A DNA stretch of 58,188 nt. Origin: Xanthobacteraceae bacterium (lineage in GTDB: Bacteria > Pseudomonadota > Alphaproteobacteria > Rhizobiales > Xanthobacteraceae). Below, one piece after another: positions 1 through 58,188 of this stretch. The DNA is taken from the NCBI GenBank assembly GCA_024508855.1, contig JANINJ010000013.1, positions 1 through 58,188 on the forward strand, given 5' to 3'. The notes beneath the pieces are model-generated. The model was not told the DNA's origin. It did not search any database and was given only the letters and a program-made list of their open reading frames with translations. Within the stretch, counting starts at the first letter, position 1. Each line of letters begins with the position of its first letter. A program made the position numbers and the translations under genes.

Positions 1-11
1 TTGAAGGTGGC
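1..11. repeat. Outer short direct repeat, left copy
   Basis: The first 11 bases (TTGAAGGTGGC) recur as the last 11 bases of the window (58178-58188). This could be an outer recombination core or the way the window was cut. No host gene is recognisable outside the 30-bp repeats at either end. Confidence 0.4.
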
Positions 12-77
12 AATCCTCATGATTTTGTCCTAAGTCAGTATCCATGCGGGTTTCACAAGGAACTCTGGTTGTCGAAA

Positions 78-107
78 TGTAGCTAGCTACAAATCTAGCT
101 ACAAATC
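78..107. repeat. attL: attL candidate, 30-bp direct repeat
   Basis: A perfect 30-bp match to 58033-58062. It contains the palindrome-rich motif TAGCTAGCTA followed by ACAAATC and a second TAGCTACAAATC, so the repeat is internally repetitive. It lies 43 bp from the end of an excisionase-like gene, and its partner lies 32 bp from the integrase start, which is the normal place for attachment sites. The exact crossover core cannot be told from one sequence. Confidence 0.75.
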
Positions 108-150
108 ATGAATGCGCCAGAAAGACGCTTGTTGAGACGATGATACCTGA

Positions 151-330
151 TCAGTTTTTGGCCTTGCCGGCGGTAATCGCGCGCTCGATGCTCGCCGCCG
201 TCACGCGCGTGGCGCGTTCACTGATCTTAACCAGCTCCAGCTCGCCGCGGCTCGCCATCCGGTAGATGGTCGCGCGGCACACGTCGAGCTTCTTCATTGC
301 GCTTGTTACTTTGTAAAGTGCCTGATCCAT
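151..330 (-). CDS. xis: Excisionase-like HTH protein
   Basis: This 59-residue protein begins MDQALYKVTSAMKKLDVCRA. It contains the sequence CRATIYRMASRGELELVKIS, the signature of the MerR/AlpA-type winged helix used by phage excisionases, in which a helix-turn-helix is followed by a wing that fixes the recognition helix. A strong ribosome binding site (GGAGAGG) lies 4 bases before the ATG. It is the last gene of the long leftward operon and sits next to attL, the usual place for Xis. It probably bends attachment-site DNA and directs the integrase at the other end of the prophage towards excision. A plain transcription regulator is the alternative. Confidence 0.72.
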   Translation of the reverse strand: MDQALYKVTSAMKKLDVCRATIYRMASRGELELVKISERATRVTAASIERAITAGKAKN

Positions 331-345
331 TTTCCTCTCCTTGCT

Positions 346-591
346 TCAGTTTGGCTTGTCCAAATTCATCTCATCTACAACCGAGCACAGCGGCAATACG
401 ATTACGCTCTGTACTCGGCTCATGTCTACTTCGCTTAGGCCGGCGAGCCGCGCCGCGTGAACTACCTGGCCTCTCTCCGCGGCGACTAGGATGATCTCCA
501 CGCCGTCTTTCTTCAGCGATACTGCGTGACCGTTGATGCCGCCGTTGGTGCGCTCGTACGTCTGCAACAGCTTCTTGTGCCCGGTGCTCAT
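346..591 (-). CDS. Hypothetical phage protein (81 aa)
   Basis: No family recognised. The protein starts MSTGHKKLLQTYERTNGGIN and is soluble, with no signal or membrane segment. Its ATG overlaps the stop of the upstream gene in an ATGA arrangement, so it is translationally coupled within the leftward operon. It is followed 15 bases later by the excisionase gene. Confidence 0.6.
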   Translation of the reverse strand: MSTGHKKLLQTYERTNGGINGHAVSLKKDGVEIILVAAERGQVVHAARLAGLSEVDMSRVQSVIVLPLCSVVDEMNLDKPN

Positions 592-1292
592 TCATCCTCC
601 TGGCTCGCCTTGGCCTGTGCCGCGATTCCGGCGCGGGCGAGCCACGCTTCCCACTGGTCCTGTACGGCGCCGCTGCTATACAGACCATCTCCAATGTAGA
701 GTGCTGCGTCGCCGCGCTGCGACATGTGGCGCTCGAACTCGTGGCGCTCGTCAATTGCCTGGCTCTGGCGCGCAAGCTGGGCGTCTTGCTTGACTGCCGA
801 GGGTGCTTCAGTCAATTGACCGTCAATTGACGCACGACTTTCGATATCGCGCTGGTCATCAATATGTCCGGATCCGCCGCACGCCGTGCAGCACAGGTCC
901 GTGGTGTCTTCCGGTTGATCGCCATAGTTTATGAAGACCGGCTCACCGTCGGGCAGCAATGCGACTGTTGACCGTGTCTTTGCCGCCTCGTCCAGTGCGG
1001 CCTTCAGGGCGGGGTCGAGCGTCACGCGCGGACGTCTGGCCAGACGATCAGCCGCGACGGCGTCGCGAGCAATGGCTTTCGCGAAGCGGATATACCGTCC
1101 TACCATTCCGCCGCTCGCCGTGCTATCCCATAATTCGATAATGCGATGCTCGTCCAGAGGCGGCAGGCCGTCCTCGCCCAAGGCGGGAGCGACGCCACCA
1201 CACAAAGCGCACGGATTGTTGTCAGCGCTTGGCTTTCCTTCGCAGCCTACGCATGCAGTCATAGCAACCATTCTTCTCTCCATCCTTTTCAT
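588..1292 (-). CDS. Ea22-like accessory protein with zinc-ribbon-like Cys pairs
   Basis: A 234-residue product is predicted if translation starts at the ATG that overlaps the preceding stop (ATGA at 1289-1292). An open frame extends further upstream, but coupling favours this start. The N-terminus has CxxC and CxLCGG patterns (ACVGCEG, CALCGG), and a second CCTACGGSG lies mid-protein, consistent with two small zinc-binding knuckles. The body is Ala-rich, like the modular Ea22/Ead proteins found in the left early arm of lambdoid phages. The function is unknown. Confidence 0.6.
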   Translation of the reverse strand: MKRMERRMVAMTACVGCEGKPSADNNPCALCGGVAPALGEDGLPPLDEHRIIELWDSTASGGMVGRYIRFAKAIARDAVAADRLARRPRVTLDPALKAALDEAAKTRSTVALLPDGEPVFINYGDQPEDTTDLCCTACGGSGHIDDQRDIESRASIDGQLTEAPSAVKQDAQLARQSQAIDERHEFERHMSQRGDAALYIGDGLYSSGAVQDQWEAWLARAGIAAQAKASQEDE

Positions 1293-1570
1293 TCTTCGTA
1301 CAGGCCCAAATCGCGGCACACGTTGCCCATGCCGACTCGCTCGCGCCACGTCACTATGCGGCCTTCGAACACGCCGCGCATGTACCTGTATTGCTGGCCC
1401 GGCAAAATCTTGCCCTTGTCCGCTTCGGCGGCCTCCACGGCGAGGCGCTGGTCGTCCGTCTCGCAGTCCTCTGGGCCGAAGCCACTACGGCGCCACCAGC
1501 CGAATGCATCGCACGGGTAGGTCTTGCGCGCCGTGCGCACCTCGTTTTTCAGGATTGCGTCCATGCTCAT
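1289..1570 (-). CDS. Hypothetical phage protein (93 aa)
   Basis: The protein starts MSMDAILKNEVRTARKTYPC and contains a compact aromatic and Cys segment (CDAFGWWRRSGFGPEDC). The ATG overlaps the stop of the neighbouring gene (ATGA), which supports this start over a longer upstream open frame. It has the look of small early-arm phage proteins with a single metal knuckle. No function can be assigned. Confidence 0.6.
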   Translation of the reverse strand: MSMDAILKNEVRTARKTYPCDAFGWWRRSGFGPEDCETDDQRLAVEAAEADKGKILPGQQYRYMRGVFEGRIVTWRERVGMGNVCRDLGLYEE

Positions 1571-1875
1571 GCCCCTCCAGTGTCGTGAGATGCCGCCTGG
1601 GCTGCGCGGTCGTGGGATGCTGGTTCGTCTTTGAATTCGCCGCACACGTGCTCACGCGGAGTCATGATGTGGCCTGCGCTGGGCGTGAGGCTGGAGCTTT
1701 CGACGCCGAGCATCGCGAATCGCTGTTCGCCCGTCACCGGTTCTGTGCGGATGCATTCGCCGACCAGCGAGTTATGCCAACGCCACCAGTCGCAGCCGGC
1801 GCAGCACGGGCCATGCGTCTTGTAGAACGCATCGACGATAGCCTGCGTGCGCTCTTGTCGTGTCGCGATCAGCAT
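1567..1875 (-). CDS. Hypothetical Cys-rich phage protein (102 aa)
   Basis: An early part reads HGPCCAGCDWWRWHNSLVGE and a later VCGEF, so Cys and His residues are spaced as in a small zinc-binding fold. The residues before it are helical. The gene overlaps both neighbours by a few bases. It is a member of the coupled leftward operon with no recognised family. Confidence 0.58.
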   Translation of the reverse strand: MLIATRQERTQAIVDAFYKTHGPCCAGCDWWRWHNSLVGECIRTEPVTGEQRFAMLGVESSSLTPSAGHIMTPREHVCGEFKDEPASHDRAAQAASHDTGGA

Positions 1876-2972
1876 GCCGCACCGTCCTGACCTGCCGTAC
1901 CATGCGTCTTGGATTGGGACATGGCGGCGTCGATGGCAGCGTCGTATTCTCTCCCATGCATTTCAATCAGTTGGCCATCGCGAGGATCGCATTTCACGAG
2001 CGTGAAGCGTCCGTTCATGCTGCAGCCGTCCTTGATCAGAAAGCGATACCGCGCCGCATCCTTCGCATCCCGCTCGTCTTGCGCAGCAGGGGCAGGAGCG
2101 GCGGCGACCATCTTGCCGTAATTTCCGATGAGACCGCGTCGAGCCAAAACAGCCATGTTGCTGTCATACGATGCGCCAGCCATAGCTGCGTTGAGCATCT
2201 GCTCTGTCGGCACGATGGGAACCAGCTTGTAGCCGGCAGGCGCTACGGCCTGCTGGCCGCCGTCACGCGGGCACGCATCGCAGCCCAGGCACGGCATGTC
2301 GCCGTATTTGCCGGTGCCGCCGCATCCGATTTCGGGCGCTCCGGCCTGCTGGGCGAGGGCGGCTTGCCAAACTTCAAACGCAAACACTCCAGCGTGGTCG
2401 CTGTCATCGCCAGCAGGCACGCGCTTACCCCACCATGCCTTGAACTTCGCCCGCTCATCCGCCAGAGGTTGGCATACAGCGGCGGCAGGTTGGCGGGTAA
2501 GCGCGGCAGGTTGGGAGGTGGCGGCCTCGATAGCTCTGGCGAACTTGATGAGGGCCAGCGGCCTGAACAGGTAGTTGCCTGCGCTATTCTTACCAGAGCT
2601 GTGCTCGTCTGCGATTTCTTCGATCTGACGTATGGCCAGTTCGCTCCCGCTGGTGGCGGCCATGCGGTCGACCACGCGCTTATTGATTTCGGCATCAACA
2701 GCGGTCAGCAGTTCTTCCATGCTCTGGTTCCAGAACGGGCTGTTGAAGTACGCGACGGACAGCGACAGATATGCATCCGCGAATCGCTCACGGAGCGGCA
2801 TAGCTACCCCGGCAGCGGCTGTTCCGTCGCTCCCGCTGGTAGAGCGGCGGGCAAGCTGGATCAGGGCGAGCGCTTCCTCGGTGCTGAAAAACATTCCGCC
2901 TTTTTGCTTGCGCGCGTGCTCTTCCAGCTTGTCCAGGTCGATGCCGGCGGTGGTGTTGGTGGTCTGGTTCAT
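1869..2972 (-). CDS. Ea22-like modular protein (367 aa)
   Basis: The start at 2972 (MNQTTNTTAGIDLDKLEEHA) was chosen because AAAGGAT lies at the right distance; the open frame extends 19 codons further. Regions typical of modular phage proteins are visible: a helical N-terminus, an Ala/Pro-rich middle, a Cys cluster (CGGTGKYGDMPCLGCDAC), and a C-terminal module with DAARYRFLIKDG that recurs in many Ea22-type proteins. It probably acts inside the cell early in infection. The function is unknown. Confidence 0.6.
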   Translation of the reverse strand: MNQTTNTTAGIDLDKLEEHARKQKGGMFFSTEEALALIQLARRSTSGSDGTAAAGVAMPLRERFADAYLSLSVAYFNSPFWNQSMEELLTAVDAEINKRVVDRMAATSGSELAIRQIEEIADEHSSGKNSAGNYLFRPLALIKFARAIEAATSQPAALTRQPAAAVCQPLADERAKFKAWWGKRVPAGDDSDHAGVFAFEVWQAALAQQAGAPEIGCGGTGKYGDMPCLGCDACPRDGGQQAVAPAGYKLVPIVPTEQMLNAAMAGASYDSNMAVLARRGLIGNYGKMVAAAPAPAAQDERDAKDAARYRFLIKDGCSMNGRFTLVKCDPRDGQLIEMHGREYDAAIDAAMSQSKTHGTAGQDGAAC

Positions 2973-2982
2973 TTCGATCCTT

Positions 2983-3228
2983 TCACAGTCCGTAATGCGC
3001 CGGCACTGCTGCATCGCCGTCGATGTCATCGTCGTTGTTTTGAGCGTCTTCGGACGCGGCCGCGCTGGCCTCCATCTCAGCCAAGCGGTCGTTCGACTGT
3101 TTCACCAGCTTGTCGAATTCCTCGCTGTTTGCGACCGGAACCGGAACGAAGCCAACTCCCATCTTGACGAACAGATTGGCGATTTCAAGCGCCTTGCGCT
3201 GCTGGGCTGGTGATGCGCGCCGGATCAT
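2983..3228 (-). CDS. DUF1382-type phage protein, copy A
   Basis: An 81-residue protein beginning MIRRASPAQQRKALEIANLF. The following block, VKMGVGFVPVPVANSEEFDK, matches the pattern of the lambdoid DUF1382 family (ASP, a helix, then FVPxPV). A close paralogue lies on the opposite strand at 20012-20212; the first 50 residues are nearly identical and the C-termini diverge. The ATG overlaps the upstream stop (ATGA). The family function is unknown. Confidence 0.7.
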   Translation of the reverse strand: MIRRASPAQQRKALEIANLFVKMGVGFVPVPVANSEEFDKLVKQSNDRLAEMEASAAASEDAQNNDDDIDGDAAVPAHYGL

Positions 3229-4664
3229 GCTGCATCCCCTTCGTTGGTGGCGGTCTTCATGGCGAACGCCTCGATTGCGCGCTCGACTGCCTCGTTGATT
3301 TGGTCGGACAGATCGCCATCGCCTTCGACAGCGTGCCAATCGCCCCCGCGCTCGCGCCACAGAACGCCGCCATAGCCGTTTTCCAGTTCGATCGACACTT
3401 CGTAGTTGTCCGGCAGGTCACGGCAAGCGTGCTTCATCGCCCAGTCGGTCGCACTTTCGCTGCCCGGCGCCTGATTGCGCACCTCGTCCTGCTCGGGCGC
3501 AGCGGGTGCTTCTCCGACAAGCCCGGCTTTTTCGAACAATTCTTTTGCGTCCCGAATTGCCGCATACCCATGCGCGCCGGATTCCTCTTGGTAGTTCGCC
3601 AGCCGTCCAACATGGCGTAACGGACCGTCTTCAGAAGTGGCGTGCAGATGGCTCGGGACGGCATCGCAGATCGCCATCGCGAGGGTCAGGGCGGCCTGAA
3701 CCTTTTGCTCTACGTCAGCCGGAAGGACACGTTTTAATTTAAGCAAGCACGTGACGCGACCAACAGGCGAATACACGTCGCCATCAGCATGGGCACGCGA
3801 CACACCATGATCGTCAAGCCACATATGCAGGGATTCAAGCAATTCTGCCTGATGGTAGATTTCGGCGATGTTGTGGTACGTCGTGCCCTTGCTATCAATC
3901 GCGCAACCTTCCTGGATCTGTGCGGGTGCTGCTGCGCCGGGAGCGGCGAGAAGGTCGACGGCAGCTTCATAGATGCGCTTGATGGTGTCCCAGCTAACCG
4001 GCACATCTTGCGTCACACGGCCGAAGTTCTCGCAAGTTGCGCACTCGTAGTCGTCACCCTCGTCATGGCACTCGGGGCATGGCACTTCGATGCTTTCCTT
4101 GATCTCGCCGAACAGTGCACCCTTGGCGCCGTTCTCGGCAGTCAGGCGCTTCGGCATCAGCACGTAGCCGGCCGGCTCCGCCTGCACCTGTTCCGGTGCT
4201 GCTGGAACGGCGCTAATTCCATCGAATTCGGGGGAATTAGGCTCTGCCTGTTCTCCCGCAGTAGTGGCGTGGAGCGAGCGGGCGTCGTCGAATTTGATGT
4301 AGCCGCCGGCGAACGAAGGTGTCATTACGCCACGCGATGAAGGGTAGTAGCGTTGCAGCCCTTCGAGCCTCGCAATGGCGCCCTTCGCTGCATCCGTCGT
4401 GCTCATGCCAGGCGCGGCACCGATGAAGCCGAGCAGATGCTGGGCGCACGAGCGGATGGTCGGGGCGAACTGCTCCAGGGCCTCGCTGTCCAGGCTTGCA
4501 ACGTGGTCGTCGCCGATGCTCAAGACCATCTGACCTTCGGCTTCGACGGTGACCGTCCACGTCTCAGCAATGCCCAGCGCCGTGAACCGCGGTGCATCGG
4601 TCCAATCCACGGCGCCGTCAGCGCGTTTGTCTTCAGCGCGCCGCGCCGGTTTTTTCTCGTTCAT
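3225..4664 (-). CDS. Large Ea22-like accessory protein (479 aa)
   Basis: The ribosome binding site AGAGGA precedes the ATG by 8 bases. The product is acidic and modular. A middle block carries CPECHDEGDDYECATC, a DnaJ-type zinc knuckle, followed by VSWDTIKRIYEAA. The C-terminal block has WRERGGDWHAVEG. This mosaic of reusable modules is typical of Ea22/Ead proteins of the lambdoid left arm. It follows the RT gene by 16 bases and so belongs to the same transcript. No enzymatic motif is visible. Confidence 0.6.
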   Translation of the reverse strand: MNEKKPARRAEDKRADGAVDWTDAPRFTALGIAETWTVTVEAEGQMVLSIGDDHVASLDSEALEQFAPTIRSCAQHLLGFIGAAPGMSTTDAAKGAIARLEGLQRYYPSSRGVMTPSFAGGYIKFDDARSLHATTAGEQAEPNSPEFDGISAVPAAPEQVQAEPAGYVLMPKRLTAENGAKGALFGEIKESIEVPCPECHDEGDDYECATCENFGRVTQDVPVSWDTIKRIYEAAVDLLAAPGAAAPAQIQEGCAIDSKGTTYHNIAEIYHQAELLESLHMWLDDHGVSRAHADGDVYSPVGRVTCLLKLKRVLPADVEQKVQAALTLAMAICDAVPSHLHATSEDGPLRHVGRLANYQEESGAHGYAAIRDAKELFEKAGLVGEAPAAPEQDEVRNQAPGSESATDWAMKHACRDLPDNYEVSIELENGYGGVLWRERGGDWHAVEGDGDLSDQINEAVERAIEAFAMKTATNEGDAA

Positions 4665-4680
4665 GTGCTGGGTCCTCTGG

Positions 4681-5886
4681 TTAATTGTTCGCTTTTCGGT
4701 ATGTTTTGGTGAGAGATCCGTTGACGACGTGACCTCGACGGAGAATTGCGTGAGCCAGTGCAGCGCGGTCAGTGTGACTGCTATTTGCCTGGCGCAGTAG
4801 CCCGAAGTAGCTGTTCGCAGCCTGGTGTACGGGATCGGCGTCCATCGTGCGCAGACGCGCCACCGCTTGACGAACGGTGCGGCGCCGCGTTCGCGTATGC
4901 CACGGCTTGATCACGTGCCCCACGAAGTCAACGCCACGGGCAACCGGCTGCAGGATCGTCTTCGAGGGGTTTAGCCGGGCACCGAGCCGGGCCGGCAGGA
5001 ACGCGCCGATGCTGGCCAGTGCATCGTTCAACCACTGCGGCGACTCATGTAGGAGCACGAAGTCGTCGACGTAGCGGACATAGTGCCGTGCGCGCACCTG
5101 ATGCTTTACGTGCTGGTCGAGTGCGTCGAGATAGATGTTCGCGAAGAACTGCGATGACAGATTCCCAATCGGCAGGCCGAGATGTGTGGGTTGCGAGGCC
5201 AAGCGCTTATGCACCGGCACCCGCTCAAGCAGCCGCGGATCGCCGCGCAGATCAAAATCTTGGCGCGGGTCGTGGAACAGCACTACGCCGGCCAGCCACA
5301 GCCACCACGGATCGACGACGCGTTTCGCGATCTGCGTCCACAGTACGCTCTTGTCGATCGAGACGAAGAAATTCGCCAGGTCGCACTTCATATACCAAAG
5401 CGGACGGCTCCAGTTCTCGGATGCGCTTCGGATCTTCGATTCGAGCCTGCGCGCAGCGTACAACGTACCGCGCCCGGGGATACATGCGCAGGTATCGTGG
5501 ATGAACGAAGCATAAAACCGCGGCGAGATGCGGTTGTACAGCAGGTGGTGCACGATGCGATCGCGAAACTCCGCCGCCCACACCTCCCGCGGTTTCGGGC
5601 GCGTGATAACGAAGCAGATCGACCGCCCCGGGTAGTACGTGCCATCTAGAAGCTCGTCGCGCAGGCGCACCAGATTGCGCTCCTGGTTCTGCTCGAAGGC
5701 GAGGGCACTTGCCGAACTGCGTTTGGCTTGGCGGCAGTCCAGATAGGCTTGCACCAGTTCGTCGAAAGAAAAGTCAGCATGGTGGCGACCGGGATAATCT
5801 GCGGACGGCGCGGGCGCGCAACTCGGCCGACTTGTTGTTGTTGTTCTGGTTGCCGTTGTTGAAGTTCTGATTCCAGGCATATTCAT
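4681..5886 (-). CDS. DGR reverse transcriptase
   Basis: This RT copies the template RNA into cDNA with errors at adenines and feeds it into the variable repeats. RT blocks are in order: EFRDRIVHHLLYNRISP, the motif-3 Asp in MKCDLANFF, LPIGNLSSQ (the IGxxxSQ form is diagnostic of DGR enzymes, where other RTs have QGxxxSP), and the catalytic YVDD in HYVRYVDDFVLLH (about 5062-5073). The conserved domain begins near 5766. The start is uncertain: no in-frame ATG lies between TR and the domain, so the nearest ATGs (5886 and 5880) fall inside TR, and the frame stays open back to 6111. A GTG near 5757 would cut into the domain. All catalytic residues are intact. It is not a retron or group II intron enzyme: there is no maturase domain, and TR, VRs and avd sit alongside. 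Confidence 0.93.
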   Translation of the reverse strand: MNMPGIRTSTTATRTTTTSRPSCAPAPSADYPGRHHADFSFDELVQAYLDCRQAKRSSASALAFEQNQERNLVRLRDELLDGTYYPGRSICFVITRPKPREVWAAEFRDRIVHHLLYNRISPRFYASFIHDTCACIPGRGTLYAARRLESKIRSASENWSRPLWYMKCDLANFFVSIDKSVLWTQIAKRVVDPWWLWLAGVVLFHDPRQDFDLRGDPRLLERVPVHKRLASQPTHLGLPIGNLSSQFFANIYLDALDQHVKHQVRARHYVRYVDDFVLLHESPQWLNDALASIGAFLPARLGARLNPSKTILQPVARGVDFVGHVIKPWHTRTRRRTVRQAVARLRTMDADPVHQAANSYFGLLRQANSSHTDRAALAHAILRRGHVVNGSLTKTYRKANN

Positions 5887-5905
5887 CGTTGGAAGCGTGC
5901 TGCGT
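5796..5905 (-). repeat. DGR template repeat (TR)
   Basis: Read on the minus strand, this 110-bp segment contains nine AAC codons and one AAT codon in the frame used by the target genes. It aligns without gaps to 6462-6569 (VR1) and 6945-7054 (VR2). The low-coordinate 39 bp (GC-rich, coding for KSAELRARAVRR in the targets) are identical in all three copies and should hold the initiation-of-homology segment. TR lies between avd and the RT domain, the classic position. A spacer of about 170 bp separates it from avd. Confidence 0.95.
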
Positions 5906-6077
5906 TTGTTCGTGCTATCTACGTCGCCCCGCCGAAGGCCGCATTGGTCGATCAGCGGGGTAACTGCGCCAGACCTGCCAGAACTATGTCGGGCGGTTTC
6001 TGCGATGCGCATGGCGGTGGCCTTGTGAGCCAGCGGCACGACCAGATTAAAAAATCGCACAGTCATGGGAGCCTTGA

Positions 6078-6431
6078 CTACCGTGAAGCGGGCGATGCGG
6101 AACGGCGCCAACCACTTGCCTGCTTGCCGATGCTGGTCGTCAGTTCGATCGCGGCACCGTATTGCTTCACCGAGATCAGGCGCTTGTCGCGCGATAGACG
6201 AATCAGCAGCTCCGCTACCTGCAGGCGCTCGGCGAGATCCTGCAGGTGAGTCGCCTTGTCGCGAGCTACATTGGCCCGGTAGATCAAGGTCACGATCTCT
6301 ACGACCTCGTCACGAATTTTCCCGCCGATCGATGTCTTGAAGTCTCGAGGCATGTTCTTGGCGAGATCCGTGACAACGTCGAGAAGGTCGTACGCGGCGC
6401 GGTAAATCGGCAGCTGGGTATGGAGTGCCAT
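6078..6431 (-). CDS. avd: DGR accessory protein Avd
   Basis: A 117-residue, almost wholly helical protein beginning MALHTQLPIYRAAYDLLDVV. It continues with helices LAKNMPRDFKTSIGGKIRDE, HLQDLAERLQVAELLIRLS and ISVKQYGAAIELTTSIGKQ. This is the four-helix bundle of the Avd/23S-rRNA-intervening-sequence family. Avd forms a positively charged pentamer that binds the RT and template RNA and is needed for mutagenic retrohoming in the Bordetella phage system. The gene lies between the targets and TR, 17 bases after VR1's gene. No good ribosome binding site is seen. Confidence 0.9.
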   Translation of the reverse strand: MALHTQLPIYRAAYDLLDVVTDLAKNMPRDFKTSIGGKIRDEVVEIVTLIYRANVARDKATHLQDLAERLQVAELLIRLSRDKRLISVKQYGAAIELTTSIGKQASGWRRSASPASR

Positions 6432-6448
6432 GCTGAAAAATTGTTAAA

Positions 6449-6907
6449 TCACTGAATGGTTAATCTGCGGACGGCGCGGGCGCGCAACTCGGCCGACTTG
6501 CAGTCGTAGCTCTGGCCGCCGTCGTCGAAGTACTGAGTCCAGGCATACCCATCGTCGGAAGCGTGCTGCTCGCTGGACCAGTAGTAGCGCTCTTCGAACT
6601 GCCCTTTCAGATTGGCGAACAGAAGAGCCTGTTCGCGCCGCGTCGGCAGCTCGCCGCCAGCCTTCTCGGCGAATTCCTTGGCTTGAGCCCAGGTGACGTC
6701 GTCGACATCGCCAGGCAGCAGGATCAGGTGATGTGATGGCTTGCCGTCCGCGTCGAGGATGACGCCGGCATAGTGCTCGCCCGGGCGCAGCTCGATCTGC
6801 GCCTGGCTGATGCTGATGACGCGCGGCGCTTGCGCCTTAAAGGCCTCGATCATCTCGTTCACTTTCTGGTGCGCGGCTTCGATATCCGCAAGGGTGACAT
6901 TGCTCAT
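6449..6907 (-). CDS. DGR target protein 1 (DUF1566)
   Basis: A 152-residue protein with a helical N-terminus (ADIEAAHQKVNEMIEAFKAQ), a middle DUF1566-type block (ELPTRREQALLFANLKGQFE) and YYWSSEQHAS leading into the variable segment. Residues from QHAS to the C-terminal RARAVRRLTIQ are encoded by VR1. DUF1566 folds resemble the C-type-lectin scaffolds used by DGR targets, so the variable residues should form a binding face. There is no signal peptide or membrane segment, so the protein is cytoplasmic unless packaged in the virion. A GGAG ribosome binding site is present. Fixed-sequence relatives occur in other prophages. Confidence 0.88.
   Translation of the reverse strand: MSNVTLADIEAAHQKVNEMIEAFKAQAPRVISISQAQIELRPGEHYAGVILDADGKPSHHLILLPGDVDDVTWAQAKEFAEKAGGELPTRREQALLFANLKGQFEERYYWSSEQHASDDGYAWTQYFDDGGQSYDCKSAELRARAVRRLTIQ
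6462..6569 (-). repeat. DGR variable repeat VR1
   Basis: Aligned to TR in coding orientation, VR1 differs at 14 positions in the AAC-rich stretch, and every one is an A in TR (for example AAC to GAC, TAC, AGC, TGC or GGC, and GAA to GGG). Outside the adenines the match is exact from GCAGCACGCTTCC to the GC-rich 3' end. This is direct evidence of past mutagenic retrohoming. Confidence 0.95.
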
Positions 6908-6934
6908 TAATGACTCCGAAGAATGGATAAATTG

Positions 6935-7543
6935 TTAAATTGCGAATCTGCGGACGGCGCGGGCGCGCAACTCGGCCGACTTGGTGGTGCTGTACTGGTA
7001 GCCGTAGCTGAAGTGCTGACGCCAGGCACAGTCGTCGTAGGAAGCGTGCTGCGTACTCGACCAGTACCACTCGTCGGCAAATGCCTGTTCGCCGCCTTCG
7101 ACGAACGCCGGAGCAGCTGTCTGCGCGGGAAGATCTGCGGTGTACGCGTAGGTCGGCGGAATGGCGGATGCGTTCACGCCCGAACGGCCGTACAGGTAGT
7201 TTTTGCGCTGGGTCGGCTTCAAATTGCGGTACAGGGCCTCCAGCTCGTCCTGGCTCGGGATGTACCAGTCGGCGTGGCCGTTAATTGTGAGGCCTCGAGC
7301 CCAGTTGGCGACCTCGCTGCCGGCTTCGGCCATCGCGATCGTGTTCTTCATGCCGTCGCAGTAGCTGTCGGCGCCGGCGACGCGTTTCTCGGAATCGAGC
7401 CAGGCGATATCGTTGCGCTCGCCGCCGACCTTCGGTGCGACGATCAGGATGTACGGCACGCCGTCGACTTGAATGCGGCCGGCGTAGAATCCGCCTTCGA
7501 ACTGGGCGCCGATGAGCGCCGGGATCTCGCTTTGGTGGTTCAT
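6935..7543 (-). CDS. DGR target protein 2 (DUF1566)
   Basis: A 202-residue protein with a longer N-terminal domain (GAQFEGGFYAGRIQVDGVPY), then DWYIPSQDELEALYRNLKPT and EWYWSSTQHAS, the typical DUF1566/lectin-like core. The C-terminus from TQHAS to RARAVRRFAI is encoded by VR2. The two target proteins share the VR-coded end and the WSSxQHAS lead-in but differ elsewhere, so one TR serves two scaffolds. AAGGAG precedes the ATG. No secretion signal is visible. It is the first DGR gene in the leftward transcript. Confidence 0.88.
   Translation of the reverse strand: MNHQSEIPALIGAQFEGGFYAGRIQVDGVPYILIVAPKVGGERNDIAWLDSEKRVAGADSYCDGMKNTIAMAEAGSEVANWARGLTINGHADWYIPSQDELEALYRNLKPTQRKNYLYGRSGVNASAIPPTYAYTADLPAQTAAPAFVEGGEQAFADEWYWSSTQHASYDDCAWRQHFSYGYQYSTTKSAELRARAVRRFAI
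6945..7054 (-). repeat. DGR variable repeat VR2
   Basis: Compared with TR, VR2 has 14 substitutions in the variable stretch. Thirteen fall on TR adenines; one is a T-to-C change in a GAT/GAC Asp codon, silent and outside the adenine rule. The 39 bp at the low-coordinate end are identical to TR and VR1. Confidence 0.95.
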
Positions 7544-7557
7544 GATTTCTCCTTGTT

Positions 7558-7737
7558 TTACTTCGGTTGGTCGTTGGTCTTGGGCTTCGCGCTCTCGCCG
7601 CTGTTTATTGCATCGAGATCTTCGTAGTAGCGCCGAGATCCTCGATTTGTTCGGTAGGTCTGCATGGCCTTGCGGTCTTCTTCGGTAAGTCCCTGTGCGT
7701 TCTCACCGATGATGCGGCGGATGCGGCGCTTTTTCAT
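7558..7737 (-). CDS. Small basic hypothetical protein (59 aa)
   Basis: It begins MKKRRIRRIIGENAQGLTEE and ends with a polar, lysine-rich tail. The very basic N-terminus suggests nucleic-acid contact. The ATG overlaps the upstream stop. It ends 14 bases before target protein 2's start, so it shares the transcript that leads into the DGR. No family recognised. Confidence 0.55.
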   Translation of the reverse strand: MKKRRIRRIIGENAQGLTEEDRKAMQTYRTNRGSRRYYEDLDAINSGESAKPKTNDQPK

Positions 7738-7961
7738 GGCGCAGGCTCCTTTGCCTTGGCCTTGGCAGCGTGGAAATCCGCAAGTGCAATGACGTCGTCT
7801 TGCGAGAGCGGAACGATGTGCACGATCTCGTCAGAAAGGTCGGACAGTACGCCGGCCAAGGTTTCGCACGCGAGCATCACCATCTCCTCCGTCGGCTGCA
7901 TGCTGGTAGCGAGAATGTTAGAAGCGCTTAAAAAGGCGCGCCGGTTGGCTATGCTGCTCAT
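7734..7961 (-). CDS. Hypothetical protein (75 aa)
   Basis: The product begins MSSIANRRAFLSASNILATS and then forms two amphipathic helices (TEEMVMLACETLAGVLSDL and QDDVIALADFHAAKAKAK). It is coupled by 4-base overlaps to rdgC upstream and to the 59-residue gene downstream. Function unknown. Confidence 0.55.
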   Translation of the reverse strand: MSSIANRRAFLSASNILATSMQPTEEMVMLACETLAGVLSDLSDEIVHIVPLSQDDVIALADFHAAKAKAKEPAP

Positions 7962-8857
7962 GCTCGCGCCTCCCCGCCAAGCGCTTCGACCAGATTGGAA
8001 AGCATCTTCGCGTACTCGCCCGTCATCAGGGCGAAGTCGTTGTCGAATCGCTCGTTCTGGTCGTACGTGATCGCGTCGTTTTCCTTGATGACGTCCAGAG
8101 GCTTGACGCTCTTGATCGCCAGCTGCTCAGTCAGCACGAACGAGATGCGGCTATTCCAGGTCACGGCCAGGCGCGCGCACTGTTTGCCGGCTGCGATATG
8201 GCGCCGCATGTCTTCAGGATCCAGGCTGTGACGCTTGTAACCGATCTGGGCCTTGCTTTCTCCGGTGGCGCGCAGCGTGGCGTCTTGGTCGATCGTGAAG
8301 CCGGCGGGTGCCTCGTCGGAGTTGAGCCATTCGGTCATCATCGCGGCCGGCGAGCGCTGAACGCGCAGCGACTCGAGCGGCATCTTGTCGACGGCCTTCA
8401 GCAGGAACTTGATGACGTCGTCGGCCTTGGAGGCGCTGCCGGCGTCGACCACGAGCCAGCCGTTTTTCGGATCGATCCAAACATACGTTTCCGATTGGGC
8501 GGAGAGGGCGCGCGGGAGCAGTTCGTCCGCGACGCGCTCGCGCAGTTCCTTCATCGCCTTCTTCCCGGGCGGGAAGCCTTGCACTTCCTCAAGCTCCGCG
8601 GCCCTCGTTTTAGCGACCTGGTTGACGACCTTCGCCGGCAGGATCTTCTTCTCGCTGGCCAGCGTCAGCAGGAACTGGCCGTTCACAGCGTGCACGAGCG
8701 GCTCGCCGGCGCCGCGCGGAGATTTCCAGCCCTGACGCAAGAGCTCGTTGCTCGATGCCGGCGTGAAGGCCTGCGCGGCGAGGTATTCGGCCAGGCGATC
8801 GGCGGTCATTTCCCAGTTTTGCGGCAAGCGATATGCCTGCAGGTTCTTAAACCACAT
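7958..8857 (-). CDS. rdgC: Recombination-associated protein RdgC
   Basis: A 299-residue protein beginning MWFKNLQAYRLPQNWEMTAD. The length and landmarks (LVHAVNGQFLLTLASEKKIL, LPRALSAQSETYVWIDPKNG, ALMTGEYAKMLSNLVEALGG) are those of RdgC, a ring-forming DNA-binding protein that restrains RecA and promotes or checks recombination. Phage copies usually sit in the left early arm with recombination genes, as here. There is no linked exonuclease or single-strand annealing protein in this window. RdgC precedes the DGR in the same operon, so it could affect how cDNA is resolved into the variable repeats; that link is only an inference. Confidence 0.93.
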   Translation of the reverse strand: MWFKNLQAYRLPQNWEMTADRLAEYLAAQAFTPASSNELLRQGWKSPRGAGEPLVHAVNGQFLLTLASEKKILPAKVVNQVAKTRAAELEEVQGFPPGKKAMKELRERVADELLPRALSAQSETYVWIDPKNGWLVVDAGSASKADDVIKFLLKAVDKMPLESLRVQRSPAAMMTEWLNSDEAPAGFTIDQDATLRATGESKAQIGYKRHSLDPEDMRRHIAAGKQCARLAVTWNSRISFVLTEQLAIKSVKPLDVIKENDAITYDQNERFDNDFALMTGEYAKMLSNLVEALGGEARA

Positions 8858-8880
8858 GTCTTGGATTCCTTCTGTTGTCG

Positions 8881-9012
8881 TTATTGGTGCGCGTTGAAGC
8901 TGCGCTGCTGCTCAATCTCTTCCGTAACGTCCTCGTGCATGCGCTCGACTTCCGCGAGAACTATCAAGAAAGCCACGAATGCGGCAAGTGCGATGCCGAG
9001 CTGCCGGGTCAT
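8881..9012 (-). CDS. Small single-span membrane protein (43 aa)
   Basis: The sequence starts MTRQLGIALAAFVAFLIVLA, a clear N-terminal membrane helix, followed by an acidic cytoplasmic or periplasmic tail (EVERMHEDVTEEIEQQRSFN). The ATG overlaps the stop of the next gene upstream. Function unknown. Confidence 0.55.
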   Translation of the reverse strand: MTRQLGIALAAFVAFLIVLAEVERMHEDVTEEIEQQRSFNAHQ

Positions 9013-9134
9013 TGCGTCGCCGCCTGGCTTAAGAGGATCACGAGGACCAGGCCAACGGCCGCGGCGCAGCGGATGCCATATGCAGCGATGCGAACGCTGA
9101 TCTCGTCGCGCGTCATGTAGGCGTTCTTCATCAT
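9009..9134 (-). CDS. Small membrane protein (41 aa)
   Basis: It begins MMKNAYMTRDEISVRIAAYG and ends in a hydrophobic helix (CAAAVGLVLVILLSQAA). Its ATGATGA start overlaps the stop of the upstream 42-residue gene, and its end overlaps the next gene. Two tiny membrane proteins in tandem suggest a membrane role for this part of the operon. Confidence 0.5.
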   Translation of the reverse strand: MMKNAYMTRDEISVRIAAYGIRCAAAVGLVLVILLSQAATQ

Positions 9135-9259
9135 TCGGCCACCAGAGTCACGCCCAGGGCGCCGGCGTCGTACGCGGCGTCGAGCAGCTGGTCGCGGTCG
9201 CCGATTGCGGAGTAGGTCTCGCTGCCAGCAGCGGTTCGGGTCGTGATTCGAAAGCGCAT
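9131..9259 (-). CDS. Small conserved-looking phage protein (42 aa)
   Basis: It starts MRFRITTRTAAGSETYSAIG and continues DRDQLLDAAYDAGALGVTLV. This pattern resembles very short beta-alpha proteins common in early arms of Burkholderiales prophages. A GGAG ribosome binding site lies just before the ATG. Function unknown. Confidence 0.55.
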   Translation of the reverse strand: MRFRITTRTAAGSETYSAIGDRDQLLDAAYDAGALGVTLVAE

Positions 9260-9377
9260 GGTGATCTCCGGTGGATGTTGGGTACTGCTTCAGTGCCAAA
9301 GCCCCGTCGTGCGGGGCAATGGCAATCCAAGTTTTTGGGCGCGCCTGCCGGAAATGCCGTCCCGACAAGCGCTTGAC

Positions 9378-9497
9378 CTAGCCGTATTCCAACTGGCCCG
9401 GTCGGTCGTTAGGCGCTGTCGCTTGCATACATCCGTCGGCATACGGAACTAGTTCGATCCAGTAGAGGCAGCGGCAGGCAGTAATAACGATCAGCAT
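9378..9497 (-). CDS. Possible 39-aa protein
   Basis: The open frame starts MLIVITACRCLYWIELVPYA. Its ATG shares one base with the TGA of the preceding gene (TGATG), the arrangement used for translation by re-initiation. Composition is not distinctive, so it may be spurious. The 118 bases between it and the next gene hold no other frame. Confidence 0.35.
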   Translation of the reverse strand: MLIVITACRCLYWIELVPYADGCMQATAPNDRPGQLEYG

Positions 9498-9934
9498 CAG
9501 TACAGTTCGCGGGCTTCGCTGCACACGCGGATCGCAGCGCGCACGATCGCTGCGCAGATCGCTGCATCCTTGTTCGGGTGGTCCGCATACGATTCCGTGA
9601 CGTCACGCCGACGATTTCCGTTGCCGACGGAGACAGTTCCTTCCTCGTCATCGAGGCGGACGCTCAAGCCCAGTTCGCCGATGAGCGGGCCAGCTGCGCT
9701 CCACGAACGACGCCAACGAGGCAGGGGCTTTGCTTCCGGCGTGAATGCCAGGCGGTCGCGGCCGGCGCTAAGCAGGTTGGTGCCGCGGCGCGGGGCCGGG
9801 ACCAGATCAGCAAGCGCGTCGAGGTGAGTCGGTTCGACGTAGCGCTGGCGCAGTTTTGCCCAGGCCAACTCGATCTCGTCGGCGAATGCTTGGCGCAGGT
9901 ATTCATCGCTCCAGGGTTTCGACAGGGAGCTCAT
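9497..9934 (-). CDS. NinX/DUF2591-like phage protein (145 aa)
   Basis: The C-terminal half carries RWRRSWSAAGPLIGELGLSV and then HPNKDAAICAAIVRAAIRV. This is the order of features (W, GPLI, a short beta segment, then a helix around AIxRAxV) seen in the NinX/DUF2591 family of lambdoid phages. The N-terminus, MSSLSKPWSDEYLRQAFADE, is helical. The family's role is not known. The assignment is tentative. Confidence 0.55.
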   Translation of the reverse strand: MSSLSKPWSDEYLRQAFADEIELAWAKLRQRYVEPTHLDALADLVPAPRRGTNLLSAGRDRLAFTPEAKPLPRWRRSWSAAGPLIGELGLSVRLDDEEGTVSVGNGNRRRDVTESYADHPNKDAAICAAIVRAAIRVCSEARELY

Positions 9935-10197
9935 TTCTCGCCCCCAGCTTTGTTGGCACCGGTGTCAAGCAAAGCATTCTCGCCACTGATGACACGCTTC
10001 TGAAACCCGTTGATCAGCGCCCGAACCTCTGGATCGTCGATGCTTAGTTCTGCCTGGAGTGCAATCAGGAAGTAGTTGAGTCGATCACATTTGCGGTCGA
10101 GGCCCGACGTCCGGCGGCGCCCCTGATCAGCCGCGTCCTGCTCGTCGGCATATTGGATCGAGCCCTCTACGATTTTTCGAAGCTGCGTCTTATTCAC
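9931..10197 (-). CDS. Hypothetical helical protein (88 aa)
   Basis: It begins MNKTQLRKIVEGSIQYADEQ and is predicted to be mostly helical and charged. It overlaps both neighbours by 4 bases, so it is translated in step with the first genes of the leftward operon. No family recognised. Confidence 0.55.
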   Translation of the reverse strand: MNKTQLRKIVEGSIQYADEQDAADQGRRRTSGLDRKCDRLNYFLIALQAELSIDDPEVRALINGFQKRVISGENALLDTGANKAGGEK

Positions 10198-10352
10198 TTT
10201 TTTCTCCTACTAGTCTCTCGCTCTGCCTCAACCATCTTCCAGCCCAGTTCCATCCTGATCTGCTCTGGCGCCGGCGGCGGTGTTCTGTCCGCCTGGCGCT
10301 GCTGCATCCAACTACGCACCTGCTGCCGATCTGGCTTGCTCGTTTGCGTCAT
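10194..10352 (-). CDS. First gene of the leftward operon (52 aa)
   Basis: It starts MTQTSKPDRQQVRSWMQQRQ, after a CAGGAG ribosome binding site. A longer open frame exists upstream but runs through the promoter and operators. The short basic product sits directly behind pL. In lambda the equivalent position is held by the N antiterminator, a short arginine-rich protein. The basic ends (RQQVRSWMQQRQADR and ERETSRRKK) make an antiterminator role possible, but no boxA/boxB pair was identified. Confidence 0.55.
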   Translation of the reverse strand: MTQTSKPDRQQVRSWMQQRQADRTPPPAPEQIRMELGWKMVEAERETSRRKK

Positions 10353-10389
10353 TGCGGCTCCTGGTTGAGTTCGCTGCGTTGATGTGGCT

Positions 10390-10442
10390 ACTTTACCCCT
10401 AGGTAAAAGCAAACGCAAGAGAAAAATATACCCATGGGTAAA
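10390..10442 (-). promoter_or_regulatory. Leftward early promoter pL with two operators
   Basis: On the minus strand TTGCGT (10413-10418) and TAAAGT (10390-10395) are separated by exactly 17 bases. Two copies of a TTTACC-N4-GGTAAA palindrome overlap or flank it: 10392-10407 (TTTACCCCTAGGTAAA) over the -10 and spacer, and 10427-10442 (TATACCCATGGGTAAA) upstream. The same operator occurs four times around the YdaS promoter at 16.2 kb, so one repressor should silence both promoters in the lysogen. Confidence 0.75.
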
Positions 10443-10830
10443 AATAGGTGTAAAATTCTTCCGTCGAGTCCGCTTGATCGACTGCAAGCCTGGAGCAGGG
10501 AGGGGAAACCGCCGACGTCCAGGCCCGAGAGCCAAGGAAGCCGGGAGGGCAACGCGTGGGTGGAGATCGTAGAGCGCGCCGGGGGATCAAGCTGAGAGGC
10601 TTGGAAAGTCTGCGACCAAGCGAAAGTGTCCGAAGGCGAAAGCATGGGATGCAGGCGCTCTCCACGAAAGCGAGTCTTTTTTGACTGGCCTTTAGGGAGG
10701 GTGCCGCTCTGGAACCGAGGCTCTGCTGGGATACCTTTAGAACAAGTAACTTAGAAATACCTTCTTAGAACAGCCAACAAGTACTACTTCGACATTACCT
10801 ATAAAGGGTGCGGAATAAAAAGGGCCGAAA
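10443..10830 (+). other. Non-coding stretch, possible structured RNA
   Basis: No credible gene lies in these 388 bases. The plus strand has a -10-like TAAAAT at 10451-10456, purine-rich GC sequence, several short hairpins (for example GCTTGG with CCAAGC around 10594-10616, and GCTTG with CAAGC around 10471-10488) and a T-run after CGCT/AGCG near 10658-10682. It could hold a small RNA made from the back side of pL. The part from 10690 to 10830 shows nothing but the upstream region of the next gene. Confidence 0.35.
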
Positions 10831-11235
10831 ATGGGCGAAAAGTTGACGCTGGCGCGCTACCTACAGGGACGGGGAGAGGTGAAAGCGCTCACGCATATTG
10901 AGGCCAAAGCATTTGGTGTCCCGTACCCGCTACAGCCAGGCTGGCCGGCAAAGTACGGGGCCATGGAAATCACCGTGGGTATGATTGATGACCTAAAGGC
11001 GCGGATACTGAAAGCGAAGGAATCTACCGCAAGCAAGGCCCGCCGCGGCCTTGATGGGATTGGGGATGCGGTACCAGCACCGGATTCGCCTGCCGTCCAG
11101 CGTGCCGACGTGCTGTCGCCGCCCGCGAAACCAGCTTTAGTGCGCCCGTCAATTGTGAGGGTGACGCTGTTTCGTGGATTTGCGCTGCGCCAGGCCCGGC
11201 GCTACCGCGGACGCAAGCCAGCGCCATGGGCGTAA
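10831..11235 (+). CDS. Hypothetical protein (134 aa)
   Basis: It begins MGEKLTLARYLQGRGEVKAL after an AAAGGG ribosome binding site. The N-terminal half (EAKAFGVPYPLQPGWPAKYG) looks globular; the C-terminal end is basic (RPSIVRVTLFRGFALRQARR) and may bind nucleic acid. It is the only rightward gene between pL and the repressors and would be read away from pL. Convergent with bstA. No family recognised. Confidence 0.6.
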   Translation: MGEKLTLARYLQGRGEVKALTHIEAKAFGVPYPLQPGWPAKYGAMEITVGMIDDLKARILKAKESTASKARRGLDGIGDAVPAPDSPAVQRADVLSPPAKPALVRPSIVRVTLFRGFALRQARRYRGRKPAPWA

Positions 11236-11258
11236 AAAAGCCCGCTCGGGGCGGGCAG
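11234..11258 (-). terminator. Terminator after bstA
   Basis: On the minus strand, GCCCGC-CCCGA-GCGGGC is followed by TTTTTT, a standard intrinsic terminator, 11 bases past the bstA stop. It overlaps the end of the convergent gene and would stop leftward transcription before it reaches pL. Confidence 0.8.
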
Positions 11259-11268
11259 GGATTTGTGC

Positions 11269-12195
11269 TTATTGGCCTGGTGCTGGAAGTGTTTTGTTGG
11301 CGTACATGCTGCCGATCTGCAGGGCTTCAGCCTTTCCTCCGGGTAAAACGCTTGCCTTGCCGAGAATGTATTGCGGGAATTTCGTTGGCAGGTAGTGCTG
11401 CTTGAACCATTGACGAAAATGGGCCAGTGCCGCATCTGGATATGCATTCGGCGTCTGCGGATTGCTTGCGGCCTGAGGGTAATAGCTCGGATAGTTGTGC
11501 TCGTAGGTAGTTCGGGCGCCGAACTGGGACTCTAGGTTATTCCCGTTCCAATATTTGCCCCAGGCTTGGCCGACGCTAATGTCGGGAATAGTTTTGTGGT
11601 TTACGGTCAAGCCAGACGAGATAAGGTCGACGACCAAACCCGTAATCTCTTGAAAGATCGTGAAGTAGCCACTCGGCGCGCTGTCCTTGAGTAGAGAGAC
11701 GCGGTCATGGTAGAACTTCCAACTGTCGGCAGGGGTGTAGTCAAGGGCTTCGTAGATGAACTTCCGCAGGCCATACGCCGCGAAGCGTCGGTAATTTTCT
11801 ACTGCGGTCGCGCTGTCAGCCTTGGACTCAAAGGCGTAGTATTCAAGAAACGCCATGCAGACAATGTCCGGATAAGCATAGTGAACCGTGCCATTTTGAA
11901 TAGTTTCAAGGTGCAGCTTGGGCTCGTTGAAGCCTTTTGAGTTCAGGTATTGCTTGAAAAAAGAAATCCTGTCTTTCCCCAGGATGTTACTGTTATAGCT
12001 AGCCTCCCACTCCTGCGTGATCGCTTGAATCACGCTCCGGTTGACACCGGTGACGCCAGACAGTCCACGTTGAGTCAGATATGGGATACCGTTCTCCAGC
12101 ACGCCCATTTCGATACCGTTGATGTCCTTCTGAACTTCGATTCCTAAGTCGAGCGGGATCTGTTTCTGGGCGGCCAGCTGTGCGGGCAGATTCAT
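11269..12195 (-). CDS. bstA: BstA-type abortive infection protein
   Basis: A 308-residue protein beginning MNLPAQLAAQKQIPLDLGIE. Length and landmarks fit BstA of Salmonella phage BTP1 and its relatives as I remember them: an N-terminal KilA-N-like DNA-binding region (NGIPYLTQRGLSGVTGVNRS), a mid-region YAYPDIVCMAFLEYYAFESK, then KTIPDISVGQAWGKYWNGNN. BstA proteins stop incoming phages by halting their DNA replication at the cost of the cell, while the prophage's own replication is spared by a short nearby DNA element (aba). The gene sits by the immunity region, as expected for expression in the lysogen. The aba element itself could not be pinpointed here. It has its own terminator, and a 70-bp gap upstream. 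Confidence 0.85.
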   Translation of the reverse strand: MNLPAQLAAQKQIPLDLGIEVQKDINGIEMGVLENGIPYLTQRGLSGVTGVNRSVIQAITQEWEASYNSNILGKDRISFFKQYLNSKGFNEPKLHLETIQNGTVHYAYPDIVCMAFLEYYAFESKADSATAVENYRRFAAYGLRKFIYEALDYTPADSWKFYHDRVSLLKDSAPSGYFTIFQEITGLVVDLISSGLTVNHKTIPDISVGQAWGKYWNGNNLESQFGARTTYEHNYPSYYPQAASNPQTPNAYPDAALAHFRQWFKQHYLPTKFPQYILGKASVLPGGKAEALQIGSMYANKTLPAPGQ

Positions 12196-12265
12196 ACTTA
12201 AGTCCTTGATCTATAAAGAATATTGGGTGGCCACCTGAGGTTGTGGCGAGTTAGCGAAGCTGTAT

Positions 12266-12646
12266 TTAGCCTCGAGCAACGATGCAGTCGTTAAGCGCCT
12301 GTACGATGTCTGAGATGTATTCGCGACTGTCACTCTTCACTGCCTGAACCTCGCCCGAGGAAATGCTGAGACAGACGTAATATTCAGGCTTTTGAATCAT
12401 GGCAACGAAAGCCGCGAGAATGAGCAGCAGCGCGCCGAGGGCCAGAAAAGCACCGTTTCCGTTGCAGCCGATTACCAGCAATAGCAGTCCTAGGCCCGCC
12501 GTAATTTTCGCGCCGGTTTGGCTCGGAGGAATTTCCGCGGCTCTGACGGAAGTCACGCCGCTCATAGCATATGTTTTGCCGAACGCAACAAATCGTGTCA
12601 GCGACACATAGACCTCGTCGCTGCTGAAAAATTCTCTATCTTCCAT
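12266..12646 (-). CDS. DUF6232-like two-span membrane protein
   Basis: A 126-residue protein. The N-terminus (SSDEVYVSLTRFVAFGKTYA) and MSGVTSVRA form the beta-rich domain seen before two membrane helices (ITAGLGLLLLVIGCNG and FLALGALLLILAAFVAMIQK); a second small beta domain ends the chain. This is the layout of DUF6232 proteins, often found near defence or toxin loci. It probably sits in the inner membrane of the lysogen. Role unknown. Confidence 0.65.
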   Translation of the reverse strand: MEDREFFSSDEVYVSLTRFVAFGKTYAMSGVTSVRAAEIPPSQTGAKITAGLGLLLLVIGCNGNGAFLALGALLLILAAFVAMIQKPEYYVCLSISSGEVQAVKSDSREYISDIVQALNDCIVARG

Positions 12647-12715
12647 GGATTAGAACGTCAACTAAACAGGCATCTAGGCGTGCCATTTCGCCAGCTGGCT
12701 ACGTGGGTACCCTTG

Positions 12716-12898
12716 CTAAAGCCAGGCTCCCACGCCGCCATGATGTGAACATGTCCCTCGTCGATGCTGGCTGAACGAGTACGTGCCATCGCGGCACTTC
12801 GCACTGGCGCCGGCCGGCACCTGGTCGTGCGTGGATCGGGCAGGGGAGTGTACCTCGTGCCCGTCCTTGGCCTGTAATGGCGATGCGACCTTCGATGA
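12716..12898 (-). pseudogene. Remnant of a DUF3761-type secreted protein
   Basis: Reading to the stop at 12716-12718, the minus strand encodes KCRDGTYSFSQHRRGTCSHH followed by GGVGAWL, the hallmark Cys/His block of DUF3761 proteins. No start codon or signal peptide is present in frame: upstream the frame runs into the end of the 12906-13367 gene. It looks like a 3' fragment of a lost moron. This explains most of the 259-bp gap between two intact genes. Confidence 0.5.
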
Positions 12899-12905
12899 TT
12901 TCCGC

Positions 12906-13367
12906 TTACCGCCGCGGATCGGGGATTAAACGAGCGGGACTACCATAGAGCACCAAAACTTTGTCGTTAGTAGCAAACGTTGGGTTTGGCCCCTGGACAA
13001 TGGTCATTAGGTTGTCGTTTTCAGTTTGAACAACGTATTCAAAACCTGATTGACGAGTGGCACCTTGCTCAATGGCGGCGCCCGCGACAGCGCCAACGAC
13101 AGCGCCCGCGATCGCTCCGGCAACGTTTGCACGATCGCCGTGGCCGATTCCAGAGCCAGCAGTGGCTCCGATGGCGCCGCCTGCCGTGCCTCCGGCGCCC
13201 GTAGTCCCCGCAATGTCAACTGGTCGGACACTGATGACTTTTGCGGCAACGGTACGATTAACCTGTCCAACAGCACCGACAGAGTAGGATGTCGGAGAAA
13301 TGTTGGCGGTACAGGCCGAAAGCGCGATGACACACCCTAAAGTGGCAACGAAATGCTGCAGCTTCAT
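12906..13367 (-). CDS. Glycine-zipper outer-membrane lipoprotein
   Basis: A 153-residue protein with a signal peptide MKLQHFVATLGCVIALSACT and lipobox LSAC. A long Gly/Ala segment (GTAGGAIGATAGSGIGHG and GAIAGAVVGAVAGAAIEQG) is the glycine zipper of SlyB/PcpY-type lipoproteins. Such proteins sit in the outer membrane. Coupled by a 4-base overlap to the preceding lipoprotein gene. As prophage cargo it may alter the cell surface or block superinfection; that is inference. Confidence 0.82.
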   Translation of the reverse strand: MKLQHFVATLGCVIALSACTANISPTSYSVGAVGQVNRTVAAKVISVRPVDIAGTTGAGGTAGGAIGATAGSGIGHGDRANVAGAIAGAVVGAVAGAAIEQGATRQSGFEYVVQTENDNLMTIVQGPNPTFATNDKVLVLYGSPARLIPDPRR

Positions 13368-13930
13368 TGCTGGCTTACCTTCACCGGGAACATCGGCTTG
13401 TTGACATCGACCGTTTGAAGGGACTGAAGGAACTGGGTGATGTTGTTCTGGACTGAACGATTAATCGACTCGCGAGCACGAGTGGCGCCGGCAAAAGCGT
13501 AGTCGAACGGGACCTCGCCTTTGGAATTGATGTCCTGAGTAAAAATAATCGCGCCGTTTTTTCGGTCCAGCAGTTCGTAACGCGCAGCCACCTCAGTGGT
13601 CATTCCTGCGCCGAAGCTGGGGATGTTGAGCTTAAGGATTTTGACCGTCAGATTTACTTTATTGGAGGCGTCATCATTAAAGATGGCCATCTTGTTGAGC
13701 GCTTCCTGCAACGATGTTTGCCATAGTTGAGGCACAAGGGTTTCCATCCCGGCAGGCAGCTCGCCAGTCTTCTCGTCAGCACGAGCAATGCTAACAGTCA
13801 TTGACTTAAGCTCAGCGTCGATTTTCTTGGTGCTGTATCCGACATTCGGGACCGAGAAATTGATGGGCGGCGCGGTTTGGCAACCGGCGAGTGCCGCCGC
13901 TACGGCGATGGCGATAAAAATCTTTTTCAT
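13364..13930 (-). CDS. Secreted lipoprotein moron (188 aa)
   Basis: The signal peptide MKKIFIAIAVAAALAGCQTA ends in lipobox LAGC. The mature part is a mixed alpha/beta domain (TLVPQLWQTSLQEALNKMAI and VNLTVKILKLNIPSFGAGMT) that resembles small lipoproteins annotated beside SlyB-like proteins. No catalytic motif. Forms a two-gene operon with the glycine-zipper lipoprotein, on the same strand as the cI-like gene that precedes it, so it may be expressed in the lysogen. Confidence 0.75.
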   Translation of the reverse strand: MKKIFIAIAVAAALAGCQTAPPINFSVPNVGYSTKKIDAELKSMTVSIARADEKTGELPAGMETLVPQLWQTSLQEALNKMAIFNDDASNKVNLTVKILKLNIPSFGAGMTTEVAARYELLDRKNGAIIFTQDINSKGEVPFDYAFAGATRARESINRSVQNNITQFLQSLQTVDVNKPMFPVKVSQQ

Positions 13931-14013
13931 GACTACTCCCTAGAGCGGCATCTCAGCGTGCCGTTTCGCTCAGGAATGATACGCTGTCAGTCTTGCAAAA
14001 TACTCACAAATTA

Positions 14014-14766
14014 TCACAGCCGCCCAGTAACCACGCGCCCTGGCTGATACACGACCCTGCCGACGATGTCGCACTGACCGCTGCGCATGTTTATGGGTCC
14101 GAAGTCAGGATTCAGTGAATGCAGGTACCACTGGCCGCCGCGGTTGATCAGTTGCTTCACGCACGCCTCGCCGTCAAAGTTCAGGGCGTACACCTCTCTG
14201 CTGATGGGGCGGCGATCGGCCGTGTTGATGATTACGACGTCATCCTCGAACAACATCGGCTCCATGCTCGCGCCGGAAACGCGCATCGCGAGCAGCTGCG
14301 CCGGCGAGAGGTTGTGTTTCTCGACGATGGACTGCGGCATTGGCATGCTTCCTCCTTCCTCGAGTACAGGCTCGGTTTCGAACCCGGCCACGCCGGCATG
14401 TAGCTTCAGCTTCACGAAGCGCACGGCGATAGTGTTCGGCTCGTCTCCGATTCGGACGGGGTGCGCCCCGGGTGGCAACGGCTCAGGGCTCTCGGGAGCT
14501 ACAATGGGGCCGCTCGGCTGCTGGCCCAGCATGGCTGCCACTATCCCAGGCGGCAGGCCCGTTCCTGTCACTTTCGCGATCGCCATCAGCTGCTTGAGGT
14601 TTGGGCTGTGGCGTAGCGTCTCCCAGCCAGAGATGTTGGCCTTCGTGTAGCCGCGGTCATCGCCCAGCTCGCGCGCGAGCGCCGCGCCCAAGTCCTCTTG
14701 GGACTGTCCTGCCGTTTTGCGGGACTGCCGGATCCAGTTCGCTAAAAGTTGTTTTAGATCATCCAT
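14014..14766 (-). CDS. cI: CI-like repressor with S24 self-cleavage domain
   Basis: 250 residues. An N-terminal HTH (residues about 5-65, with SQEDLGAALA and YTKANISGWE) is joined by a Pro-rich linker to a LexA/S24 peptidase. The catalytic Ser is S167 in SGASMEP and the Lys is K204 in EACVKQL; the Ala-Gly at 124-125 (LHAGVAG) is the likely RecA-stimulated cleavage site. The repressor would maintain lysogeny and fall apart after DNA damage. No ribosome binding site precedes the ATG at 14766; instead TATACT lies exactly 6 bases before it, so the message may be leaderless. The frame extends 21 codons upstream, but the coupling of -10 and ATG favours this start. Confidence 0.9.
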   Translation of the reverse strand: MDDLKQLLANWIRQSRKTAGQSQEDLGAALARELGDDRGYTKANISGWETLRHSPNLKQLMAIAKVTGTGLPPGIVAAMLGQQPSGPIVAPESPEPLPPGAHPVRIGDEPNTIAVRFVKLKLHAGVAGFETEPVLEEGGSMPMPQSIVEKHNLSPAQLLAMRVSGASMEPMLFEDDVVIINTADRRPISREVYALNFDGEACVKQLINRGGQWYLHSLNPDFGPINMRSGQCDIVGRVVYQPGRVVTGRL

Positions 14767-14808
14767 ACGAGCAGTATAGAAAGGTTGAGTGCAAAGGTAC
14801 AGAATTAC

Positions 14809-14855
14809 TTGACCTTGCTCAACGAGCAAATCTATACTGTATGAACATACAGTAT
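14809..14855 (+). promoter_or_regulatory. Rightward promoter with LexA-like palindrome
   Basis: TTGACC (14809-14814), 18 bases, then TATACT (14833-14838). A perfect 22-bp palindrome ATACTGTA-N6-TACAGTAT (14834-14855), which contains the CTGT-N8-ACAG core of LexA boxes, covers the -10 and start point. The same combination is found at 56415-56461. Transcripts would run antisense to the Arc-like gene towards the gene at 15403. The regulator could be host LexA or the phage S24 repressor. Confidence 0.7.
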
Positions 14856-14874
14856 TTCAGCGGTGAAACTAGAG

Positions 14875-15159
14875 TCAGGGTTTGCGGCGTGGGCCCAGTG
14901 CATCTACGACGGTCTGAAGCAGAGTTTTGACCTCTGCGAGCTCGACGGCCAGGCGATTGTTTTGTTCAATGAGTGTGCGGTTCTGCTTCATCACCGCGAC
15001 AAGAGACGCACCGCCGGCGGCCGCAGCGAGCCTGGCGACGATCTCAGTGTTCATGGAGTGGCCCTCGCGTTCGGCGACGTCTTGAAGATCGGCGTGCAAG
15101 TCAGCTGGGAGGCGCATTGCGGTCTTGATCGGGGGCTTCTTGAGTGGCTGTTCTTTCAT
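14875..15159 (-). CDS. Arc-like ribbon-helix-helix repressor 1
   Basis: 94 residues beginning MKEQPLKKPPIKTAMRLPAD. The block RLPADLHADLQDVAEREGHS followed by MNTEIVARLAAAA is the Arc/Mnt fold: a DNA-contacting beta strand and two helices. The C-terminal part (LIEQNNRLAVELAEVKTLLQ) is a coiled coil suited to tetramer formation. A TTG-initiated extension to 15210 is possible. It lies head-to-head with the 15403 gene, and half-sites GTGCCAT in between are candidate operators. A second Arc-like gene is at 42892-43290. Confidence 0.82.
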   Translation of the reverse strand: MKEQPLKKPPIKTAMRLPADLHADLQDVAEREGHSMNTEIVARLAAAAGGASLVAVMKQNRTLIEQNNRLAVELAEVKTLLQTVVDALGPRRKP

Positions 15160-15182
15160 GCGCGCGATTCTTGCGCGTTTCG

Positions 15183-15342
15183 GAACAGAGGTGTTGTGAG
15201 TGCCATACAAACGATGGCACTATTCGCGAAGGATAGCGGTAAGTGACCAGGCGTTACAAGCGCTAGTTGAACGGTGCCATAGAGTGCGCGACGACATGGT
15301 TACAGAATGCAGAACAAATAGATGGTGAAAGCACCTCTGTTC
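15183..15342. promoter_or_regulatory. Divergent control region with inverted repeats
   Basis: The space between the Arc-like gene and the 15403 gene holds GTGCCAT at 15200-15206 facing ATGGCAC at 15214-15220, and another GTGCCAT at 15274-15280. An 11-bp inverted repeat, GAACAGAGGTG (15183-15193) and CACCTCTGTTC (15332-15342), encloses them. These are plausible operators for the ribbon-helix-helix protein. Confidence 0.5.
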
Positions 15343-15402
15343 TGCGAATGTAGGAGAAATCCTACGTCATATAGTGACCTGGATACTTGCAAAGGAATGA
15401 AG

Positions 15403-15618
15403 ATGCCAGACGAGATGATGCCGAACGTGGTCCTTGCGGCCGAAAATCACAGTGATGAATTTCAGCTAACCGGTAGGGAGCAGAAGCTCATCTCGAACTT
15501 CCGGGCAATGAAGAAGGTTGCGCAGGATGCGATGGTAGATCTATCTGAGCAATACAAGCGGACGCTACCTGCGGTACCTACGAAGCTCACCTTAGTCGGT
15601 ATTTCCGGCGGCGTCTGA
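15403..15618 (+). CDS. Small helical protein, partner of Arc-like gene (71 aa)
   Basis: The start at 15403 (MPDEMMPNVVLAAENHSDEF) has AAAGGA 6 bases upstream; a nearer ATG (15397) abuts that sequence and is less likely. The middle, LTGREQKLISNFRAMKKVAQ then DAMVDLSEQYKRTLP, resembles the product of 43930-44118 (LTQRQRELLSYFNNLDDDAQ...). Both lie next to Arc-like genes, suggesting a linked regulatory role. Its 3' end overlaps the convergent XRE repressor gene by 27 bases. Confidence 0.65.
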   Translation: MPDEMMPNVVLAAENHSDEFQLTGREQKLISNFRAMKKVAQDAMVDLSEQYKRTLPAVPTKLTLVGISGGV

Positions 15619-16209
15619 TTGGTCTTCCTTAGGCGCTACCATTGCCGCGCCTAAGATGACTGCCTTCCCCTCTTTGTCCGCGCGGCGGTACAGATCGAGA
15701 ACTCTCTTTTCGCTGGCATTAATCGGGCCTAAGGTGGTTTTTCCTGCGGGCGGGATCGGAAGCATCTCTCCCTTTGGAGCCACAGTGGCCGCGCCGAAGA
15801 TGATCATCCGGCCGTCTTTGTCGGCTCGGCGATATAACTCGACTATCTTCAACTCTTCAGCGTCGAATCTCTCGATCGTTACCCCTTCGGCCGAAACGTC
15901 AACGAGATGACTGAGCGCCGGCGATGGCGTTGGTCTCGTACTTTCTTCCGCCTCGGCCGAGGCTCCCACTTCAGCTGCGGCCCGCGCAACATCATCCATA
16001 TAGCCCCTGGGAAGCGCAAGAGCATCCTCGATGCGGTCGCGCATGTCCTCTCCAATGCGCTTTTTCCCTCTCTTCCCCTCTGGGTACAGCATGCGCGACA
16101 CATAAGACGGCGCCCCGCCGATCTTGTCAGCCAACGCGGCCGCCTTCCCATTGCAATGGGTCCTCAGTACTGCCTGCAGATTGAGGCGGCGAATCTCGAA
16201 TTTGTCCAT
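15592..16209 (-). CDS. XRE-family phage repressor without peptidase
   Basis: 205 residues. The N-terminus MDKFEIRRLNLQAVLRTHCN, then AALADKIGGAPSYVSRMLYP and KKRIGEDMRDRIEDALALPR, form the XRE HTH common in Burkholderiales phages. The C-terminus holds two copies of a 20-residue motif, IVELYRRADKDGRMIIFGAA and VLDLYRRADKEGKAVILGAA, each followed by a VAPK. There is no S24 peptidase. It faces the YdaS gene across four TTTACC-N4-GGTAAA operators, the CI/Cro geometry. It is the most likely binder of those operators; how it relates to the S24 repressor is unclear. No ribosome binding site precedes its ATG. Confidence 0.82.
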   Translation of the reverse strand: MDKFEIRRLNLQAVLRTHCNGKAAALADKIGGAPSYVSRMLYPEGKRGKKRIGEDMRDRIEDALALPRGYMDDVARAAAEVGASAEAEESTRPTPSPALSHLVDVSAEGVTIERFDAEELKIVELYRRADKDGRMIIFGAATVAPKGEMLPIPPAGKTTLGPINASEKRVLDLYRRADKEGKAVILGAAMVAPKEDQSDAAGNTD

Positions 16210-16227
16210 GCCGCATTCAATCAACAA

Positions 16228-16300
16228 TTTACTTGAAGGTAAATGACCTGTAGGTATTGACTCAGGCTTTACCTGTGGGTAAAGTATACCCATGGACAAA
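16228..16300 (+). promoter_or_regulatory. Rightward early promoter pR with four operators
   Basis: TTGACT (16257-16262), 17 bases, TAAAGT (16280-16285), then 6 bases to the YdaS ATG. Palindromes of the form TTTACC-N4-GGTAAA lie at 16228-16243 (TTTACT/GGTAAA), 16243-16258 (ATGACC/GGTATT), 16268-16283 (perfect) and 16285-16300 (TATACC/GACAAA, overlapping the ATG). Matching sites lie at pL (10.39-10.44 kb). Weak XRE-gene promoter elements would lie on the opposite strand. Confidence 0.78.
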
Positions 16301-16570
16301 TTGCTTAAGTACCTCAACTCCTTGTCGAAGGATGAGCGAGCGGCGTACGTGGCGGCGTGCGGGACCACAGAGGGATATCTCAGAAAGGCCGCCAGTCGCC
16401 ACCAGTCATTCCGTGCCGAGCTCTGCATTTTGCTCGAGCGCGAGTCTTCTGGCGCCGTTCGTTGCGAGGACCTGCTGCCCGATGCCGATTGGGCGTACAT
16501 CCGCTCCCAGTCCAACGTGCCGCGAATGTCTCGGCGATCGACTGACTCGAAGCCTCTGGCTGGCGAGTAG
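16292..16570 (+). CDS. ydaS: YdaS-type Cro-like regulator
   Basis: 92 residues beginning MDKLLKYLNSLSKDERAAYV. ACGTTEGYLRKAASRHQSFR is the YdaS/Cro-like HTH, and CILLERESSGAVRCEDLLPD leads to DWAYIRSQ, the usual end. YdaS proteins, once called antitoxins, act as Cro-like repressors beside ydaT, as found downstream here. The TAAAGT -10 lies 6 bases before the ATG and there is no ribosome binding site, which suggests a leaderless message. The first 20 bases of the gene are part of an operator. Confidence 0.82.
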   Translation: MDKLLKYLNSLSKDERAAYVAACGTTEGYLRKAASRHQSFRAELCILLERESSGAVRCEDLLPDADWAYIRSQSNVPRMSRRSTDSKPLAGE

Positions 16571-16686
16571 TCGCCGAAGGCGGGTCGGAATTCGCGGGCG
16601 ACGGTCGGAATCACAGCAGTAGGCCTCTCGTAGTTTGGTGAGTTGTTATCAATGTTGTCAGATTAGCCCCTAACCCTGAAAAAGTC

Positions 16687-17250
16687 ATGAATATCAATCC
16701 TCACAACCAAGGTATCGCAAACGTTCTCCGCGCCGAGATCGAAGCCTGGCGCCGTGCCGGCAGCGTCAGCCGTGAGGCAGTCGCCGCAATGGTGATGGAC
16801 GCACATGCTGCACTTGGTGGTGAGGCCGTGACCGGCGTCGATTTCAGCTTCGTCGGCGACACGTACACGCAGGCAAAGAAGGGCGCGCAGAAGCTTTTCC
16901 GCTGGCTGGACGACGGCAGCACGCTCCCGGCCGCGATGGTGCAGAGCATTCTGGCTGCGCTCCCGTTTGACGTGAGGCTGCATTGCCTCAACCAGATGTT
17001 TCGCCCGCTGGGTGTCGAGGGCCGCAGCCTGGAGCCCGTCACGCCGGCGCGCTTCGATGGTCTCGCGCACCTGCAGGCCATGATCAAAGAGAACTCGGAA
17101 GCCCAGTCTGCAGTCGTCCTGGCAGCAAGCACGCAGTCCCCTGAGGCTATCAAGGTCGCGATCAAAGAAGTCACCGAATCGATTCAAGCCGATACGGACG
17201 CCAAGCGATCGCTCGAGGCGGCGCTGCTGGAAGCGCAAGGCGCTACCTAA
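16687..17250 (+). CDS. ydaT: YdaT-like regulator
   Basis: 187 residues. The segment YTQAKKGAQKLFRWLDDGST followed by AAMVQSILAALPFDVRLHCL matches the helical core of YdaT (NTQKIFRW...), a CII-like transcription regulator encoded after ydaS in E. coli prophages and toxic when overproduced. A longer acidic and helical C-terminus is present here. It is the second gene of the pR transcript and may set the lysis/lysogeny choice. Confidence 0.7.
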   Translation: MNINPHNQGIANVLRAEIEAWRRAGSVSREAVAAMVMDAHAALGGEAVTGVDFSFVGDTYTQAKKGAQKLFRWLDDGSTLPAAMVQSILAALPFDVRLHCLNQMFRPLGVEGRSLEPVTPARFDGLAHLQAMIKENSEAQSAVVLAASTQSPEAIKVAIKEVTESIQADTDAKRSLEAALLEAQGAT

Positions 17251-17321
17251 CCGACTTCGCCGTAAGGAAGACCCAGGCGGCGGGCATGCCGCCACCAATC
17301 ATCAACGAGGAAGTGAAGACG

Positions 17322-17564
17322 ATGAGCACATCAACGCTGTTCGACACGTTGCGGCAGGAAAAAGGGATCGCAAGCGACGCCGCACTGGCCCGGGAACTGG
17401 AGGTGAGCCAGTGCGTGATCAGCCAGGCGCGAAAGAAGGGCGAAATCAGCGACGGAATGATTCTCCGGGTGCACGAGTACTTGGGTATGCCGGTCGTCGA
17501 GATTCGCCAACTGCTCGCGCAATCGGCTTCCCGCCAATACCACGATACCGCGGCCCCAGTCTGA
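17322..17564 (+). CDS. Small HTH transcription regulator (80 aa)
   Basis: It begins MSTSTLFDTLRQEKGIASDA behind a GAGGAAG ribosome binding site; an upstream open frame is not needed. DAALARELEVSQCVISQARK is a helix-turn-helix, and EISDGMILRVHEYLGMPVVE completes an XRE/YdaS-like fold. It probably tunes the early rightward transcript. Confidence 0.72.
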   Translation: MSTSTLFDTLRQEKGIASDAALARELEVSQCVISQARKKGEISDGMILRVHEYLGMPVVEIRQLLAQSASRQYHDTAAPV

Positions 17565-17595
17565 AGAACTGACCCGCATCACATAAGGAGAACAG

Positions 17596-17706
17596 ATGGA
17601 TCAAAAGCAGGACGAGCAACACGAACAGCCGGTGCCGATCGAGCCCGGCCACGTGATGAGCAAGAAGCGGTACGACGAACTGCTGGAGCAGCAGAAGCAG
17701 AAATGA
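17596..17706 (+). CDS. Possible 36-aa acidic/Gln-rich protein
   Basis: MDQKQDEQHEQPVPIEPGHV, then MSKKRYDELLEQQKQK. An AAGGAG ribosome binding site sits at the right distance, which is the main support. The composition suggests a short disordered region and a helix. Function unknown. Confidence 0.5.
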   Translation: MDQKQDEQHEQPVPIEPGHVMSKKRYDELLEQQKQK

Positions 17707-17759
17707 AAAAGCTCGGCGGCAACCGAGCTTAGTGAAGCGGTAAATCTCTAGGAGCCAGA

Positions 17760-18266
17760 ATGATAACAGCAAATCCCCAGCCGGCGGCGCACGTCGGTGA
17801 AGATCAGTCCTCGCGCCAGTTCGAAGCGCGCGCGGCCCACTGGTCGAATCTCGCGGTCCAGCTGCTGCTCGCGGCAAAGAAGCTGGCCGATGACTACCTG
17901 CAAGACGAGAACGACGATGGCTCGCTCTGCATCGACGGGGAGCATCACGCTGCAGTCCAAGCGCTGTTCAGTGCGATCAAAGACGCCGATCGTGCGGGCC
18001 TGTCCGACGCGTGCGCCGTGCTCGCCGCTATGGACATCGGCCGTGGCGTGTTCTGGTCCGTTACTGGCGACGAGTTCTCCGCCAACTCTTTGCCGGCCCT
18101 AATCGCAGCTAACGACTGGCTGCGCCCTGGCGACTACGTCTATCAGGCCCAGGCTGTCGGCCGCCGCAAGTTGACCGAATTGGATTTCGTCCACGCGGCA
18201 GCCGTCAACGCCCCTGCTCGTGATCCGCGTGTTCCCGACATGTTCGCAAACGGCGGTGCAGCATGA
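17760..18266 (+). CDS. Hypothetical protein (168 aa)
   Basis: It begins MITANPQPAAHVGEDQSSRQ, with an AGGAGCC segment before the ATG. Contains an all-helical core (RAAHWSNLAVQLLLAAKKLA) and an IDGEHHAAVQALFSAIKDA segment. Its stop overlaps the next start. Typical early-gene protein of unknown function. Confidence 0.6.
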   Translation: MITANPQPAAHVGEDQSSRQFEARAAHWSNLAVQLLLAAKKLADDYLQDENDDGSLCIDGEHHAAVQALFSAIKDADRAGLSDACAVLAAMDIGRGVFWSVTGDEFSANSLPALIAANDWLRPGDYVYQAQAVGRRKLTELDFVHAAAVNAPARDPRVPDMFANGGAA

Positions 18267-18712
18267 GCCGCTCCCGCTACGTCACCCCATCCCGCACTGC
18301 GGAGCGCATTGAGCGCGTGCGCAAGCTGATTCTCGCCCTGCAGGTTGGTGAACTGTCGCGCGACGAGATCGGAGGGCTGCTGGCCATTGGGCCGTCGGGC
18401 GTTCGAAAGTACATGGACGACCTGCGCGGTATCGTGGAATCGGTGCATGTTCACGGCCAGCTTATCTGCCGCCTCACGAGCGACACGGTAAAAGTCGCGG
18501 CCTACCTTGCCAGCCTGGACGAGAAAGCATCGGCATGCCCAATCAAGCCGCGGGCTTGCGCCTTAACTATCGCTGCCAGGGATCCATCGCGCCACTTCCA
18601 CGTCATGGTCGATGACGCTGAGTTCCCCGTGCGCCTGATGCGCAAGATTCCGGCGCCGGATCCGGTACTGGCTCGTTTCTTCAACCTTGTGCCTGCGCAG
18701 GTGTGGGCATGA
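18263..18712 (+). CDS. HTH DNA-binding protein (149 aa)
   Basis: The N-terminal half, AERIERVRKLILALQVGELS then RDEIGGLLAIGPSGVRKYMD, is a winged-helix-type DNA-binding module. The C-terminal half (HFHVMVDDAEFPVRLMRKIP) is a small globular domain. It is coupled to the methyltransferase downstream by an ATGA overlap. Possibly a transcription or replication accessory factor. Confidence 0.6.
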   Translation: MSRSRYVTPSRTAERIERVRKLILALQVGELSRDEIGGLLAIGPSGVRKYMDDLRGIVESVHVHGQLICRLTSDTVKVAAYLASLDEKASACPIKPRACALTIAARDPSRHFHVMVDDAEFPVRLMRKIPAPDPVLARFFNLVPAQVWA

Positions 18713-19581
18713 ACGGCGCCGCCTACTACAACGAGATCGACGAATACGCGGCCGCATGGTTGCGTAACCTGATCGCCGCCGGCCACATCGCGCCGGGCGA
18801 GGTCGACACAAGGAGCATCGAGGATGTACACCCCGCCGACCTGCAGGACTTCGCCCAGTGCCACTTCTTCGCCGGCATCGGTGTCTGGTCTTACGCGCTT
18901 CGCCGCGCCGGCTGGCCAGATGATCGACCTGTTTGGACCGGTTCCTGTCCGTGCCAACCTTTCAGCGCGGCAGGCCAAGGCGCTGGGTTTGCTGACGAGC
19001 GGCACCTGTACCCAGCCTTCGGGCACCTCATCCGAGAGCGCCGCCCTTCAGTTGTCTTTGGAGAGCAAGTTGCGAGCAAGGACGCAGATCCTTGGATCGA
19101 CCTTGTACACGCTGACCTGGAGAGCTTGGGTTACGCCTTCGGGTGTGTCCCGTTCCCGTCTGCGGGCGTCGGTGCCCCGCACATCCGTGACCGCAACTAC
19201 TGGGTGGCCAACGCCGAGAAGCGCGGACGGGGAAAAGAAAGTGCGGACACTGGCAGGCACGCTGGCGGAAATCGCCCGCAAGGGTTCTCCACAGGACTTG
19301 TGTCAAGCAGCGCAACTAGCCGGATGGCACACGCCGGTCGTGCGCGACTGCAGGAACTCGGCGGGGGATGGGTCGAATCCACGGGACTTGCCACGGCAGG
19401 TTTCTGGGGTGATGCCGACTGGCTGCCATGCCTCGATGGCCGGCGCCGCCCAGTTGAACCCGGCACATTCCCGCTGGCTCATGGGGCTCCCGCCCGAGTG
19501 GGACGCCTGCGCGCCTATGGCAACGCGATCAATGCCGAAGCAGCGCGCGTCTTCATCGAAGAAGTAATGGAGGTGGTATGA
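18709..19581 (+). CDS. DNA (cytosine-5-)-methyltransferase
   Basis: 290 residues, shorter than many C5 methyltransferases. Motif I is [19 protein letters not shown], motif IV is [10 protein letters not shown] with catalytic Cys82, a motif-VI-like FGEQVASK follows, motif VIII-like IRDRNYWVA, and motif X-like RLRAYGNAI near the end. It transfers a methyl group from S-adenosylmethionine to cytosine C5, and would protect phage DNA from host restriction or modify regulation. No partner nuclease is present. The ATG at 18709 overlaps the upstream TGA. From 18920 a second frame with family-like features overlaps most of the gene. Confidence 0.9.
18920..19567 (+). CDS. Overlapping-frame protein inside the methyltransferase gene
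   Basis: In the +1 frame relative to the methyltransferase, an ATG opens a 215-residue frame with the pattern [50 protein letters not shown] and [21 protein letters not shown] recognise this style from phage proteins annotated next to, or as, cytosine methyltransferases. Shadow frames seldom keep such motifs, so both frames may be coding. There is no clear ribosome binding site, so expression is unproven. Confidence 0.5.
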
Positions 19582-20015
19582 CCCAACGTCGAAACATCCG
19601 TCGCCCGCAACCGGGCGAGATCCCGTACCTCGCCGGCGAGTATCTGTATCGCAACGGTCCTTGCAGCGACGTCGAACTGTTCTTGGCTGTCGATTTCGGC
19701 TCCACGATGAGCGCTCGGCTCGATGCCCTGCAGCGCGCCATCTGCGGTGGCTGGCTGATGGAAACTGAGCGCAGCAAGATCGCGTGCAGCCGTTCTGCGA
19801 CCGACTACTACGACGAGCAGAGCGACAAGCCGAAAGAGGAATATGTCGGCCAGATCGCGCCGGCGCCGCAGCGCAACGTGTTCGCCAGCCCGGGCCTGAG
19901 CGACAAGTACAAGATCAACAGCCGCGGCCTGCGCCCAGCGAGTGACGCTGCTCCGACCTGGTCGAATCGGCCGGCGGGCTTCGGGTTCAAGAGCATCGCA
20001 GGAGGCGACGCATGA
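19578..20015 (+). CDS. Hypothetical protein (145 aa)
   Basis: It begins [21 protein letters not shown] winged-helix-like first half (LYRNGPCSDVELFLAVDFGS) is followed by a polar tail. The ATG overlaps the methyltransferase stop. It resembles early phage proteins of unknown role. Confidence 0.58.
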   Translation: MTQRRNIRRPQPGEIPYLAGEYLYRNGPCSDVELFLAVDFGSTMSARLDALQRAICGGWLMETERSKIACSRSATDYYDEQSDKPKEEYVGQIAPAPQRNVFASPGLSDKYKINSRGLRPASDAAPTWSNRPAGFGFKSIAGGDA

Positions 20016-20212
20016 TTGGGCGCGCATCCCCTGTCCAGCAGCGCAAAGCTCTGGAAATCGCGAACTTGTTCGTCAAGATGGGCATTGGTTTCGTGCCTGT
20101 CCCAGTCGCAGACGGCGCGGAATTTGACGACGTAGTGAAGCAGTCGATGGATCGGTTGGCCGAGTTGCAGTCCGTCCCTGATCGCGAGGTGCAAGATGCC
20201 AATCAAGCCTGA
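20012..20212 (+). CDS. DUF1382-type phage protein, copy B
   Basis: 66 residues beginning MIGRASPVQQRKALEIANLF, then VKMGIGFVPVPVADGAEFDD. It is a close paralogue of the left-arm gene at 2983-3228, on the opposite strand. Here it is coupled to neighbours by overlaps at both ends. Function unknown. Confidence 0.7.
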   Translation: MIGRASPVQQRKALEIANLFVKMGIGFVPVPVADGAEFDDVVKQSMDRLAELQSVPDREVQDANQA

Positions 20213-20624
20213 GAACCGTGCTCGCTACCCGGCCAACTGGAACGAGATTCGGGTTGCGATCCTGGAGCGTGCCGGCAACTGCTGCGAGCAATGCAAGGTA
20301 CCGAATGGGAAGCGAATCGCGCGCGGCTCTGGCCCGTTCGCCGGCACGTTTCAGGCAGATGACGCCGAGGTGTACGACGCAGAGACCGGCGAGCACATCG
20401 CCCGCGTGCGCATGAGCGAATACCAAGTCAAGAACATGGTCACGATCGTGCTCACCATTGCGCACCTCGATCACCAGCCCGAGAACTGCGACCCGGCCAA
20501 CCTGCGCGCGCTGTGCCAGATGCACCATCTGCGACACGATGCTGCGCACCACGCCGAGACGGCCCGGGCAACGCGCCGCGAGCGCCTGGCAGTGGGCGAT
20601 CTGTTCGGGGTGGTCGCGCAATGA
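20196..20624 (+). CDS. HNH endonuclease-like protein (142 aa)
   Basis: ERAGNCCEQCKVPNG provides the first zinc-binding Cys pair, and TIAHLDHQPENCDPANLRAL then CQMHHLRHDAAHH gives the H-N-H ββα-metal core. A phage recombination or nicking nuclease is likely. Overlaps the DUF1382 gene before and the Ref-like gene after. The target is unknown. Confidence 0.78.
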   Translation: MPIKPENRARYPANWNEIRVAILERAGNCCEQCKVPNGKRIARGSGPFAGTFQADDAEVYDAETGEHIARVRMSEYQVKNMVTIVLTIAHLDHQPENCDPANLRALCQMHHLRHDAAHHAETARATRRERLAVGDLFGVVAQ

Positions 20625-21172
20625 TCCGGAATTCGACGCTCAAACCTGGCAAGCCATTGCAGCGCAAGACGCCGATGCGTCTCGGCAGTGGCTTCAAGGC
20701 CCCGTCCGCCGGTGCCGGCCTGCTGCGCGTAGCTGCGATTCAGGCGAAAGCCTCATTCCCGCGAAACCGGGAATCGAAGCCGTCGAAGCTTCCCAAGCTG
20801 ATGAGGTCCCGCGGCATGAAGGGCAGGGCGCCGACGGCCATGGAAGCCTGGTTCATGGATCGCATGGGCACGCTGCCTTGCATCTGCTGCCTGAAAGACG
20901 GATGGGAGAACCGCGAGATCAGCCTGCACCACGTGGATGGCCGGACGAAAGAGGGCGCGCACTTCCTCGTGCTGCCCCTCTGCGCTGGACACCATCAGGC
21001 GGGTACCGGTGCGAATCCGACGCTCATCGCAGTGCATCCAGACAAAGCGCGATTCGAAGCGCGCTACGGCAGACAGATGGATCTGCTGGCGGAGTGCATG
21101 GCAATGCTCGGGATTACGGAGGCGTCATTGCTTAACCGTGATGGTCACGAAAATACGGAGGAGGCCGCATGA
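20621..21172 (+). CDS. ref: Ref-type recombination nuclease
   Basis: 183 residues, starting MIRNSTLKPGKPLQRKTPMR. The core GMKGRAPTAMEAWFMDRMGT, CICCLKDGWENREISLHHVD, then VLPLCAGHHQA matches P1 Ref, a RecA-dependent HNH nuclease that cuts at D-loops and raises recombination. The conserved HH and CxxC are present. Sits in a nuclease pair with the HNH gene. Confidence 0.78.
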   Translation: MIRNSTLKPGKPLQRKTPMRLGSGFKAPSAGAGLLRVAAIQAKASFPRNRESKPSKLPKLMRSRGMKGRAPTAMEAWFMDRMGTLPCICCLKDGWENREISLHHVDGRTKEGAHFLVLPLCAGHHQAGTGANPTLIAVHPDKARFEARYGRQMDLLAECMAMLGITEASLLNRDGHENTEEAA

Positions 21173-21738
21173 AGAAAGGCGGCAAGATCACAGTCCCACG
21201 GGCGCCGGACTACCAGCGTTCGCGCAGTGAGCGTCAGCAGGCCCGCATCCTGGCCGCGCTTGCGATCGCGCCGGCGTCCTCGTTTGAGTTGGCAGATGCT
21301 TTGCACATGTCTCGCAGCTGCGCGCACAAGCACCTCATGGAGCTACAGGCAAAGCCGAATCGTCGGGTGCGCGTGGTCGACTTCGAAGTAATCGTGCCCG
21401 GGCGCCCACGCGGAATCTACGGTCTGGGCGCGGGCCGTGATGCCACGATCGCCGATGCGCAGCGCAAGCGCATGTTGAAAGCTATCGCCGAGCCGATCAG
21501 CGCGCTCGACCTGATTGCAAAGCTGGGCATGTTGCCGAGTTCTGCCTATCGGTACATCGGCCAGCTGATGGATAAGGAAAAGATCCACGTGGTGGACTGG
21601 GGCTGGTCCGACCGTACGCCGTTCGCGATCTATGAGGCGGGCCCTGGCGAGAACGTGCCGCGCCCGACTTCGAAACCGCGTCGCGCCATCACCGTCAAGC
21701 GCCGCCCTCAGAACATCTTCGCCGCGCTCGGCCTATAG
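21169..21738 (+). CDS. Two-winged-helix DNA-binding protein (189 aa)
   Basis: It begins MKKGGKITVPRAPDYQRSRS. One winged helix lies near ASSFELADALHMSRSCAHKH, and a second near SALDLIAKLGMLPSSAYRYI, each followed by a wing with basic residues. A basic C-terminal tail (KPRRAITVKRRPQNIFAAL) adds DNA affinity. Probably a regulator or a replication initiator helper. No family is firmly recognised. Confidence 0.6.
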   Translation: MKKGGKITVPRAPDYQRSRSERQQARILAALAIAPASSFELADALHMSRSCAHKHLMELQAKPNRRVRVVDFEVIVPGRPRGIYGLGAGRDATIADAQRKRMLKAIAEPISALDLIAKLGMLPSSAYRYIGQLMDKEKIHVVDWGWSDRTPFAIYEAGPGENVPRPTSKPRRAITVKRRPQNIFAALGL

Positions 21739-21746
21739 GAGCAAAC

Positions 21747-21977
21747 ATGAGTCTATATGGATGCCATAGCAAGCCACGCCCGACGCCCGAGAGCAGCTAC
21801 ATCGCCCAAGCCGGATGGAGTGAGACGTTCCGCAACGGTTTCGGCGAACCGCAACGCGTGCCGGTCTACGTCGACATCAAGTCTGCATTCGGCACCACTG
21901 CATGCCAGTACACGCTGACGCATGCGGCGGATCCGGAGTGCTCTGGTTGCGTACATCGTTCCAAGGATGCCGCCTGA
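21747..21977 (+). CDS. Hypothetical protein (76 aa)
   Basis: MSLYGCHSKPRPTPESSYIA, with a C-terminal CQYTLTHAADPECSGCVH that could hold one zinc ion. An AGGAGC ribosome binding site precedes the ATG. It has the look of small Cys-containing phage early proteins. Confidence 0.55.
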   Translation: MSLYGCHSKPRPTPESSYIAQAGWSETFRNGFGEPQRVPVYVDIKSAFGTTACQYTLTHAADPECSGCVHRSKDAA

Positions 21978-22001
21978 CGCGGCCGGGAAGGAGATATTGA
22001 A

Positions 22002-22706
22002 ATGGGGAGCATGCTCAAACTGTATAGCGACGCGGTTCTGACGATGACCAGTCGCGAGATCGCCGATCTGATTGAGTCGCGTCACGATAGCGTCAAGAGA
22101 ACGATTGAGCGATTGGTGAAGGCTCGGGCAATCGCCCAACCACCATTGGTGGACGGCGAAAAGGCGGCGAACAACATCGTCGAGCAGGTGTACGAGATCG
22201 GGAAGCGGGATAGCTACGTGATCGTCGCCCAGTTGTCGCCGCGGTTCACCGCGAGGTTGGTCGATCGCTGGCAGGAACTAGAGCAAAGGTTGGCGTCCGC
22301 ACTTCCGGATTTCACAAATCCTGCTGAGGCGGCTCGGGCGTGGGCAGCTCAGTACGAGGCCCGGGAAGCGCTGGAAACCAAGGTGGCCGCTGACGCACCA
22401 AAGGTCGCGTTTGCCGAGGCCGTGCGCGCGATCGACGGAACGTGTCACATCGGGAAAATCGCCAAGGCGCTCGGGTTCGGGCAGAACCGGTTTTTCAAAC
22501 GCCTGAAGGCCGACGGAATCCTGTTGGAAAACAATCTGCCGTATCAGAAGTATATCGATCGTCAGTATTTCACCGTCATTGAGCAGCAGCCGTACGTCGA
22601 TAGCAAGGGCGTGAGCCATCCCACATTTACGACGATGGTAACCGGCGCCGGCCAAGTTTTCTTGGCTAAGCGTTACGCCAACATTGGAGGGGGCGCCAAT
22701 GTGTGA
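22002..22706 (+). CDS. Rha-type antirepressor with KilAC domain
   Basis: 234 residues. The N-terminal domain (MTSREIADLIESRHDSVKRT, then YEIGKRDSYVIVAQLSPRFT and LVDRWQELE) is Rha-like; the C-terminal domain (CHIGKIAKALGFGQNRFFKR then GQVFLAKRYA) is the KilAC/ANT fold. Such proteins counter repressors or regulate late steps. It overlaps the replication gene downstream by 8 bases. Confidence 0.82.
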   Translation: MGSMLKLYSDAVLTMTSREIADLIESRHDSVKRTIERLVKARAIAQPPLVDGEKAANNIVEQVYEIGKRDSYVIVAQLSPRFTARLVDRWQELEQRLASALPDFTNPAEAARAWAAQYEAREALETKVAADAPKVAFAEAVRAIDGTCHIGKIAKALGFGQNRFFKRLKADGILLENNLPYQKYIDRQYFTVIEQQPYVDSKGVSHPTFTTMVTGAGQVFLAKRYANIGGGANV

Positions 22707-23199
22707 TCTATCAGCCCTTCGCCGGTTGGCGCAGGAGGCGGCGGAGGTAACTATCGATTCCGAAACACTGCTCAAGCTGCTGGACGCTGCCGAAAGCATC
22801 CCTGTGCGACTTGTACCCACACGGACGAAGCGCGAGCCACGCCCCGGCACCGAGCAGGATGAAGAGTGCGCCCGCTGGATGTTCGGCGTTCTCCAGGCAG
22901 TGAACCCGACGGCCAAGACGCCCAACTTCACAACCTGGGCCCGCGACGTGCGCCTGATGCGTGAGTGCGACGAGCGCACGCACAAGGAGATCTGCGGCTT
23001 GTTTCGCTGGGCTCAGAACAACTCATTCTGGTGCGCGAACATCCTGTCGCCGGTAAAGCTGCGCAAGCAATGGGACACGCTCGCGATGCAGCGCCGGCGC
23101 GATGAGGCGCCGAAGCAGCCGACGCAGCTCGGAAAACAGGGCCAAACCACGGCCCAGAACGCACAACGCTGGCTGGAGGAGCACGGACATGCAGCCTAA
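22699..23199 (+). CDS. Replication protein O-like (166 aa)
   Basis: The C-terminal part TKTRPNF-type segment reads AKTPNFTTWARDVRLMRECD, then EICGLFRWAQNNSFWCANIL and SPVKLRKQWDTLAMQR. This is the end domain of phage replisome organisers. The usual N-terminal origin-binding winged helix is short or absent here. With the next gene it should form the O/P-like pair that loads the host helicase. Confidence 0.65.
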   Translation: MCDLSALRRLAQEAAEVTIDSETLLKLLDAAESIPVRLVPTRTKREPRPGTEQDEECARWMFGVLQAVNPTAKTPNFTTWARDVRLMRECDERTHKEICGLFRWAQNNSFWCANILSPVKLRKQWDTLAMQRRRDEAPKQPTQLGKQGQTTAQNAQRWLEEHGHAA

Positions 23200-23830
23200 T
23201 GATCGCAAAAATTTTGTGACGCTCATCACAGGAATTGCGGATTACTACAGCAAGGAACTGTCGATGACGAGCATCGGCCTGTACTGGGAAGGCCTGAAGC
23301 AATACGACTACCCGGCGATCGAGCGCGCGCTATGGCAGCACACCCAGAACCCGGATAGCGGCCAGTTCATGCCAAAGATCGCCGACGTCACGAAGGTGCT
23401 GCAGGGCCGTACCGAGGATCAGGCGCAGCTTGCCTGGTCGAAGGTCGACGGCGCCGTGCGGCGGATTGGTATCTGGGCGGACGTCGCGTTTGACGATCCG
23501 ATCATCCATCGTGTTCTTCATGACATGGGTGGGTGGGTTCAGATCAACTCCCGCGATGAAGACGGCTGGCCGTTCGTCGCAAAGGAGTTCATCACGCGCT
23601 ACCGCGGCTTCCGGATCTCGGGGCAGGTGCCGGAATACCCGAAGTACCTGCTGGGCACCGCGAGCACGCACAACGCTGCCGAGGGCCTGGCAAAGCCATG
23701 CGTCAGGCTGGTTGGCAATCAGGCGGCAGCGAATCAGGTGATTAGCCTGGGCAGGCCAATCGGCGCAACGCTGCTCGATGGCCATCATCCCGCGGCCGGT
23801 GTCGCTCTGGCACTAGAAGGAATCGCATGA
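23189..23830 (+). CDS. DUF6475-like replication partner protein
   Basis: 213 residues starting MQPNDRKNFVTLITGIADYY. The pattern SIGLYWEGLKQYDYPAIERA, QFMPKIADVTKVLQG and FDDPIIHRVLHDMGGWVQI matches the DUF6475 family found right after O-like genes. It is probably the helicase loader equivalent (P-like). Overlaps the O-like gene by 11 bases and the next gene by 4. Confidence 0.72.
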   Translation: MQPNDRKNFVTLITGIADYYSKELSMTSIGLYWEGLKQYDYPAIERALWQHTQNPDSGQFMPKIADVTKVLQGRTEDQAQLAWSKVDGAVRRIGIWADVAFDDPIIHRVLHDMGGWVQINSRDEDGWPFVAKEFITRYRGFRISGQVPEYPKYLLGTASTHNAAEGLAKPCVRLVGNQAAANQVISLGRPIGATLLDGHHPAAGVALALEGIA

Positions 23831-24090
23831 TCCGCCAGCGAGAAGAGGTCTGCGCCCACTGCCAGAACTACCACATGAAGAAATACCCAGAGCATGCAGC
23901 CAAAGGGGAAGGGCGGTGCTCGGGCTACGACGATGGGTTCGCCCAGCTGCGCAACCCATTCGTTCGATGGGATACGCCGGCATGCGCGCTGTACACGAAG
24001 GCGCTCGACATGCCGCCGCGCGTCGCCTGGATCGAAAAGCAGCGGGCGAAAGAACAACAGCAGTCCACATCAACCGAAGCACAAACCTGA
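23827..24090 (+). CDS. Cys-rich hypothetical protein (87 aa)
   Basis: MIRQREEVCAHCQNYHMKKY has a CxxC pair, and a later GEGRCSGYD and TPACALY complete four Cys that may bind zinc. The C-terminus is charged. Coupled to the replication genes. Function unknown. Confidence 0.6.
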   Translation: MIRQREEVCAHCQNYHMKKYPEHAAKGEGRCSGYDDGFAQLRNPFVRWDTPACALYTKALDMPPRVAWIEKQRAKEQQQSTSTEAQT

Positions 24091-24099
24091 AAGGGCGAC

Positions 24100-24420
24100 A
24101 TGAGCGATAACCCTGCACTCGAAACGAAGGCGCCGGAATACACCGGTGGATCCGTGTCCTACTACCGCGTCACGGTCAAGCAGCCGACCAATCCTGATCT
24201 GGCGCCGTATATCGCCGAGTGCAACGACATCATCGAGGCGCTGCGTATGAACTACGCCGAGGGCAACGCGTTCAAGGCGATCTGGCGCCGCGCGGCCGCG
24301 CAGAACCTGGGCCTTTCGAAGCAGGGCTATAAGGACGGGCTGTATGACGCCGAGAAGGTCGAATTCTTCGGCGGCCGCATGGTGGCGCAGTCGAAGCAGA
24401 ACGAGGGCAGCGCACCGTGA
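24100..24420 (+). CDS. Hypothetical protein (106 aa)
   Basis: The core SYYRVTVKQPTNPDLAPYIA then CNDIIEALRMNYAEGNAFKA and YDAEKVEFFGGRMVAQSKQ is a conserved-looking unit in replication modules of Burkholderiales phages. The spacing of aromatic and acidic residues hints at a nucleotide-associated role; this is unproven. Confidence 0.6.
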   Translation: MSDNPALETKAPEYTGGSVSYYRVTVKQPTNPDLAPYIAECNDIIEALRMNYAEGNAFKAIWRRAAAQNLGLSKQGYKDGLYDAEKVEFFGGRMVAQSKQNEGSAP

Positions 24421-24845
24421 TCGAGTTCATTGTCCCGGGCCAGCCTGTAGCGAAGGGCAGACCCAAATTTGCGCGTCGAGGCAAAAATGTCATCGCATAC
24501 ACGCCAGCCAAGACGGCGGCGTATGAGTCGCTGGTTCAGCGGGCCGCCAGAGAGGCGATGGCAGGCCAGGAACCGACGTCCAGGCCCGTCAAGCTCGTCG
24601 TTAGCCTGATGCTGATGGTTCCCGCCAGCTGGTCGAATAAGCGCCGCGCGATGGCGATCGCTGGCGAGATCCGAGCGACGAAGAAGCCTGATGCAGACAA
24701 CGTACTCAAGGGGCTAAAGGACGGCTGTAATGGCGTCGTCTGGAGGGATGACGCCCAGGTGGTCAGTATCGAGCTATCTAAAGCCTACGGCTCGGAGCCG
24801 CACGCGGCGGTCTCCGTGCTTGAGTTGGATGGCGAATCTGCGTGA
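24417..24845 (+). CDS. rusA: RusA-type Holliday junction resolvase
   Basis: 142 residues. The start FIVPGQPVAKGRPKFARRGK and the acidic catalytic cluster ATKKPDADNVLKGLKDGCNG, with a further Asp in VVWRDDAQVV, are those of RusA. The dimer cuts Holliday junctions before packaging. It closes the rightward replication operon; the next gene is on the other strand and starts 1 base away at the stop. Confidence 0.92.
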   Translation: MIEFIVPGQPVAKGRPKFARRGKNVIAYTPAKTAAYESLVQRAAREAMAGQEPTSRPVKLVVSLMLMVPASWSNKRRAMAIAGEIRATKKPDADNVLKGLKDGCNGVVWRDDAQVVSIELSKAYGSEPHAAVSVLELDGESA

Positions 24846-25457
24846 TTAGCGAGCGGCTTTGCGTCGACGTGCCGCCCCGGCCGCGCCGATTGCTCCGATT
24901 GCGAGCAAGGCTAAGCTTGCAGGCTCAGGAACTTTGCGGGTTGGGATGATTTGATTGATGCCGTCGATATACCCGCCATTGGAATTCAGCTCAGCTGCCA
25001 TGATTGGATCAACTGCCGATTTAGTAACAATGCTGTCGACGCCTAAGGTCGTCGGGTGAGTATCGTACGACGGGTTGTTTGCCCATGGCAGAACTTCTTG
25101 TTTGTACATGGCATGAAAACCGTACGCGTCGTTATCGCTTTCGAAGTACACACTGAGGCTTTCGTGGTACATGTTGTTCAGCTCGTCAAAGATCGTGAAG
25201 CTTGTCGGGCCATCTTTAGTGAAATTGTTATTGGCCCAGACAATGTTGGACTCTGATGGAAACGGGGCGAAGTTAGCACCAACGTATTGACCGTGCACCT
25301 GAATGCGATAGTTTGCGATCGCCTTGTTGTCATCGCGCTGCACGAAATAGCCGCTAATGTCAGAGCCATCAAAATTATATTGCGTGTAGGTAATGGCTGC
25401 GCTTGCACTCATGCAAACCGTAGCGGCCGCTACAAAAGCTAAAAACTTTTTGTACAT
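24846..25457 (-). CDS. PEP-CTERM sorted secreted protein (prophage cargo)
   Basis: 203 residues. The start at 25457 gives the signal peptide MYKKFLAFVAAATVCMSASA; upstream codons in frame are not needed. The mature domain is unrecognised (YNFDGSDISGYFVQRDDNKA). The C-terminus VPEPASLALLAIGAIGAAG followed by AARRRKAAR is a full PEP-CTERM signal: the PEP motif, a membrane helix and a basic tail. Such proteins are processed by exosortase/EpsH, which the host must therefore have. It is on the strand opposite to its neighbours, has a GAGAA ribosome binding site, and lower GC than surrounding genes, so it is a moron. Confidence 0.9.
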   Translation of the reverse strand: MYKKFLAFVAAATVCMSASAAITYTQYNFDGSDISGYFVQRDDNKAIANYRIQVHGQYVGANFAPFPSESNIVWANNNFTKDGPTSFTIFDELNNMYHESLSVYFESDNDAYGFHAMYKQEVLPWANNPSYDTHPTTLGVDSIVTKSAVDPIMAAELNSNGGYIDGINQIIPTRKVPEPASLALLAIGAIGAAGAARRRKAAR

Positions 25458-25731
25458 ACAGTTCTCTTTTTCTAAAAGGATGGTATAGATTCCATAGCAA
25501 TTATCATGCCATCGGGAAATTTGTATATTGTTCAATATGTTATGAGTTTGCTGAGTTCGGATTTTTGCCAGATGTAAATTTTCCCGACAGTGAGCCCTCA
25601 AAACTGAACCGTCCAACTTGGATAGCGCCACTGCTTTACGCAGATGCCTTGCGATTTGGAAAATGTCGGAACAGCCCTGAAAAAATATTGATGAGTGCTA
25701 AGCTTCCTGTAGTTATTCCAGGAGGCAAGCC

Positions 25732-26277
25732 ATGTTCGTCGAAAAGTACCTTCAATCGCTCACCACGTCGGACCTGAGGGACGACGAACTGCACAACAAA
25801 ACCGAAGCGCTCGCCGCCGCCGCGCTGGCGGATCTCTCGGGTGGATCGGGTGACGTTTTCGGCTCGCTCCTGGCTCGCGCCAAATACGCCGACGGCACGC
25901 ACCGCAAGGTCTTCGAGACCGGCAATCACAACTTGGCTGTGCTGCTGCGCGCCTGGACGAAGGTCGTTGTTCAGAAGGGCAAAGACCGCGAGTGGTTCAA
26001 GATTAAGAACGAATGGGACATCAAGGCCGCGCATGGCATCCACGAGAAGATTGCGCGCGTGTCGCTGGCCCACTGGCTGCAAGGCGAGTGCGAGGTGTGC
26101 AACGGCACGAAGATCGCCGCAGGCCGCGCGTGCTCGCATTGCGCTGGAACCGGACGTGAACCGATCGCCGGCGGCGCCCTGGAAGTCGAGCGGGTCAAAG
26201 ACATGGTGTCCGAACTGGAAGGGCTGTATCAGGCTCACAGTGCTCGGGCTGCTGCGAAGCTGCGGAAAGCGGCATAG
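25732..26277 (+). CDS. Q-like late antiterminator with zinc knuckles
   Basis: 181 residues. The helical N-terminal half ends before CEVCNGTKIAAGRACSHCAG, then TGREP, a DnaJ-like CxxC...CxxCxGTG zinc knuckle typical of phage 82-type Q proteins. It lies between the replication and packaging genes, the place of Q. A 700-bp leader with two terminators follows downstream, as needed for a Q-controlled late operon. An AGGAGGC ribosome binding site precedes the ATG. Confidence 0.68.
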   Translation: MFVEKYLQSLTTSDLRDDELHNKTEALAAAALADLSGGSGDVFGSLLARAKYADGTHRKVFETGNHNLAVLLRAWTKVVVQKGKDREWFKIKNEWDIKAAHGIHEKIARVSLAHWLQGECEVCNGTKIAAGRACSHCAGTGREPIAGGALEVERVKDMVSELEGLYQAHSARAAAKLRKAA

Positions 26278-26321
26278 CCTCGGCGCTGCCGGTACAATGC
26301 CGGGATGGCAGCGGAGGGCGA

Positions 26322-26774
26322 ATGACAGACGAGAATCAGTTCAAGCGTGTTGAATGGACCGATGGCGAGTACCAAATGAGCGATGATGACGGCCCGGACG
26401 GCATGCCGCTGCGCCCGCGCACCACTGGCCTACCCGAGGCCGACTTGGAACTGCTGACGCTCGCCGCGCGCGCACTCGGCGCAGAGCGTGTCGAAGTCGT
26501 CGAGGGTGAGCAGTGGGTTATCTTGCATTTCGCAGATCGGACGCCGTCCTTTGGCTGGAACCCGCTGCGGCATGGCGACGATACGTTCAACCTGGCCGCC
26601 GACTTAAATATCGACGTACTTCAATCAGCGGTCAATCAAGAGGCTCAAGCGGTGGCGCCAATGCAACGCGTGATCAGCGTACCGTGGGCCGACGACAAAC
26701 GCGCCGCCACTCGTCTGGCTGTTACGCGCTCAGCTGCTGAGATCGCTGTTGCGCAAGGAAAAAAACAGGCGTAA
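26322..26774 (+). CDS. Hypothetical protein (150 aa)
   Basis: MTDENQFKRVEWTDGEYQMS, with DLELLTLAARALGAERVEVV and EGEQWVILHFADRTPSFGWN. The second part resembles DUF2591-like (GWNPLxHGDDTFNLA) early phage proteins. A GGAGGGCGA ribosome binding site. The end of the gene overlaps a good late promoter candidate. Confidence 0.6.
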   Translation: MTDENQFKRVEWTDGEYQMSDDDGPDGMPLRPRTTGLPEADLELLTLAARALGAERVEVVEGEQWVILHFADRTPSFGWNPLRHGDDTFNLAADLNIDVLQSAVNQEAQAVAPMQRVISVPWADDKRAATRLAVTRSAAEIAVAQGKKQA

Positions 26775-26777
26775 ACT
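26749..26777 (+). promoter_or_regulatory. Candidate late promoter
   Basis: TTGCGC (26749-26754), 17 bases, TAAACT (26772-26777). It lies directly in front of the late leader and behind the Q-like gene. In lambda pR' has the same place. Its use as the late promoter is inference. Confidence 0.5.
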
Positions 26778-26933
26778 CCTGTTTCATACAGTTCCCTCGG
26801 CACCATGTAATGCGCGCTACGGCGCCAACATCACCCGAGGCAGTCGAGTGCCAAGCCCGCAGTAAAGCCGGCGCTCGCCTGCTCGAACCGTAAAATCCAT
26901 TGCTCACTTGGCACATAGCCTTGGAGCACATCG

Positions 26934-26963
26934 AGCCCGCCCCGAAAGGTCAGCGGGCTTTTC
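26934..26963 (+). terminator. Leader terminator 1
   Basis: AGCCCGC, a 12-base loop, GCGGGCT, then TTTTCT. This would stop transcripts from the candidate late promoter unless antitermination occurs. Confidence 0.7.
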
Positions 26964-27265
26964 TATTTCCGGCGTCTGCGATCCGCCTAAAGGTCGCCAG
27001 CTTCTCGCGGAGGTGGCATGAAAGAAGGCATCGGCGGCGCCTAATTAGCGCCCACTCCACCGCAATCATGCGGCGTAGAAGCGCGACGAAACGCGCACGG
27101 GATCGCAGTTGCCCGATGAGTGCCGGAGCGCCCGCCCGGCGATACTCAGAAGACGGCGCCCAAGACTACACGGAATTCGTACCGGCGCCGGCCGGAACAG
27201 TCGAGCGCATTGCGCGCATCGACGCTAGACGCTGTAACTAGCTGCCTCATCGGCATAACCGGTGG

Positions 27266-27332
27266 CCACACAAAGCCTAAGCCTGACAACCACGTCCCAC
27301 GTGTGCGGATGAGGGCCGAGGGCTTTGTGTGG
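27266..27332 (+). ncRNA. Possible structured leader RNA
   Basis: CCACACAAAGCC (27266-27277) pairs perfectly with GGCTTTGTGTGG (27321-27332), enclosing 43 bases that include CACGT/ACGTG. The 12-bp stem is long for chance. It may be a leader hairpin or part of a small RNA. No family recognised. Confidence 0.45.
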
Positions 27333-27439
27333 TAGTCGTCGCCACAATACGGCCCCAGTATCTGCCCCGACTAAGCTTCTGGGGTGGCGCCGCCTACCGC
27401 AACCTGTCTCCTCTAGGTTCTCTCTCGTTCCTGGACTTC

Positions 27440-27474
27440 GCCGCCTGACGCAGCAATGCAACGGCGGCTTTTTT
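27440..27474 (+). terminator. Leader terminator 2
   Basis: GCCGCC, a 17-base loop, GGCGGC, then TTTTTT, 14 bases before the first late gene. Confidence 0.7.
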
Positions 27475-27487
27475 ATTTGAGGTGCGC

Positions 27488-27628
27488 ATGAAGACCTTCT
27501 ACCTGCAGCAGGAGAAGAAATCTGGCCGTCTGTTCATCGACGAGATTCTTCACGACGAGTGCGAGGAGATCGGTTCGTGTGAAGCGCGCACCTGGCGCGA
27601 GGCGCGCGAAAAGTTGGCGAGGGATTAG
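27488..27628 (+). CDS. Small hypothetical protein (46 aa)
   Basis: MKTFYLQQEKKSGRLFIDEI, then LHDECEEIGSCEARTWREAR. A GAGG ribosome binding site and proper codon usage support it. First gene after the late leader. Function unknown. Confidence 0.5.
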   Translation: MKTFYLQQEKKSGRLFIDEILHDECEEIGSCEARTWREAREKLARD

Positions 27629-27630
27629 TC

Positions 27631-27720
27631 ATGCGGATCACTGTCGAAGCTGAGCGCGCCTGGGTGATGGTTCTCATCCAACTGCAGCAGAACCGCAACG
27701 CAATGCAGGCCGCGGTATGA
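27631..27720 (+). CDS. Possible 29-aa coupled peptide
   Basis: MRITVEAERAWVMVLIQLQQ, then NRNAMQAAV. The ATG comes two bases after the previous stop and its stop overlaps the next start (ATGA). It may only serve as a translational bridge. Confidence 0.35.
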   Translation: MRITVEAERAWVMVLIQLQQNRNAMQAAV

Positions 27721-28043
27721 AAGGCCCGGTCGACGTCTACCGCGCCGAGATCCTGCGCGCTGTTCTGGGCGACAAGGCGAACGAATCGAAGGTCGCGAAC
27801 ATCGGGCGCCTGAACCAGATCGCCGCGCACCTGGTTGACTGCGAGGATGCCAAGTCGATCCTTCGCGCGAAGGGCTACGGCGCCGCCGGCATGACGTTCG
27901 TCGAGTTGGCGCGCAGCCTTCCTGAGAACGTACGCGGCATGTTGCGTGAGTTCTTCTCGGCGGCTCGCCGTCGCGCGTACGAATCGGCCGCTACCCGTTA
28001 TCCCGACCTGGGCGAAGTGCATGACACCTGGAGTGCGCGATGA
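27717..28043 (+). CDS. Hypothetical protein (108 aa)
   Basis: MKGPVDVYRAEILRAVLGDK is helical, and a long C-terminal helix (MLREFFSAARRRAYESAATR) follows. It overlaps its neighbours by 4 bases. Pre-packaging phage gene of unknown role. Confidence 0.58.
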   Translation: MKGPVDVYRAEILRAVLGDKANESKVANIGRLNQIAAHLVDCEDAKSILRAKGYGAAGMTFVELARSLPENVRGMLREFFSAARRRAYESAATRYPDLGEVHDTWSAR

Positions 28044-28387
28044 TCACCGGCCAGCAAATCAGCAAGGAACTCTGCGATGCGCTGGGCCTGCCCAAGTACA
28101 CGCGCGGCTTCACGCTGCGCTGCTATACGGGTGAGGCGGTGACAGTCGAGTGTGAGTATTACCCGAGCGGTAGCTTTCAGGCAGAGTTGGCGCGGTATCA
28201 CCTGGTGCCGACCGAGAGCGGGGTAGCCGCTCGATTTGACTTCGATGCCTGGATGCGCCATCGGACTGAGCAATCGCACCGTAGCTACATGGAGCGCACG
28301 GCGCGCCTGCCGCCGTGTGTGCGTCGAACGTACTCCGCGGACGAGATCGCGAAGTTCTATGGCATCTCGCACGGCGGGATCGACTGA
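28040..28387 (+). CDS. Hypothetical protein (115 aa)
   Basis: MITGQQISKELCDALGLPKY then TLRCYTGEAVTVECEYYPSG suggests a beta-rich first half; TYSADEIAKFYGIS near the end is a short helix. Its start overlaps the stop of its neighbour. Unknown function. Confidence 0.56.
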   Translation: MITGQQISKELCDALGLPKYTRGFTLRCYTGEAVTVECEYYPSGSFQAELARYHLVPTESGVAARFDFDAWMRHRTEQSHRSYMERTARLPPCVRRTYSADEIAKFYGISHGGID

Positions 28388-28390
28388 TCA

Positions 28391-28708
28391 ATGAAGCTCA
28401 CGACACTGAAGCCCCGGCTGCAAACAGCAGGCGGGCGCCTTGCTGTACTCCAGCCAATTAGACCTAACACGGTCCAGCGTAAGCGCGGATGGGCTGGCGT
28501 ACAGGATCGCGAGCGGATCCGTAAGCGCGACTGCGGGTTGTGCCAAGAGTGCCTGCGGCAAGGCCTAACGTCGGTCGGCTCCGATGTGGACCACAAGATC
28601 CCGCTCTGGAAGGGCGGCAGCGATGATGACGACAACAAGGAATTGTTGTGCATTACGCATCACAAAGAAAAGAGCGCGCGCGAAGCGAAGGACCGGGCGC
28701 GCGGATAG
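28391..28708 (+). CDS. Packaging-linked HNH endonuclease
   Basis: 105 residues. KRDCGLCQECLRQGLTSVGS gives the CxxC pair and VDHKIPLWKGGSDDDDNKEL followed by CITHHKEK gives the HNH core. HNH proteins next to the terminase in HK97-like phages bind the large terminase and are needed for cos cleavage. Confidence 0.88.
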   Translation: MKLTTLKPRLQTAGGRLAVLQPIRPNTVQRKRGWAGVQDRERIRKRDCGLCQECLRQGLTSVGSDVDHKIPLWKGGSDDDDNKELLCITHHKEKSAREAKDRARG

Positions 28709-28716
28709 GAGGCCTC

Positions 28717-28989
28717 ATGCTGATCAAGTACGAGAACAATGGCGAAATGCTGCCGCGCTTCTACGGCGCCGCGTGGTTCGACTGGCTCAGGAACCGAGCC
28801 GTGTGCCTCCCGCTTGGTCTGAACGTATTAGTGGCCGTCGCTCGAAGCGTCTACTTCAGCGTTAAGCATGCTGGCCGCATCGTCATGGCCAATCCGCGTG
28901 ATGCCTACGCCCAGGGCGTGCGTGTCGGTCGCGCATCGCTGCCGCCGCCGGATGGAGCGGAGCCGCCGTGCCCGTGGCCGCACGCCTGA
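28717..28989 (+). CDS. Hypothetical protein with hydrophobic segment (90 aa)
   Basis: MLIKYENNGEMLPRFYGAAW after a strong AGGAGG ribosome binding site. CLPLGLNVLVAVARSVYFSV is hydrophobic. The C-terminus is Pro-rich. Lies between the HNH gene and the cos-like segment. Unknown function. Confidence 0.52.
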   Translation: MLIKYENNGEMLPRFYGAAWFDWLRNRAVCLPLGLNVLVAVARSVYFSVKHAGRIVMANPRDAYAQGVRVGRASLPPPDGAEPPCPWPHA

Positions 28990-29093
28990 CCCGCAAGGGG
29001 TGGGGCGGGGTCAAAGTCTAGGGCCTTTTTGAGCCCGACACCGCATAGTCCCCCACGCGCAAAAAACGCCCCTAGTAAATCAAAGGAATTCAA
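28990..29093 (+). other. cos: Likely cos/packaging-start segment
   Basis: Between the HNH gene and small terminase. Holds GGGTGGGGCGGGGTC, TCTAGGGCC, and AGTCCCCCACGCGC, G-rich then C-rich strings typical of cos regions in related betaproteobacterial siphoviruses. Cut position cannot be set from sequence alone. Confidence 0.45.
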
Positions 29094-29381
29094 ATGGCCG
29101 GAGTCAAAGGACGCAGCGGCGGCGCCCGCCCTGGCGCCGGTCGCCCCAAGAAAGAACCCTCGGTGAATCCCTACGCCGACCCGCTGGACTTTCTCCAGGC
29201 GGTATGGACCGGCGCCGTAGAAGCAACGGTGGCGCAGGTGCGTGCCGCAACCGCAGCCATGCCGTTCAAGCATAAGAAGTTGGGCGCGAGCGACAAGCCA
29301 ATTGGCCATAAACCTGAGGGCGATGCCCCGCCGAGCCGCTACGCAACCCGAAAGGGGCCAGGCGCAGCAACGAAACACTAG
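29094..29381 (+). CDS. terS: Terminase small subunit-like protein
   Basis: 95 residues. MAGVKGRSGGARPGAGRPKK has the GxRPGAGRPK motif common at the start of TerS-like proteins; a helix (ADPLDFLQAVWTGAVEATVA) follows. It lies 10 bases before terL. It would recognise the packaging start. Shorter than most TerS. Confidence 0.75.
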   Translation: MAGVKGRSGGARPGAGRPKKEPSVNPYADPLDFLQAVWTGAVEATVAQVRAATAAMPFKHKKLGASDKPIGHKPEGDAPPSRYATRKGPGAATKH

Positions 29382-29391
29382 GAGTTGAGCG

Positions 29392-31071
29392 ATGGAGTAC
29401 ACGACGGCGTGTCCAGACTGGGAGCGTCGGATTGTGGCTCGCGAGTCGCTTATCCCATGCGCGCCTCTGTTCCCTGTCGCTGCAGCCGATGCCTGGGAAA
29501 TGATCGGCGGATTCAGGCTCGTAGACGTGGCGGGTCAGCCGCTGGTGCGTGAAGCGTCGCTGCCATGGAGTCGCAACCTAGTTGAGGTGATCTTCGGAGC
29601 CGAAGACCCCGAAACCGGTCGGCGCTTGATCAACGAAATTTTCTTCATGGTGTCGAAGAAGAATTCGAAGAGTACCGTTGCGGCCGAGATCATGCTTGGC
29701 GCGCTGATGCTGAACTGGCGCCAGTCGGCAGAACTGCTGATCCTTTCCCCAACCAAGGAGATCGCAGATAACTCGTACAAGCCGATACGCGACTTCATCA
29801 TGGCGGACCCTGAGCTCAAGGAAATGCTCAAGGTGCAGGACTACTTCCGCCTTATCACGCACCGTGAGACCGGTGCGACACTCAAGGTCGTGGCTGCCGA
29901 TAGCGACACAGTGTCGGGCAAGAAGGCATCTTTCGTGTTCGTCGACGAGCTCCACGAATTCGGCAAGCAGGCCAAGGCGTCCAACATGCTGTTGGAGGCA
30001 ACCGGCGGCCTGGCGTCACGTCCAGAAGGCTTCGTCATCTACGCCACCACGCAGTCGAATGAACCGCCGGCCGGCGTGTTCAAGCAGAAGCTGGACTATG
30101 CGCGTAAGGTCCGTGACGGTCGGGTAAAGGATCGCAAGTTCCTCCCGGTGATCTACGAGTTTCCGCAGGCCATGCTCGACAGCCGCGCGTACGAGGACCT
30201 GAGCAACGCCTACGTAACGAACCCGAATTGGGGCGCTTCGGTCGACATCGAGCGCATCACGCAGCTACATAGTCAAGCGAAGGAAGGTGGCGAACAGGAG
30301 TTCAAGGAATTTCTCGCCAAGCACCTGAACGTCGAGATCGGGCTGAATCTGCGGTCTGATCGCTGGGCCGGCGCGGACTTTTGGCTTTCGGCTGAAATTG
30401 TGCTGACGCTCGACGAGATGCTGGCGCGATGCGAAGTTGCTGTTGTTGGCGGCGACGGCGGTGGTCTGGATGACTTGCTTGGCCAAGCGGTGGTCGGTCG
30501 CGAGCGAGAAACCGGCCGCTGGCTAGGTTGGTTTCATGCCTGGGCGCACAAGATCGCGCTTGAGCGCCGCAAGGAGATCGCGCCGCGGCTGCTGGACTTC
30601 CAGCGAGAGGGTAGTCTCACGATTGTGGAACGACCCGGCCAAGATGTCATCGAATTCGCAGATAACGTATGCCGCGTCCGAGACGCTGGGCTGCTCCCGG
30701 AAAAGCAGGGGGTCGGCGTTGACGCCGCCGGCATTGGCGATATTGTCGACGAGCTGGCGGCCCGTGGGTTCGATACGCAAAACGACATCGTCGCTATCAG
30801 CCAAGGTTGGCGCCTAAACGGGGCGATCAAAACGGCGGAGCGGAAACTTGCGGGCGGCGACCTCCTTGTCGCGCGATCGACCCTGATGCCCTGGTGCGTT
30901 GGCAATGCGCGGACAGTCCCGCAAGGGAATGCCATCGGCATCACGAAGCAGGCAAGCGGCACAGGGAAGATTGACCCCTTGATGGCCCTCTTCGATGCCG
31001 TTTCGCTTATGGCGCTAAACCCGACCGCAGCATCCGCCAAAGAAATCACTCAAGGCTTCGTCCTCCTGTAA
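29392..31071 (+). CDS. terL: Terminase large subunit (HK97 type)
   Basis: 559 residues. The ATPase has a Walker A-like FMVSKKNSKSTVAAE, a Walker B VFVDELHEFGKQA, and a C-terminal nuclease around VVGGDGGGLDDLLGQAVVG. It docks at the portal, drives DNA into the procapsid and cuts it. Fits Terminase_1 in length and motif order. Confidence 0.95.
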   Translation: MEYTTACPDWERRIVARESLIPCAPLFPVAAADAWEMIGGFRLVDVAGQPLVREASLPWSRNLVEVIFGAEDPETGRRLINEIFFMVSKKNSKSTVAAEIMLGALMLNWRQSAELLILSPTKEIADNSYKPIRDFIMADPELKEMLKVQDYFRLITHRETGATLKVVAADSDTVSGKKASFVFVDELHEFGKQAKASNMLLEATGGLASRPEGFVIYATTQSNEPPAGVFKQKLDYARKVRDGRVKDRKFLPVIYEFPQAMLDSRAYEDLSNAYVTNPNWGASVDIERITQLHSQAKEGGEQEFKEFLAKHLNVEIGLNLRSDRWAGADFWLSAEIVLTLDEMLARCEVAVVGGDGGGLDDLLGQAVVGRERETGRWLGWFHAWAHKIALERRKEIAPRLLDFQREGSLTIVERPGQDVIEFADNVCRVRDAGLLPEKQGVGVDAAGIGDIVDELAARGFDTQNDIVAISQGWRLNGAIKTAERKLAGGDLLVARSTLMPWCVGNARTVPQGNAIGITKQASGTGKIDPLMALFDAVSLMALNPTAASAKEITQGFVLL

Positions 31072-31079
31072 GGAATACC

Positions 31080-32354
31080 ATGGAATTATTCGATGCGCTG
31101 GACGCCACCGCGCACTGGCGGCAGGCGCCTGCGCGTCGCGATGACGCGAAGGTGTCGAATCAGGCGCAATACAGCGCTGATGTGATGGAAGCATTCGGGG
31201 TGGCGCCGTCCGGCATGACCGTATCGGCCACCTCTGCCATGCGTGTCTCTGCGGTTGCTGCTTGCGTCGCCAAAATTGCGGGTGCGATTGTCAGCATGCC
31301 GATCCATGAGTATTCGCTGGATGGCGGCGAGATCCCCGCGAGGCTGCCGCGGAGCGACACATGGTATTTGCTGAACGAGCAGCCTAGCCCGCAATACACC
31401 GCCGCCTCGATGTGGGAAGGCGTGAGTATGGCGCAGCTGCTGCGGGGCGATGCCTTCGCGCTGCTCCGCTGGCGGATGAATGGCTCGCTGCGCGAAATCC
31501 TGCCGCTGCCATGGGGCTGCGTCTCACCGATTCGCACCCTTGGCGAGGGCGTTCGCTACTACGTCAATCTGCCCTCACACGGCATCTCGACTTGGTTCGA
31601 CCCCTCCGACATTCTTCATTTTCCCGGCCTCGGCTTTGACGACACGACCATGCGGTCGATGTCCGTGATCCAGTTCGGCGCGCGCAGTGCGATAGGCAAC
31701 GCCCTTGCGATGGACGAATACTCGGGCAAGTTCTTCGAGGGTGGCGCCCATCCTTCCATCATCCTGCAAGCTAGCGCTAAGGTGGGGCCGGAGCAAGTCA
31801 CGCAACTCCAGAACGCGTTCGCTAGTCGATACGCCGGCCTTGCAAATGCTCACCGGCTGCCACTGGTTCTGACCGAAGGTATCACGGCGAAGGAGTTGAG
31901 CCTATCGGCCGAAGACGCGCAGCTGCTCGAAGCGAGGAAGTTTCAGGTAGGGGATATTGCCAGGGCGTTTGGCGTCCCGCCGCACATGATCGGCGAGTCG
32001 ACTGGTCAGACTTCGTGGGGCACCGGGCTAGAAGTGAACAGTCGGGCCTTTGTCCAGTTCACCATCCAAACATGGCTCCGCAAGATTGAACAGGAGCTCA
32101 ACCGCAAGCTGTACCCGCGCAACAACGGGCGCTTCCTGGAGTTCCACCGCGACGCATTGTACGAAACCGACCTCAAGGCTCAGGCAGAGTACTTCCGCGC
32201 TGCACTTGGCGGGCCTGGCGCTGGAGATGGCTGGATGTCGGTCGACGAGGTGCGCCGTCGCCAACGCATGCCGCCGACAGATGGCGGGGGTGAGGTCTAC
32301 CGCGCGCCGCGCGAGCAGGACTCCAGTCCACGTGCGACGTCAGCAGTAAAGTAA
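31080..32354 (+). CDS. Portal protein (HK97 family)
   Basis: 424 residues. Landmarks include SAMRVSAVAACVAKIAGAIV, MAQLLRGDAFALLRW and RAFGVPPHMIGESTGQTSWG near the C-terminal third, all typical of the Phage_portal family. It forms the dodecameric ring at one capsid vertex. Starts 9 bases after terL. Confidence 0.95.
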   Translation: MELFDALDATAHWRQAPARRDDAKVSNQAQYSADVMEAFGVAPSGMTVSATSAMRVSAVAACVAKIAGAIVSMPIHEYSLDGGEIPARLPRSDTWYLLNEQPSPQYTAASMWEGVSMAQLLRGDAFALLRWRMNGSLREILPLPWGCVSPIRTLGEGVRYYVNLPSHGISTWFDPSDILHFPGLGFDDTTMRSMSVIQFGARSAIGNALAMDEYSGKFFEGGAHPSIILQASAKVGPEQVTQLQNAFASRYAGLANAHRLPLVLTEGITAKELSLSAEDAQLLEARKFQVGDIARAFGVPPHMIGESTGQTSWGTGLEVNSRAFVQFTIQTWLRKIEQELNRKLYPRNNGRFLEFHRDALYETDLKAQAEYFRAALGGPGAGDGWMSVDEVRRRQRMPPTDGGGEVYRAPREQDSSPRATSAVK

Positions 32355-32427
32355 TCCTAGAATGTTGTCCTCGCTTCGCGGCTTACATGCGGAACGGAAG
32401 TGTCTAGTGGATTATTGAAGAGGCTCT

Positions 32428-33174
32428 ATGGTTGAAGCGGTTCGTTCGCAAAGTGGCATCTATGCCATAACCAATAAGGTCAACGGCAAACAATATATTG
32501 GCAGCGCCGTCAATATTGGAAAAAGATGGCATAGGCACAAGGCTCAGCTGCGGAAGAATGCGCACCACAGCGCGAAGCTGCAATTTGCCTGGAACAAATA
32601 TGGGCAGGAAGCTTTCGAACTGATCGTCATTGAGACGGTCGCAGATAAATCGTTGCTTCTGACGCGTGAGCAGTTTTGGCTAGACCGGTATGACGTCGCC
32701 GGCTCTGCTGGATACAATATCCTCCGGCACGCGGGAAGTATGCAGGGTCACAAGCACACCGACGAGGCGAAAGAGAAATGTCGTGTTGCTAAGCTTGGGG
32801 CTGTCTTTACAGATGAGCACAAGGCCAAGTTAAGCGCCTGGCAGGTCGGTCGCAAACAGTCTGAGGAAACCCGGGCCAAACGTAGTGCAGCACTGAAGGG
32901 ACGACCCAGGGCGCCGGAGGTCGTTGCCAAGATGGGTGGAAAGCGGTCTCCTGAATTAGTCGAAAAGATAAGGTCTCTGTTGATCGGCAAGAAGCGATCT
33001 CCAGAAGTCGTTGCAGCGATGAAGTTGCGACGACCATCCGAAGAGCAGCGCGCGAAAATCAGCGCAACCCTGAAGGGGCGTAAAGTGCCGCCTGAGGTTC
33101 TGGAAAAACGTAAGGCAACATTGGAAGCAAAGCGCCTTGCGAAACAACTGGACCGGCCACCTCCGCAGCCCTAA
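32428..33174 (+). CDS. GIY-YIG homing endonuclease with NUMOD3 repeats
   Basis: 248 residues. SGIYAITNKVNGKQYIGSAV carries the GIY...YIG catalytic motif, Arg and Glu follow (IGKRWHRHKAQL, FELIVIETV), and the rest is a string of NUMOD3-like repeats (GHKHTDEAKEKCRVAKLG, GRKQSEETRAKRSAALKG, GRKVPPEVLEKRKATLEA) that bind DNA. Free-standing intruder between portal and protease, with lower GC than its neighbours and its own terminator. It probably cuts related phages to spread itself. Confidence 0.9.
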   Translation: MVEAVRSQSGIYAITNKVNGKQYIGSAVNIGKRWHRHKAQLRKNAHHSAKLQFAWNKYGQEAFELIVIETVADKSLLLTREQFWLDRYDVAGSAGYNILRHAGSMQGHKHTDEAKEKCRVAKLGAVFTDEHKAKLSAWQVGRKQSEETRAKRSAALKGRPRAPEVVAKMGGKRSPELVEKIRSLLIGKKRSPEVVAAMKLRRPSEEQRAKISATLKGRKVPPEVLEKRKATLEAKRLAKQLDRPPPQP

Positions 33175-33189
33175 CAACAAACGTATAGC

Positions 33190-33210
33190 CCCGCTTAGCG
33201 GGTTTTTTTA
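33190..33210 (+). terminator. Terminator after homing endonuclease
   Basis: CCCGC-TTA-GCGGG followed by seven T. It lies 16 bases after the endonuclease stop and 11 before the protease start. Confidence 0.75.
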
Positions 33211-33220
33211 TTGGGCGGAT

Positions 33221-34015
33221 ATGAAGACACTTCTCCAACTTTATCGCGATAACGCGCAGCGCGAGAAACGGCCGGTCAACGTCGTGAATGGTGCGGGTGA
33301 GTCGACCATTTACATCTACGGCATCATCTCTGCTGACTGGGGAATCGGCGCTATGGACGTCGTTTCAGCTCTTGCATCAGTCGGGAACGTGCCAGTCTTG
33401 AATGTGCGCATCGCGTCACCGGGCGGGGATGTGTTTGAATCGCGTGCAATGATGAATGCACTCAAGCGGTTTGAGGGCAAAAAGATCGCGCACATCGACT
33501 CGATCTGCGCAAGCGCGGCAACCAGCATCGCCCTGTCGTGCGACGAGGTGCAGATGGCGAGTGACGCCATGTACATGATCCACAACGTCCAGGGCGGGGC
33601 GTACGGCGAGAAGAAGGACTTGCGCGAAACTGCGGATCTAATGGAAACCGTCGAGCAGAACATCGTTAAGGACTATGCCAGCAAGACCGGCAAGGACGAG
33701 ACAGAGATCATGGCCATGATGGATGCGGAAACGTGGATGACGGCGGACGAGGCCTTGCAAAATGGGTTCGTTGATCGCGTCGAGAATAGCGCCTCCACCG
33801 TCAAGAATGCATGGAACCTCGCAGCTTACGCCAAGGTGCCAGTCAATCTAACTTCCCAGCCGGTCTCTGAGCTTCTGCCAGTCTCCGCCACTGAGTCGGA
33901 GTCAGCGGCGGTGCCAGTCATCGAAAACGCTGCCTCACAAATTCCGCCCGCCGCAGTCAACTCAATGACCCAGGCAAACCGTAACCGCCTCGCACTGCTT
34001 CAAGCAACTTCGTAA
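33221..34015 (+). CDS. ClpP-like head maturation protease
   Basis: 264 residues. SPGGDVFESRAMMNALKRFE, CASAATSIALSCDEVQMASD (nucleophilic Ser in SAATS), and MIHNVQGGAYGEKKDL (His) form the S14/ClpP catalytic frame. A Ser/Ala-rich scaffold-like tail follows (SQIPPAAVNSMTQANRNRLA). It trims the capsid precursor during head maturation. Confidence 0.92.
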   Translation: MKTLLQLYRDNAQREKRPVNVVNGAGESTIYIYGIISADWGIGAMDVVSALASVGNVPVLNVRIASPGGDVFESRAMMNALKRFEGKKIAHIDSICASAATSIALSCDEVQMASDAMYMIHNVQGGAYGEKKDLRETADLMETVEQNIVKDYASKTGKDETEIMAMMDAETWMTADEALQNGFVDRVENSASTVKNAWNLAAYAKVPVNLTSQPVSELLPVSATESESAAVPVIENAASQIPPAAVNSMTQANRNRLALLQATS

Positions 34016-34063
34016 CGCTTCTCGCGCTACGTCCCACCGAGGCGTTACGCCTCACTACTCCCG

Positions 34064-34090
34064 GGGAGCCCATGTGGCTCCCTTTTCTTT
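34064..34090 (+). terminator. Terminator before major capsid gene
   Basis: GGGAGCC-CATGT-GGCTCCC followed by TTTTCTTTTT, 13 bases before the capsid ATG. Partial read-through would set protein ratios. Confidence 0.75.
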
Positions 34091-34103
34091 TTGAAGGAAC
34101 CAC

Positions 34104-35312
34104 ATGGTCACCATCCAGCAACTGCGCGAGAAGATTTCCAACCTCGCAAATCAGGCCAACCACCTGCTCGCCGAGAAAGGCGATCAGCCCTGGACAGCTG
34201 AAGAGCAGGGCAAGTTCGACAACTTCGCGACCGAAATCGCCGCTGCAAAGGCATCCATCGCAAACATCGAAAAGATGCGCGAACTGGACGCGGACAAGTA
34301 TTTCGAGAATGCGGCCGGCCAGCAGCAACAGCAACACAATCAAGCGGGCGATACCACGATTGGAAACCTGGCAGCTGTGGCCCTGTATATGCGATTCGGT
34401 AACAACGTGACGCCGGAACAGGCAGTCGCGATCCGAAACGCAATGTCGACCACTACCCCCGGCGAGGGCGGCTACACCGTGCCGGCTGAAGTGGCGGCCA
34501 AAGTGATCGAGAAGTTGAAAGCATTCGGCGGCATGCGCGAAGCGGCGACCATCATCTCGACCGAGACCGGCCATGCCATGAACTTCCCGACAAGCGACGG
34601 CACTGCCGAAGTCGGTGAGATCGTTGCGGAAAACGCTGGTGCCACGCTGGGTGAAATCACCTTTGGCACCACGGGCCTGCCGGTCTACAAGTACTCGTCG
34701 AAGAAGATCGCCCTGCCGCTGGAACTGATTCAAGACAGCGCAATCGACGTGATCGCCTTCGTCGTGTCCCGTCTTGCGACCCGGATCGCCCGCATTCAGA
34801 ACCAGCACTACACCGTCGGCACCGGCACCAACCAGCCGCTGGGCATCATCCCTGCAGCGACCGTGGGTAAGGTCGGTGCCACCGGCTCGACCCTGACCGT
34901 GGCGTACGGAGATCTCGTCGACGTGAAGCACTCGGTGAATCGTGCTTACCGCGGCAACGCCAAGTGGATGATGAACGATCAGAGCGTCGCCGCTGTCTCG
35001 AAGATCGTCGACACCGTCGGTCGCCCCATTTGGGTGCCGGCCGTGACCGAAGGCGCGCCCGATCTGCTGCTGGGCAAGCCGATCATCACCAACGATGACG
35101 TGCCAGTGATGGCCGCGAATGCAAAGTCGATCGCCTTCGGCGACTTCTCGCAGTACACCATCCGCGACGTCGCCAACTCCACGACCATGCGCCGCTTCGA
35201 CGACAGCGCGTTTGCGCTGGCAGGCCAAGTCGGCTTCTGCGGCTGGATGCGATCGGGCGGCAATCTGCTCGACACCGCGGCCGTTCGTCTCTACCAAAAC
35301 TCGGCTACCTGA
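34104..35312 (+). CDS. Major capsid protein (HK97 fold)
   Basis: 402 residues. A coiled-coil N-terminal delta domain (VTIQQLREKISNLANQANHL) up to about residue 105 is likely removed by the protease before TTTPGEGGYTVPAEVAAKV. The rest (FGGMREAATIISTETGHAMN, PLELIQDSAIDVIAFVVSRL, RRFDDSAFALAGQVGFCGWM) is the HK97-fold shell. Confidence 0.95.
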   Translation: MVTIQQLREKISNLANQANHLLAEKGDQPWTAEEQGKFDNFATEIAAAKASIANIEKMRELDADKYFENAAGQQQQQHNQAGDTTIGNLAAVALYMRFGNNVTPEQAVAIRNAMSTTTPGEGGYTVPAEVAAKVIEKLKAFGGMREAATIISTETGHAMNFPTSDGTAEVGEIVAENAGATLGEITFGTTGLPVYKYSSKKIALPLELIQDSAIDVIAFVVSRLATRIARIQNQHYTVGTGTNQPLGIIPAATVGKVGATGSTLTVAYGDLVDVKHSVNRAYRGNAKWMMNDQSVAAVSKIVDTVGRPIWVPAVTEGAPDLLLGKPIITNDDVPVMAANAKSIAFGDFSQYTIRDVANSTTMRRFDDSAFALAGQVGFCGWMRSGGNLLDTAAVRLYQNSAT

Positions 35313-35365
35313 TGAGCCGGCGGTGGGCTCCGGCTCGCCGCTTCCCCTGATCAAAGGAGCTACAG

Positions 35366-35554
35366 ATGGCCCGACAACCCAAGGCGCCGGACGATACCGG
35401 CGAGGTAAAGGTTCGCTTGTTGCGCGACTGCGCGCATGGCAAGTGCAACGAGGTGGTAACGATGAGCGCGGAGCAGGCCGCATCGCTCGAAGGTTCGATA
35501 GACGCCGACCCCGAGGCAGTCGCTTACGCGGAATTGCTGGTTCCCGCATCGTAA
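35366..35554 (+). CDS. Small head-region protein (62 aa)
   Basis: MARQPKAPDDTGEVKVRLLR then DCAHGKCNEVVTMSAEQAAS. An AAGGAGC ribosome binding site. Similar small genes follow capsid genes in related phages and may serve in head assembly. Unknown function. Confidence 0.6.
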   Translation: MARQPKAPDDTGEVKVRLLRDCAHGKCNEVVTMSAEQAASLEGSIDADPEAVAYAELLVPAS

Positions 35555-35558
35555 TCCC

Positions 35559-35738
35559 ATGATCCCCGACACCGCCGCCTGGCTCGCCAACGTGCGCGCC
35601 GAGGCCGCGGCTCCGGGCGCTCTCCTAGTCATCGTGCGCGACAAATCGCGCTCGGTGGCGATCTTCCCTGATCAAGTAGTCGGCAAGTCCGACGACGAGC
35701 TGCTGGCGTTTATCGCCAGCCGGCTCGCTGAACAATGA
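35559..35738 (+). CDS. Small head-region protein (59 aa)
   Basis: MIPDTAAWLANVRAEAAAPG then ALLVIVRDKSRSVAIFPDQV. The ATG is 4 bases after the previous stop. Good codon bias. Unknown function. Confidence 0.5.
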   Translation: MIPDTAAWLANVRAEAAAPGALLVIVRDKSRSVAIFPDQVVGKSDDELLAFIASRLAEQ

Positions 35739-35747
35739 AAGAACAGA

Positions 35748-36242
35748 ATGGCTATTGCCCAGACCGACATTCAATACCGGCTGTCCGGCGGCGCCGGTAA
35801 CGCGTCGCCTGCAGCATCGTTGGGCGGCGCGAAATCGACGACTGCTGCGGGCGCCTCGATTTTCGACGACGTCTCGTCGGCCGAGGCAGTGGCTGGCGAT
35901 ACCGAATACCGCTGTGTGTACGTGCACAACGCGCATGCGAGCCTGACGCTGGTCGGCGCCGTGGTCTGGATCCCGTCCAACACGCCGAGCACATCCACCA
36001 CGGTCGATGTGGGCGTGGGTACGTCTGCTGTCAACGGCACCGAAACGGCTGTCGCCGACGAAAACACGGCGCCGAGCGGCGTAACGTTCGCAGCTGCCGC
36101 TACCCAGGGAGCAGGTGTTGCGCTGGGTGATATCCCGGCAGGACAGAGCAGGGCAGTTTGGTTGCGCCGTACGATCACCGCTGGCGCCGGCGCAGTGAAC
36201 GACTCTTTCACCCTCCGTGTTACGGGCGACACCGCACCATGA
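35748..36242 (+). CDS. Virion beta-rich structural protein (164 aa)
   Basis: Ser/Thr/Ala/Gly-rich beta domain: MAIAQTDIQYRLSGGAGNAS, CVYVHNAHASLTLVGAVVWI, GDIPAGQSRAVWLRRTIT. No signal. Position after the capsid suggests a head-decoration or virion surface protein. The ATG of the FN3-containing protein overlaps its stop. Confidence 0.65.
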   Translation: MAIAQTDIQYRLSGGAGNASPAASLGGAKSTTAAGASIFDDVSSAEAVAGDTEYRCVYVHNAHASLTLVGAVVWIPSNTPSTSTTVDVGVGTSAVNGTETAVADENTAPSGVTFAAAATQGAGVALGDIPAGQSRAVWLRRTITAGAGAVNDSFTLRVTGDTAP

Positions 36243-38290
36243 AGAAAGCAGACCGCTTAAGCGTAGTCTCGTCTGGCACCAGCGCTGCGTCGCTTACGCT
36301 CGGCGCCGCCGTTAGCGGCTGCCGCACCCTTGCGCAGGCGATTTCGGAGGATGCTGGCCAGCCAAACGCCATTAAGGTCGGGGACACGAATATCGCGTTC
36401 GTGACTAAGGACAATGCGGGTAACTGGGAGGCCGGTTACTACACCATAACGAGCACGACGCAGATCGACCAGACGCAGCGTAAAGCCAGTTCAAACGCCG
36501 GCGCCGCTGTGACATTCAATGGTCAAGGCCTGGTCGTCACGAACGACGTTCTCGCAGCTGATTTGGCTCGCATGGCGTTTGATCGCGATGTGGTGTTCTC
36601 GCAGTCCATACCGCTCGATCAGGTGGGCATTACCTGGATGGAGCAGCAGACGGTCGGCGCCAAATACACTTTCACGCCTGCCGCTGGCGCTGTGAAAGGC
36701 GCTATCGCGACGGTGCGACTGAAGGCGGATGGTGTGACCGCGAATGCACCTGACACGTCGGCCTTTAAGACGATCAGCGGCACGGCGGCGTACAACAACG
36801 TCGCGAATGCGATCAACACGTTCGAGTTCTCGTACGACGGTTACGACTATTGGGTTGCGTGTAGCCAGGAGGGATCGACCTCGGCTGGCGCTGACGCGAC
36901 GCCCCCCATACTGAGCAGCCCATCTGCCTCGTCGACTGGCACTAGTACGGGCAGCGGCTCGGTCACGACCAACGAAGGCAACGGCACACTGTACTACCTG
37001 GCATCGGGCAACGCGACCGAGACAGCCGCCACGATCAAGGCCGGCGGCGCGACGCTCGCCATCACCAGCACGGGCAGCAAGGCGGTTACAGTATCCGGCC
37101 TGAGCGCGTCGACCACCTATTACCTGCACTTCGTGCACGTCGATTCGTCGAACAACACCTCGAACGTGGTCGACAGCGCGAGCTTCACGACGGCAGCTGC
37201 AGGCGACACCACGCCGCCGACCCTTTCAAGCCCAGTTGGCACGCAGACGGGCCAGACCACTGCAACGGCGACCGTCAGTACGAACGAGGCGAACGGAACG
37301 CTGTACTACATGGTCAGCACGAACACGACAGAGACTGCCGCGACCGTCAAGGCCGGCTCCAACCAGGCCGTAACAGCGACCGGAACGCAGAACGTCAGTT
37401 TCTCAGGCCTCATCGCCGGCACGACCTACTACTCGCACTTCCTGCATCGGGATGCTGCCGGCAATGATTCGACGGTGGCAAATGGCCCCGGCTTCACCAC
37501 GGCGGCCGCCACGGCGCCGGGCGCACCGACCATCGGCACGGCCACGGCTGGCGATTCCTCCGCATCCGTCTCGTTCACTGCCCCGTCCTCGAATGGCGGC
37601 GCCGCGATCACCGGCTACACGGTCACAGCTTCGCCAGGCGGCGCCACTGGTGCCGGCACGACCAGCCCGATCACCGTGTCGGGCCTCACGAACGGCACCG
37701 CCTACACGTTCACGGTCACGGCTACGAATAGTGCTGGTACGTCGTCTGCATCGGCCGCGTCGAACAGCGTCACACCAGCCGGGGCTAGCTACCCTCGCAT
37801 GGTTTCGTTGTCTGCGACGACAACTGAAAGCGGAACTGGCCCGTACACCTACACGGGAAGCGGCGGCACAATTGGTGCAGAAACTGGCGGTATCAGTAAC
37901 AAATCTCTGCCGGCTAACACGGATGGCTGGGTGGAATTCGAGTGCGTCACGCCAAATGAAATTCTTGTCGGCTGGCGCCACATCAACAGCCCGACGATCT
38001 ACAGCAACTGGAAGTACGCCGCATACCTGAGCGGTATCAACGGCTCGCTGCCGCAGTATTATCGCCGTGCTGGTCTGGGGCCAGCGGCGAGCACGCCGCA
38101 AGCTGGGGACGCCCTGCGTATCGCTCGCGTGGGAAACATATTCAAGATGCAGCTCGCTCGCGCAGCAACGCCGACAACATTCGTCGACCTGGACACGCTC
38201 GACTACGGCAGCGCTCCACAAATGTGGGCGCAGCTTATCTGCACCAACACGGCAGCAGTCAAGCTGCGCGCTTGGAGCGGCTTCGTATGA
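36239..38290 (+). CDS. Virion protein with FN3-like domains (683 aa)
   Basis: Residues 1-215 form a unique N-terminal unit. Three fibronectin type III-like repeats follow at about 220-317 (TPPILSSPSAS...TYYLHFVHVDSSNN), 318-415 (TPPTLSSPVGT...TYYSHFLHRDAAGN) and 420-515 (APTIGTATAGDSSASVSFTA). The C-terminal 165 residues form a separate beta domain (YTYTGSGGTIGAETGGISNK). FN3 units in phage virions may bind cell-surface sugars. Located on the head side of the gene order. Confidence 0.82.
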   Translation: MKKADRLSVVSSGTSAASLTLGAAVSGCRTLAQAISEDAGQPNAIKVGDTNIAFVTKDNAGNWEAGYYTITSTTQIDQTQRKASSNAGAAVTFNGQGLVVTNDVLAADLARMAFDRDVVFSQSIPLDQVGITWMEQQTVGAKYTFTPAAGAVKGAIATVRLKADGVTANAPDTSAFKTISGTAAYNNVANAINTFEFSYDGYDYWVACSQEGSTSAGADATPPILSSPSASSTGTSTGSGSVTTNEGNGTLYYLASGNATETAATIKAGGATLAITSTGSKAVTVSGLSASTTYYLHFVHVDSSNNTSNVVDSASFTTAAAGDTTPPTLSSPVGTQTGQTTATATVSTNEANGTLYYMVSTNTTETAATVKAGSNQAVTATGTQNVSFSGLIAGTTYYSHFLHRDAAGNDSTVANGPGFTTAAATAPGAPTIGTATAGDSSASVSFTAPSSNGGAAITGYTVTASPGGATGAGTTSPITVSGLTNGTAYTFTVTATNSAGTSSASAASNSVTPAGASYPRMVSLSATTTESGTGPYTYTGSGGTIGAETGGISNKSLPANTDGWVEFECVTPNEILVGWRHINSPTIYSNWKYAAYLSGINGSLPQYYRRAGLGPAASTPQAGDALRIARVGNIFKMQLARAATPTTFVDLDTLDYGSAPQMWAQLICTNTAAVKLRAWSGFV

Positions 38291-39090
38291 TGCGCCGGCG
38301 CGCCATTATCGGACGCCGCATAGGCGTTGGTGTCCCGGCGGCGCCCGGCGGGATACTTTTCGACAGCACGCTCAACCTCGTCTGCGATGGCAATTCGCAC
38401 ATCGCAGGCGTTGGCGGTGCCCAGAACATCCCACGCCTGCTTGCCAAGACGTCCCCAATCTCCGTCACAACACATCTGACGCCTGACGCTACCAGCTTGG
38501 GGGCTGGTATCTGGCAAAGCGACAAGGGCGTCAAGGTCACGAACCTCGGCGTCAGTGGCCAGACCTGGCGCAAGATGAATGGGCTCGATACCGGCAGCGC
38601 GGCAGACGTCGATGGCGCCTGGGTGGACGGCAAGGTCAATGTTCTGCTCGCATGGGAGGGGACGAACTCGCTCACGTTGGGTGCTCGGACGCCCGCGCAA
38701 ACGTTGCAGGATGCGGCCGATTACATCGCCGCGCGGCGGGCGCTGCACGCAGGTTGGAAAGTCGTGGTCGGAACTGTCGCCCCACGGCAGCTAAGCAGTA
38801 GCCAAGCCGATACTGATGCACTGAATGCGAACATAGACACCTACAACACATTGCTGCGCGCCCAGTACAAGAGCATAGGCGCCGATGCCCTGTTCGATGT
38901 GCGCGCATCCGGTAGTCAGTTCAACTTTTCAGACTATTTGAACGCTACATTTGAAGCGGCAGCGGCGGATTCGAGCACGACGCTCTGGGCGTCTGGCGAG
39001 ACGGGCGTACACACCCACTTCAGCTCGAATGGAAATGCATACATCGTAAATACCTATGCGATGCCTGCAATTCAAAGCCTGTCGGCATAA
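38287..39090 (+). CDS. SGNH/GDSL-type hydrolase (267 aa)
   Basis: NLVCDGNSHIAGVGGAQNIP is block I with the nucleophilic Ser in the GNSH form, LGVSGQTW gives the oxyanion Gly, AWEGTNSL the block III Asn, and GVHTHFSSNG the block V His. This enzyme would remove acyl groups from surface polysaccharide or act as an esterase. It overlaps the FN3 gene stop, so the two are translated together. It may be virion-attached, helping adsorption. Confidence 0.78.
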   Translation: MMRRRAIIGRRIGVGVPAAPGGILFDSTLNLVCDGNSHIAGVGGAQNIPRLLAKTSPISVTTHLTPDATSLGAGIWQSDKGVKVTNLGVSGQTWRKMNGLDTGSAADVDGAWVDGKVNVLLAWEGTNSLTLGARTPAQTLQDAADYIAARRALHAGWKVVVGTVAPRQLSSSQADTDALNANIDTYNTLLRAQYKSIGADALFDVRASGSQFNFSDYLNATFEAAAADSSTTLWASGETGVHTHFSSNGNAYIVNTYAMPAIQSLSA

Positions 39091-39099
39091 GGGACAAAC

Positions 39100-40074
39100 A
39101 TGCTCGGATTTAACGCGATAGGTATGGACGGGATCGGGCTGAGCGGAACGAGCTTATCCACTGGCGTCTCATCTGATCTCGTCGCGTCGTACGTCTTGCG
39201 ATCGGCAGCGTCTTCGGATCTCGCAGCGATGTACGCCGTTCGCGCCCAGGTGGAGACAGATCTCGCCGCCGCGTTTGCGGTCAGAGGGCTGGTCGACTCG
39301 GATCTGTCGGCGACTTACGCTGTACTCACCACAGTGTCCGGCGATTTGGCCGCTTCGTATTCGATTCAGGAGTTGGCAATGTCCTCGGTTTCGTCCTCGC
39401 TTTCGGCGGCATACGCTGTCTGCGCAGCTGTTTCGAGCGACCTGGCCGCGGTATTCGCGATCGAGGCGCCGGTCGACTACGTGCGGGCGCCGCTTGGCTC
39501 AATTTGTCGCCATAGCCCTCCCGCATACCCCGATTCGCTCAAGCGACTCGGGCTGGCGCAAGCGGCAGTATCGATGGATGCGGCCCGCCGGGCGGCGCGG
39601 GCTGATGGCGACGAGCTGGACGAAGAGATTCAGACCGCGGCGGAGGGCTATACCGAAGCAGCGGAGCATGCAACCGGCCGCGCTTTCGTACAGCAATCAT
39701 GGCGTGCTGGGTTCCGAGCGTTCGCCGCAGAGATGATCCTGCCGAAGCCGCCGTTGATGAGCATCACCCGGTTGACGTACTACGACGAATCCGGCGTGCA
39801 GCGCACGCTCGACCCGCAAGACTACTTCGTCGACGCGGACGCCGAACCTGCGGTGCTCTCGCCGGCGCCTGGGCGCGCGTGGCCAACGACGCTAGATCGC
39901 GCAAATGCGGTCGAAGTGCAGTACGTCTGCGGCTATGGCCCGAGTGAGGCAAGCGTACCAAAGCCGGTCAAGCAGTATGTCCTGGCGCGGATCCAGCAGC
40001 AGTTCTCACCGGTTTCAGCCGCCAAAGAAGCGAACTTCGATCGGCTTCTCGATCCTTACCTGGTGTTCCTGTGA
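39100..40074 (+). CDS. gp6-like head-tail connector with N-terminal repeats
   Basis: 324 residues. Residues about 23-125 are seven near-copies of a 14-residue unit, VSSDLAASYAVRxx. From about residue 150 on, the helical connector core of the gp6 family is seen (AAEGYTEAAEHATGRAFVQQ, MILPKPPLMSITRLTYYDES, PKPVKQYVLARIQQQF). Normal gp6-like proteins are 100-200 residues and lack repeats, so this is a fusion. It makes the ring under the portal. Confidence 0.85.
   Translation: MLGFNAIGMDGIGLSGTSLSTGVSSDLVASYVLRSAASSDLAAMYAVRAQVETDLAAAFAVRGLVDSDLSATYAVLTTVSGDLAASYSIQELAMSSVSSSLSAAYAVCAAVSSDLAAVFAIEAPVDYVRAPLGSICRHSPPAYPDSLKRLGLAQAAVSMDAARRAARADGDELDEEIQTAAEGYTEAAEHATGRAFVQQSWRAGFRAFAAEMILPKPPLMSITRLTYYDESGVQRTLDPQDYFVDADAEPAVLSPAPGRAWPTTLDRANAVEVQYVCGYGPSEASVPKPVKQYVLARIQQQFSPVSAAKEANFDRLLDPYLVFL
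39166..39471 (+). repeat. Tandem 42-bp coding repeats in connector
   Basis: Seven degenerate 14-codon units with consensus [V/A]xSDLxAxYAVRxx; the sixth carries four extra codons. Confidence 0.8.
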
Positions 40075-40376
40075 TGATGAACCATCGAATTACACTGATG
40101 CGCCGAGAGGTCGGAAAAGACTCTGCAGGTCAGCCCGTTACCGACTGGGTCGACGTCGCGACTGTCTGGGCACATGTGCTTTTTCAGAGCGGGGCCGAGG
40201 TACTGCGCGCGAATGCTGACGTCGCGGTCAAGCGCGCGTCGATTCGCATCCGAGCCCGGAAGGACATCGATGCTTCGTGGCGCGTGCGTTACTCCGGCGG
40301 GGAGTACGACATCAATTCCGCGCTGCCAGACGTGGATCGATCGTTCATGTTTCTGGTTGCGGAGAGTGCTAAATGA
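40074..40376 (+). CDS. Head closure / head-tail adaptor protein
   Basis: 100 residues with NHRITLMRREVGKDSAGQPV, DWVDVATVWAHVLFQSGAEV and IDASWRVRYSGGEYDINSAL, the phage_H_T_join family pattern. The start at 40074 overlaps the preceding TGA; the GTG at 40071 or ATG at 40077 are alternatives. It seals the connector for tail attachment. Confidence 0.85.
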   Translation: MMNHRITLMRREVGKDSAGQPVTDWVDVATVWAHVLFQSGAEVLRANADVAVKRASIRIRARKDIDASWRVRYSGGEYDINSALPDVDRSFMFLVAESAK

Positions 40377-40888
40377 TCGGTTTCGATGCATCCGATCTAA
40401 GACGCGCTGTTTCTGCCACGGTGGATCAGGTCCTCGCATCGGTCGATCAGCCGGCCTTGCGTGCCGTGGGTTTCGCGGGCGCCGAGATTTTTCGTGACGA
40501 AGCTAAACGAAACGCGCAGTCGCATGCTAAGACATGGACCATTTGGCGGAACATCATCGTCAAGCGCCTCGACGAGGAGTCTGACCGAAGCCGCCAGGTG
40601 TATCTCGTGACGGTTCGCAAGGGCAGTTTCGGCGGCTCGGACGCATTTTACTGGCGCTTCGTCGAGTACGGCCACAAGTTTGTCCCAAAGAACACGAAGG
40701 TCAGCAAGCGCACCGGCAGAAAGATCGGATGGGCAGCGCATCGCCGCGCCGCGGCGCTCGAGTACGGCACTGCGAGTGCGCCGGCTTATCCGTTCATGCG
40801 GCCAGCCTACGACAGTCAGAAGGCCTTCGCGGTCGATGCAATGACTAAGCAACTCAAGCTGCAACTAGAAAGGAATGCGAGCCGATGA
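40373..40888 (+). CDS. HK97 gp10-like tail completion protein
   Basis: 171 residues. FAGAEIFRDEAKRNAQSHAK, then FYWRFVEYGHKFVPKN and ASAPAYPFMRPAYDSQKAFA, the usual gp10 landmarks (FxEYG, PFMRPA). Part of the neck between head and tail. Confidence 0.88.
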   Translation: MIGFDASDLRRAVSATVDQVLASVDQPALRAVGFAGAEIFRDEAKRNAQSHAKTWTIWRNIIVKRLDEESDRSRQVYLVTVRKGSFGGSDAFYWRFVEYGHKFVPKNTKVSKRTGRKIGWAAHRRAAALEYGTASAPAYPFMRPAYDSQKAFAVDAMTKQLKLQLERNASR

Positions 40889-41235
40889 CTGTTGAAGAGC
40901 AAGTCTACGCCGCCCTCCAGGAACTGTTCGACGGGCGCTTCTTTCCTGATGTCGCGCCAGGCGGCACTGCGCCGCCATACGGCACGTATCAGGCTGTCGG
41001 CGGCGTGCCGGTCAACTTCGTGAGCGGCGATAAGCCCAGTAAGTCCAACGCGCGCGTCCAGATCAGCGTATGGGCCGTAAGTCGGATTGAAGCATCTGCG
41101 CTTGGCGCCCAGGTAGAGGATGCGCTGCGTGACGTCACCGCACTGCAAACGGAAGTGCTGACGGGCCGCGCCGCCACCTATGACGAAACGACGCAGTACC
41201 GCGGGACTATGCAGGACTTCTCGCTCTGGTCCTGA
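40885..41235 (+). CDS. Tail completion protein (DUF3168)
   Basis: 116 residues. MTVEEQVYAALQELFDGRFF, APPYGTYQAVGGVPVNF, and NARVQISVWAVSRIEASALG are DUF3168 hallmarks. This protein caps the tail tube at the head side. Confidence 0.87.
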   Translation: MTVEEQVYAALQELFDGRFFPDVAPGGTAPPYGTYQAVGGVPVNFVSGDKPSKSNARVQISVWAVSRIEASALGAQVEDALRDVTALQTEVLTGRAATYDETTQYRGTMQDFSLWS

Positions 41236-41254
41236 GCTAGACCACTTCACATTG

Positions 41255-41320
41255 AACCGCCTAAGGGCGGTTTTTTATTGCCCGGAGACGGGCGCAACAG
41301 CCCGTTCACGGGCTTTTTTT
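41255..41320 (+). terminator. Tandem terminators before tail tube gene
   Basis: AACCGCC-TAAG-GGCGGTT with T-run (41255-41276), then AGCCCG-TTCA-CGGGCT with T-run (41299-41320). They separate neck genes from the highly expressed tail tube gene. Confidence 0.8.
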
Positions 41321-41338
41321 ATTTGAAAGGCCCAGTCA

Positions 41339-41986
41339 ATGTCGTTCCAACTGCCCAACAACATCTCGTACGCCGTCGCATCCGTGTACGCAACTTCGAT
41401 CAATGTCACCGCTGCGACCAACGCCGCCGAGTGCGTGCTGACGACGGCGACGAACACCTACGCCGTCGGCGACTACCTCGAATTTACCAGCGGCTGGAGT
41501 AAGGCAACAGGCCGCATCTTCCGCGTGAAGACTGCTGCCGCGACCTCCGTGACGCTGGAGGGCTTCGACACCACCGACACCGTTCAGTACCCGGCCGGCA
41601 CTGGCGCTGGCTCGGTGCGCAAGATCAGCACCTGGCAGTCGATCGTCCAGGTCGTGGGCTGCGACGTATCGGGCGGCGACGCGAAGTACGCCACCGTCAA
41701 CCTGATGGACAGCGACACCGAGATCAACCTGCCCGACGGCTTCTCGGCTACCACGTACAACCTGAGCATTGCCGACGACCCGGCCCAGGCGCACAACGCC
41801 GTGCTGCGCAGCGCTTCGAACGCGTCGAAGGTCATCGCCCTGAAGATGGTTCTGCCGAGCGGCGCGATCCTGCTATATAGCGGCTACGTTTCGTATAACG
41901 AAAATCCGAGCATGTCGAAGGGCCAGGTCATGGCAGTGAAGGCCGGCTTCGCTGTCACCGGCAAGGTCGTCCGCTACGCGTCGTAA
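41339..41986 (+). CDS. Major tail tube protein
   Basis: 215 residues. SYAVASVYATSINVTAATNA, GDYLEFTSGWSKATGRIFRV, and a beta-rich C-terminal part fit the tail tube fold of siphoviruses. It lies between DUF3168 and the chaperone genes, as in lambda (V). Confidence 0.82.
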   Translation: MSFQLPNNISYAVASVYATSINVTAATNAAECVLTTATNTYAVGDYLEFTSGWSKATGRIFRVKTAAATSVTLEGFDTTDTVQYPAGTGAGSVRKISTWQSIVQVVGCDVSGGDAKYATVNLMDSDTEINLPDGFSATTYNLSIADDPAQAHNAVLRSASNASKVIALKMVLPSGAILLYSGYVSYNENPSMSKGQVMAVKAGFAVTGKVVRYAS

Positions 41987-42036
41987 TCCAGTTTTGCCAG
42001 GCGGGCGCCGAGATCCTTTGGTGCCTGCCCTTCCAT

Positions 42037-42065
42037 GCCTGCAGGTAGCTCCTGCAGGCCTTTTT
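42037..42065 (+). terminator. Terminator after tail tube gene
   Basis: A perfect 9-bp stem GCCTGCAGG-TAGCT-CCTGCAGGC followed by CTTTTT. Confidence 0.82.
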
Positions 42066-42092
42066 ACTTACATCATCTGAAGGACAACAATC

Positions 42093-42407
42093 ATGGCAAA
42101 GAAATTCAACCTCGTTCCGTCCCCGACGTTCAAGGCATCGGTAGCAATCCAAGTGCCGGGTGGCAAGGCCGTTCCCGTCGAATTCACCTTCAAGCACCGC
42201 AACCGCGATGAGTACAAGGCGCTGATCGAAAACCTGGAAGGCCGCAAGGATGTCGAAATCTTGCAGGATATCGCCTGCGGCTGGGAGCTCGAAGACCCGT
42301 TCGATGAGAAAAGCCTGCAGCAGTTGGTGGACAACTACCTGGGCGCCGGTCGTACGGTTCTGGAGACCTATATCGCCGAACTGACGGCAGCACGCGTAAA
42401 AAACTAA
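42093..42407 (+). CDS. Tail assembly chaperone (G-like)
   Basis: 104 residues. MAKKFNLVPSPTFKASVAIQ, then VEFTFKHRNRDEYKALIENL and VDNYLGAGRTVLETYIAELT match phage TAC families. It ends ARVKN-stop with the slippery string A_AAA_AAC right at the stop codon, so part of the ribosomes should slip and make a longer G-T product with the next frame. Confidence 0.85.
   Translation: MAKKFNLVPSPTFKASVAIQVPGGKAVPVEFTFKHRNRDEYKALIENLEGRKDVEILQDIACGWELEDPFDEKSLQQLVDNYLGAGRTVLETYIAELTAARVKN
42398..42404 (+). promoter_or_regulatory. Programmed -1 frameshift site
   Basis: The heptamer A_AAA_AAC is in frame with the chaperone gene, directly before TAA (42405-42407). In the -1 frame translation continues KLRDVAAALYTPEPTDSQLA into the 42470 frame. 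A CAGCC-AACT-GGCTG hairpin lies about 45 bases downstream. Confidence 0.8.
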
Positions 42408-42739
42408 GGGACGTTGCCGCTGCGCTCTACACGCCTGAGCCGACGGACAGCCAACTGGCTGCCATTGGCATGACGCGAGAGGACGTGGCAACGTCTGTCG
42501 ATATCTGGCCCGACAACATACGGGCCGCTAGCCTCTTTCAGAGCCTGCGGACTCAATGGCGAGTTGGCATGGGCGGCCCCGTTGGAATCGACTTCCTAGT
42601 TGCGTACAGTCGTATGGATCGCATGAGTCTGTCGCCGGAAGAGTATGACCACCTCGACCGTGATCTTCAGATCATGGAGGACGAGGCGCTTCGTGTGATC
42701 AGTGAGCAGATGGAGGAGAGGTCCGCGAAGCGATCGTAG
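42408..42739 (+). CDS. Tail chaperone T-like extension (DUF1799)
   Basis: In the -1 frame relative to the chaperone gene. The stand-alone open frame could start at ATG 42470 (MTREDVATSVDIWPDNIRAA), but coding signal runs unbroken from the slip site. SLFQSLRTQWRVGMGGPVGI is the DUF1799 signature. The fused product should bind the tape measure protein during tail assembly. Confidence 0.8.
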
Positions 42740-42891
42740 CTGTGCTGTCCGGCCGCGACTGATTAAAGACTAAGTCAGCTGTCTGAGGTATCACTGACGG
42801 GAAGTTTTCCGGTCAGATAAGGCTCTACAGCACTCGGGGCGACGTAGTTTGAGACGACCCAAGAATTCGGGGCGTCGATAAATGACGCGTA

Positions 42892-43290
42892 CTACTCAGG
42901 CTTTTTAGAGATCTTGCGTGTGATGCGCCGGCGTGGCGTTGATGGCGATTCTTGTGCCTTGGTGTTCGCCCTCCGTTCGACCAAGGTGACGCTGTCGTGA
43001 TCAACATGATCCACGTCGTGCGTCTCTCGAGTCTGCACGTCTAGACCCTCTAGCAACTTGATGAGTCTGTCCAGAGGGATGAAATTCTCCATCTCCTCGA
43101 TTACCATCTGGCGCACCTCTGGACGGCTCGCAGGACTCTCGGGCTGAGCCGATTTGTCTGAGAGGGATGCCTGCAGTCGAGCGACGATCTCCGCGTTCAT
43201 AGAGCGGTTGTTCTGCTTGGCCAGCGCGGCGATGCGGTCGCGCATCTCTTCCGGCAGGCGGAGTTTCAGTTGGGGATCTTCTCGTGTCAT
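42892..43290 (-). CDS. Arc-like ribbon-helix-helix repressor 2
   Basis: 132 residues starting MTREDPQLKLRLPEEMRDRI. LKLRLPEEMRDRIAALAKQN then NRSMNAEIVARLQASL is the Arc/Mnt fold. A helical middle (VIEEMENFIPLDRLIKLLEG) and basic C-terminus follow. It faces the Mnt-like gene across three ACCAC(G/C)GTGGT operators. A longer frame to 43335 runs through the operator and is unlikely. A relative is at 14875-15159. Confidence 0.83.
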   Translation of the reverse strand: MTREDPQLKLRLPEEMRDRIAALAKQNNRSMNAEIVARLQASLSDKSAQPESPASRPEVRQMVIEEMENFIPLDRLIKLLEGLDVQTRETHDVDHVDHDSVTLVERRANTKAQESPSTPRRRITRKISKKPE

Positions 43291-43307
43291 GCGTGGGAGG
43301 ATAATGC

Positions 43308-43369
43308 ACCACGGTGGTCTTGACAATGGAACCACCGTGGTCTACTCTACGCACATGGACCACGGTGGT
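43308..43369. promoter_or_regulatory. Divergent promoters with three Arc-type operators
   Basis: ACCAC(G/C)GTGGT palindromes at 43308-43318, 43331-43341 and 43359-43369. TTGACA (43320-43325) with TACTCT 17 bases on serves the rightward gene; on the minus strand TTGTCA with TATCCT 17 bases on serves the leftward gene. The two -35 boxes overlap, and operators 1 and 2 fall in the spacers. Confidence 0.8.
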
Positions 43370-43388
43370 TCAGTTAAAGGAGATTGAG

Positions 43389-43559
43389 ATGAAAGGCGCT
43401 AGGGAGCTCCCGAAGATGATGTTGAGGGTGCCAGTAGAGGTAAAGCAGCGACTGCAAGAGCACGCAAAGTCGTCGCTTCGAAGCTTGAACAGCGAAATTG
43501 TCGGGCGGCTCATCCGCACGTTGGAGGATGACGATGCTCGGAGAAACGCGGCGCAATAA
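43389..43559 (+). CDS. Mnt/Arc-like repressor 3 (56 aa)
   Basis: MKGARELPKMMLRVPVEVKQ then RLQEHAKSSLRSLNSEIVGR. A strong AAAGGAG precedes the ATG. The length is that of P22 Arc (53) rather than Mnt (82). It shares the operator region with the divergent Arc-like gene, so the two may bind the same sites. Confidence 0.83.
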   Translation: MKGARELPKMMLRVPVEVKQRLQEHAKSSLRSLNSEIVGRLIRTLEDDDARRNAAQ

Positions 43560-43566
43560 AGAAAAA

Positions 43567-43599
43567 CCCCGGGCGATCTTGGCGGAGACCCGGGGCTTT
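43567..43599 (+). terminator. Terminator-like hairpin after repressor 3
   Basis: CCCCGGG, a 15-base loop, CCCGGGG, then CTTTG. The T-run is short, so termination may be partial, which would limit Ant expression. Confidence 0.55.
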
Positions 43600-43627
43600 G
43601 ATTCCAAACTTAGATAAGGAATATGAA

Positions 43628-43933
43628 ATGGATGCTACTTCAAAGTCGGGAAAGAGTCAACAAGAGTCAGGGCGCCGCGGCTTCCTGCGCAAGTTCGGCG
43701 CCGCAGCTGGCGCTGTCATCGTGACGACAGGTGCAGTTCACGCTGCGCCGGCAGTGGCGGCACGCAAGGACGAGGTCGAAGCGCTGACCCCGCAGCAACG
43801 CCTGCTGCTCGCTCAACTGAACGAGATGTCGGACACTGCGCGAAAGTTCATCTACGATATGGCGGCGCTCAATGTCTGTATGCTGCCGCGTAAAACCCCG
43901 AACGTGACCGTGATGCCGCGAGGTGTCGCATGA
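43628..43933 (+). CDS. Small protein with Tat-like signal (101 aa)
   Basis: ESGRRGFLRKFGAAAGAVIV then TTGAVHAAPAVAARKDE is a twin-arginine signal: RRGFL, a mild hydrophobic stretch, and an Ala-x-Ala cleavage site. The mature part is short and helical (LTPQQRLLLAQLNEMSDTAR). Its helix resembles the LTxxQ/RxxLL block of the 43930 and 15403 proteins. Export through Tat would be odd for a gene in a repressor operon. Confidence 0.6.
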   Translation: MDATSKSGKSQQESGRRGFLRKFGAAAGAVIVTTGAVHAAPAVAARKDEVEALTPQQRLLLAQLNEMSDTARKFIYDMAALNVCMLPRKTPNVTVMPRGVA

Positions 43934-44118
43934 GCCGCGTGATCCGAATGACGAAGACGCGCGACGGCCTGACCCAGCGTCAACGCGAACTGCTCAGCTA
44001 TTTCAATAACCTGGATGACGATGCTCAGGAATGCCTCGTCGCTACCGCGAAGCGCTACACCAGCAGCTTCCCGCGTCAGCGTCCGCAACTGAAGTTGGTC
44101 GCGGGAGGTGCAGCATGA
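43930..44118 (+). CDS. Small helical protein (62 aa)
   Basis: MSRVIRMTKTRDGLTQRQRE then LLSYFNNLDDDAQECLVATA and KRYTSSFPRQRP. It is a likely paralogue of the 15403-15618 product, and both lie by Arc-like genes. Overlaps both neighbours by 4 bases. A regulator or cofactor of the antirepressor is possible. Confidence 0.6.
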   Translation: MSRVIRMTKTRDGLTQRQRELLSYFNNLDDDAQECLVATAKRYTSSFPRQRPQLKLVAGGAA

Positions 44119-44873
44119 GCAGCCTGATCCCATTCGAGTTTGAGGGCCGCGAAGTCCGCGTCGTTGAGTTTGGCGGCGCCCCGGCTGTAGTTGCGAAAGA
44201 TGTGGCTGAAGTGCTCGGATATGAGTGGAATGGCTCCGCTCGAATTTCGCATGTGCCGGATGAGTGGAAAGGGGTCACATCGGTTGTGACCCCTCGGGGC
44301 AAACAGGAAATGGCAGTACTGACTGAGCAAGGGCTGTATTTTTTCCTCGGTCGGTCCGACAAGCCAAAAGCGCTTGCGTTCCAGAAATGGATTGCTGGCG
44401 ACGTTATTCCTGAGATCCGTCGTACCGGATCTTACGTGGCGCCGGCGGCAAGGGTCGCATCGGCACTTGAGCCCGTTAGGGAATTCAAGGCGCTGTTCGG
44501 GGTGGCTAAGATGATCGGGCTTGACAAGAACGCTGCCGCAATCAGTGCCAATCAGGCGGTGACGAAGCTGACGGGGACGAACTTGCTCGGTTTGCTTGGT
44601 CAGACTCATCTCGAGCAGCCCGAGCAGACGCAGTACTTCACGCCAACCGAGCTCGGTGAGCAACTGAAATTGAGCGGCCGAAAAGTGAACATGCTCCTGG
44701 CTGAGGCGGGCTTCCAGTTCAAGCGCGGGGACGTTTGGGAGGTAATGGACGCCGGACTTGAGTTCGCAAAGATCTACGACACAGGCAAAAAGCATGGTAG
44801 CGGCGTGCCGATCTGCCAGATCAAGTGGTCCCCGACCGTATTGCCACTGCTGAAGCAGAACGAACCGGTCTAA
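44115..44873 (+). CDS. ant: Antirepressor with BRO-N domain
   Basis: 252 residues. SSLIPFEFEGREVRVVEFGG, AVVAKDVAEVLGYEWNGSAR, LTEQGLYFFLGRSDKPKALA and FQKWIAGDVIPEIRRTGSYV make a complete BRO-N domain. The C-terminus (YFTPTELGEQLKLSGRKVNM) is a KilAC-like/Ant-C helix unit. In P22 immI, Arc and Mnt control Ant, which inactivates the primary repressor. The same logic is suggested here. Confidence 0.88.
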   Translation: MSSLIPFEFEGREVRVVEFGGAPAVVAKDVAEVLGYEWNGSARISHVPDEWKGVTSVVTPRGKQEMAVLTEQGLYFFLGRSDKPKALAFQKWIAGDVIPEIRRTGSYVAPAARVASALEPVREFKALFGVAKMIGLDKNAAAISANQAVTKLTGTNLLGLLGQTHLEQPEQTQYFTPTELGEQLKLSGRKVNMLLAEAGFQFKRGDVWEVMDAGLEFAKIYDTGKKHGSGVPICQIKWSPTVLPLLKQNEPV

Positions 44874-44963
44874 CTACAAGCGTATAGACTGCGCCGCCTC
44901 TAGAAATACGGGCGGCTATTTGCATTGGTGTAATATTTCTCCTCCAGAACTGAGGGGGGTGAA

Positions 44964-45203
44964 ATGGATAAAGTGTGCAGGCAGTGCGGGACGGTTGGTA
45001 AGCCGAAGAGTTACACGCCTGGATCGATCCTAATTGAGATCGTGTTGTGGCTCAGCTTTTTGGTCCCTGGGCTCATATACAGTCTGTGGCGCATTTCGAA
45101 GCGTCGGGGCGTTTGCCCTGCATGCGGTAGCGCAGACCTAGTACCGATAAATTCCCCGATAGGCCGACAACTCGCTGGCGGCGCGAGTAATCGGCAAGGC
45201 TAA
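44964..45203 (+). CDS. Zinc-ribbon membrane protein (79 aa)
   Basis: MDKVCRQCGTVGKPKSYTPG, membrane segment ILIEIVLWLSFLVPGLIYSL, then VCPACGSADLVPI. The CxxC pairs on each side of a hydrophobic hairpin form a LITAF-like membrane zinc fold. A GAGGGGGG ribosome binding site. It may be superinfection related, but its role is not known. Confidence 0.68.
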   Translation: MDKVCRQCGTVGKPKSYTPGSILIEIVLWLSFLVPGLIYSLWRISKRRGVCPACGSADLVPINSPIGRQLAGGASNRQG

Positions 45204-45232
45204 TCGCAGACTCATCAAGTCTTATTCAACAA

Positions 45233-45255
45233 AACCACCTTCGGGTGGTTTTTTT
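45233..45255 (+). terminator. Terminator before tape measure gene
   Basis: AACCACC-TTCG-GGTGGTT with a UUCG tetraloop and seven T, 14 bases before the tape measure start. Confidence 0.82.
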
Positions 45256-45268
45256 ATGGGCAAACGCA

Positions 45269-48200
45269 ATGGCTGAAGTAGTCAATGAGGCAGTAATCAG
45301 GGTTACAGCGGATGCTTCGGGCGTAGACGCTGGCCTGCGCCGGGTCGACGAATCCGCCGCGCGGACCGGCCGCAACCTTGAGAACTTGGGTCGCCAGCCG
45401 GGCATTCGCAATGTAGGCGAGGGCGTAACCACTGCGGCCACGAGCGTAGAGGCTGGCCTTCGTCGGGTGGACGAATCCACGGCGCGCACAGGGCGCAACA
45501 TGGCGGAGCTGTCCCGCCAGCCTGGCCTGCGAAACATGGGAGACGGCGCCGATACGGCCGCCACTCGGATCGATCGTTCGACCCGGAACATGGCGGACTC
45601 GATCCAGCGCACAACAGCTGCAATGCAGGCCGGCAGCCGCGGTACCGCAGACTATTTCCGCGCCCTAGCAAGCCAGCGCGGGCTCGACGCAAATGCGCTC
45701 CGCCCATACCTTCAGCAACTTGAGGAAGTCACCCGCCAAACCGAACAGGCGGCGCTGGCGCAGCGACGGCTCGACGAAGGCACGCGGTTCCTCGCAGACC
45801 TGCGCTCGCGCGCAGACGGCGTTGGAAGAACGGCATCACAGTTGGCAGAGATGCGTGCTGCACAGTTGGGTGTGAGCGAAGCTGCGGGCCCGATGATCGC
45901 CCGTCTTCGCCAGGCTGAGCAGGGCACCACGGGATTCGCTGCGGTTGTCCTCAAGGCGAAAGCGGCCCTCGCGGGCTTCGCAGCCGGTGCTGCTTTTATC
46001 GCGATCGCACATGAAGTGGTCAATGCGCAGCGCGAATTCGACAAACTTAACGCCTCACTCGAAACGGCCACTGGATCGAGCAAACGCGCGGGCGAGGCAT
46101 TCAAGGCACTTCAGGCATTCGCGGCGACCACGCCTTACGACCTGAAACAAACCACGGAAGCCTTTCTCGAGTTGCGCAACCTCGGCCTGACGCCGTCTGA
46201 GCGTGCACTGACCTCGTTTGGCAACACTGCTGCCGCGAAGAGTAAGGAGCTCAAGGACGTGGTGGCGGCAGTCGCTGATGCCGCGACCGGTGAGTTTGAG
46301 CGCCTGAAGGAGGCGTTCGGCATCACGTCTCAACAGATCGGTGACAAGGTCGCATTCACCTTCCAGGGCACGACGACGTTAATCCAGAAGGACGCGAAGT
46401 CCATCGAGGAGTACCTCACTCGGATTGGCGAAGTCCAATTTGGCGGCGCTATGGAACGCCAAGCCAACACGCTGAACGGTGCAATCGGCCAGTTAGGCGA
46501 CACCTGGGACAGCGTCATGCGTTCCATCGCCAGTAACGGAAGTGGCGAGGCAATCCGGTCAGTAGTCATGGCCTTAGGCGGCGCACTGCAGGATCTCGGC
46601 GACATTATCGACGCTGTTGGCGGGAAGGCGTCAAGCGAAGCCGGTACGATCAAAGAATCAGTCGGCGTCCATCAACTGCTGACCACTGCGTTCAAGGGCA
46701 TTGCCATCACTGGAGTTATTGCCACCGCGGCCTTCAAGGAGGCGGGGCAGGAAATTGCAGCGCTCGCAGCAGCCGGGACGCTTCTGGTGAAGGGCGACCT
46801 AAAAGGCGTAAAAGCCGTTCTGGAGGCTCGACGTCTTGATGCTGAGTCTCTCAGTACTTGGGTCGGCAATAAGATACGCGCAATTACTGGCGTGGCCGAC
46901 GCCGCAGGAGCGGCTCAGGACGCTGAGACGGCGAACGCGAAGAAGAACAGCAACGACCGACTCGCGCAATACGCCATCGAGCTGACGGCCGACCAAAAGC
47001 GCGTCAAGGCCAAGCAGGACATTGCCGATATCGAGAAGCGCGTTACCGGTGTCGACCCGCAAACCGCTTCCGACCTGAAGAAGCTGAAGGATGCTCTGGA
47101 CGCGGGCGCGATCAGCCAGAAGGAATACGCGAAGCTCACCGCGAAGGTCAACGAGGAAGCGCTCAAGGGAACTACTGCCTACAAGGACCAGATCAAGCAG
47201 TTGGACCTGTCGGCTGTCGCGATCAAGAACCGCGCGGATGCGCTGGCGTTCCTAAATTCCCAGGAGCGCGAGCACTTGGATTTCCTGCGTCGCACCAGTC
47301 AGATGACTGAAGACGACTATATTTCCAAGAGTGCCGACAACGACGTGAAGGCACTGGAGGATCAAAAGGAGAGCCTCGAGGCCCAGCGTGATCTGGCCAA
47401 GAAGAAGATCGACAATAAACAGCAGATCAAGGAGCTGGATGGCCAGATCGACGCTGTCTCTAGGCAGATTGCAGCACGTCGCACGAAGGAGGAAAACGAC
47501 CAGTTCGAGCTTGAGCAGCGCCGGTACCGCGAGGCCGCAAACAACTCCGCCGACATGCTTGAAGCAGCTCAGGCAGAGTCGAAGGCCCAGCAAGACCGCG
47601 TGCGTGATGGCCAGGACGAGATCGACATGCTGGGGATGACATCGAAGCAGATTGCTGAGGTGGCAGCACAGCGCCTTCGTGATCAAGCCGCCATGCTCGA
47701 CCAGCGGGCCGCGGTCCAAGATCTCACCGACTGGACTGGCCGGCTCGGCGAGGAAAGCCGCAAGCAGGCCGAGGCGCTGCGGGCCCAAGCAGCACAGGTG
47801 GGTCTGAAAGAAGAGCTGTCGAGGCAGAAGGAACTGTGGGGCCAGATCGAGGCCACTGCGCACGACACGTTCATCAGCATCTTCGACAGTGGCAAGTCTG
47901 CATTCGATCGGCTGCGCGACACGCTGAAGAATGGTCTGCTCGAGCTGCTGTACCAGATGACAATCAAGCAGTGGGTCTTCAATATTGGCGCCTCCGTCGG
48001 CATGATCGGACCTGGCGCCGTGGCGCAGGCTGCTAGTGTCGCTGGCGGAGCTGGCGCTGCCGCCGGGGCTGTGTCTGGCGCCGTAGGCGCGGCGCAGATG
48101 GCATCCAACGTATATAGCACTGTCACGGGTGGCCTGACGCTCGCCGGCGGCCTCGGTACTGGCTTCATGGGCAGCTTGGCAGGCGGCCTGTCTGGCGCCG

Positions 48201-50416
48201 GCGTCGGCTCCGGCCTGACGTCGTCGCTTGGTCTCTCGATCGGCAATGGTATTCTCGACGTCGTTGGTCCGGGCATTTCGAGCGCGCTGGCGTCGGGTAT
48301 GGGTGCAATCGCTACTGCGTTGCCGTGGGTTGGCGGCGCAGTGGCAGTGGCCTCGCTCTGGAAATCGGCATTTGGTCATGGCGACACGGAAGTGCAGGGC
48401 CAGGGCATCCGCGGGACGTTGTCTGCGTCTGGGGTAAGCGGGCAGAGCTACCAGAAGCTGCATCAGGATGGTGGATGGTTCAGCAGTGATCGGAACTGGG
48501 AGAAGGCGACTGGCTTCACCGACGCTATGTCGAAGCAGTTCACCAACGGTCTGCAGTCCATGGAGTCCGCTGCTGCCAGCTTTGCTTCGTCGCTGGGTGT
48601 GTCGGCTGACTGGGTTGCAACGTACAGCAAGACGTTTGACCTCGCGCTCACCGGCGACGCCACGAAGGACCAACAGGTCATAACAGACTTCTTCGCAGGC
48701 GTTGGTGATGAGATCGCAAACAAGTTGGTGCCGAACCTGGCTGACTTCGCGAAGTCGGGCGAGGCGGCGTCGGCGACGCTCGAGCGCTTGGCCGGCGATT
48801 TCAAAGGCACCGATCAGGTTGCGCAGTTGCTGGGCCGGTCGGCGTCGGTACTGTTCGGTGCGACTGGTATCGCGTCCGCCAAGGCACGCGAGAACCTGAT
48901 CGGACTCGCCGGCGGTCTGTCTACGCTGAGTTCGGAAGCTTCGTTCTTCAACCAGAACTTCCTGACCGACGCTGAGCGCATCAAGCCAGTGGCGGAGGCG
49001 CTCGACAAGGCACTGGATAGCCTGGGGCTGGACACGATCCCCACAACACGGGACGAGTTCAAGGGACTGATCAACAGCCTGATCGATTCGGGCGCCGCAG
49101 CGACTGATGCCGGCGGCAAGCAACTGACGTCGCTGCTGGCGCTGGCCGAGGCGTTCGCCCAGGTGCACCCGCAGATCGATGCGACAGCGGAGGCGGTCGA
49201 AAAGGCCGCTGACGCGCTGCAGGCCATGAAGGATTCGGCCTCGACACTGCTGGGTGGCGTTGATAGTGCGTTCACGGCGCTGCAAAAGGTCGTGGCGCGC
49301 GAGAAGGCTGCAGTCCAAGCCAGTGTCACGGCCCAGACGGCAGCGGTGTCGAAGCTGCAAACCCTGTCGCAGGCGCTGCGCAGCACGCTGGACAGCCTGA
49401 AGTCTCCGGACCAGAAGGCTGCCGAGCGGGCGAGTGCGCAGGCACAGATCCGTGCAGCCCTGGCGATCGCTAAAGCGGGTGGTGCACTGCCAACGGCGGA
49501 CAGCCTCAAGAGCGCGTTGAGCGTGGTAACGCAGGACAGCGCGGACCAGTTCGCAACGTACCAAGACTACCTGCGCGACCTGTACCAGACGCAGAACGAC
49601 ATCTCGCAGTTGGGCGATATCACCGACGATCAACTGTCGGTTGCAGAGAAGTCGCTTGATGCACTGCAGGACCAGCTCAAGAGCCTGGATGATCAACTCG
49701 AGGCCGCTCAGGAGCAGATCGACATCCTGAAGGGCATTGACACCAACGGGCTGAGCTTGCTCGACGCCATGCGCGGGCTCACCTCGGCGATTCTCCAGGC
49801 ACAGAGCAACCCGATCGTGGGGGCGACGTCCGCGATCAACAGCGCGTACCAGAGCGCACTGCATCGTGCGCCAGATGCTGCAGGCCTGGAGTGGTGGCAG
49901 AACGCGGCGGCTAACGGAGCGCCGGTCTCGCAGATCGTCGACGGCATCAAGGGATCGACCGAAGCAACGCTCAACACGCTCTACCGAGACGTGCTGGGCC
50001 GCGCGCCTGATTCCGAAGGCTTGGCGTTCTGGATGAAGGCGTACGGCAACACGATGGACGCGGCTGAGCAGGCCGATTGGTTGAAGGCAGCCCAGAAAGA
50101 CCCGGGCTACAAGATTCCGGGCTTTGCGTCCGGCGGCGACTTTGCCGGCGGCCTGCGCTGGGTGGGCGAGATCGGACCAGAAATGGAGGCCACGGGCGCC
50201 GCGCGGATTCACAGCACGCGCGCACTGATCGATGCCTTGCGTAGCCCGTCGGCGAACGCTGATGTTCTGTCGGCTGCCGTCGACCGACTTCAGGCCACGG
50301 TAGCGCAACAACAGGAGGTCATCGAACGCATGGCAAGCGATATGGAAAAGATGGCTGATGCGCTTAGCGGAGCCAGTGTCAACGGTGGTGTTCTTCGTGT
50401 GAAGGTGATCAATTGA
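45269..50416 (+). CDS. Tape measure protein
   Basis: 1715 residues. The start (MAEVVNEAVIRVTADASGVD) is followed by two tandem copies of an about 42-residue unit (AGLRRVDESAARTGRNLENL and AGLRRVDESTARTGRNMAEL). The core TMP domain includes FDKLNASLETATGSSKRAGE and KALQAFAATTPYDLKQTTEA. Hydrophobic Gly/Ala segments follow near residues 920-1040. Near the C-terminus two DUF4214 units (NSAYQSALHRAPDAAGLEWW and TLYRDVLGRAPDSEGLAFWM) appear, unusual for this family. The usual 0.15 nm per residue predicts a tail of about 250 nm. Confidence 0.95.
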   Translation: MAEVVNEAVIRVTADASGVDAGLRRVDESAARTGRNLENLGRQPGIRNVGEGVTTAATSVEAGLRRVDESTARTGRNMAELSRQPGLRNMGDGADTAATRIDRSTRNMADSIQRTTAAMQAGSRGTADYFRALASQRGLDANALRPYLQQLEEVTRQTEQAALAQRRLDEGTRFLADLRSRADGVGRTASQLAEMRAAQLGVSEAAGPMIARLRQAEQGTTGFAAVVLKAKAALAGFAAGAAFIAIAHEVVNAQREFDKLNASLETATGSSKRAGEAFKALQAFAATTPYDLKQTTEAFLELRNLGLTPSERALTSFGNTAAAKSKELKDVVAAVADAATGEFERLKEAFGITSQQIGDKVAFTFQGTTTLIQKDAKSIEEYLTRIGEVQFGGAMERQANTLNGAIGQLGDTWDSVMRSIASNGSGEAIRSVVMALGGALQDLGDIIDAVGGKASSEAGTIKESVGVHQLLTTAFKGIAITGVIATAAFKEAGQEIAALAAAGTLLVKGDLKGVKAVLEARRLDAESLSTWVGNKIRAITGVADAAGAAQDAETANAKKNSNDRLAQYAIELTADQKRVKAKQDIADIEKRVTGVDPQTASDLKKLKDALDAGAISQKEYAKLTAKVNEEALKGTTAYKDQIKQLDLSAVAIKNRADALAFLNSQEREHLDFLRRTSQMTEDDYISKSADNDVKALEDQKESLEAQRDLAKKKIDNKQQIKELDGQIDAVSRQIAARRTKEENDQFELEQRRYREAANNSADMLEAAQAESKAQQDRVRDGQDEIDMLGMTSKQIAEVAAQRLRDQAAMLDQRAAVQDLTDWTGRLGEESRKQAEALRAQAAQVGLKEELSRQKELWGQIEATAHDTFISIFDSGKSAFDRLRDTLKNGLLELLYQMTIKQWVFNIGASVGMIGPGAVAQAASVAGGAGAAAGAVSGAVGAAQMASNVYSTVTGGLTLAGGLGTGFMGSLAGGLSGAGVGSGLTSSLGLSIGNGILDVVGPGISSALASGMGAIATALPWVGGAVAVASLWKSAFGHGDTEVQGQGIRGTLSASGVSGQSYQKLHQDGGWFSSDRNWEKATGFTDAMSKQFTNGLQSMESAAASFASSLGVSADWVATYSKTFDLALTGDATKDQQVITDFFAGVGDEIANKLVPNLADFAKSGEAASATLERLAGDFKGTDQVAQLLGRSASVLFGATGIASAKARENLIGLAGGLSTLSSEASFFNQNFLTDAERIKPVAEALDKALDSLGLDTIPTTRDEFKGLINSLIDSGAAATDAGGKQLTSLLALAEAFAQVHPQIDATAEAVEKAADALQAMKDSASTLLGGVDSAFTALQKVVAREKAAVQASVTAQTAAVSKLQTLSQALRSTLDSLKSPDQKAAERASAQAQIRAALAIAKAGGALPTADSLKSALSVVTQDSADQFATYQDYLRDLYQTQNDISQLGDITDDQLSVAEKSLDALQDQLKSLDDQLEAAQEQIDILKGIDTNGLSLLDAMRGLTSAILQAQSNPIVGATSAINSAYQSALHRAPDAAGLEWWQNAAANGAPVSQIVDGIKGSTEATLNTLYRDVLGRAPDSEGLAFWMKAYGNTMDAAEQADWLKAAQKDPGYKIPGFASGGDFAGGLRWVGEIGPEMEATGAARIHSTRALIDALRSPSANADVLSAAVDRLQATVAQQQEVIERMASDMEKMADALSGASVNGGVLRVKVIN

Positions 50417-51336
50417 GTGACATCCTATGTGTTCTCGCGCCAAGAACGATCACGCCGGACATGCTGATCAGCAGCACGGCCGGCGAGACAGAGTATCCAG
50501 CCTGGACATCGGGAGCGACGTTTGCCAACGGTGCATTCTGCGTCAGTACCACGACTCACCGGGTCTACCAAAGTCAGATGGACGGCAATATCGGGAAGGA
50601 CCCGACGGATCCGCTGAACCGAGCCGGCACCCCGGTGTACTGGCTGGATTACGGCCCGACTAACAAATGGGCGATGTTCGACAACAAGGTGAGCACGCAA
50701 ACCACGGTTCCGTCGCCGCTGACCGTCGTGTTGCGACCCGGTGCGTTTTCGGCGACCTATCTGGTCGGGCTTGATGCCGAGAACGTGTCGCTCACCATCC
50801 GCGACGCTCCTGGCGGCAACGTCATCTTTAGCTATAGCGGGAGCCTGGAGGCCAGCGCGCCGGCGGACTACGACGAGTATTTCTTCGATCCGTTTTCACC
50901 TGTCACTGACCTGCTGCTGACTGGCATTGGCCAGTACACCGCAGGTGAAGTCACGATGACACTGTCAAAGGCAAGTGGAGCCGTGGGATGCGGCGCCTTC
51001 GCTCTCGGCGATATTCGCGAGCTTGGTCGAGCCATGGCAGATGCGGAAGCGGAGCCGGTCTCATTCAGCTACGTCGATATCGATCGCTGGGGAAATTCCA
51101 CGATCGTGGCTGGGCCGAAGTGCACGAATCTCAATGTCTCCGCTGTCACAGACACCCGTGAGCAAGGCCGTGTCGCACAAGCGGTCGTCGCGTCCCTCCT
51201 AGACGTCGCTGCATTCTGGTTCTGCTCGGATCGCCAGGACACGGCGGGCCTACGTGCATTCGGCCTAGGAAGCGGGAAATTTTCATACCGTGCTGAGCGC
51301 TGCAATATTTCTATTACAGTCAAAGGACTAATCTGA
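50413..51336 (+). CDS. Tail-tip region structural protein (307 aa)
   Basis: TTG start overlapping the tape measure stop: MSDILCVLAPRTITPDMLIS. Beta-rich with TPVYWLDYGPTNKWAMFDNK, a motif frequent in tail proteins of Burkholderiales phages that may bind carbohydrate, and FSYVDIDRWGNSTIVAGPKC. No M/L/K/J-type tip genes occur, so this protein may replace some of them. Confidence 0.7.
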   Translation: MSDILCVLAPRTITPDMLISSTAGETEYPAWTSGATFANGAFCVSTTTHRVYQSQMDGNIGKDPTDPLNRAGTPVYWLDYGPTNKWAMFDNKVSTQTTVPSPLTVVLRPGAFSATYLVGLDAENVSLTIRDAPGGNVIFSYSGSLEASAPADYDEYFFDPFSPVTDLLLTGIGQYTAGEVTMTLSKASGAVGCGAFALGDIRELGRAMADAEAEPVSFSYVDIDRWGNSTIVAGPKCTNLNVSAVTDTREQGRVAQAVVASLLDVAAFWFCSDRQDTAGLRAFGLGSGKFSYRAERCNISITVKGLI

Positions 51337-52358
51337 TGGCACTTTCTTCTCCACCAGCCGCGCCGCAGCGCGGTGACAGGACTACATTCGCTTCTCGTGT
51401 CGACGCGTTTATCACATGGCTAATCGGCTTCGTGTACGAGCTTAATATTTTCTCGGCCAACATGAATAGCATCGCTTTTGGCGGAGCGTATGCGCTTCCG
51501 TACACGTTTAGTGCGTTGACAGCACGCGCCGATCCGGGGCTCGGATTTTTGCGGCTATCGCCCACGAACGACCAGATCGATAGCACTGGTATGTATTTCG
51601 ACCCTATTGGCTCGAATGGGAAGGATTACACCAGCATTATCCAGACATTCGGCACGTCAACTAGCGGCAAGAAGGGAACAATTCGTCTCGTCAAGGTTAA
51701 CGACCCCAGTAAATTTCTAATGTTTGATGTCGTCGCGCTGAGCGCCTATACCGGGTACTACGAGCTGACCTTAGTTTCTTTGGGTGGCAGCTCAGCAAGT
51801 CCTTTTTCCAATGGTGATTCCCTGATGCTGTTCTTCCAGCGCACAGGTGATAAGGGCGATACGAATTCCGGTCAGCCCACGCTGCACTTGCGCGAGGAGC
51901 GCGCCAGCGGCACCAACAGCACCGCCCCGACAAACCTGGGAACCGGCGTCAACCGTCGACCGCTCAACACGGTCAAAGTTAACACGGTCACGGGGGCGTC
52001 GCTCGCAAGCGATCAGTTCGTGCTGCCGGCGGGCACGTATGACGTGGAAGCGGAATCGCTTAGCCTCGTGCAAACCGGTACGCCGGGCATCAAGTACTGG
52101 AACAAGATGGCGCTGTACAACGTCACCGATGGCACCTACGCGGTGATCGGATTGAACGGGCTTAGCTGGGATCCAACGGGAGGCAACGCCTACGCACAAT
52201 TAAGCCCGCCATCCCTGGCGGGAACGTTCACTATCGCCGCGTCAAAGACTTTTGAACTGCGCCATTTGACGCCCAATGCGGTCATGGCTGCCGTCCCGGC
52301 GTCATCGTCGGGCCAAGTCGAAGTTTATACCGACCTCGTTATAAGAAAGACCTCGTAA
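51336..52358 (+). CDS. Tail fibre / receptor-binding protein (340 aa)
   Basis: A hydrophobic N-terminal part (SRVDAFITWLIGFVYELNIF) for tail attachment, a middle region, then a C1q/TNF-like C-terminal beta domain (RRPLNTVKVNTVTGASLASD, FVLPAGTYDVEAESLSLVQT, FELRHLTPNAVMAAVPASSS). Adjacent to a fibre assembly gene. Probably trimeric. Confidence 0.72.
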   Translation: MALSSPPAAPQRGDRTTFASRVDAFITWLIGFVYELNIFSANMNSIAFGGAYALPYTFSALTARADPGLGFLRLSPTNDQIDSTGMYFDPIGSNGKDYTSIIQTFGTSTSGKKGTIRLVKVNDPSKFLMFDVVALSAYTGYYELTLVSLGGSSASPFSNGDSLMLFFQRTGDKGDTNSGQPTLHLREERASGTNSTAPTNLGTGVNRRPLNTVKVNTVTGASLASDQFVLPAGTYDVEAESLSLVQTGTPGIKYWNKMALYNVTDGTYAVIGLNGLSWDPTGGNAYAQLSPPSLAGTFTIAASKTFELRHLTPNAVMAAVPASSSGQVEVYTDLVIRKTS

Positions 52359-52909
52359 TGGACGACCAGACCCCGATTCTTTATGTGACGTACCTCGATG
52401 ACGGCACGCTCGACGGCTGTTACGTGCAGGTTCCGCCCGAGTCCCATGCCGGCCGTATGATCTTGATCGACGAAACCACGGCTGGCGACTGGGTCAACTA
52501 CCGCGCCAATGATGCGCGCGACGGGCTGGTGCTGCAGCCACCCACCGCGCCAGCCCTCGACGAGATGAAGGCGGAGAAGAACCTGCAGATCAATGCCTGG
52601 CGCGCGTCGGCGAATCTGTCGACGTTCCCGCACGCCGGCAAGCAAATCGCCTGCGACGCTCTGTCCCGATCGGACATCGACGGCGTCGCGAACAACATCG
52701 CACTGTTCGGCGTGTTCCCCGATGGATTCCCGGGCGGCTGGAAGGCTACGGACAACACGATGATCCCGCTGGCCGACGTCGACGCTTTCCGTGCCATGTA
52801 CGCCTCGATGACCGCACAGGGTACCGAGAACTTCAACCACGCCCAGGCTTTGAAAGCGCAGCTTGCAGCCGCAAGCACGCCGGAAGAGGTTGCGGCCATC
52901 CAATGGTGA
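52358..52909 (+). CDS. Tail fibre assembly protein (DUF4376)
   Basis: 183 residues. MDDQTPILYVTYLDDGTLDG is the N-terminal fibre-linked part, and AWRASANLSTFPHAGKQIAC then DALSRSDIDGVANNIALFGV with PLADVDAFRAMYASMTAQG is the DUF4376 domain. It helps fold or attach the fibre. Confidence 0.82.
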   Translation: MDDQTPILYVTYLDDGTLDGCYVQVPPESHAGRMILIDETTAGDWVNYRANDARDGLVLQPPTAPALDEMKAEKNLQINAWRASANLSTFPHAGKQIACDALSRSDIDGVANNIALFGVFPDGFPGGWKATDNTMIPLADVDAFRAMYASMTAQGTENFNHAQALKAQLAAASTPEEVAAIQW

Positions 52910-52913
52910 GTCC

Positions 52914-53405
52914 ATGATCTTCAAAGCAGCGTTCTACAAGGGTACGCATTCAGGCGTGCCGGGGATCTACAACCGCCTGGTGCGCTGGTGGACGCGCAGC
53001 CCGTACTCGCACGTGGAGCTGATCTTCTTCGACGGCGGGCCCGGCGACGACAGCCAGGCCGCGTCAGCTTCGTACATGGACGGCGGCGTACGGATCAAAT
53101 GGTTCGCGTTCGATCCCGCACTTTGGGATTTCGTCGATCTGCCCGACCATCTGGCCCTGCCGGCGCTTCGGTGGTTCGACGCGCATCAGGGTGAAGCATA
53201 TGACCTGGTCGGCAACGTGCATTTCGTGTTCTCGCCGGTGGGCGACGACAAGCGGAAGTGGTTCTGCAGCGAGGCTGTCGCCGCGGCGCTTGGCATGCCG
53301 GATCCGGCGCGCTTTGATCCCGGGACGCTGCATGCGGCCCTCAGCTTCCTTAACCAGCCCGCAAACGCGGGCTTTTTTACGCCCGTGGCAGAAGGCCATT
53401 CGTGA
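52914..53405 (+). CDS. NlpC/P60-like cysteine hydrolase
   Basis: 163 residues. NRLVRWWTRSPYSHVELIFF gives the His, and KWFCSEAVAAALGMP the catalytic Cys: a YiiX/YebB-type permuted papain fold. It may cleave peptidoglycan or another amide during entry. A terminator-like hairpin (53357-53378) lies inside its last codons. Confidence 0.72.
   Translation: MIFKAAFYKGTHSGVPGIYNRLVRWWTRSPYSHVELIFFDGGPGDDSQAASASYMDGGVRIKWFAFDPALWDFVDLPDHLALPALRWFDAHQGEAYDLVGNVHFVFSPVGDDKRKWFCSEAVAAALGMPDPARFDPGTLHAALSFLNQPANAGFFTPVAEGHS
53357..53378 (+). terminator. Terminator-like hairpin inside a coding end
   Basis: GCCCGC-AAAC-GCGGGC followed by TTTTTT, within the final codons of the hydrolase gene and just before lysis genes. 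Could reduce lysis gene transcription. Confidence 0.6.
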
Positions 53406-53662
53406 ACGATCAATCCCAAGCAGAAGTGCTGGCGACAGCACGTATCGATATCGCCCGCCTCGAAGTCGAGGTTGGGCACCTCACACGGAGCGTGGCTGAC
53501 CTCCAAGAGAGCAACCAGCAGCTGACCGCAAAGCTCGATCAGGTGCTGCTTACTCTCTCGGAGGCTCGCGGCGGCTGGAAAACACTCATGGTTGTAGGCG
53601 GGGCGGCTTCGTCGGCCGGCGCCGCGCTGACCTGGGTCATTCAACACCTGGGGAAAGCATGA
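53402..53662 (+). CDS. Coiled-coil membrane protein of the lysis module (86 aa)
   Basis: GTG start overlapping the previous stop. RLEVEVGHLTRSVADLQESN then QQLTAKLDQVLLTLSEARGG is a coiled coil; MVVGGAASSAGAALTWVIQH is a C-terminal membrane helix. This resembles XhlA-type hemolysin/holin partners. Confidence 0.68.
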   Translation: MNDQSQAEVLATARIDIARLEVEVGHLTRSVADLQESNQQLTAKLDQVLLTLSEARGGWKTLMVVGGAASSAGAALTWVIQHLGKA

Positions 53663-54183
53663 ATCTCGTAACAGCAAACGATCTCAAGCGAATCCTGCCG
53701 CTGGCTGGTGCGCGGGCTGATACGTTCTGCGCGCCACTCAACATCGCGATGGGGGAGTTCGAAATCAACACGCCGGCGCGTCAGGCTGCATTCATTGCGC
53801 AAATCGCCCACGAGTCAGGCCAGTTCCGCTATGTGCGTGAGTTGGCCAGCGGCGCAGCGTATGAGGGGCGCGTCGACCTAGGCAACACGATGAAGGGCGA
53901 CGGCGTGCGATTCCGCGGCCGTGGCTTGATCCAGATTACCGGCCGTGCCAACTACAAAGCCTGTGGCGCCGCTCTCGGGCTCGACCTCATTCTCTATCCA
54001 GAACTCCTCGAGCAGCCCATGTACGCGTGTCGCTCCGCCGCATGGTTCTGGAAATCGCGTGGCCTGAATGAGCTCGCTGACGCCGGGGACCAAGTCAAGA
54101 TCACGCGCCGCATCAACGGCGGCACCAACGGGCTCGCCGAGAGGCTTGCCTATTTCGAAATCGCTAAAAAGGTCATCTCATGA
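53659..54183 (+). CDS. Endolysin, GH19 chitinase-type
   Basis: 174 residues. QAAFIAQIAHESGQFRYVRE with catalytic Glu, FRGRGLIQITGRANYKACGA, then CRSAAWFWKSRGLNELADAG and ITRRINGGTNGLAERLAYF. All GH19 landmarks. No signal peptide, so it needs a holin. It cuts glycan strands of peptidoglycan. Confidence 0.93.
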   Translation: MNLVTANDLKRILPLAGARADTFCAPLNIAMGEFEINTPARQAAFIAQIAHESGQFRYVRELASGAAYEGRVDLGNTMKGDGVRFRGRGLIQITGRANYKACGAALGLDLILYPELLEQPMYACRSAAWFWKSRGLNELADAGDQVKITRRINGGTNGLAERLAYFEIAKKVIS

Positions 54184-54377
54184 AACAGCAAACCAAAGTC
54201 GCACTCGAGTTTATCGCTGCACGCCTGAGCGAGCCGTCTACCTGGCAGGGCATCTTCTTCCTGATCGCCCTGACCGGCTCCAAGTTCGGCGCCGGCTTGG
54301 ACTGGGGGCAGGCGGCGGGCTTGGGCGGCATCGCATCGGCAGCCCTGAAGATTATCTTCCCGGATCCGGCCAAATGA
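54180..54377 (+). CDS. Holin-like protein (65 aa)
   Basis: WQGIFFLIALTGSKFGAGLD and AAGLGGIASAALKIIFPDP: two short hydrophobic segments. The position between endolysin and spanins is that of a holin. Overlaps its neighbours by 4 bases. Confidence 0.72.
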   Translation: MKQQTKVALEFIAARLSEPSTWQGIFFLIALTGSKFGAGLDWGQAAGLGGIASAALKIIFPDPAK

Positions 54378-54484
54378 ACGGGCCGGACTGCTTCTTCTTG
54401 GGCATGGCGATCGGCGCGATTACGGCGGGTGTCGTCGTGATCTACGCTGCTGCCGTCATCTTGCCCGACAAGGTGCGCCGATGA
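54374..54484 (+). CDS. Small membrane protein (36 aa)
   Basis: MNGPDCFFLGMAIGAITAGV then VVIYAAAVILPDKVRR. One membrane helix with a basic end. Overlaps the holin and Rz genes. May be a second holin or antiholin. Confidence 0.6.
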   Translation: MNGPDCFFLGMAIGAITAGVVVIYAAAVILPDKVRR

Positions 54485-54876
54485 GCGCCGCTATCCTCGC
54501 GCGCATAGCGCCGTACAAGCTGGTGTTCATGGTTGGCGCCGGCGCTGCTGCGGGCGCGCTCGCGTTTTGCGTCGGCTGGGTCGTCAATGGCTGGCGGCTC
54601 AACGGCGAGATTTCGCGCATCACGGCCGCGCACGCGGAGCAGAAAGCGAGCCAAGTAGCTGGGGCACTAACAACGCTACAGGCCGACGCCGAAGTCATCC
54701 ACAAGGCCGCTTCCGAGTACGCCAGTATCGAAACCACTCTCGCGCCGAAGATTGCGGCGCTCACCAAGGAACTGCGTAATGCGAAGCCTTTACCCGTGGA
54801 TTGCCGCCCTGACGCTGTGCGGGTGCGCAACCTCGATTCCGCCATTGACGCCGCCAATCAAGCCATCCCTCGATAG
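54481..54876 (+). CDS. Rz: Inner-membrane spanin Rz
   Basis: 131 residues. N-terminal signal anchor (LVFMVGAGAAAGALAFCVGW) followed by helical periplasmic domain (ISRITAAHAEQKASQVAGAL). Embedded Rz1 in the +1 frame supports the call. Fuses inner to outer membrane in the last lysis step. Confidence 0.82.
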   Translation: MSAAILARIAPYKLVFMVGAGAAAGALAFCVGWVVNGWRLNGEISRITAAHAEQKASQVAGALTTLQADAEVIHKAASEYASIETTLAPKIAALTKELRNAKPLPVDCRPDAVRVRNLDSAIDAANQAIPR

Positions 54877-55021
54877 CGCCCTTGCGGCGCCATGTCCAGA
54901 AGTGGCCAAGCCAGAGGCGCCGGACTACGACGTGTGGCAGGCATGGGCGATCCAACTGATACACCAATACGCCGACTGCGCCGCACGCCATGCGAAGACG
55001 GTGCAGGCATGGCCAAAGTGA
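54779..55021 (+). CDS. Rz1: Outer-membrane spanin Rz1
   Basis: 80 residues. MRSLYPWIAALTLCGCATSI has a signal and a lipobox-like LCGC; a Pro-rich stretch (IPPLTPPIKPS) follows. It starts inside Rz in the +1 frame, the classic embedded layout. Confidence 0.8.
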   Translation: MRSLYPWIAALTLCGCATSIPPLTPPIKPSLDSALAAPCPEVAKPEAPDYDVWQAWAIQLIHQYADCAARHAKTVQAWPK

Positions 55022-55030
55022 AGGAACGGC

Positions 55031-56212
55031 ATGACCAAGCAGAACATCATCGACCCGAAGCTCCTCGAGTTCGATCCGACCCCGCGCCAGGTGGAATATG
55101 TCGAGGCAGCAAATCGGCTGGGCAGCATGCGGGCGGCAGCGCGTGAACTCGGCGTAGCCAAAAGCTCGTTTCAAGAGACGATCTCGCGCCTGAAGGTAGC
55201 CGCCGGCGCACTTGGTTATGCGCCAGGGCACTTCGAATGCGGCGTGGCGCCCGGGTTCAGGATGGGCAAGGTCACCGTGCAGCGAGGTCGACAGGGCGAG
55301 GTCGAGCGGACTTGGGAACGACAGAGCCCAGACCAGCAGGCGTGGTTGGAAGCGATTCGGGCCACGATAGATGAAGCCCGGATTTCACTTCCGAGAGTAA
55401 AGCCAACGAAAGGCCCGGGACATGCAGCTTCCAAGCTCTGCAACCTATTCGTCTTAACTGACGCGCACGTAGGTGCGCTGGCTTGGCACCGTGAGGGTGG
55501 GGCGGATTGGGATCTTTCGATTGCCGAGCAAACGATCACTGGCGCATTTCGCCACATGATCGCAACCGCGCCAAAGGCTCGCCGCGCGGTTGTCACTTTC
55601 CTCGGTGACGTAGTTCATCAGGATTCGAACAAGTCGATCACGCCCGCGCACGGACATTTGCTCGATGCCGACAGCCGGCCGCGCAAGATCATCAGCGCCG
55701 TCGTTCGGATCATGAGGACGATTATTCGCATGGCGCTCGAGACGCATGACGAGGTACATGTCGTGTGCGGGGAGGGCAACCACGACGAGTACACCAGCGG
55801 CAACGTGCTTCCGGAAGTGTTCGGCATCCTTTACGAGAACGAACCGCGGGTATCTGTGAACGATGCCGCGCTACCGTACTACGTTGTCCAGCATGGCAAA
55901 GTTATGCTGGGATTCCACCATGGCCACAAGAAGGCGCCGCCACAGCTGCCGCTGTACTTCGCCACCGCGCATGCAGCGATGTGGGGCGAAACGACTAAAA
56001 GGTATGCCCACTGCGGGCATCGACACCACGTCGAGGAAAAGGAGCACTCGGGTATGAAGGTAATACAGCACTCGACCCTAGCAGCACGGGACGCGCACGC
56101 GTCCCGCGGCGGTTGGTTTTCGGAACGGCAGGCGATCGCGATCACCTACCACGAAGAGCATGGGGAAGTGGCGCGTTTAACGGTTACTCCAGAGATGTTG
56201 CTGTCTGCATGA
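55031..56212 (+). CDS. HTH-metallophosphoesterase (393 aa)
   Basis: Residues about 15-55 hold an HTH (AANRLGSMRAAARELGVAKS). From 135 on a calcineurin-like phosphoesterase has TDAHVG (D144, H146), GDVVHQD, GEGNHDE, GFHHGHK and GHRHHVEEK, all metal ligands. It probably cleaves a phosphodiester in DNA or nucleotide. Similar genes are often found at the late end of Burkholderiales prophages. Confidence 0.82.
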   Translation: MTKQNIIDPKLLEFDPTPRQVEYVEAANRLGSMRAAARELGVAKSSFQETISRLKVAAGALGYAPGHFECGVAPGFRMGKVTVQRGRQGEVERTWERQSPDQQAWLEAIRATIDEARISLPRVKPTKGPGHAASKLCNLFVLTDAHVGALAWHREGGADWDLSIAEQTITGAFRHMIATAPKARRAVVTFLGDVVHQDSNKSITPAHGHLLDADSRPRKIISAVVRIMRTIIRMALETHDEVHVVCGEGNHDEYTSGNVLPEVFGILYENEPRVSVNDAALPYYVVQHGKVMLGFHHGHKKAPPQLPLYFATAHAAMWGETTKRYAHCGHRHHVEEKEHSGMKVIQHSTLAARDAHASRGGWFSERQAIAITYHEEHGEVARLTVTPEMLLSA

Positions 56213-56381
56213 GTGAATAGCGACGCCGCTCCCATGGCCGCGTTAGCACCCGGATCGCGATCTCGAGCGGGATTCCATGTTCAGCCAACTCTCGTGCTGC
56301 AGCGATTGGCCCAGTTATCGTAGCTGCATTGACGGCTGCGTCGATCAGCATCGCGGTTCTTGAATCTATTCTCTTTTCCAT
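56184..56381 (-). CDS. Small hypothetical protein (65 aa)
   Basis: MEKRIDSRTAMLIDAAVNAA then ARELAEHGIPLEIAIRVLTR. Short helical protein with a pattern common at prophage ends in Burkholderiales. Overlaps the phosphoesterase end convergently by 29 bases. Function unknown. Confidence 0.55.
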   Translation of the reverse strand: MEKRIDSRTAMLIDAAVNAATITGPIAAARELAEHGIPLEIAIRVLTRPWERRRYSLMQTATSLE

Positions 56382-56414
56382 CAGGAAATACTCTCAGCAT
56401 CCGGAGCGTTCGCC

Positions 56415-56461
56415 TTGAGCAATATCAAAGTATGTTGTTATACTGTATAAATGTACAGTAT
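56415..56461 (+). promoter_or_regulatory. Promoter with LexA-like box
   Basis: TTGAGC (56415-56420), 18 bases, TATACT (56439-56444). A 22-bp near-palindrome ATACTGTA-N6-TACAGTAT (56440-56461) covers the -10 and start. It has the CTGT-N8-ACAG LexA core. Same build as at 14809-14855. Confidence 0.75.
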
Positions 56462-56744
56462 CGTTAAAAGGCTGCGCGAGCGCGGCCGGCGCCTTCACAA
56501 TCGGGATATTTCCGCTAGCCCTGGTGTGCGCGGAGAGCTAATTGTGGGGATCTGCGGGTGTAGCCCGGAAGCCAAGATCTACGAACCCAACGACCAGCAG
56601 AGGCGGCCGCTCATCCCTGAGCTGCAGAATGCCCAGTTGGTTACCATGACGGCGACCGGTATGCTGCTGCATGGAACAGAGCGCGGACCTGACGGCGCCG
56701 AGTACGTGCAGGAGTGGTCGATCAAGCTGGTCGGCGTCGATTAG
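56451..56744 (+). CDS. Putative SOS-controlled protein (97 aa)
   Basis: MYSIVKRLRERGRRLHNRDI then GVRGELIVGICGCSPEAKIY and MTATGMLLHGTERGPDGAEY. Not recognised. Its ATG lies 6 bases after the -10 and inside the LexA-like box, with no ribosome binding site, so the message is probably leaderless. It overlaps the end of int by 4 bases. Genes in this spot under LexA often switch prophages to lytic growth (as Tum of phage 186), but no homology to these is visible. Confidence 0.6.
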   Translation: MYSIVKRLRERGRRLHNRDISASPGVRGELIVGICGCSPEAKIYEPNDQQRRPLIPELQNAQLVTMTATGMLLHGTERGPDGAEYVQEWSIKLVGVD

Positions 56745-58000
56745 GCCGCAATGGCCGTCACCTTCAGCGGAGCCACGTTCCATGGCCGCCCCTGCTCGCA
56801 GGCTGTGAGGAATGCAGCCCAGAGCTCGAGAGCCTGGCGCCGTTCCGGGATTTCCTCTCGGACGTCATACACTGCTTCCATTCCCTTCAAAGTATGGTTG
56901 AGCGCGATTTCGGAGATTTCGCGCGACACGCCAAGATTTCGCATATGGCCCTTCGCCGTACTCCGCGTGTCATGTGGCGTAAATTTACGGGTGGCCAGGC
57001 CGCCCCGATCGAATGCGCGGTAGAGAGCGGCAGACAAGGTGGACCTTCCAATATGCTGGCCGGCACGACGATCGTCGCGGGCAGGCAAGACCCACGGCGA
57101 GCCATCTGCGAACTGCTCCAGTTCGCGAAACCACTGCGCGACGGTTTGAGTAATCGGCACAAGAAACCCGACCCTGGTCTTAACTGACTCGTCTGGTACA
57201 AACCACGTACCCCGATCGAAGTCGATATGCTCCCAGCGCGCTTTGACAAGCTCCACGCTTCTTACACAGGTCGCGAGCATGATCTTTAACGCAAGAGCAT
57301 TTTCGACGCCAATCTCTTCGTGGGCCGAACTCAGAAGGCTTCGTAGCTCCTCCTCTTGCAGCATCACTCGCTTGCGTATCGCTGGGCGCGGCCCCAGTAG
57401 AGCTTTCAACTTGATGCCTGCGGCCGGATTCACCTTGATCAGTTGTCGACCGATGGCATGGTCAAAGAGCTGGACGGCCGTGCTCAGTATCCGCTTTTGC
57501 ATCACCCAACTGCGGCCTGATCGCTCGAGCATGTCGACCAACTCTTCGGAGGTCACGGTCATCACCTCCTGAGGTCCGAGCCGAGGCAGAATGACTTTTT
57601 CGAGATCCCACTTTTTAGCCTTGACTGTCCCCGATGCCAATGTTCCGGCATCCAAAACCTTCGCACTCAGGTCTTCCGCGAGTCGGCGCACTGTCCAGGA
57701 TCCACGGAGCTTCAGGCGCTCGGCGCGCTTTTGGGCAGCCGGATCCTGGCCCCTGTCCACCGACACCCGATGCTCGCTCGCCATCTTCCTGGCCGCCGAA
57801 AGGCTGATATCTGGATAGTTGCCTATCGTCAGTTCGCGTGCACGCCCCTCACGCATATAGCGAAGAATCCATGATGCCGTGCCTGCCTTCGACAAGGTAA
57901 ATGTCAGTCCGCCCCCATCCGATTTCGCAACCGGCTCGCCAGCGGCAACCCAGCGACGGATCTGCATATCGCTGAGCTGGTTGATAACTCGCTTCCCCAT
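56741..58000 (-). CDS. int: Tyrosine integrase (P4 type)
   Basis: 419 residues. N-terminal DUF4102-type arm-binding domain (AKSDGGGLTFTLSKAG and SLSAARKMASEHRVSVDRGQ), a core-binding domain around 105-200, and a catalytic domain with R247 (CVRSVELVK), H343 and R346 (PHDTRSTAKG), H369 (LNHTLKG) and nucleophile Y378 (MEAVYDV). Starts 32 bp inside attR and reads inwards. It recombines attP with attB; with Xis it excises the prophage. Confidence 0.95.
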   Translation of the reverse strand: MGKRVINQLSDMQIRRWVAAGEPVAKSDGGGLTFTLSKAGTASWILRYMREGRARELTIGNYPDISLSAARKMASEHRVSVDRGQDPAAQKRAERLKLRGSWTVRRLAEDLSAKVLDAGTLASGTVKAKKWDLEKVILPRLGPQEVMTVTSEELVDMLERSGRSWVMQKRILSTAVQLFDHAIGRQLIKVNPAAGIKLKALLGPRPAIRKRVMLQEEELRSLLSSAHEEIGVENALALKIMLATCVRSVELVKARWEHIDFDRGTWFVPDESVKTRVGFLVPITQTVAQWFRELEQFADGSPWVLPARDDRRAGQHIGRSTLSAALYRAFDRGGLATRKFTPHDTRSTAKGHMRNLGVSREISEIALNHTLKGMEAVYDVREEIPERRQALELWAAFLTACEQGRPWNVAPLKVTAIAA

Positions 58001-58032
58001 CCCGTCCCTTATTTGTAGTTAGGCGCTCAGTT

Positions 58033-58062
58033 TGTAGCTAGCTACAAATCTAGCTACAAATC
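58033..58062. repeat. attR: attR candidate, 30-bp direct repeat
   Basis: Identical to 78-107. Here preceded by TT so that TTTGTAGCTAGCTACAAA forms a perfect 18-bp palindrome, then TCTAGCTACAAATC. The int promoter would lie in or across this junction. Confidence 0.75.
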
Positions 58063-58177
58063 CAATCTGCGTCATTGAGAGTTGGCAATGATACGAAAGA
58101 TACACTAAACCGGCTTTCCATAGGGGAGATGGCGCCAAGAAGTGACGCTGAGAAAGCTCAAGACACGCCGATAAGGA

Positions 58178-58188
58178 TTGAAGGTGGC
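58178..58188. repeat. Outer short direct repeat, right copy
   Basis: TTGAAGGTGGC, same as the first 11 bases. The 115 bases between attR and here contain no recognised gene. Confidence 0.4.

Follow-up and report, generated by a model that had tools for sequence, protein, structure and literature searches.

The window, a 58,188-nucleotide stretch of DNA from a Xanthobacteraceae bacterium, carries on its minus strand (4681-7543) a complete diversity-generating retroelement (DGR), which we interpret, with a probability of roughly 85%, as an intact DGR of the Avd type, belonging to a temperate phage, that performs mutagenic retrohoming into two paralogous DUF1566 targets. It consists of a reverse transcriptase (RT), Avd, a 108-nt template repeat (TR) and two DUF1566/Lcl_C genes that end in variable repeats (VRs). 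Copying of the TR RNA would introduce errors at adenines, and the resulting cDNA would take the place of the 3' terminus of one or the other target gene, a replacement that may rewrite the presumed ligand-binding tip of the two proteins. This kind of DGR is already known and what is new is its build: at the level of the sequence we find, beside all of the components and VR change that is restricted to adenines, a TR in the frame of the RT, an RT-15 structured RNA flanking the TR start, and octamers that follow the VRs only (Table 1).

Table 1. Features of the DGR cassette and its genetic context in the window.
Feature	Position	Strand	Evidence and remarks
DGR reverse transcriptase, conserved core, 365 aa, IGNLSSQ and YVDD	4681..5778	-	Pfam RVT_1 4.5e-17 (scored on longer ORF); best PDB match 8ub7
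Full RT open frame, through TR into the avd 3' end	4681..6111	-	ORF reading; start codon a candidate only
Template repeat (TR), 108 nt, 33 adenines, ten AAC/AAT codons in VR frame	5796..5903	-	
RT-15 structured RNA (Rfam RF03018), TR 5' flank	5903..6097	-	174.5 bits, full-length match
avd	6078..6431	-	Pfam bAvd 2.1e-16; PHROG 3206 "Avd protein of DGR" 2.7e-34
Three tandem octamers 3' of VR1: ACCATTCA GTGATTTA ACAATTTT	6437..6460	-	
Target 1, 152 aa, DUF1566/Lcl_C	6449..6907	-	Lcl_C 1.1e-6, 29.3 bits (below cut-off of 34.9); PHROG 4245 4e-11
VR1	6462..6569	-	Mismatches to TR: A 14/34, other 0/75
Three tandem octamers 3' of VR2: GCAATTTA ACAATTTA TCCATTCT	6920..6943	-	
Target 2, 202 aa, DUF1566/Lcl_C	6935..7543	-	Lcl_C 6.6e-13; PHROG 4245 1.7e-34
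VR2	6945..7052	-	Mismatches to TR: A 14/35, other 1/76 over 111 nt; 13 A and 1 other within 108 nt
rdgC, recombination-associated, same leftward block (context)	7958..8857	-	Pfam RdgC 4.9e-111
CI-like repressor, head of leftward block (context)	14014..14829	-	PHROG 4 1.6e-33

That a temperate phage carries a complete DGR, with a single TR feeding two targets, had been proposed in a sequence-only reading of the same DNA, and both points are borne out: the RT with its two motifs, Avd, the TR and both target genes are present and open. The placement of VR1 was retained, and VR2, previously given as 6945-7054, is two bases shorter. That reading contained neither the RT-15 leader nor the in-frame position of the TR, nor the octamers. 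The window has exactly three copies of the GC-rich 3' block common to the TR and the VRs (100 shuffles gave a mean of 0.00), and a search for further targets, allowing as many as three mismatches, found no other copy in the 5.16-Mb genome. The genome has one RVT_1 match. With the NCBIfam model DivGenRetAVD, Avd scored 65.2 bits, below the cut-off of 80.

The RT falls within the DGR kind, a check set beforehand, as supported by its PDB match, its motifs and its position relative to group II RTs. The RT matched best the PDB entry 8ub7, which we take to be the BPP-1 enzyme and which has 328 residues, as does brt, with 142.6 bits, the next match scoring 41.3; identity to the BPP-1 RT is 31.6%. The motifs xGxxxSQ and Y[MV]DD are present in the window RT, 12 lineage members and six DGR references, as opposed to QGGPLSP and YADD in three group II RTs. 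A branch with 100/100 support splits off the latter in the RT tree, in which the other forks are weak, the DGR references do not form one clade, and the long branches of ANMV-1 and the group II RTs meet. Relatives of the RT at 52 loci are 54-91% identical in the best segment, two loci being matched only partly.

Mismatches to the TR concentrate at adenines in both VRs of the window (Fisher p 9e-9 for VR1, 1.3e-7 for VR2). Pooled over 51 loci they affect 1325 of 3326 adenines and 29 of 7378 other sites, a contrast that is partly selected because the scan tolerated at most 4 non-adenine mismatches per 90 nt. Two loci (L056, equal to L025, and L058, equal to L032) were dropped from all counts, and three VR-VR pairs, in L012, L023 and L004, were excluded from the TR-VR pairs. 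The remaining near-duplicates were kept in the counts of VR number, TR-VR mismatches and frame, and dropped in those of codon variety, octamers, hairpins and signals or lipoboxes. Adenine-biased variation in related genomes, likewise a check set beforehand, was found in near-identical relatives. Two phage pairs (L007/L008 and L040/L045) each differ at 14 sites, all of them TR adenines of one VR, with no differences at 7055 and 8314 positions outside the VRs, respectively. A third pair (L016/L022) has 32 TR-adenine differences across both VRs, 1/154 at other VR sites and 53/7320 outside, and in L050/L051 both VRs are identical. Compared with the TR of phage Cruim01, the VRs of phages Medea1 and Aurca01 show 12-18 adenine and 0-1 other differences per 95 nt. 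Fresh change that is confined to the adenines of a single VR between near-identical relatives shows that the lineage is active.

Since the collections scanned yielded no second copy of the window phage, activity of its own cassette is deduced from these relatives. The window copy might be a relic that looks intact but in which homing has ceased, as suggested by the one non-adenine change in VR2, the unchanged pair L050/L051 and the loss of the cassette in two relatives. However, every part is open and conserved, the remaining non-adenine sites are unaltered (mismatches 0/75 and 1/76) and sister loci vary freely, and we therefore consider a relic very unlikely. The window copy is probably active itself.

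The TR lies in frame with the RT in 53 of 56 loci with eight different linker lengths, although the number of independent events is smaller than the number of loci because the loci are related. In 48 of 51 loci the linker length is divisible by three, and all five further loci are in frame; L031 and L033, with no TR end motif within 150 nt, are not part of the count. Counted from the first base of the TCCGCA motif at the end of the TR, the RT core is 27 nt away in the window and 6-33 nt away in the 48 in-frame loci. A separate ATG is present at the RT core in each of the three out-of-frame loci and of the two loci whose TR is some 1.1 kb distant. An RT start just after the TR, as previously proposed, did not hold for the window, since there is no in-frame ATG between the TR and the core and the open frame crosses the TR. 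Candidate start codons are located at 6010-6012, with AAGG 8 nt upstream, and within the TR at 5884-5886 and 5878-5880. Six loci (L024, L025, L028, L029, L046 and L052) show a closed upstream frame or one without a usual start codon, so that a usual start must fall inside the TR there; in five others (L036, L037, L042, L048 and L057) the TR contains no ATG. The RT is probably translated from a start 5' of or inside the TR.

We also considered the possibility that the frame joining the TR and the RT is untranslated, with the RT starting at an unrecognised codon right after the TR and the frame being kept by chance or by a constraint on the RNA. A T-poor TR is easily free of stops, and the AAGG and upstream ATG lie inside the conserved RT-15 RNA, so that their conservation has another reason. 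For the same reason, and because it is missing or broken in several loci, we do not claim the AAGG-8-ATG arrangement seen in many in-frame loci as a conserved start 5' of the TR. Yet the eight linker lengths in multiples of three (48/51 loci), the five further in-frame loci, and the separate ATG at the core of the out-of-frame and distant-TR loci make an untranslated frame rather improbable. There was no sign of a 3' spacer hidden within the RT, as the first RT codons show no drop in variety at conserved residues (0.68, against a mean of 0.65).

The TR is preceded by a full-length RT-15 match in the window, with an E value of 1.7e-43 and a score well above the gathering score of 82. Besides the window, RT-15 was found in 51 of the 55 loci searched, and its 3' end lies at most 9 nt from the TR start in all 47 loci compared. 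It was missed in L035, L074 (a sequence without the upstream part), L077 and L083, and four near-copies of searched loci (L008, L040, L045 and L051) were omitted. Weak matches of 26 bits in 2 of 198 family genomes were taken as chance; the flanks of about 1.5 kb around them held no RT relative, only a 20-residue match with an E value of 0.88. A pairing by eye of AAUCUG in RT-15 with CAGAUU at the TR end was dropped because the few changed TR ends inspected showed no compensating change. RT-15 may act as a scaffold that recruits RT and Avd to the template, as the 3' spacer does in BPP-1.

Tandem octamers of the pattern RYMMTTYA follow 76 of 92 VRs and none of 46 TRs, the pattern having been derived from the data on which it was first scored; among held-out VR ends, 8 of 12 matched, one of them at an odd distance. 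After VR2 of the window, the octamers contain the stop codon of target 2 and part of the gap between the two target genes. No GC hairpin (stem of at least 6, loop of 3-6, within 70 nt) follows either VR of the window; the same rule is satisfied by 11 of 92 VRs in the lineage and finds the BPP-1 hairpin as well. The octamers could mark the VR as the recipient. The TAACTGA repeats of Beggiatoaceae (PMC4679880) were set aside, the words "retroelement" and "reverse transcriptase" being absent from the text of that paper. Among the matches listed in literature searches of incomplete coverage, which did not extend to the original description of RT-15, no title or opening of an abstract linked RT-15 or VR-side octamers to DGRs.

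Both targets carry the VR at the C-terminus and Lcl_C matches, above the cut-off for target 2 and below it for target 1, and against solved structures there was one profile match, 8q4e. They are not two different scaffold proteins, as had been thought, but paralogues (hhalign 99.9%, E 1.3e-34). The sequence-only reading was right that they are without a signal peptide, in so far as hydropathy, the sole measure used, revealed no hydrophobic N-terminal signal. Across the lineage, none of the 83 resolved targets (9 of 92 being unresolved) has a lipobox, and in two of them, from L026 and L029, a hydrophobic stretch lies close to the N-terminus.

One hypothesis is that the targets are receptor-binding proteins of the virion and that the DGR shifts the host range like Mtd in BPP-1. 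This would fit with DGR targets that have a C-terminal VR, with the BPP-1 precedent, in which Mtd is annotated as a tail protein, and with the lack of a visible signal peptide, as expected for a virion protein; furthermore, a homologue in PMBT3 follows a peptidoglycan hydrolase and a lysozyme gene. The window cassette, however, is on the strand opposite to the tail genes in a block shared with CI, BstA and rdgC, and in Magia, QDWS, Haboob, LPPA56 and Cruim01 it is located beside recombination, methylase or integrase genes rather than tail genes. No tail domain was detected on the two window targets with Pfam, PHROG and NCBIfam, and a virion role appears doubtful to us. We tentatively entertain the hypothesis that the targets work inside the cell, early in infection or in the lysogen, by binding variable molecules of the host or of rival phages in counter-defence or superinfection control. 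The early-type neighbourhood in the window and the five annotated phages, as well as the lack of a lipobox among the resolved targets, point in this direction, and Medea1 and Aurca01 retain both targets at the same place in the operon although avd, RT-15 and most of the RT are gone. Early expression is nevertheless deduced from gene order, early genes could still serve the virion, and the targets of L026 and L029 have the hydrophobic stretch mentioned above.

A single TR with two targets was previously thought to be uncommon, a view that our survey does not bear out: 39 of 53 distinct loci, the window included, have two (27 loci) or three (12 loci) VRs. In the portions of earlier surveys available, multiple VRs are given for 271 of 948 DGRs (PMC6642488) and for roughly one seventh (PMC3521204).

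A sister lineage that lacks a 3' spacer and mostly lacks a VR hairpin, but is still homing, means that other solutions to template recognition and target choice exist, and RT-15 and the octamers are sequences to probe for these two functions. The Rfam family RT-15 thereby gains a concrete candidate role. The targets are kept in early blocks even after most of the cassette has been lost, which makes the ligands of non-tail DGR targets testable, and cultured Pseudomonas and Burkholderia phages would be a suitable setting for this question. Whether we are dealing with a mechanistically distinct DGR subclass, with a template in the RT's own frame, a 5' RT-15 scaffold that organises cDNA synthesis in place of a 3' spacer, recipients marked by octamers and not by a cruciform, and a rapidly evolving cytoplasmic early protein pair for adaptive counter-defence against variable proteins of the host or rival phages, is a speculation to which we attach little weight.

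The mechanism of DGRs is known chiefly from BPP-1. Our cassette resembles BPP-1 (mtd-avd-TR-brt) in the order target-avd-TR-RT, the mutagenesis of adenines, the C-terminal VR and the related RT. In BPP-1, however, a 144-nt spacer 3' of the TR separates it from brt, whereas here the TR is inside the RT frame and the structured RNA is 5' of the TR. The VR of BPP-1 is followed by a GC hairpin with an 8-bp stem and a GAAA loop and not by octamers, and its target is a tail gene as opposed to two targets in an early block. RT-15 is presented in Rfam simply as "RT-15 RNA" and the Cruim01 record already annotates it beside the RT; our comparison of loci links its 3' end with the start of the TR.

The Burkholderia phage Magia (MT701587), with 69.4% DNA identity over 43% of a 5-kb query, shares the RT-15, the in-frame TR and a similar place of the cassette. 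In the part of the report available (PMC7883833), Magia is described as a myophage with genes 47 and 57 as proposed targets; we found three VRs, and neither that part nor the record note mentions gene 46, which holds the third, among the targets. Group 3 of DiGReF, according to the available portion of PMC3521204, comprises TRs that overlap an end of the RT ORF, as does the TR within our open frame 4681-6111; group 3 is an annotation class, whereas here the frame is kept across linker lengths. A DGR of Vibrio cholerae, given as an example in the section of PMC6642488 available, likewise combines one TR with two DUF1566 ORFs that have a C-terminal VR.

All parts of a complete diversity-generating retroelement (DGR) were located on the minus strand, including the reverse transcriptase (RT), avd for the accessory protein Avd, the template repeat (TR) and two target genes that each contain a variable repeat (VR), as the sequence-only reading had claimed. 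The RT matched RVT_1 (4.5e-17) and its best match among solved structures was 8ub7 (142.6 bits; next 41.3), which we take to be the enzyme of the Bordetella phage BPP-1; the length of 8ub7 (328) equals that of brt, the RT gene product of this phage. Avd matched Pfam bAvd and PHROG Avd, and scored 65.2 against the NCBIfam equivalog, below the cut-off of 80. Matches to Lcl_C, presumably the DUF1566 family, were obtained for both targets, below the cut-off in target 1. Judging from the hhalign comparison (99.9%, E 1.3e-34), the targets are paralogues, with 47% identity across the C-terminal 66 residues.

Parts of the DGR cassette in order of transcription
Feature	Position	Strand	Length	Order
Target 2	7543-6935	-	202 aa	first
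Target 1	6907-6449	-	152 aa	second
avd	6431-6078	-		third
TR	5903-5796	-		fourth
RT core	5778-4681	-		last

Mismatches to the TR were concentrated at adenines in both VR1 (14/34, other sites 0/75; Fisher p 9e-9) and VR2 (14/35, other sites 1/76; p 1.3e-7). The GC-rich 3' block is present in three copies in the window (shuffle mean 0.00), and no further copy was found in the whole genome when allowing up to 3 mismatches. If every TR adenine in the first 28 codons is free to vary, the upper bound on product variety is about 10^17.8 forms.

Searches with the RT recovered 47 viral and 5 genome contigs, which together with the phages Magia and QDWS and the window represent 53 distinct loci (L-numbers) after removal of L056 and L058 as exact repeats. 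When these were scanned for repeats with adenine mismatches (at most 4 non-A mismatches per 90 nt; near-copies kept, contig ends uncorrected), 2 loci yielded no VR, 12 a single VR, 27 two and 12 three, so that two or three targets are the rule. The suggestion that two targets fed by one TR are uncommon is thus not supported, and two targets per DGR were already known. Pooled across 51 loci, mismatches were seen at 1325/3326 A sites and 29/7378 others, a contrast that is partly selected by the scan. In Burkholderia phage Magia, gene 46 (L004 15530-15994, minus strand) has a VR at its end (mismatches at 11/27 A sites and 0/64 others), in addition to genes 47 and 57, named as targets by the authors. 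The records OK094664 (Shewanella phage QDWS) and OP650936 ("Hujiaoplasma phage zrk29-1") do not differ in length (47,902) or in how similar their RTs are to the query (equal identity); their hosts belong to different phyla, and one host label may be wrong.

The predicted adenine-biased variation in related genomes was found in closely related pairs. L007 and L008 differ at 14 sites over 7,384 nt, all of them TR-A sites in the middle of three VRs (other VR sites 0/232, outside VRs 0/7055), and the 14 differences between L040 and L045 are all at TR-A sites in the upstream VR (0/131 and 0/8314, respectively). Such single-VR differences in near-identical pairs indicate that change in one target need not extend to its neighbours; for another DGR, a passage in one report likewise describes unequal change among the targets of one locus (PMC10907252). 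The pair L016 and L022 showed 32 TR-A differences across both VRs (other VR sites 1/154, outside 53/7320), and L050 and L051 were identical.

A tree in which 13 RTs of the lineage were combined with six DGR references and three RTs of group II placed the lineage among the DGR RTs and separated group II by a 100/100 branch, in agreement with the proposed DGR affiliation. The DGR references did not form one clade and long branches meet; since the very long branch of the Segatella RT falls within the lineage's unresolved fork, the tree does not give the lineage as one clade. One RT relative, L035, has a TR-like stretch in frame, with no VR in the adenine-mismatch scan and no RT-15 RNA above threshold, and is perhaps a decaying member of the lineage.

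The RT frame of the window is open across the TR. The RT core lies 6, 12, 15, 18, 21, 24, 27 or 33 nt from the first base of TCCGCA, a motif at the end of the TR, and the two are in frame in 48/51 loci, 45 of which have no ATG between the motif and core residue 9 inclusive; the TR was also in frame in 5/5 further loci. The three out-of-frame loci (L044, L047 and L053; 31 nt) each have an ATG at the core, as do L031 and L033, where the TR lies about 1.1 kb from the RT. Because loci have either their own core ATG or an in-frame TR, we argue that translation of the RT would take in at least the 3' portion of the TR. The TR lacks an in-frame ATG in some loci, and in others a stop lies immediately upstream of it.

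Immediately beside the TR, positions 6097-5903 correspond to a full-length Rfam RT-15 RNA (RF03018; 174.5 bits, E 1.7e-43), which was also present in 51/55 further loci searched. A comparison of 47 loci, the window among them, placed the RT-15 end 0-9 nt past the TR start in every case (at most 5 nt in 45), and in L031 and L033 the RNA accompanies the TR, not the RT. Judged by position, RT-15 is the 5' flank of the template. The record of the cultured phage Cruim01 already has RT-15 annotated next to the RT.

Three 8-nt units follow each window VR, starting six bases past TCCGC. Lag-8 identity in 92 VR flanks was 0.514 vs 0.287 in shuffled flanks (lag 16: 0.452), and two or more consecutive units were found in 76/92 VR flanks, less than 1/92 shuffled flanks, 4/1015 other ORF ends and 0/46 TR flanks. 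The start distance was the same in 64/73 scored sets, the consensus is RYMMTTYA, and unit 3, which was not needed for scoring, has TT in 99-100%. Unit 1 is mostly coding; units 2 and 3 in the window lie at or past the stop. The pattern was defined on the same 92 flanks, and in a separate set of 12 held-out target ends it matched 8, with distances that vary in Pseudomonas phages; the four misses include the two cassette-side ends of the cultured phages Medea1 and Aurca01.

Both phages carry the tandem target pair (L077 6286-7594 and L083 5286-6594, respectively), and whole-record searches found neither RT-15 nor bAvd. Directly past the second target, whose VR end and octamers are gone, is an RT remnant of the last part only (query residues 306-362, 42% identity, E ~2e-7) with one internal stop. 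RT, RT-15 and bAvd are all intact in Cruim01, to which Aurca01 is 99.9% identical through 5.3 kb past the cassette, and the VRs of Medea1 and Aurca01 differ from the Cruim01 TR by 12-18 adenine and 0-1 other differences per 95 nt. The simplest reading of these comparisons is that the cassette was lost after VR diversification. Both phages thus retain the targets in the absence of the mutator.

A PHROG scan of 28 proteins identified terminase, portal, major tail protein, tape measure and tail fibre on the plus strand of the window, and a CI-like repressor, BstA, RdgC, excisionase (7.9e-6) and integrase on the minus strand, a gene set from which we infer a siphophage. The window is the entire contig C13 (58,188 nt) of a 5.16 Mb genome in 107 contigs. 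An identical 11 nt (TTGAAGGTGGC) at both termini (1-11 and 58178-58188) is probably the attachment core, in which case the contig would be a complete phage; similar CTAGCTACAAAT repeats lie close to both ends, adjoining the excisionase and integrase, and a 13-nt match is located on another contig of the host genome (G000:C74:72626). A GIY-YIG-type endonuclease ORF, recognized by eye, is found 3' of the portal gene (32428-33174, plus strand).

The cassette sits in the leftward block with the repressor at its head, and the tail genes are on the opposite strand. The same block includes the BstA abortive-infection gene (11269-12195, minus strand; PHROG 6287, 2e-111) and, between it and the repressor, two adjoining genes for small proteins whose N-termini look by eye like those of lipoproteins (12906-13367 and 13364-13930, minus strand) and which may act in exclusion or conversion; the first of them has a match in the function-unknown family PHROG 13877. 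The cassette neighbours are early, recombination, methylase or integrase genes, both in the window and in five annotated phages. No lipobox was detected among 83 resolved targets, ten of which have a hydrophobic 19-mer above 1.6 by hydropathy only; eight of these are the conserved GGFYAG...LIVA-type domain strand, and two (L026, L029) lie close to the N-terminus. Neither window target is among the ten, which by hydropathy only agrees with the proposed lack of signal peptides. Action of the targets inside the cell and action in the virion are both tentative proposals, and we lean slightly towards the intracellular role.

Our findings describe a DGR that is ordinary-looking in content and unusual in its build, which is common to the active lineage, and the parts worth bench work are the nested TR, its link with RT-15 and the octamers. 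In BPP-1, a hairpin after the VR is important for homing, according to a passage in PMC3240598; a rule that recovers this hairpin found a GC hairpin within 70 nt of the VR in 11/92 flanks. Codon variety in the first RT codons was not lowered (0.68 vs mean 0.65; 46 sequences), which gives no sign of a 3' spacer hidden within the RT. The structured RNA that recruits RT-Avd in BPP-1 is described in part of another report as the spacer 3' of the TR (PMC12875486). This spacer is 144 nt in the BPP-1 record, whereas the window lineage has no such room ahead of the RT core.
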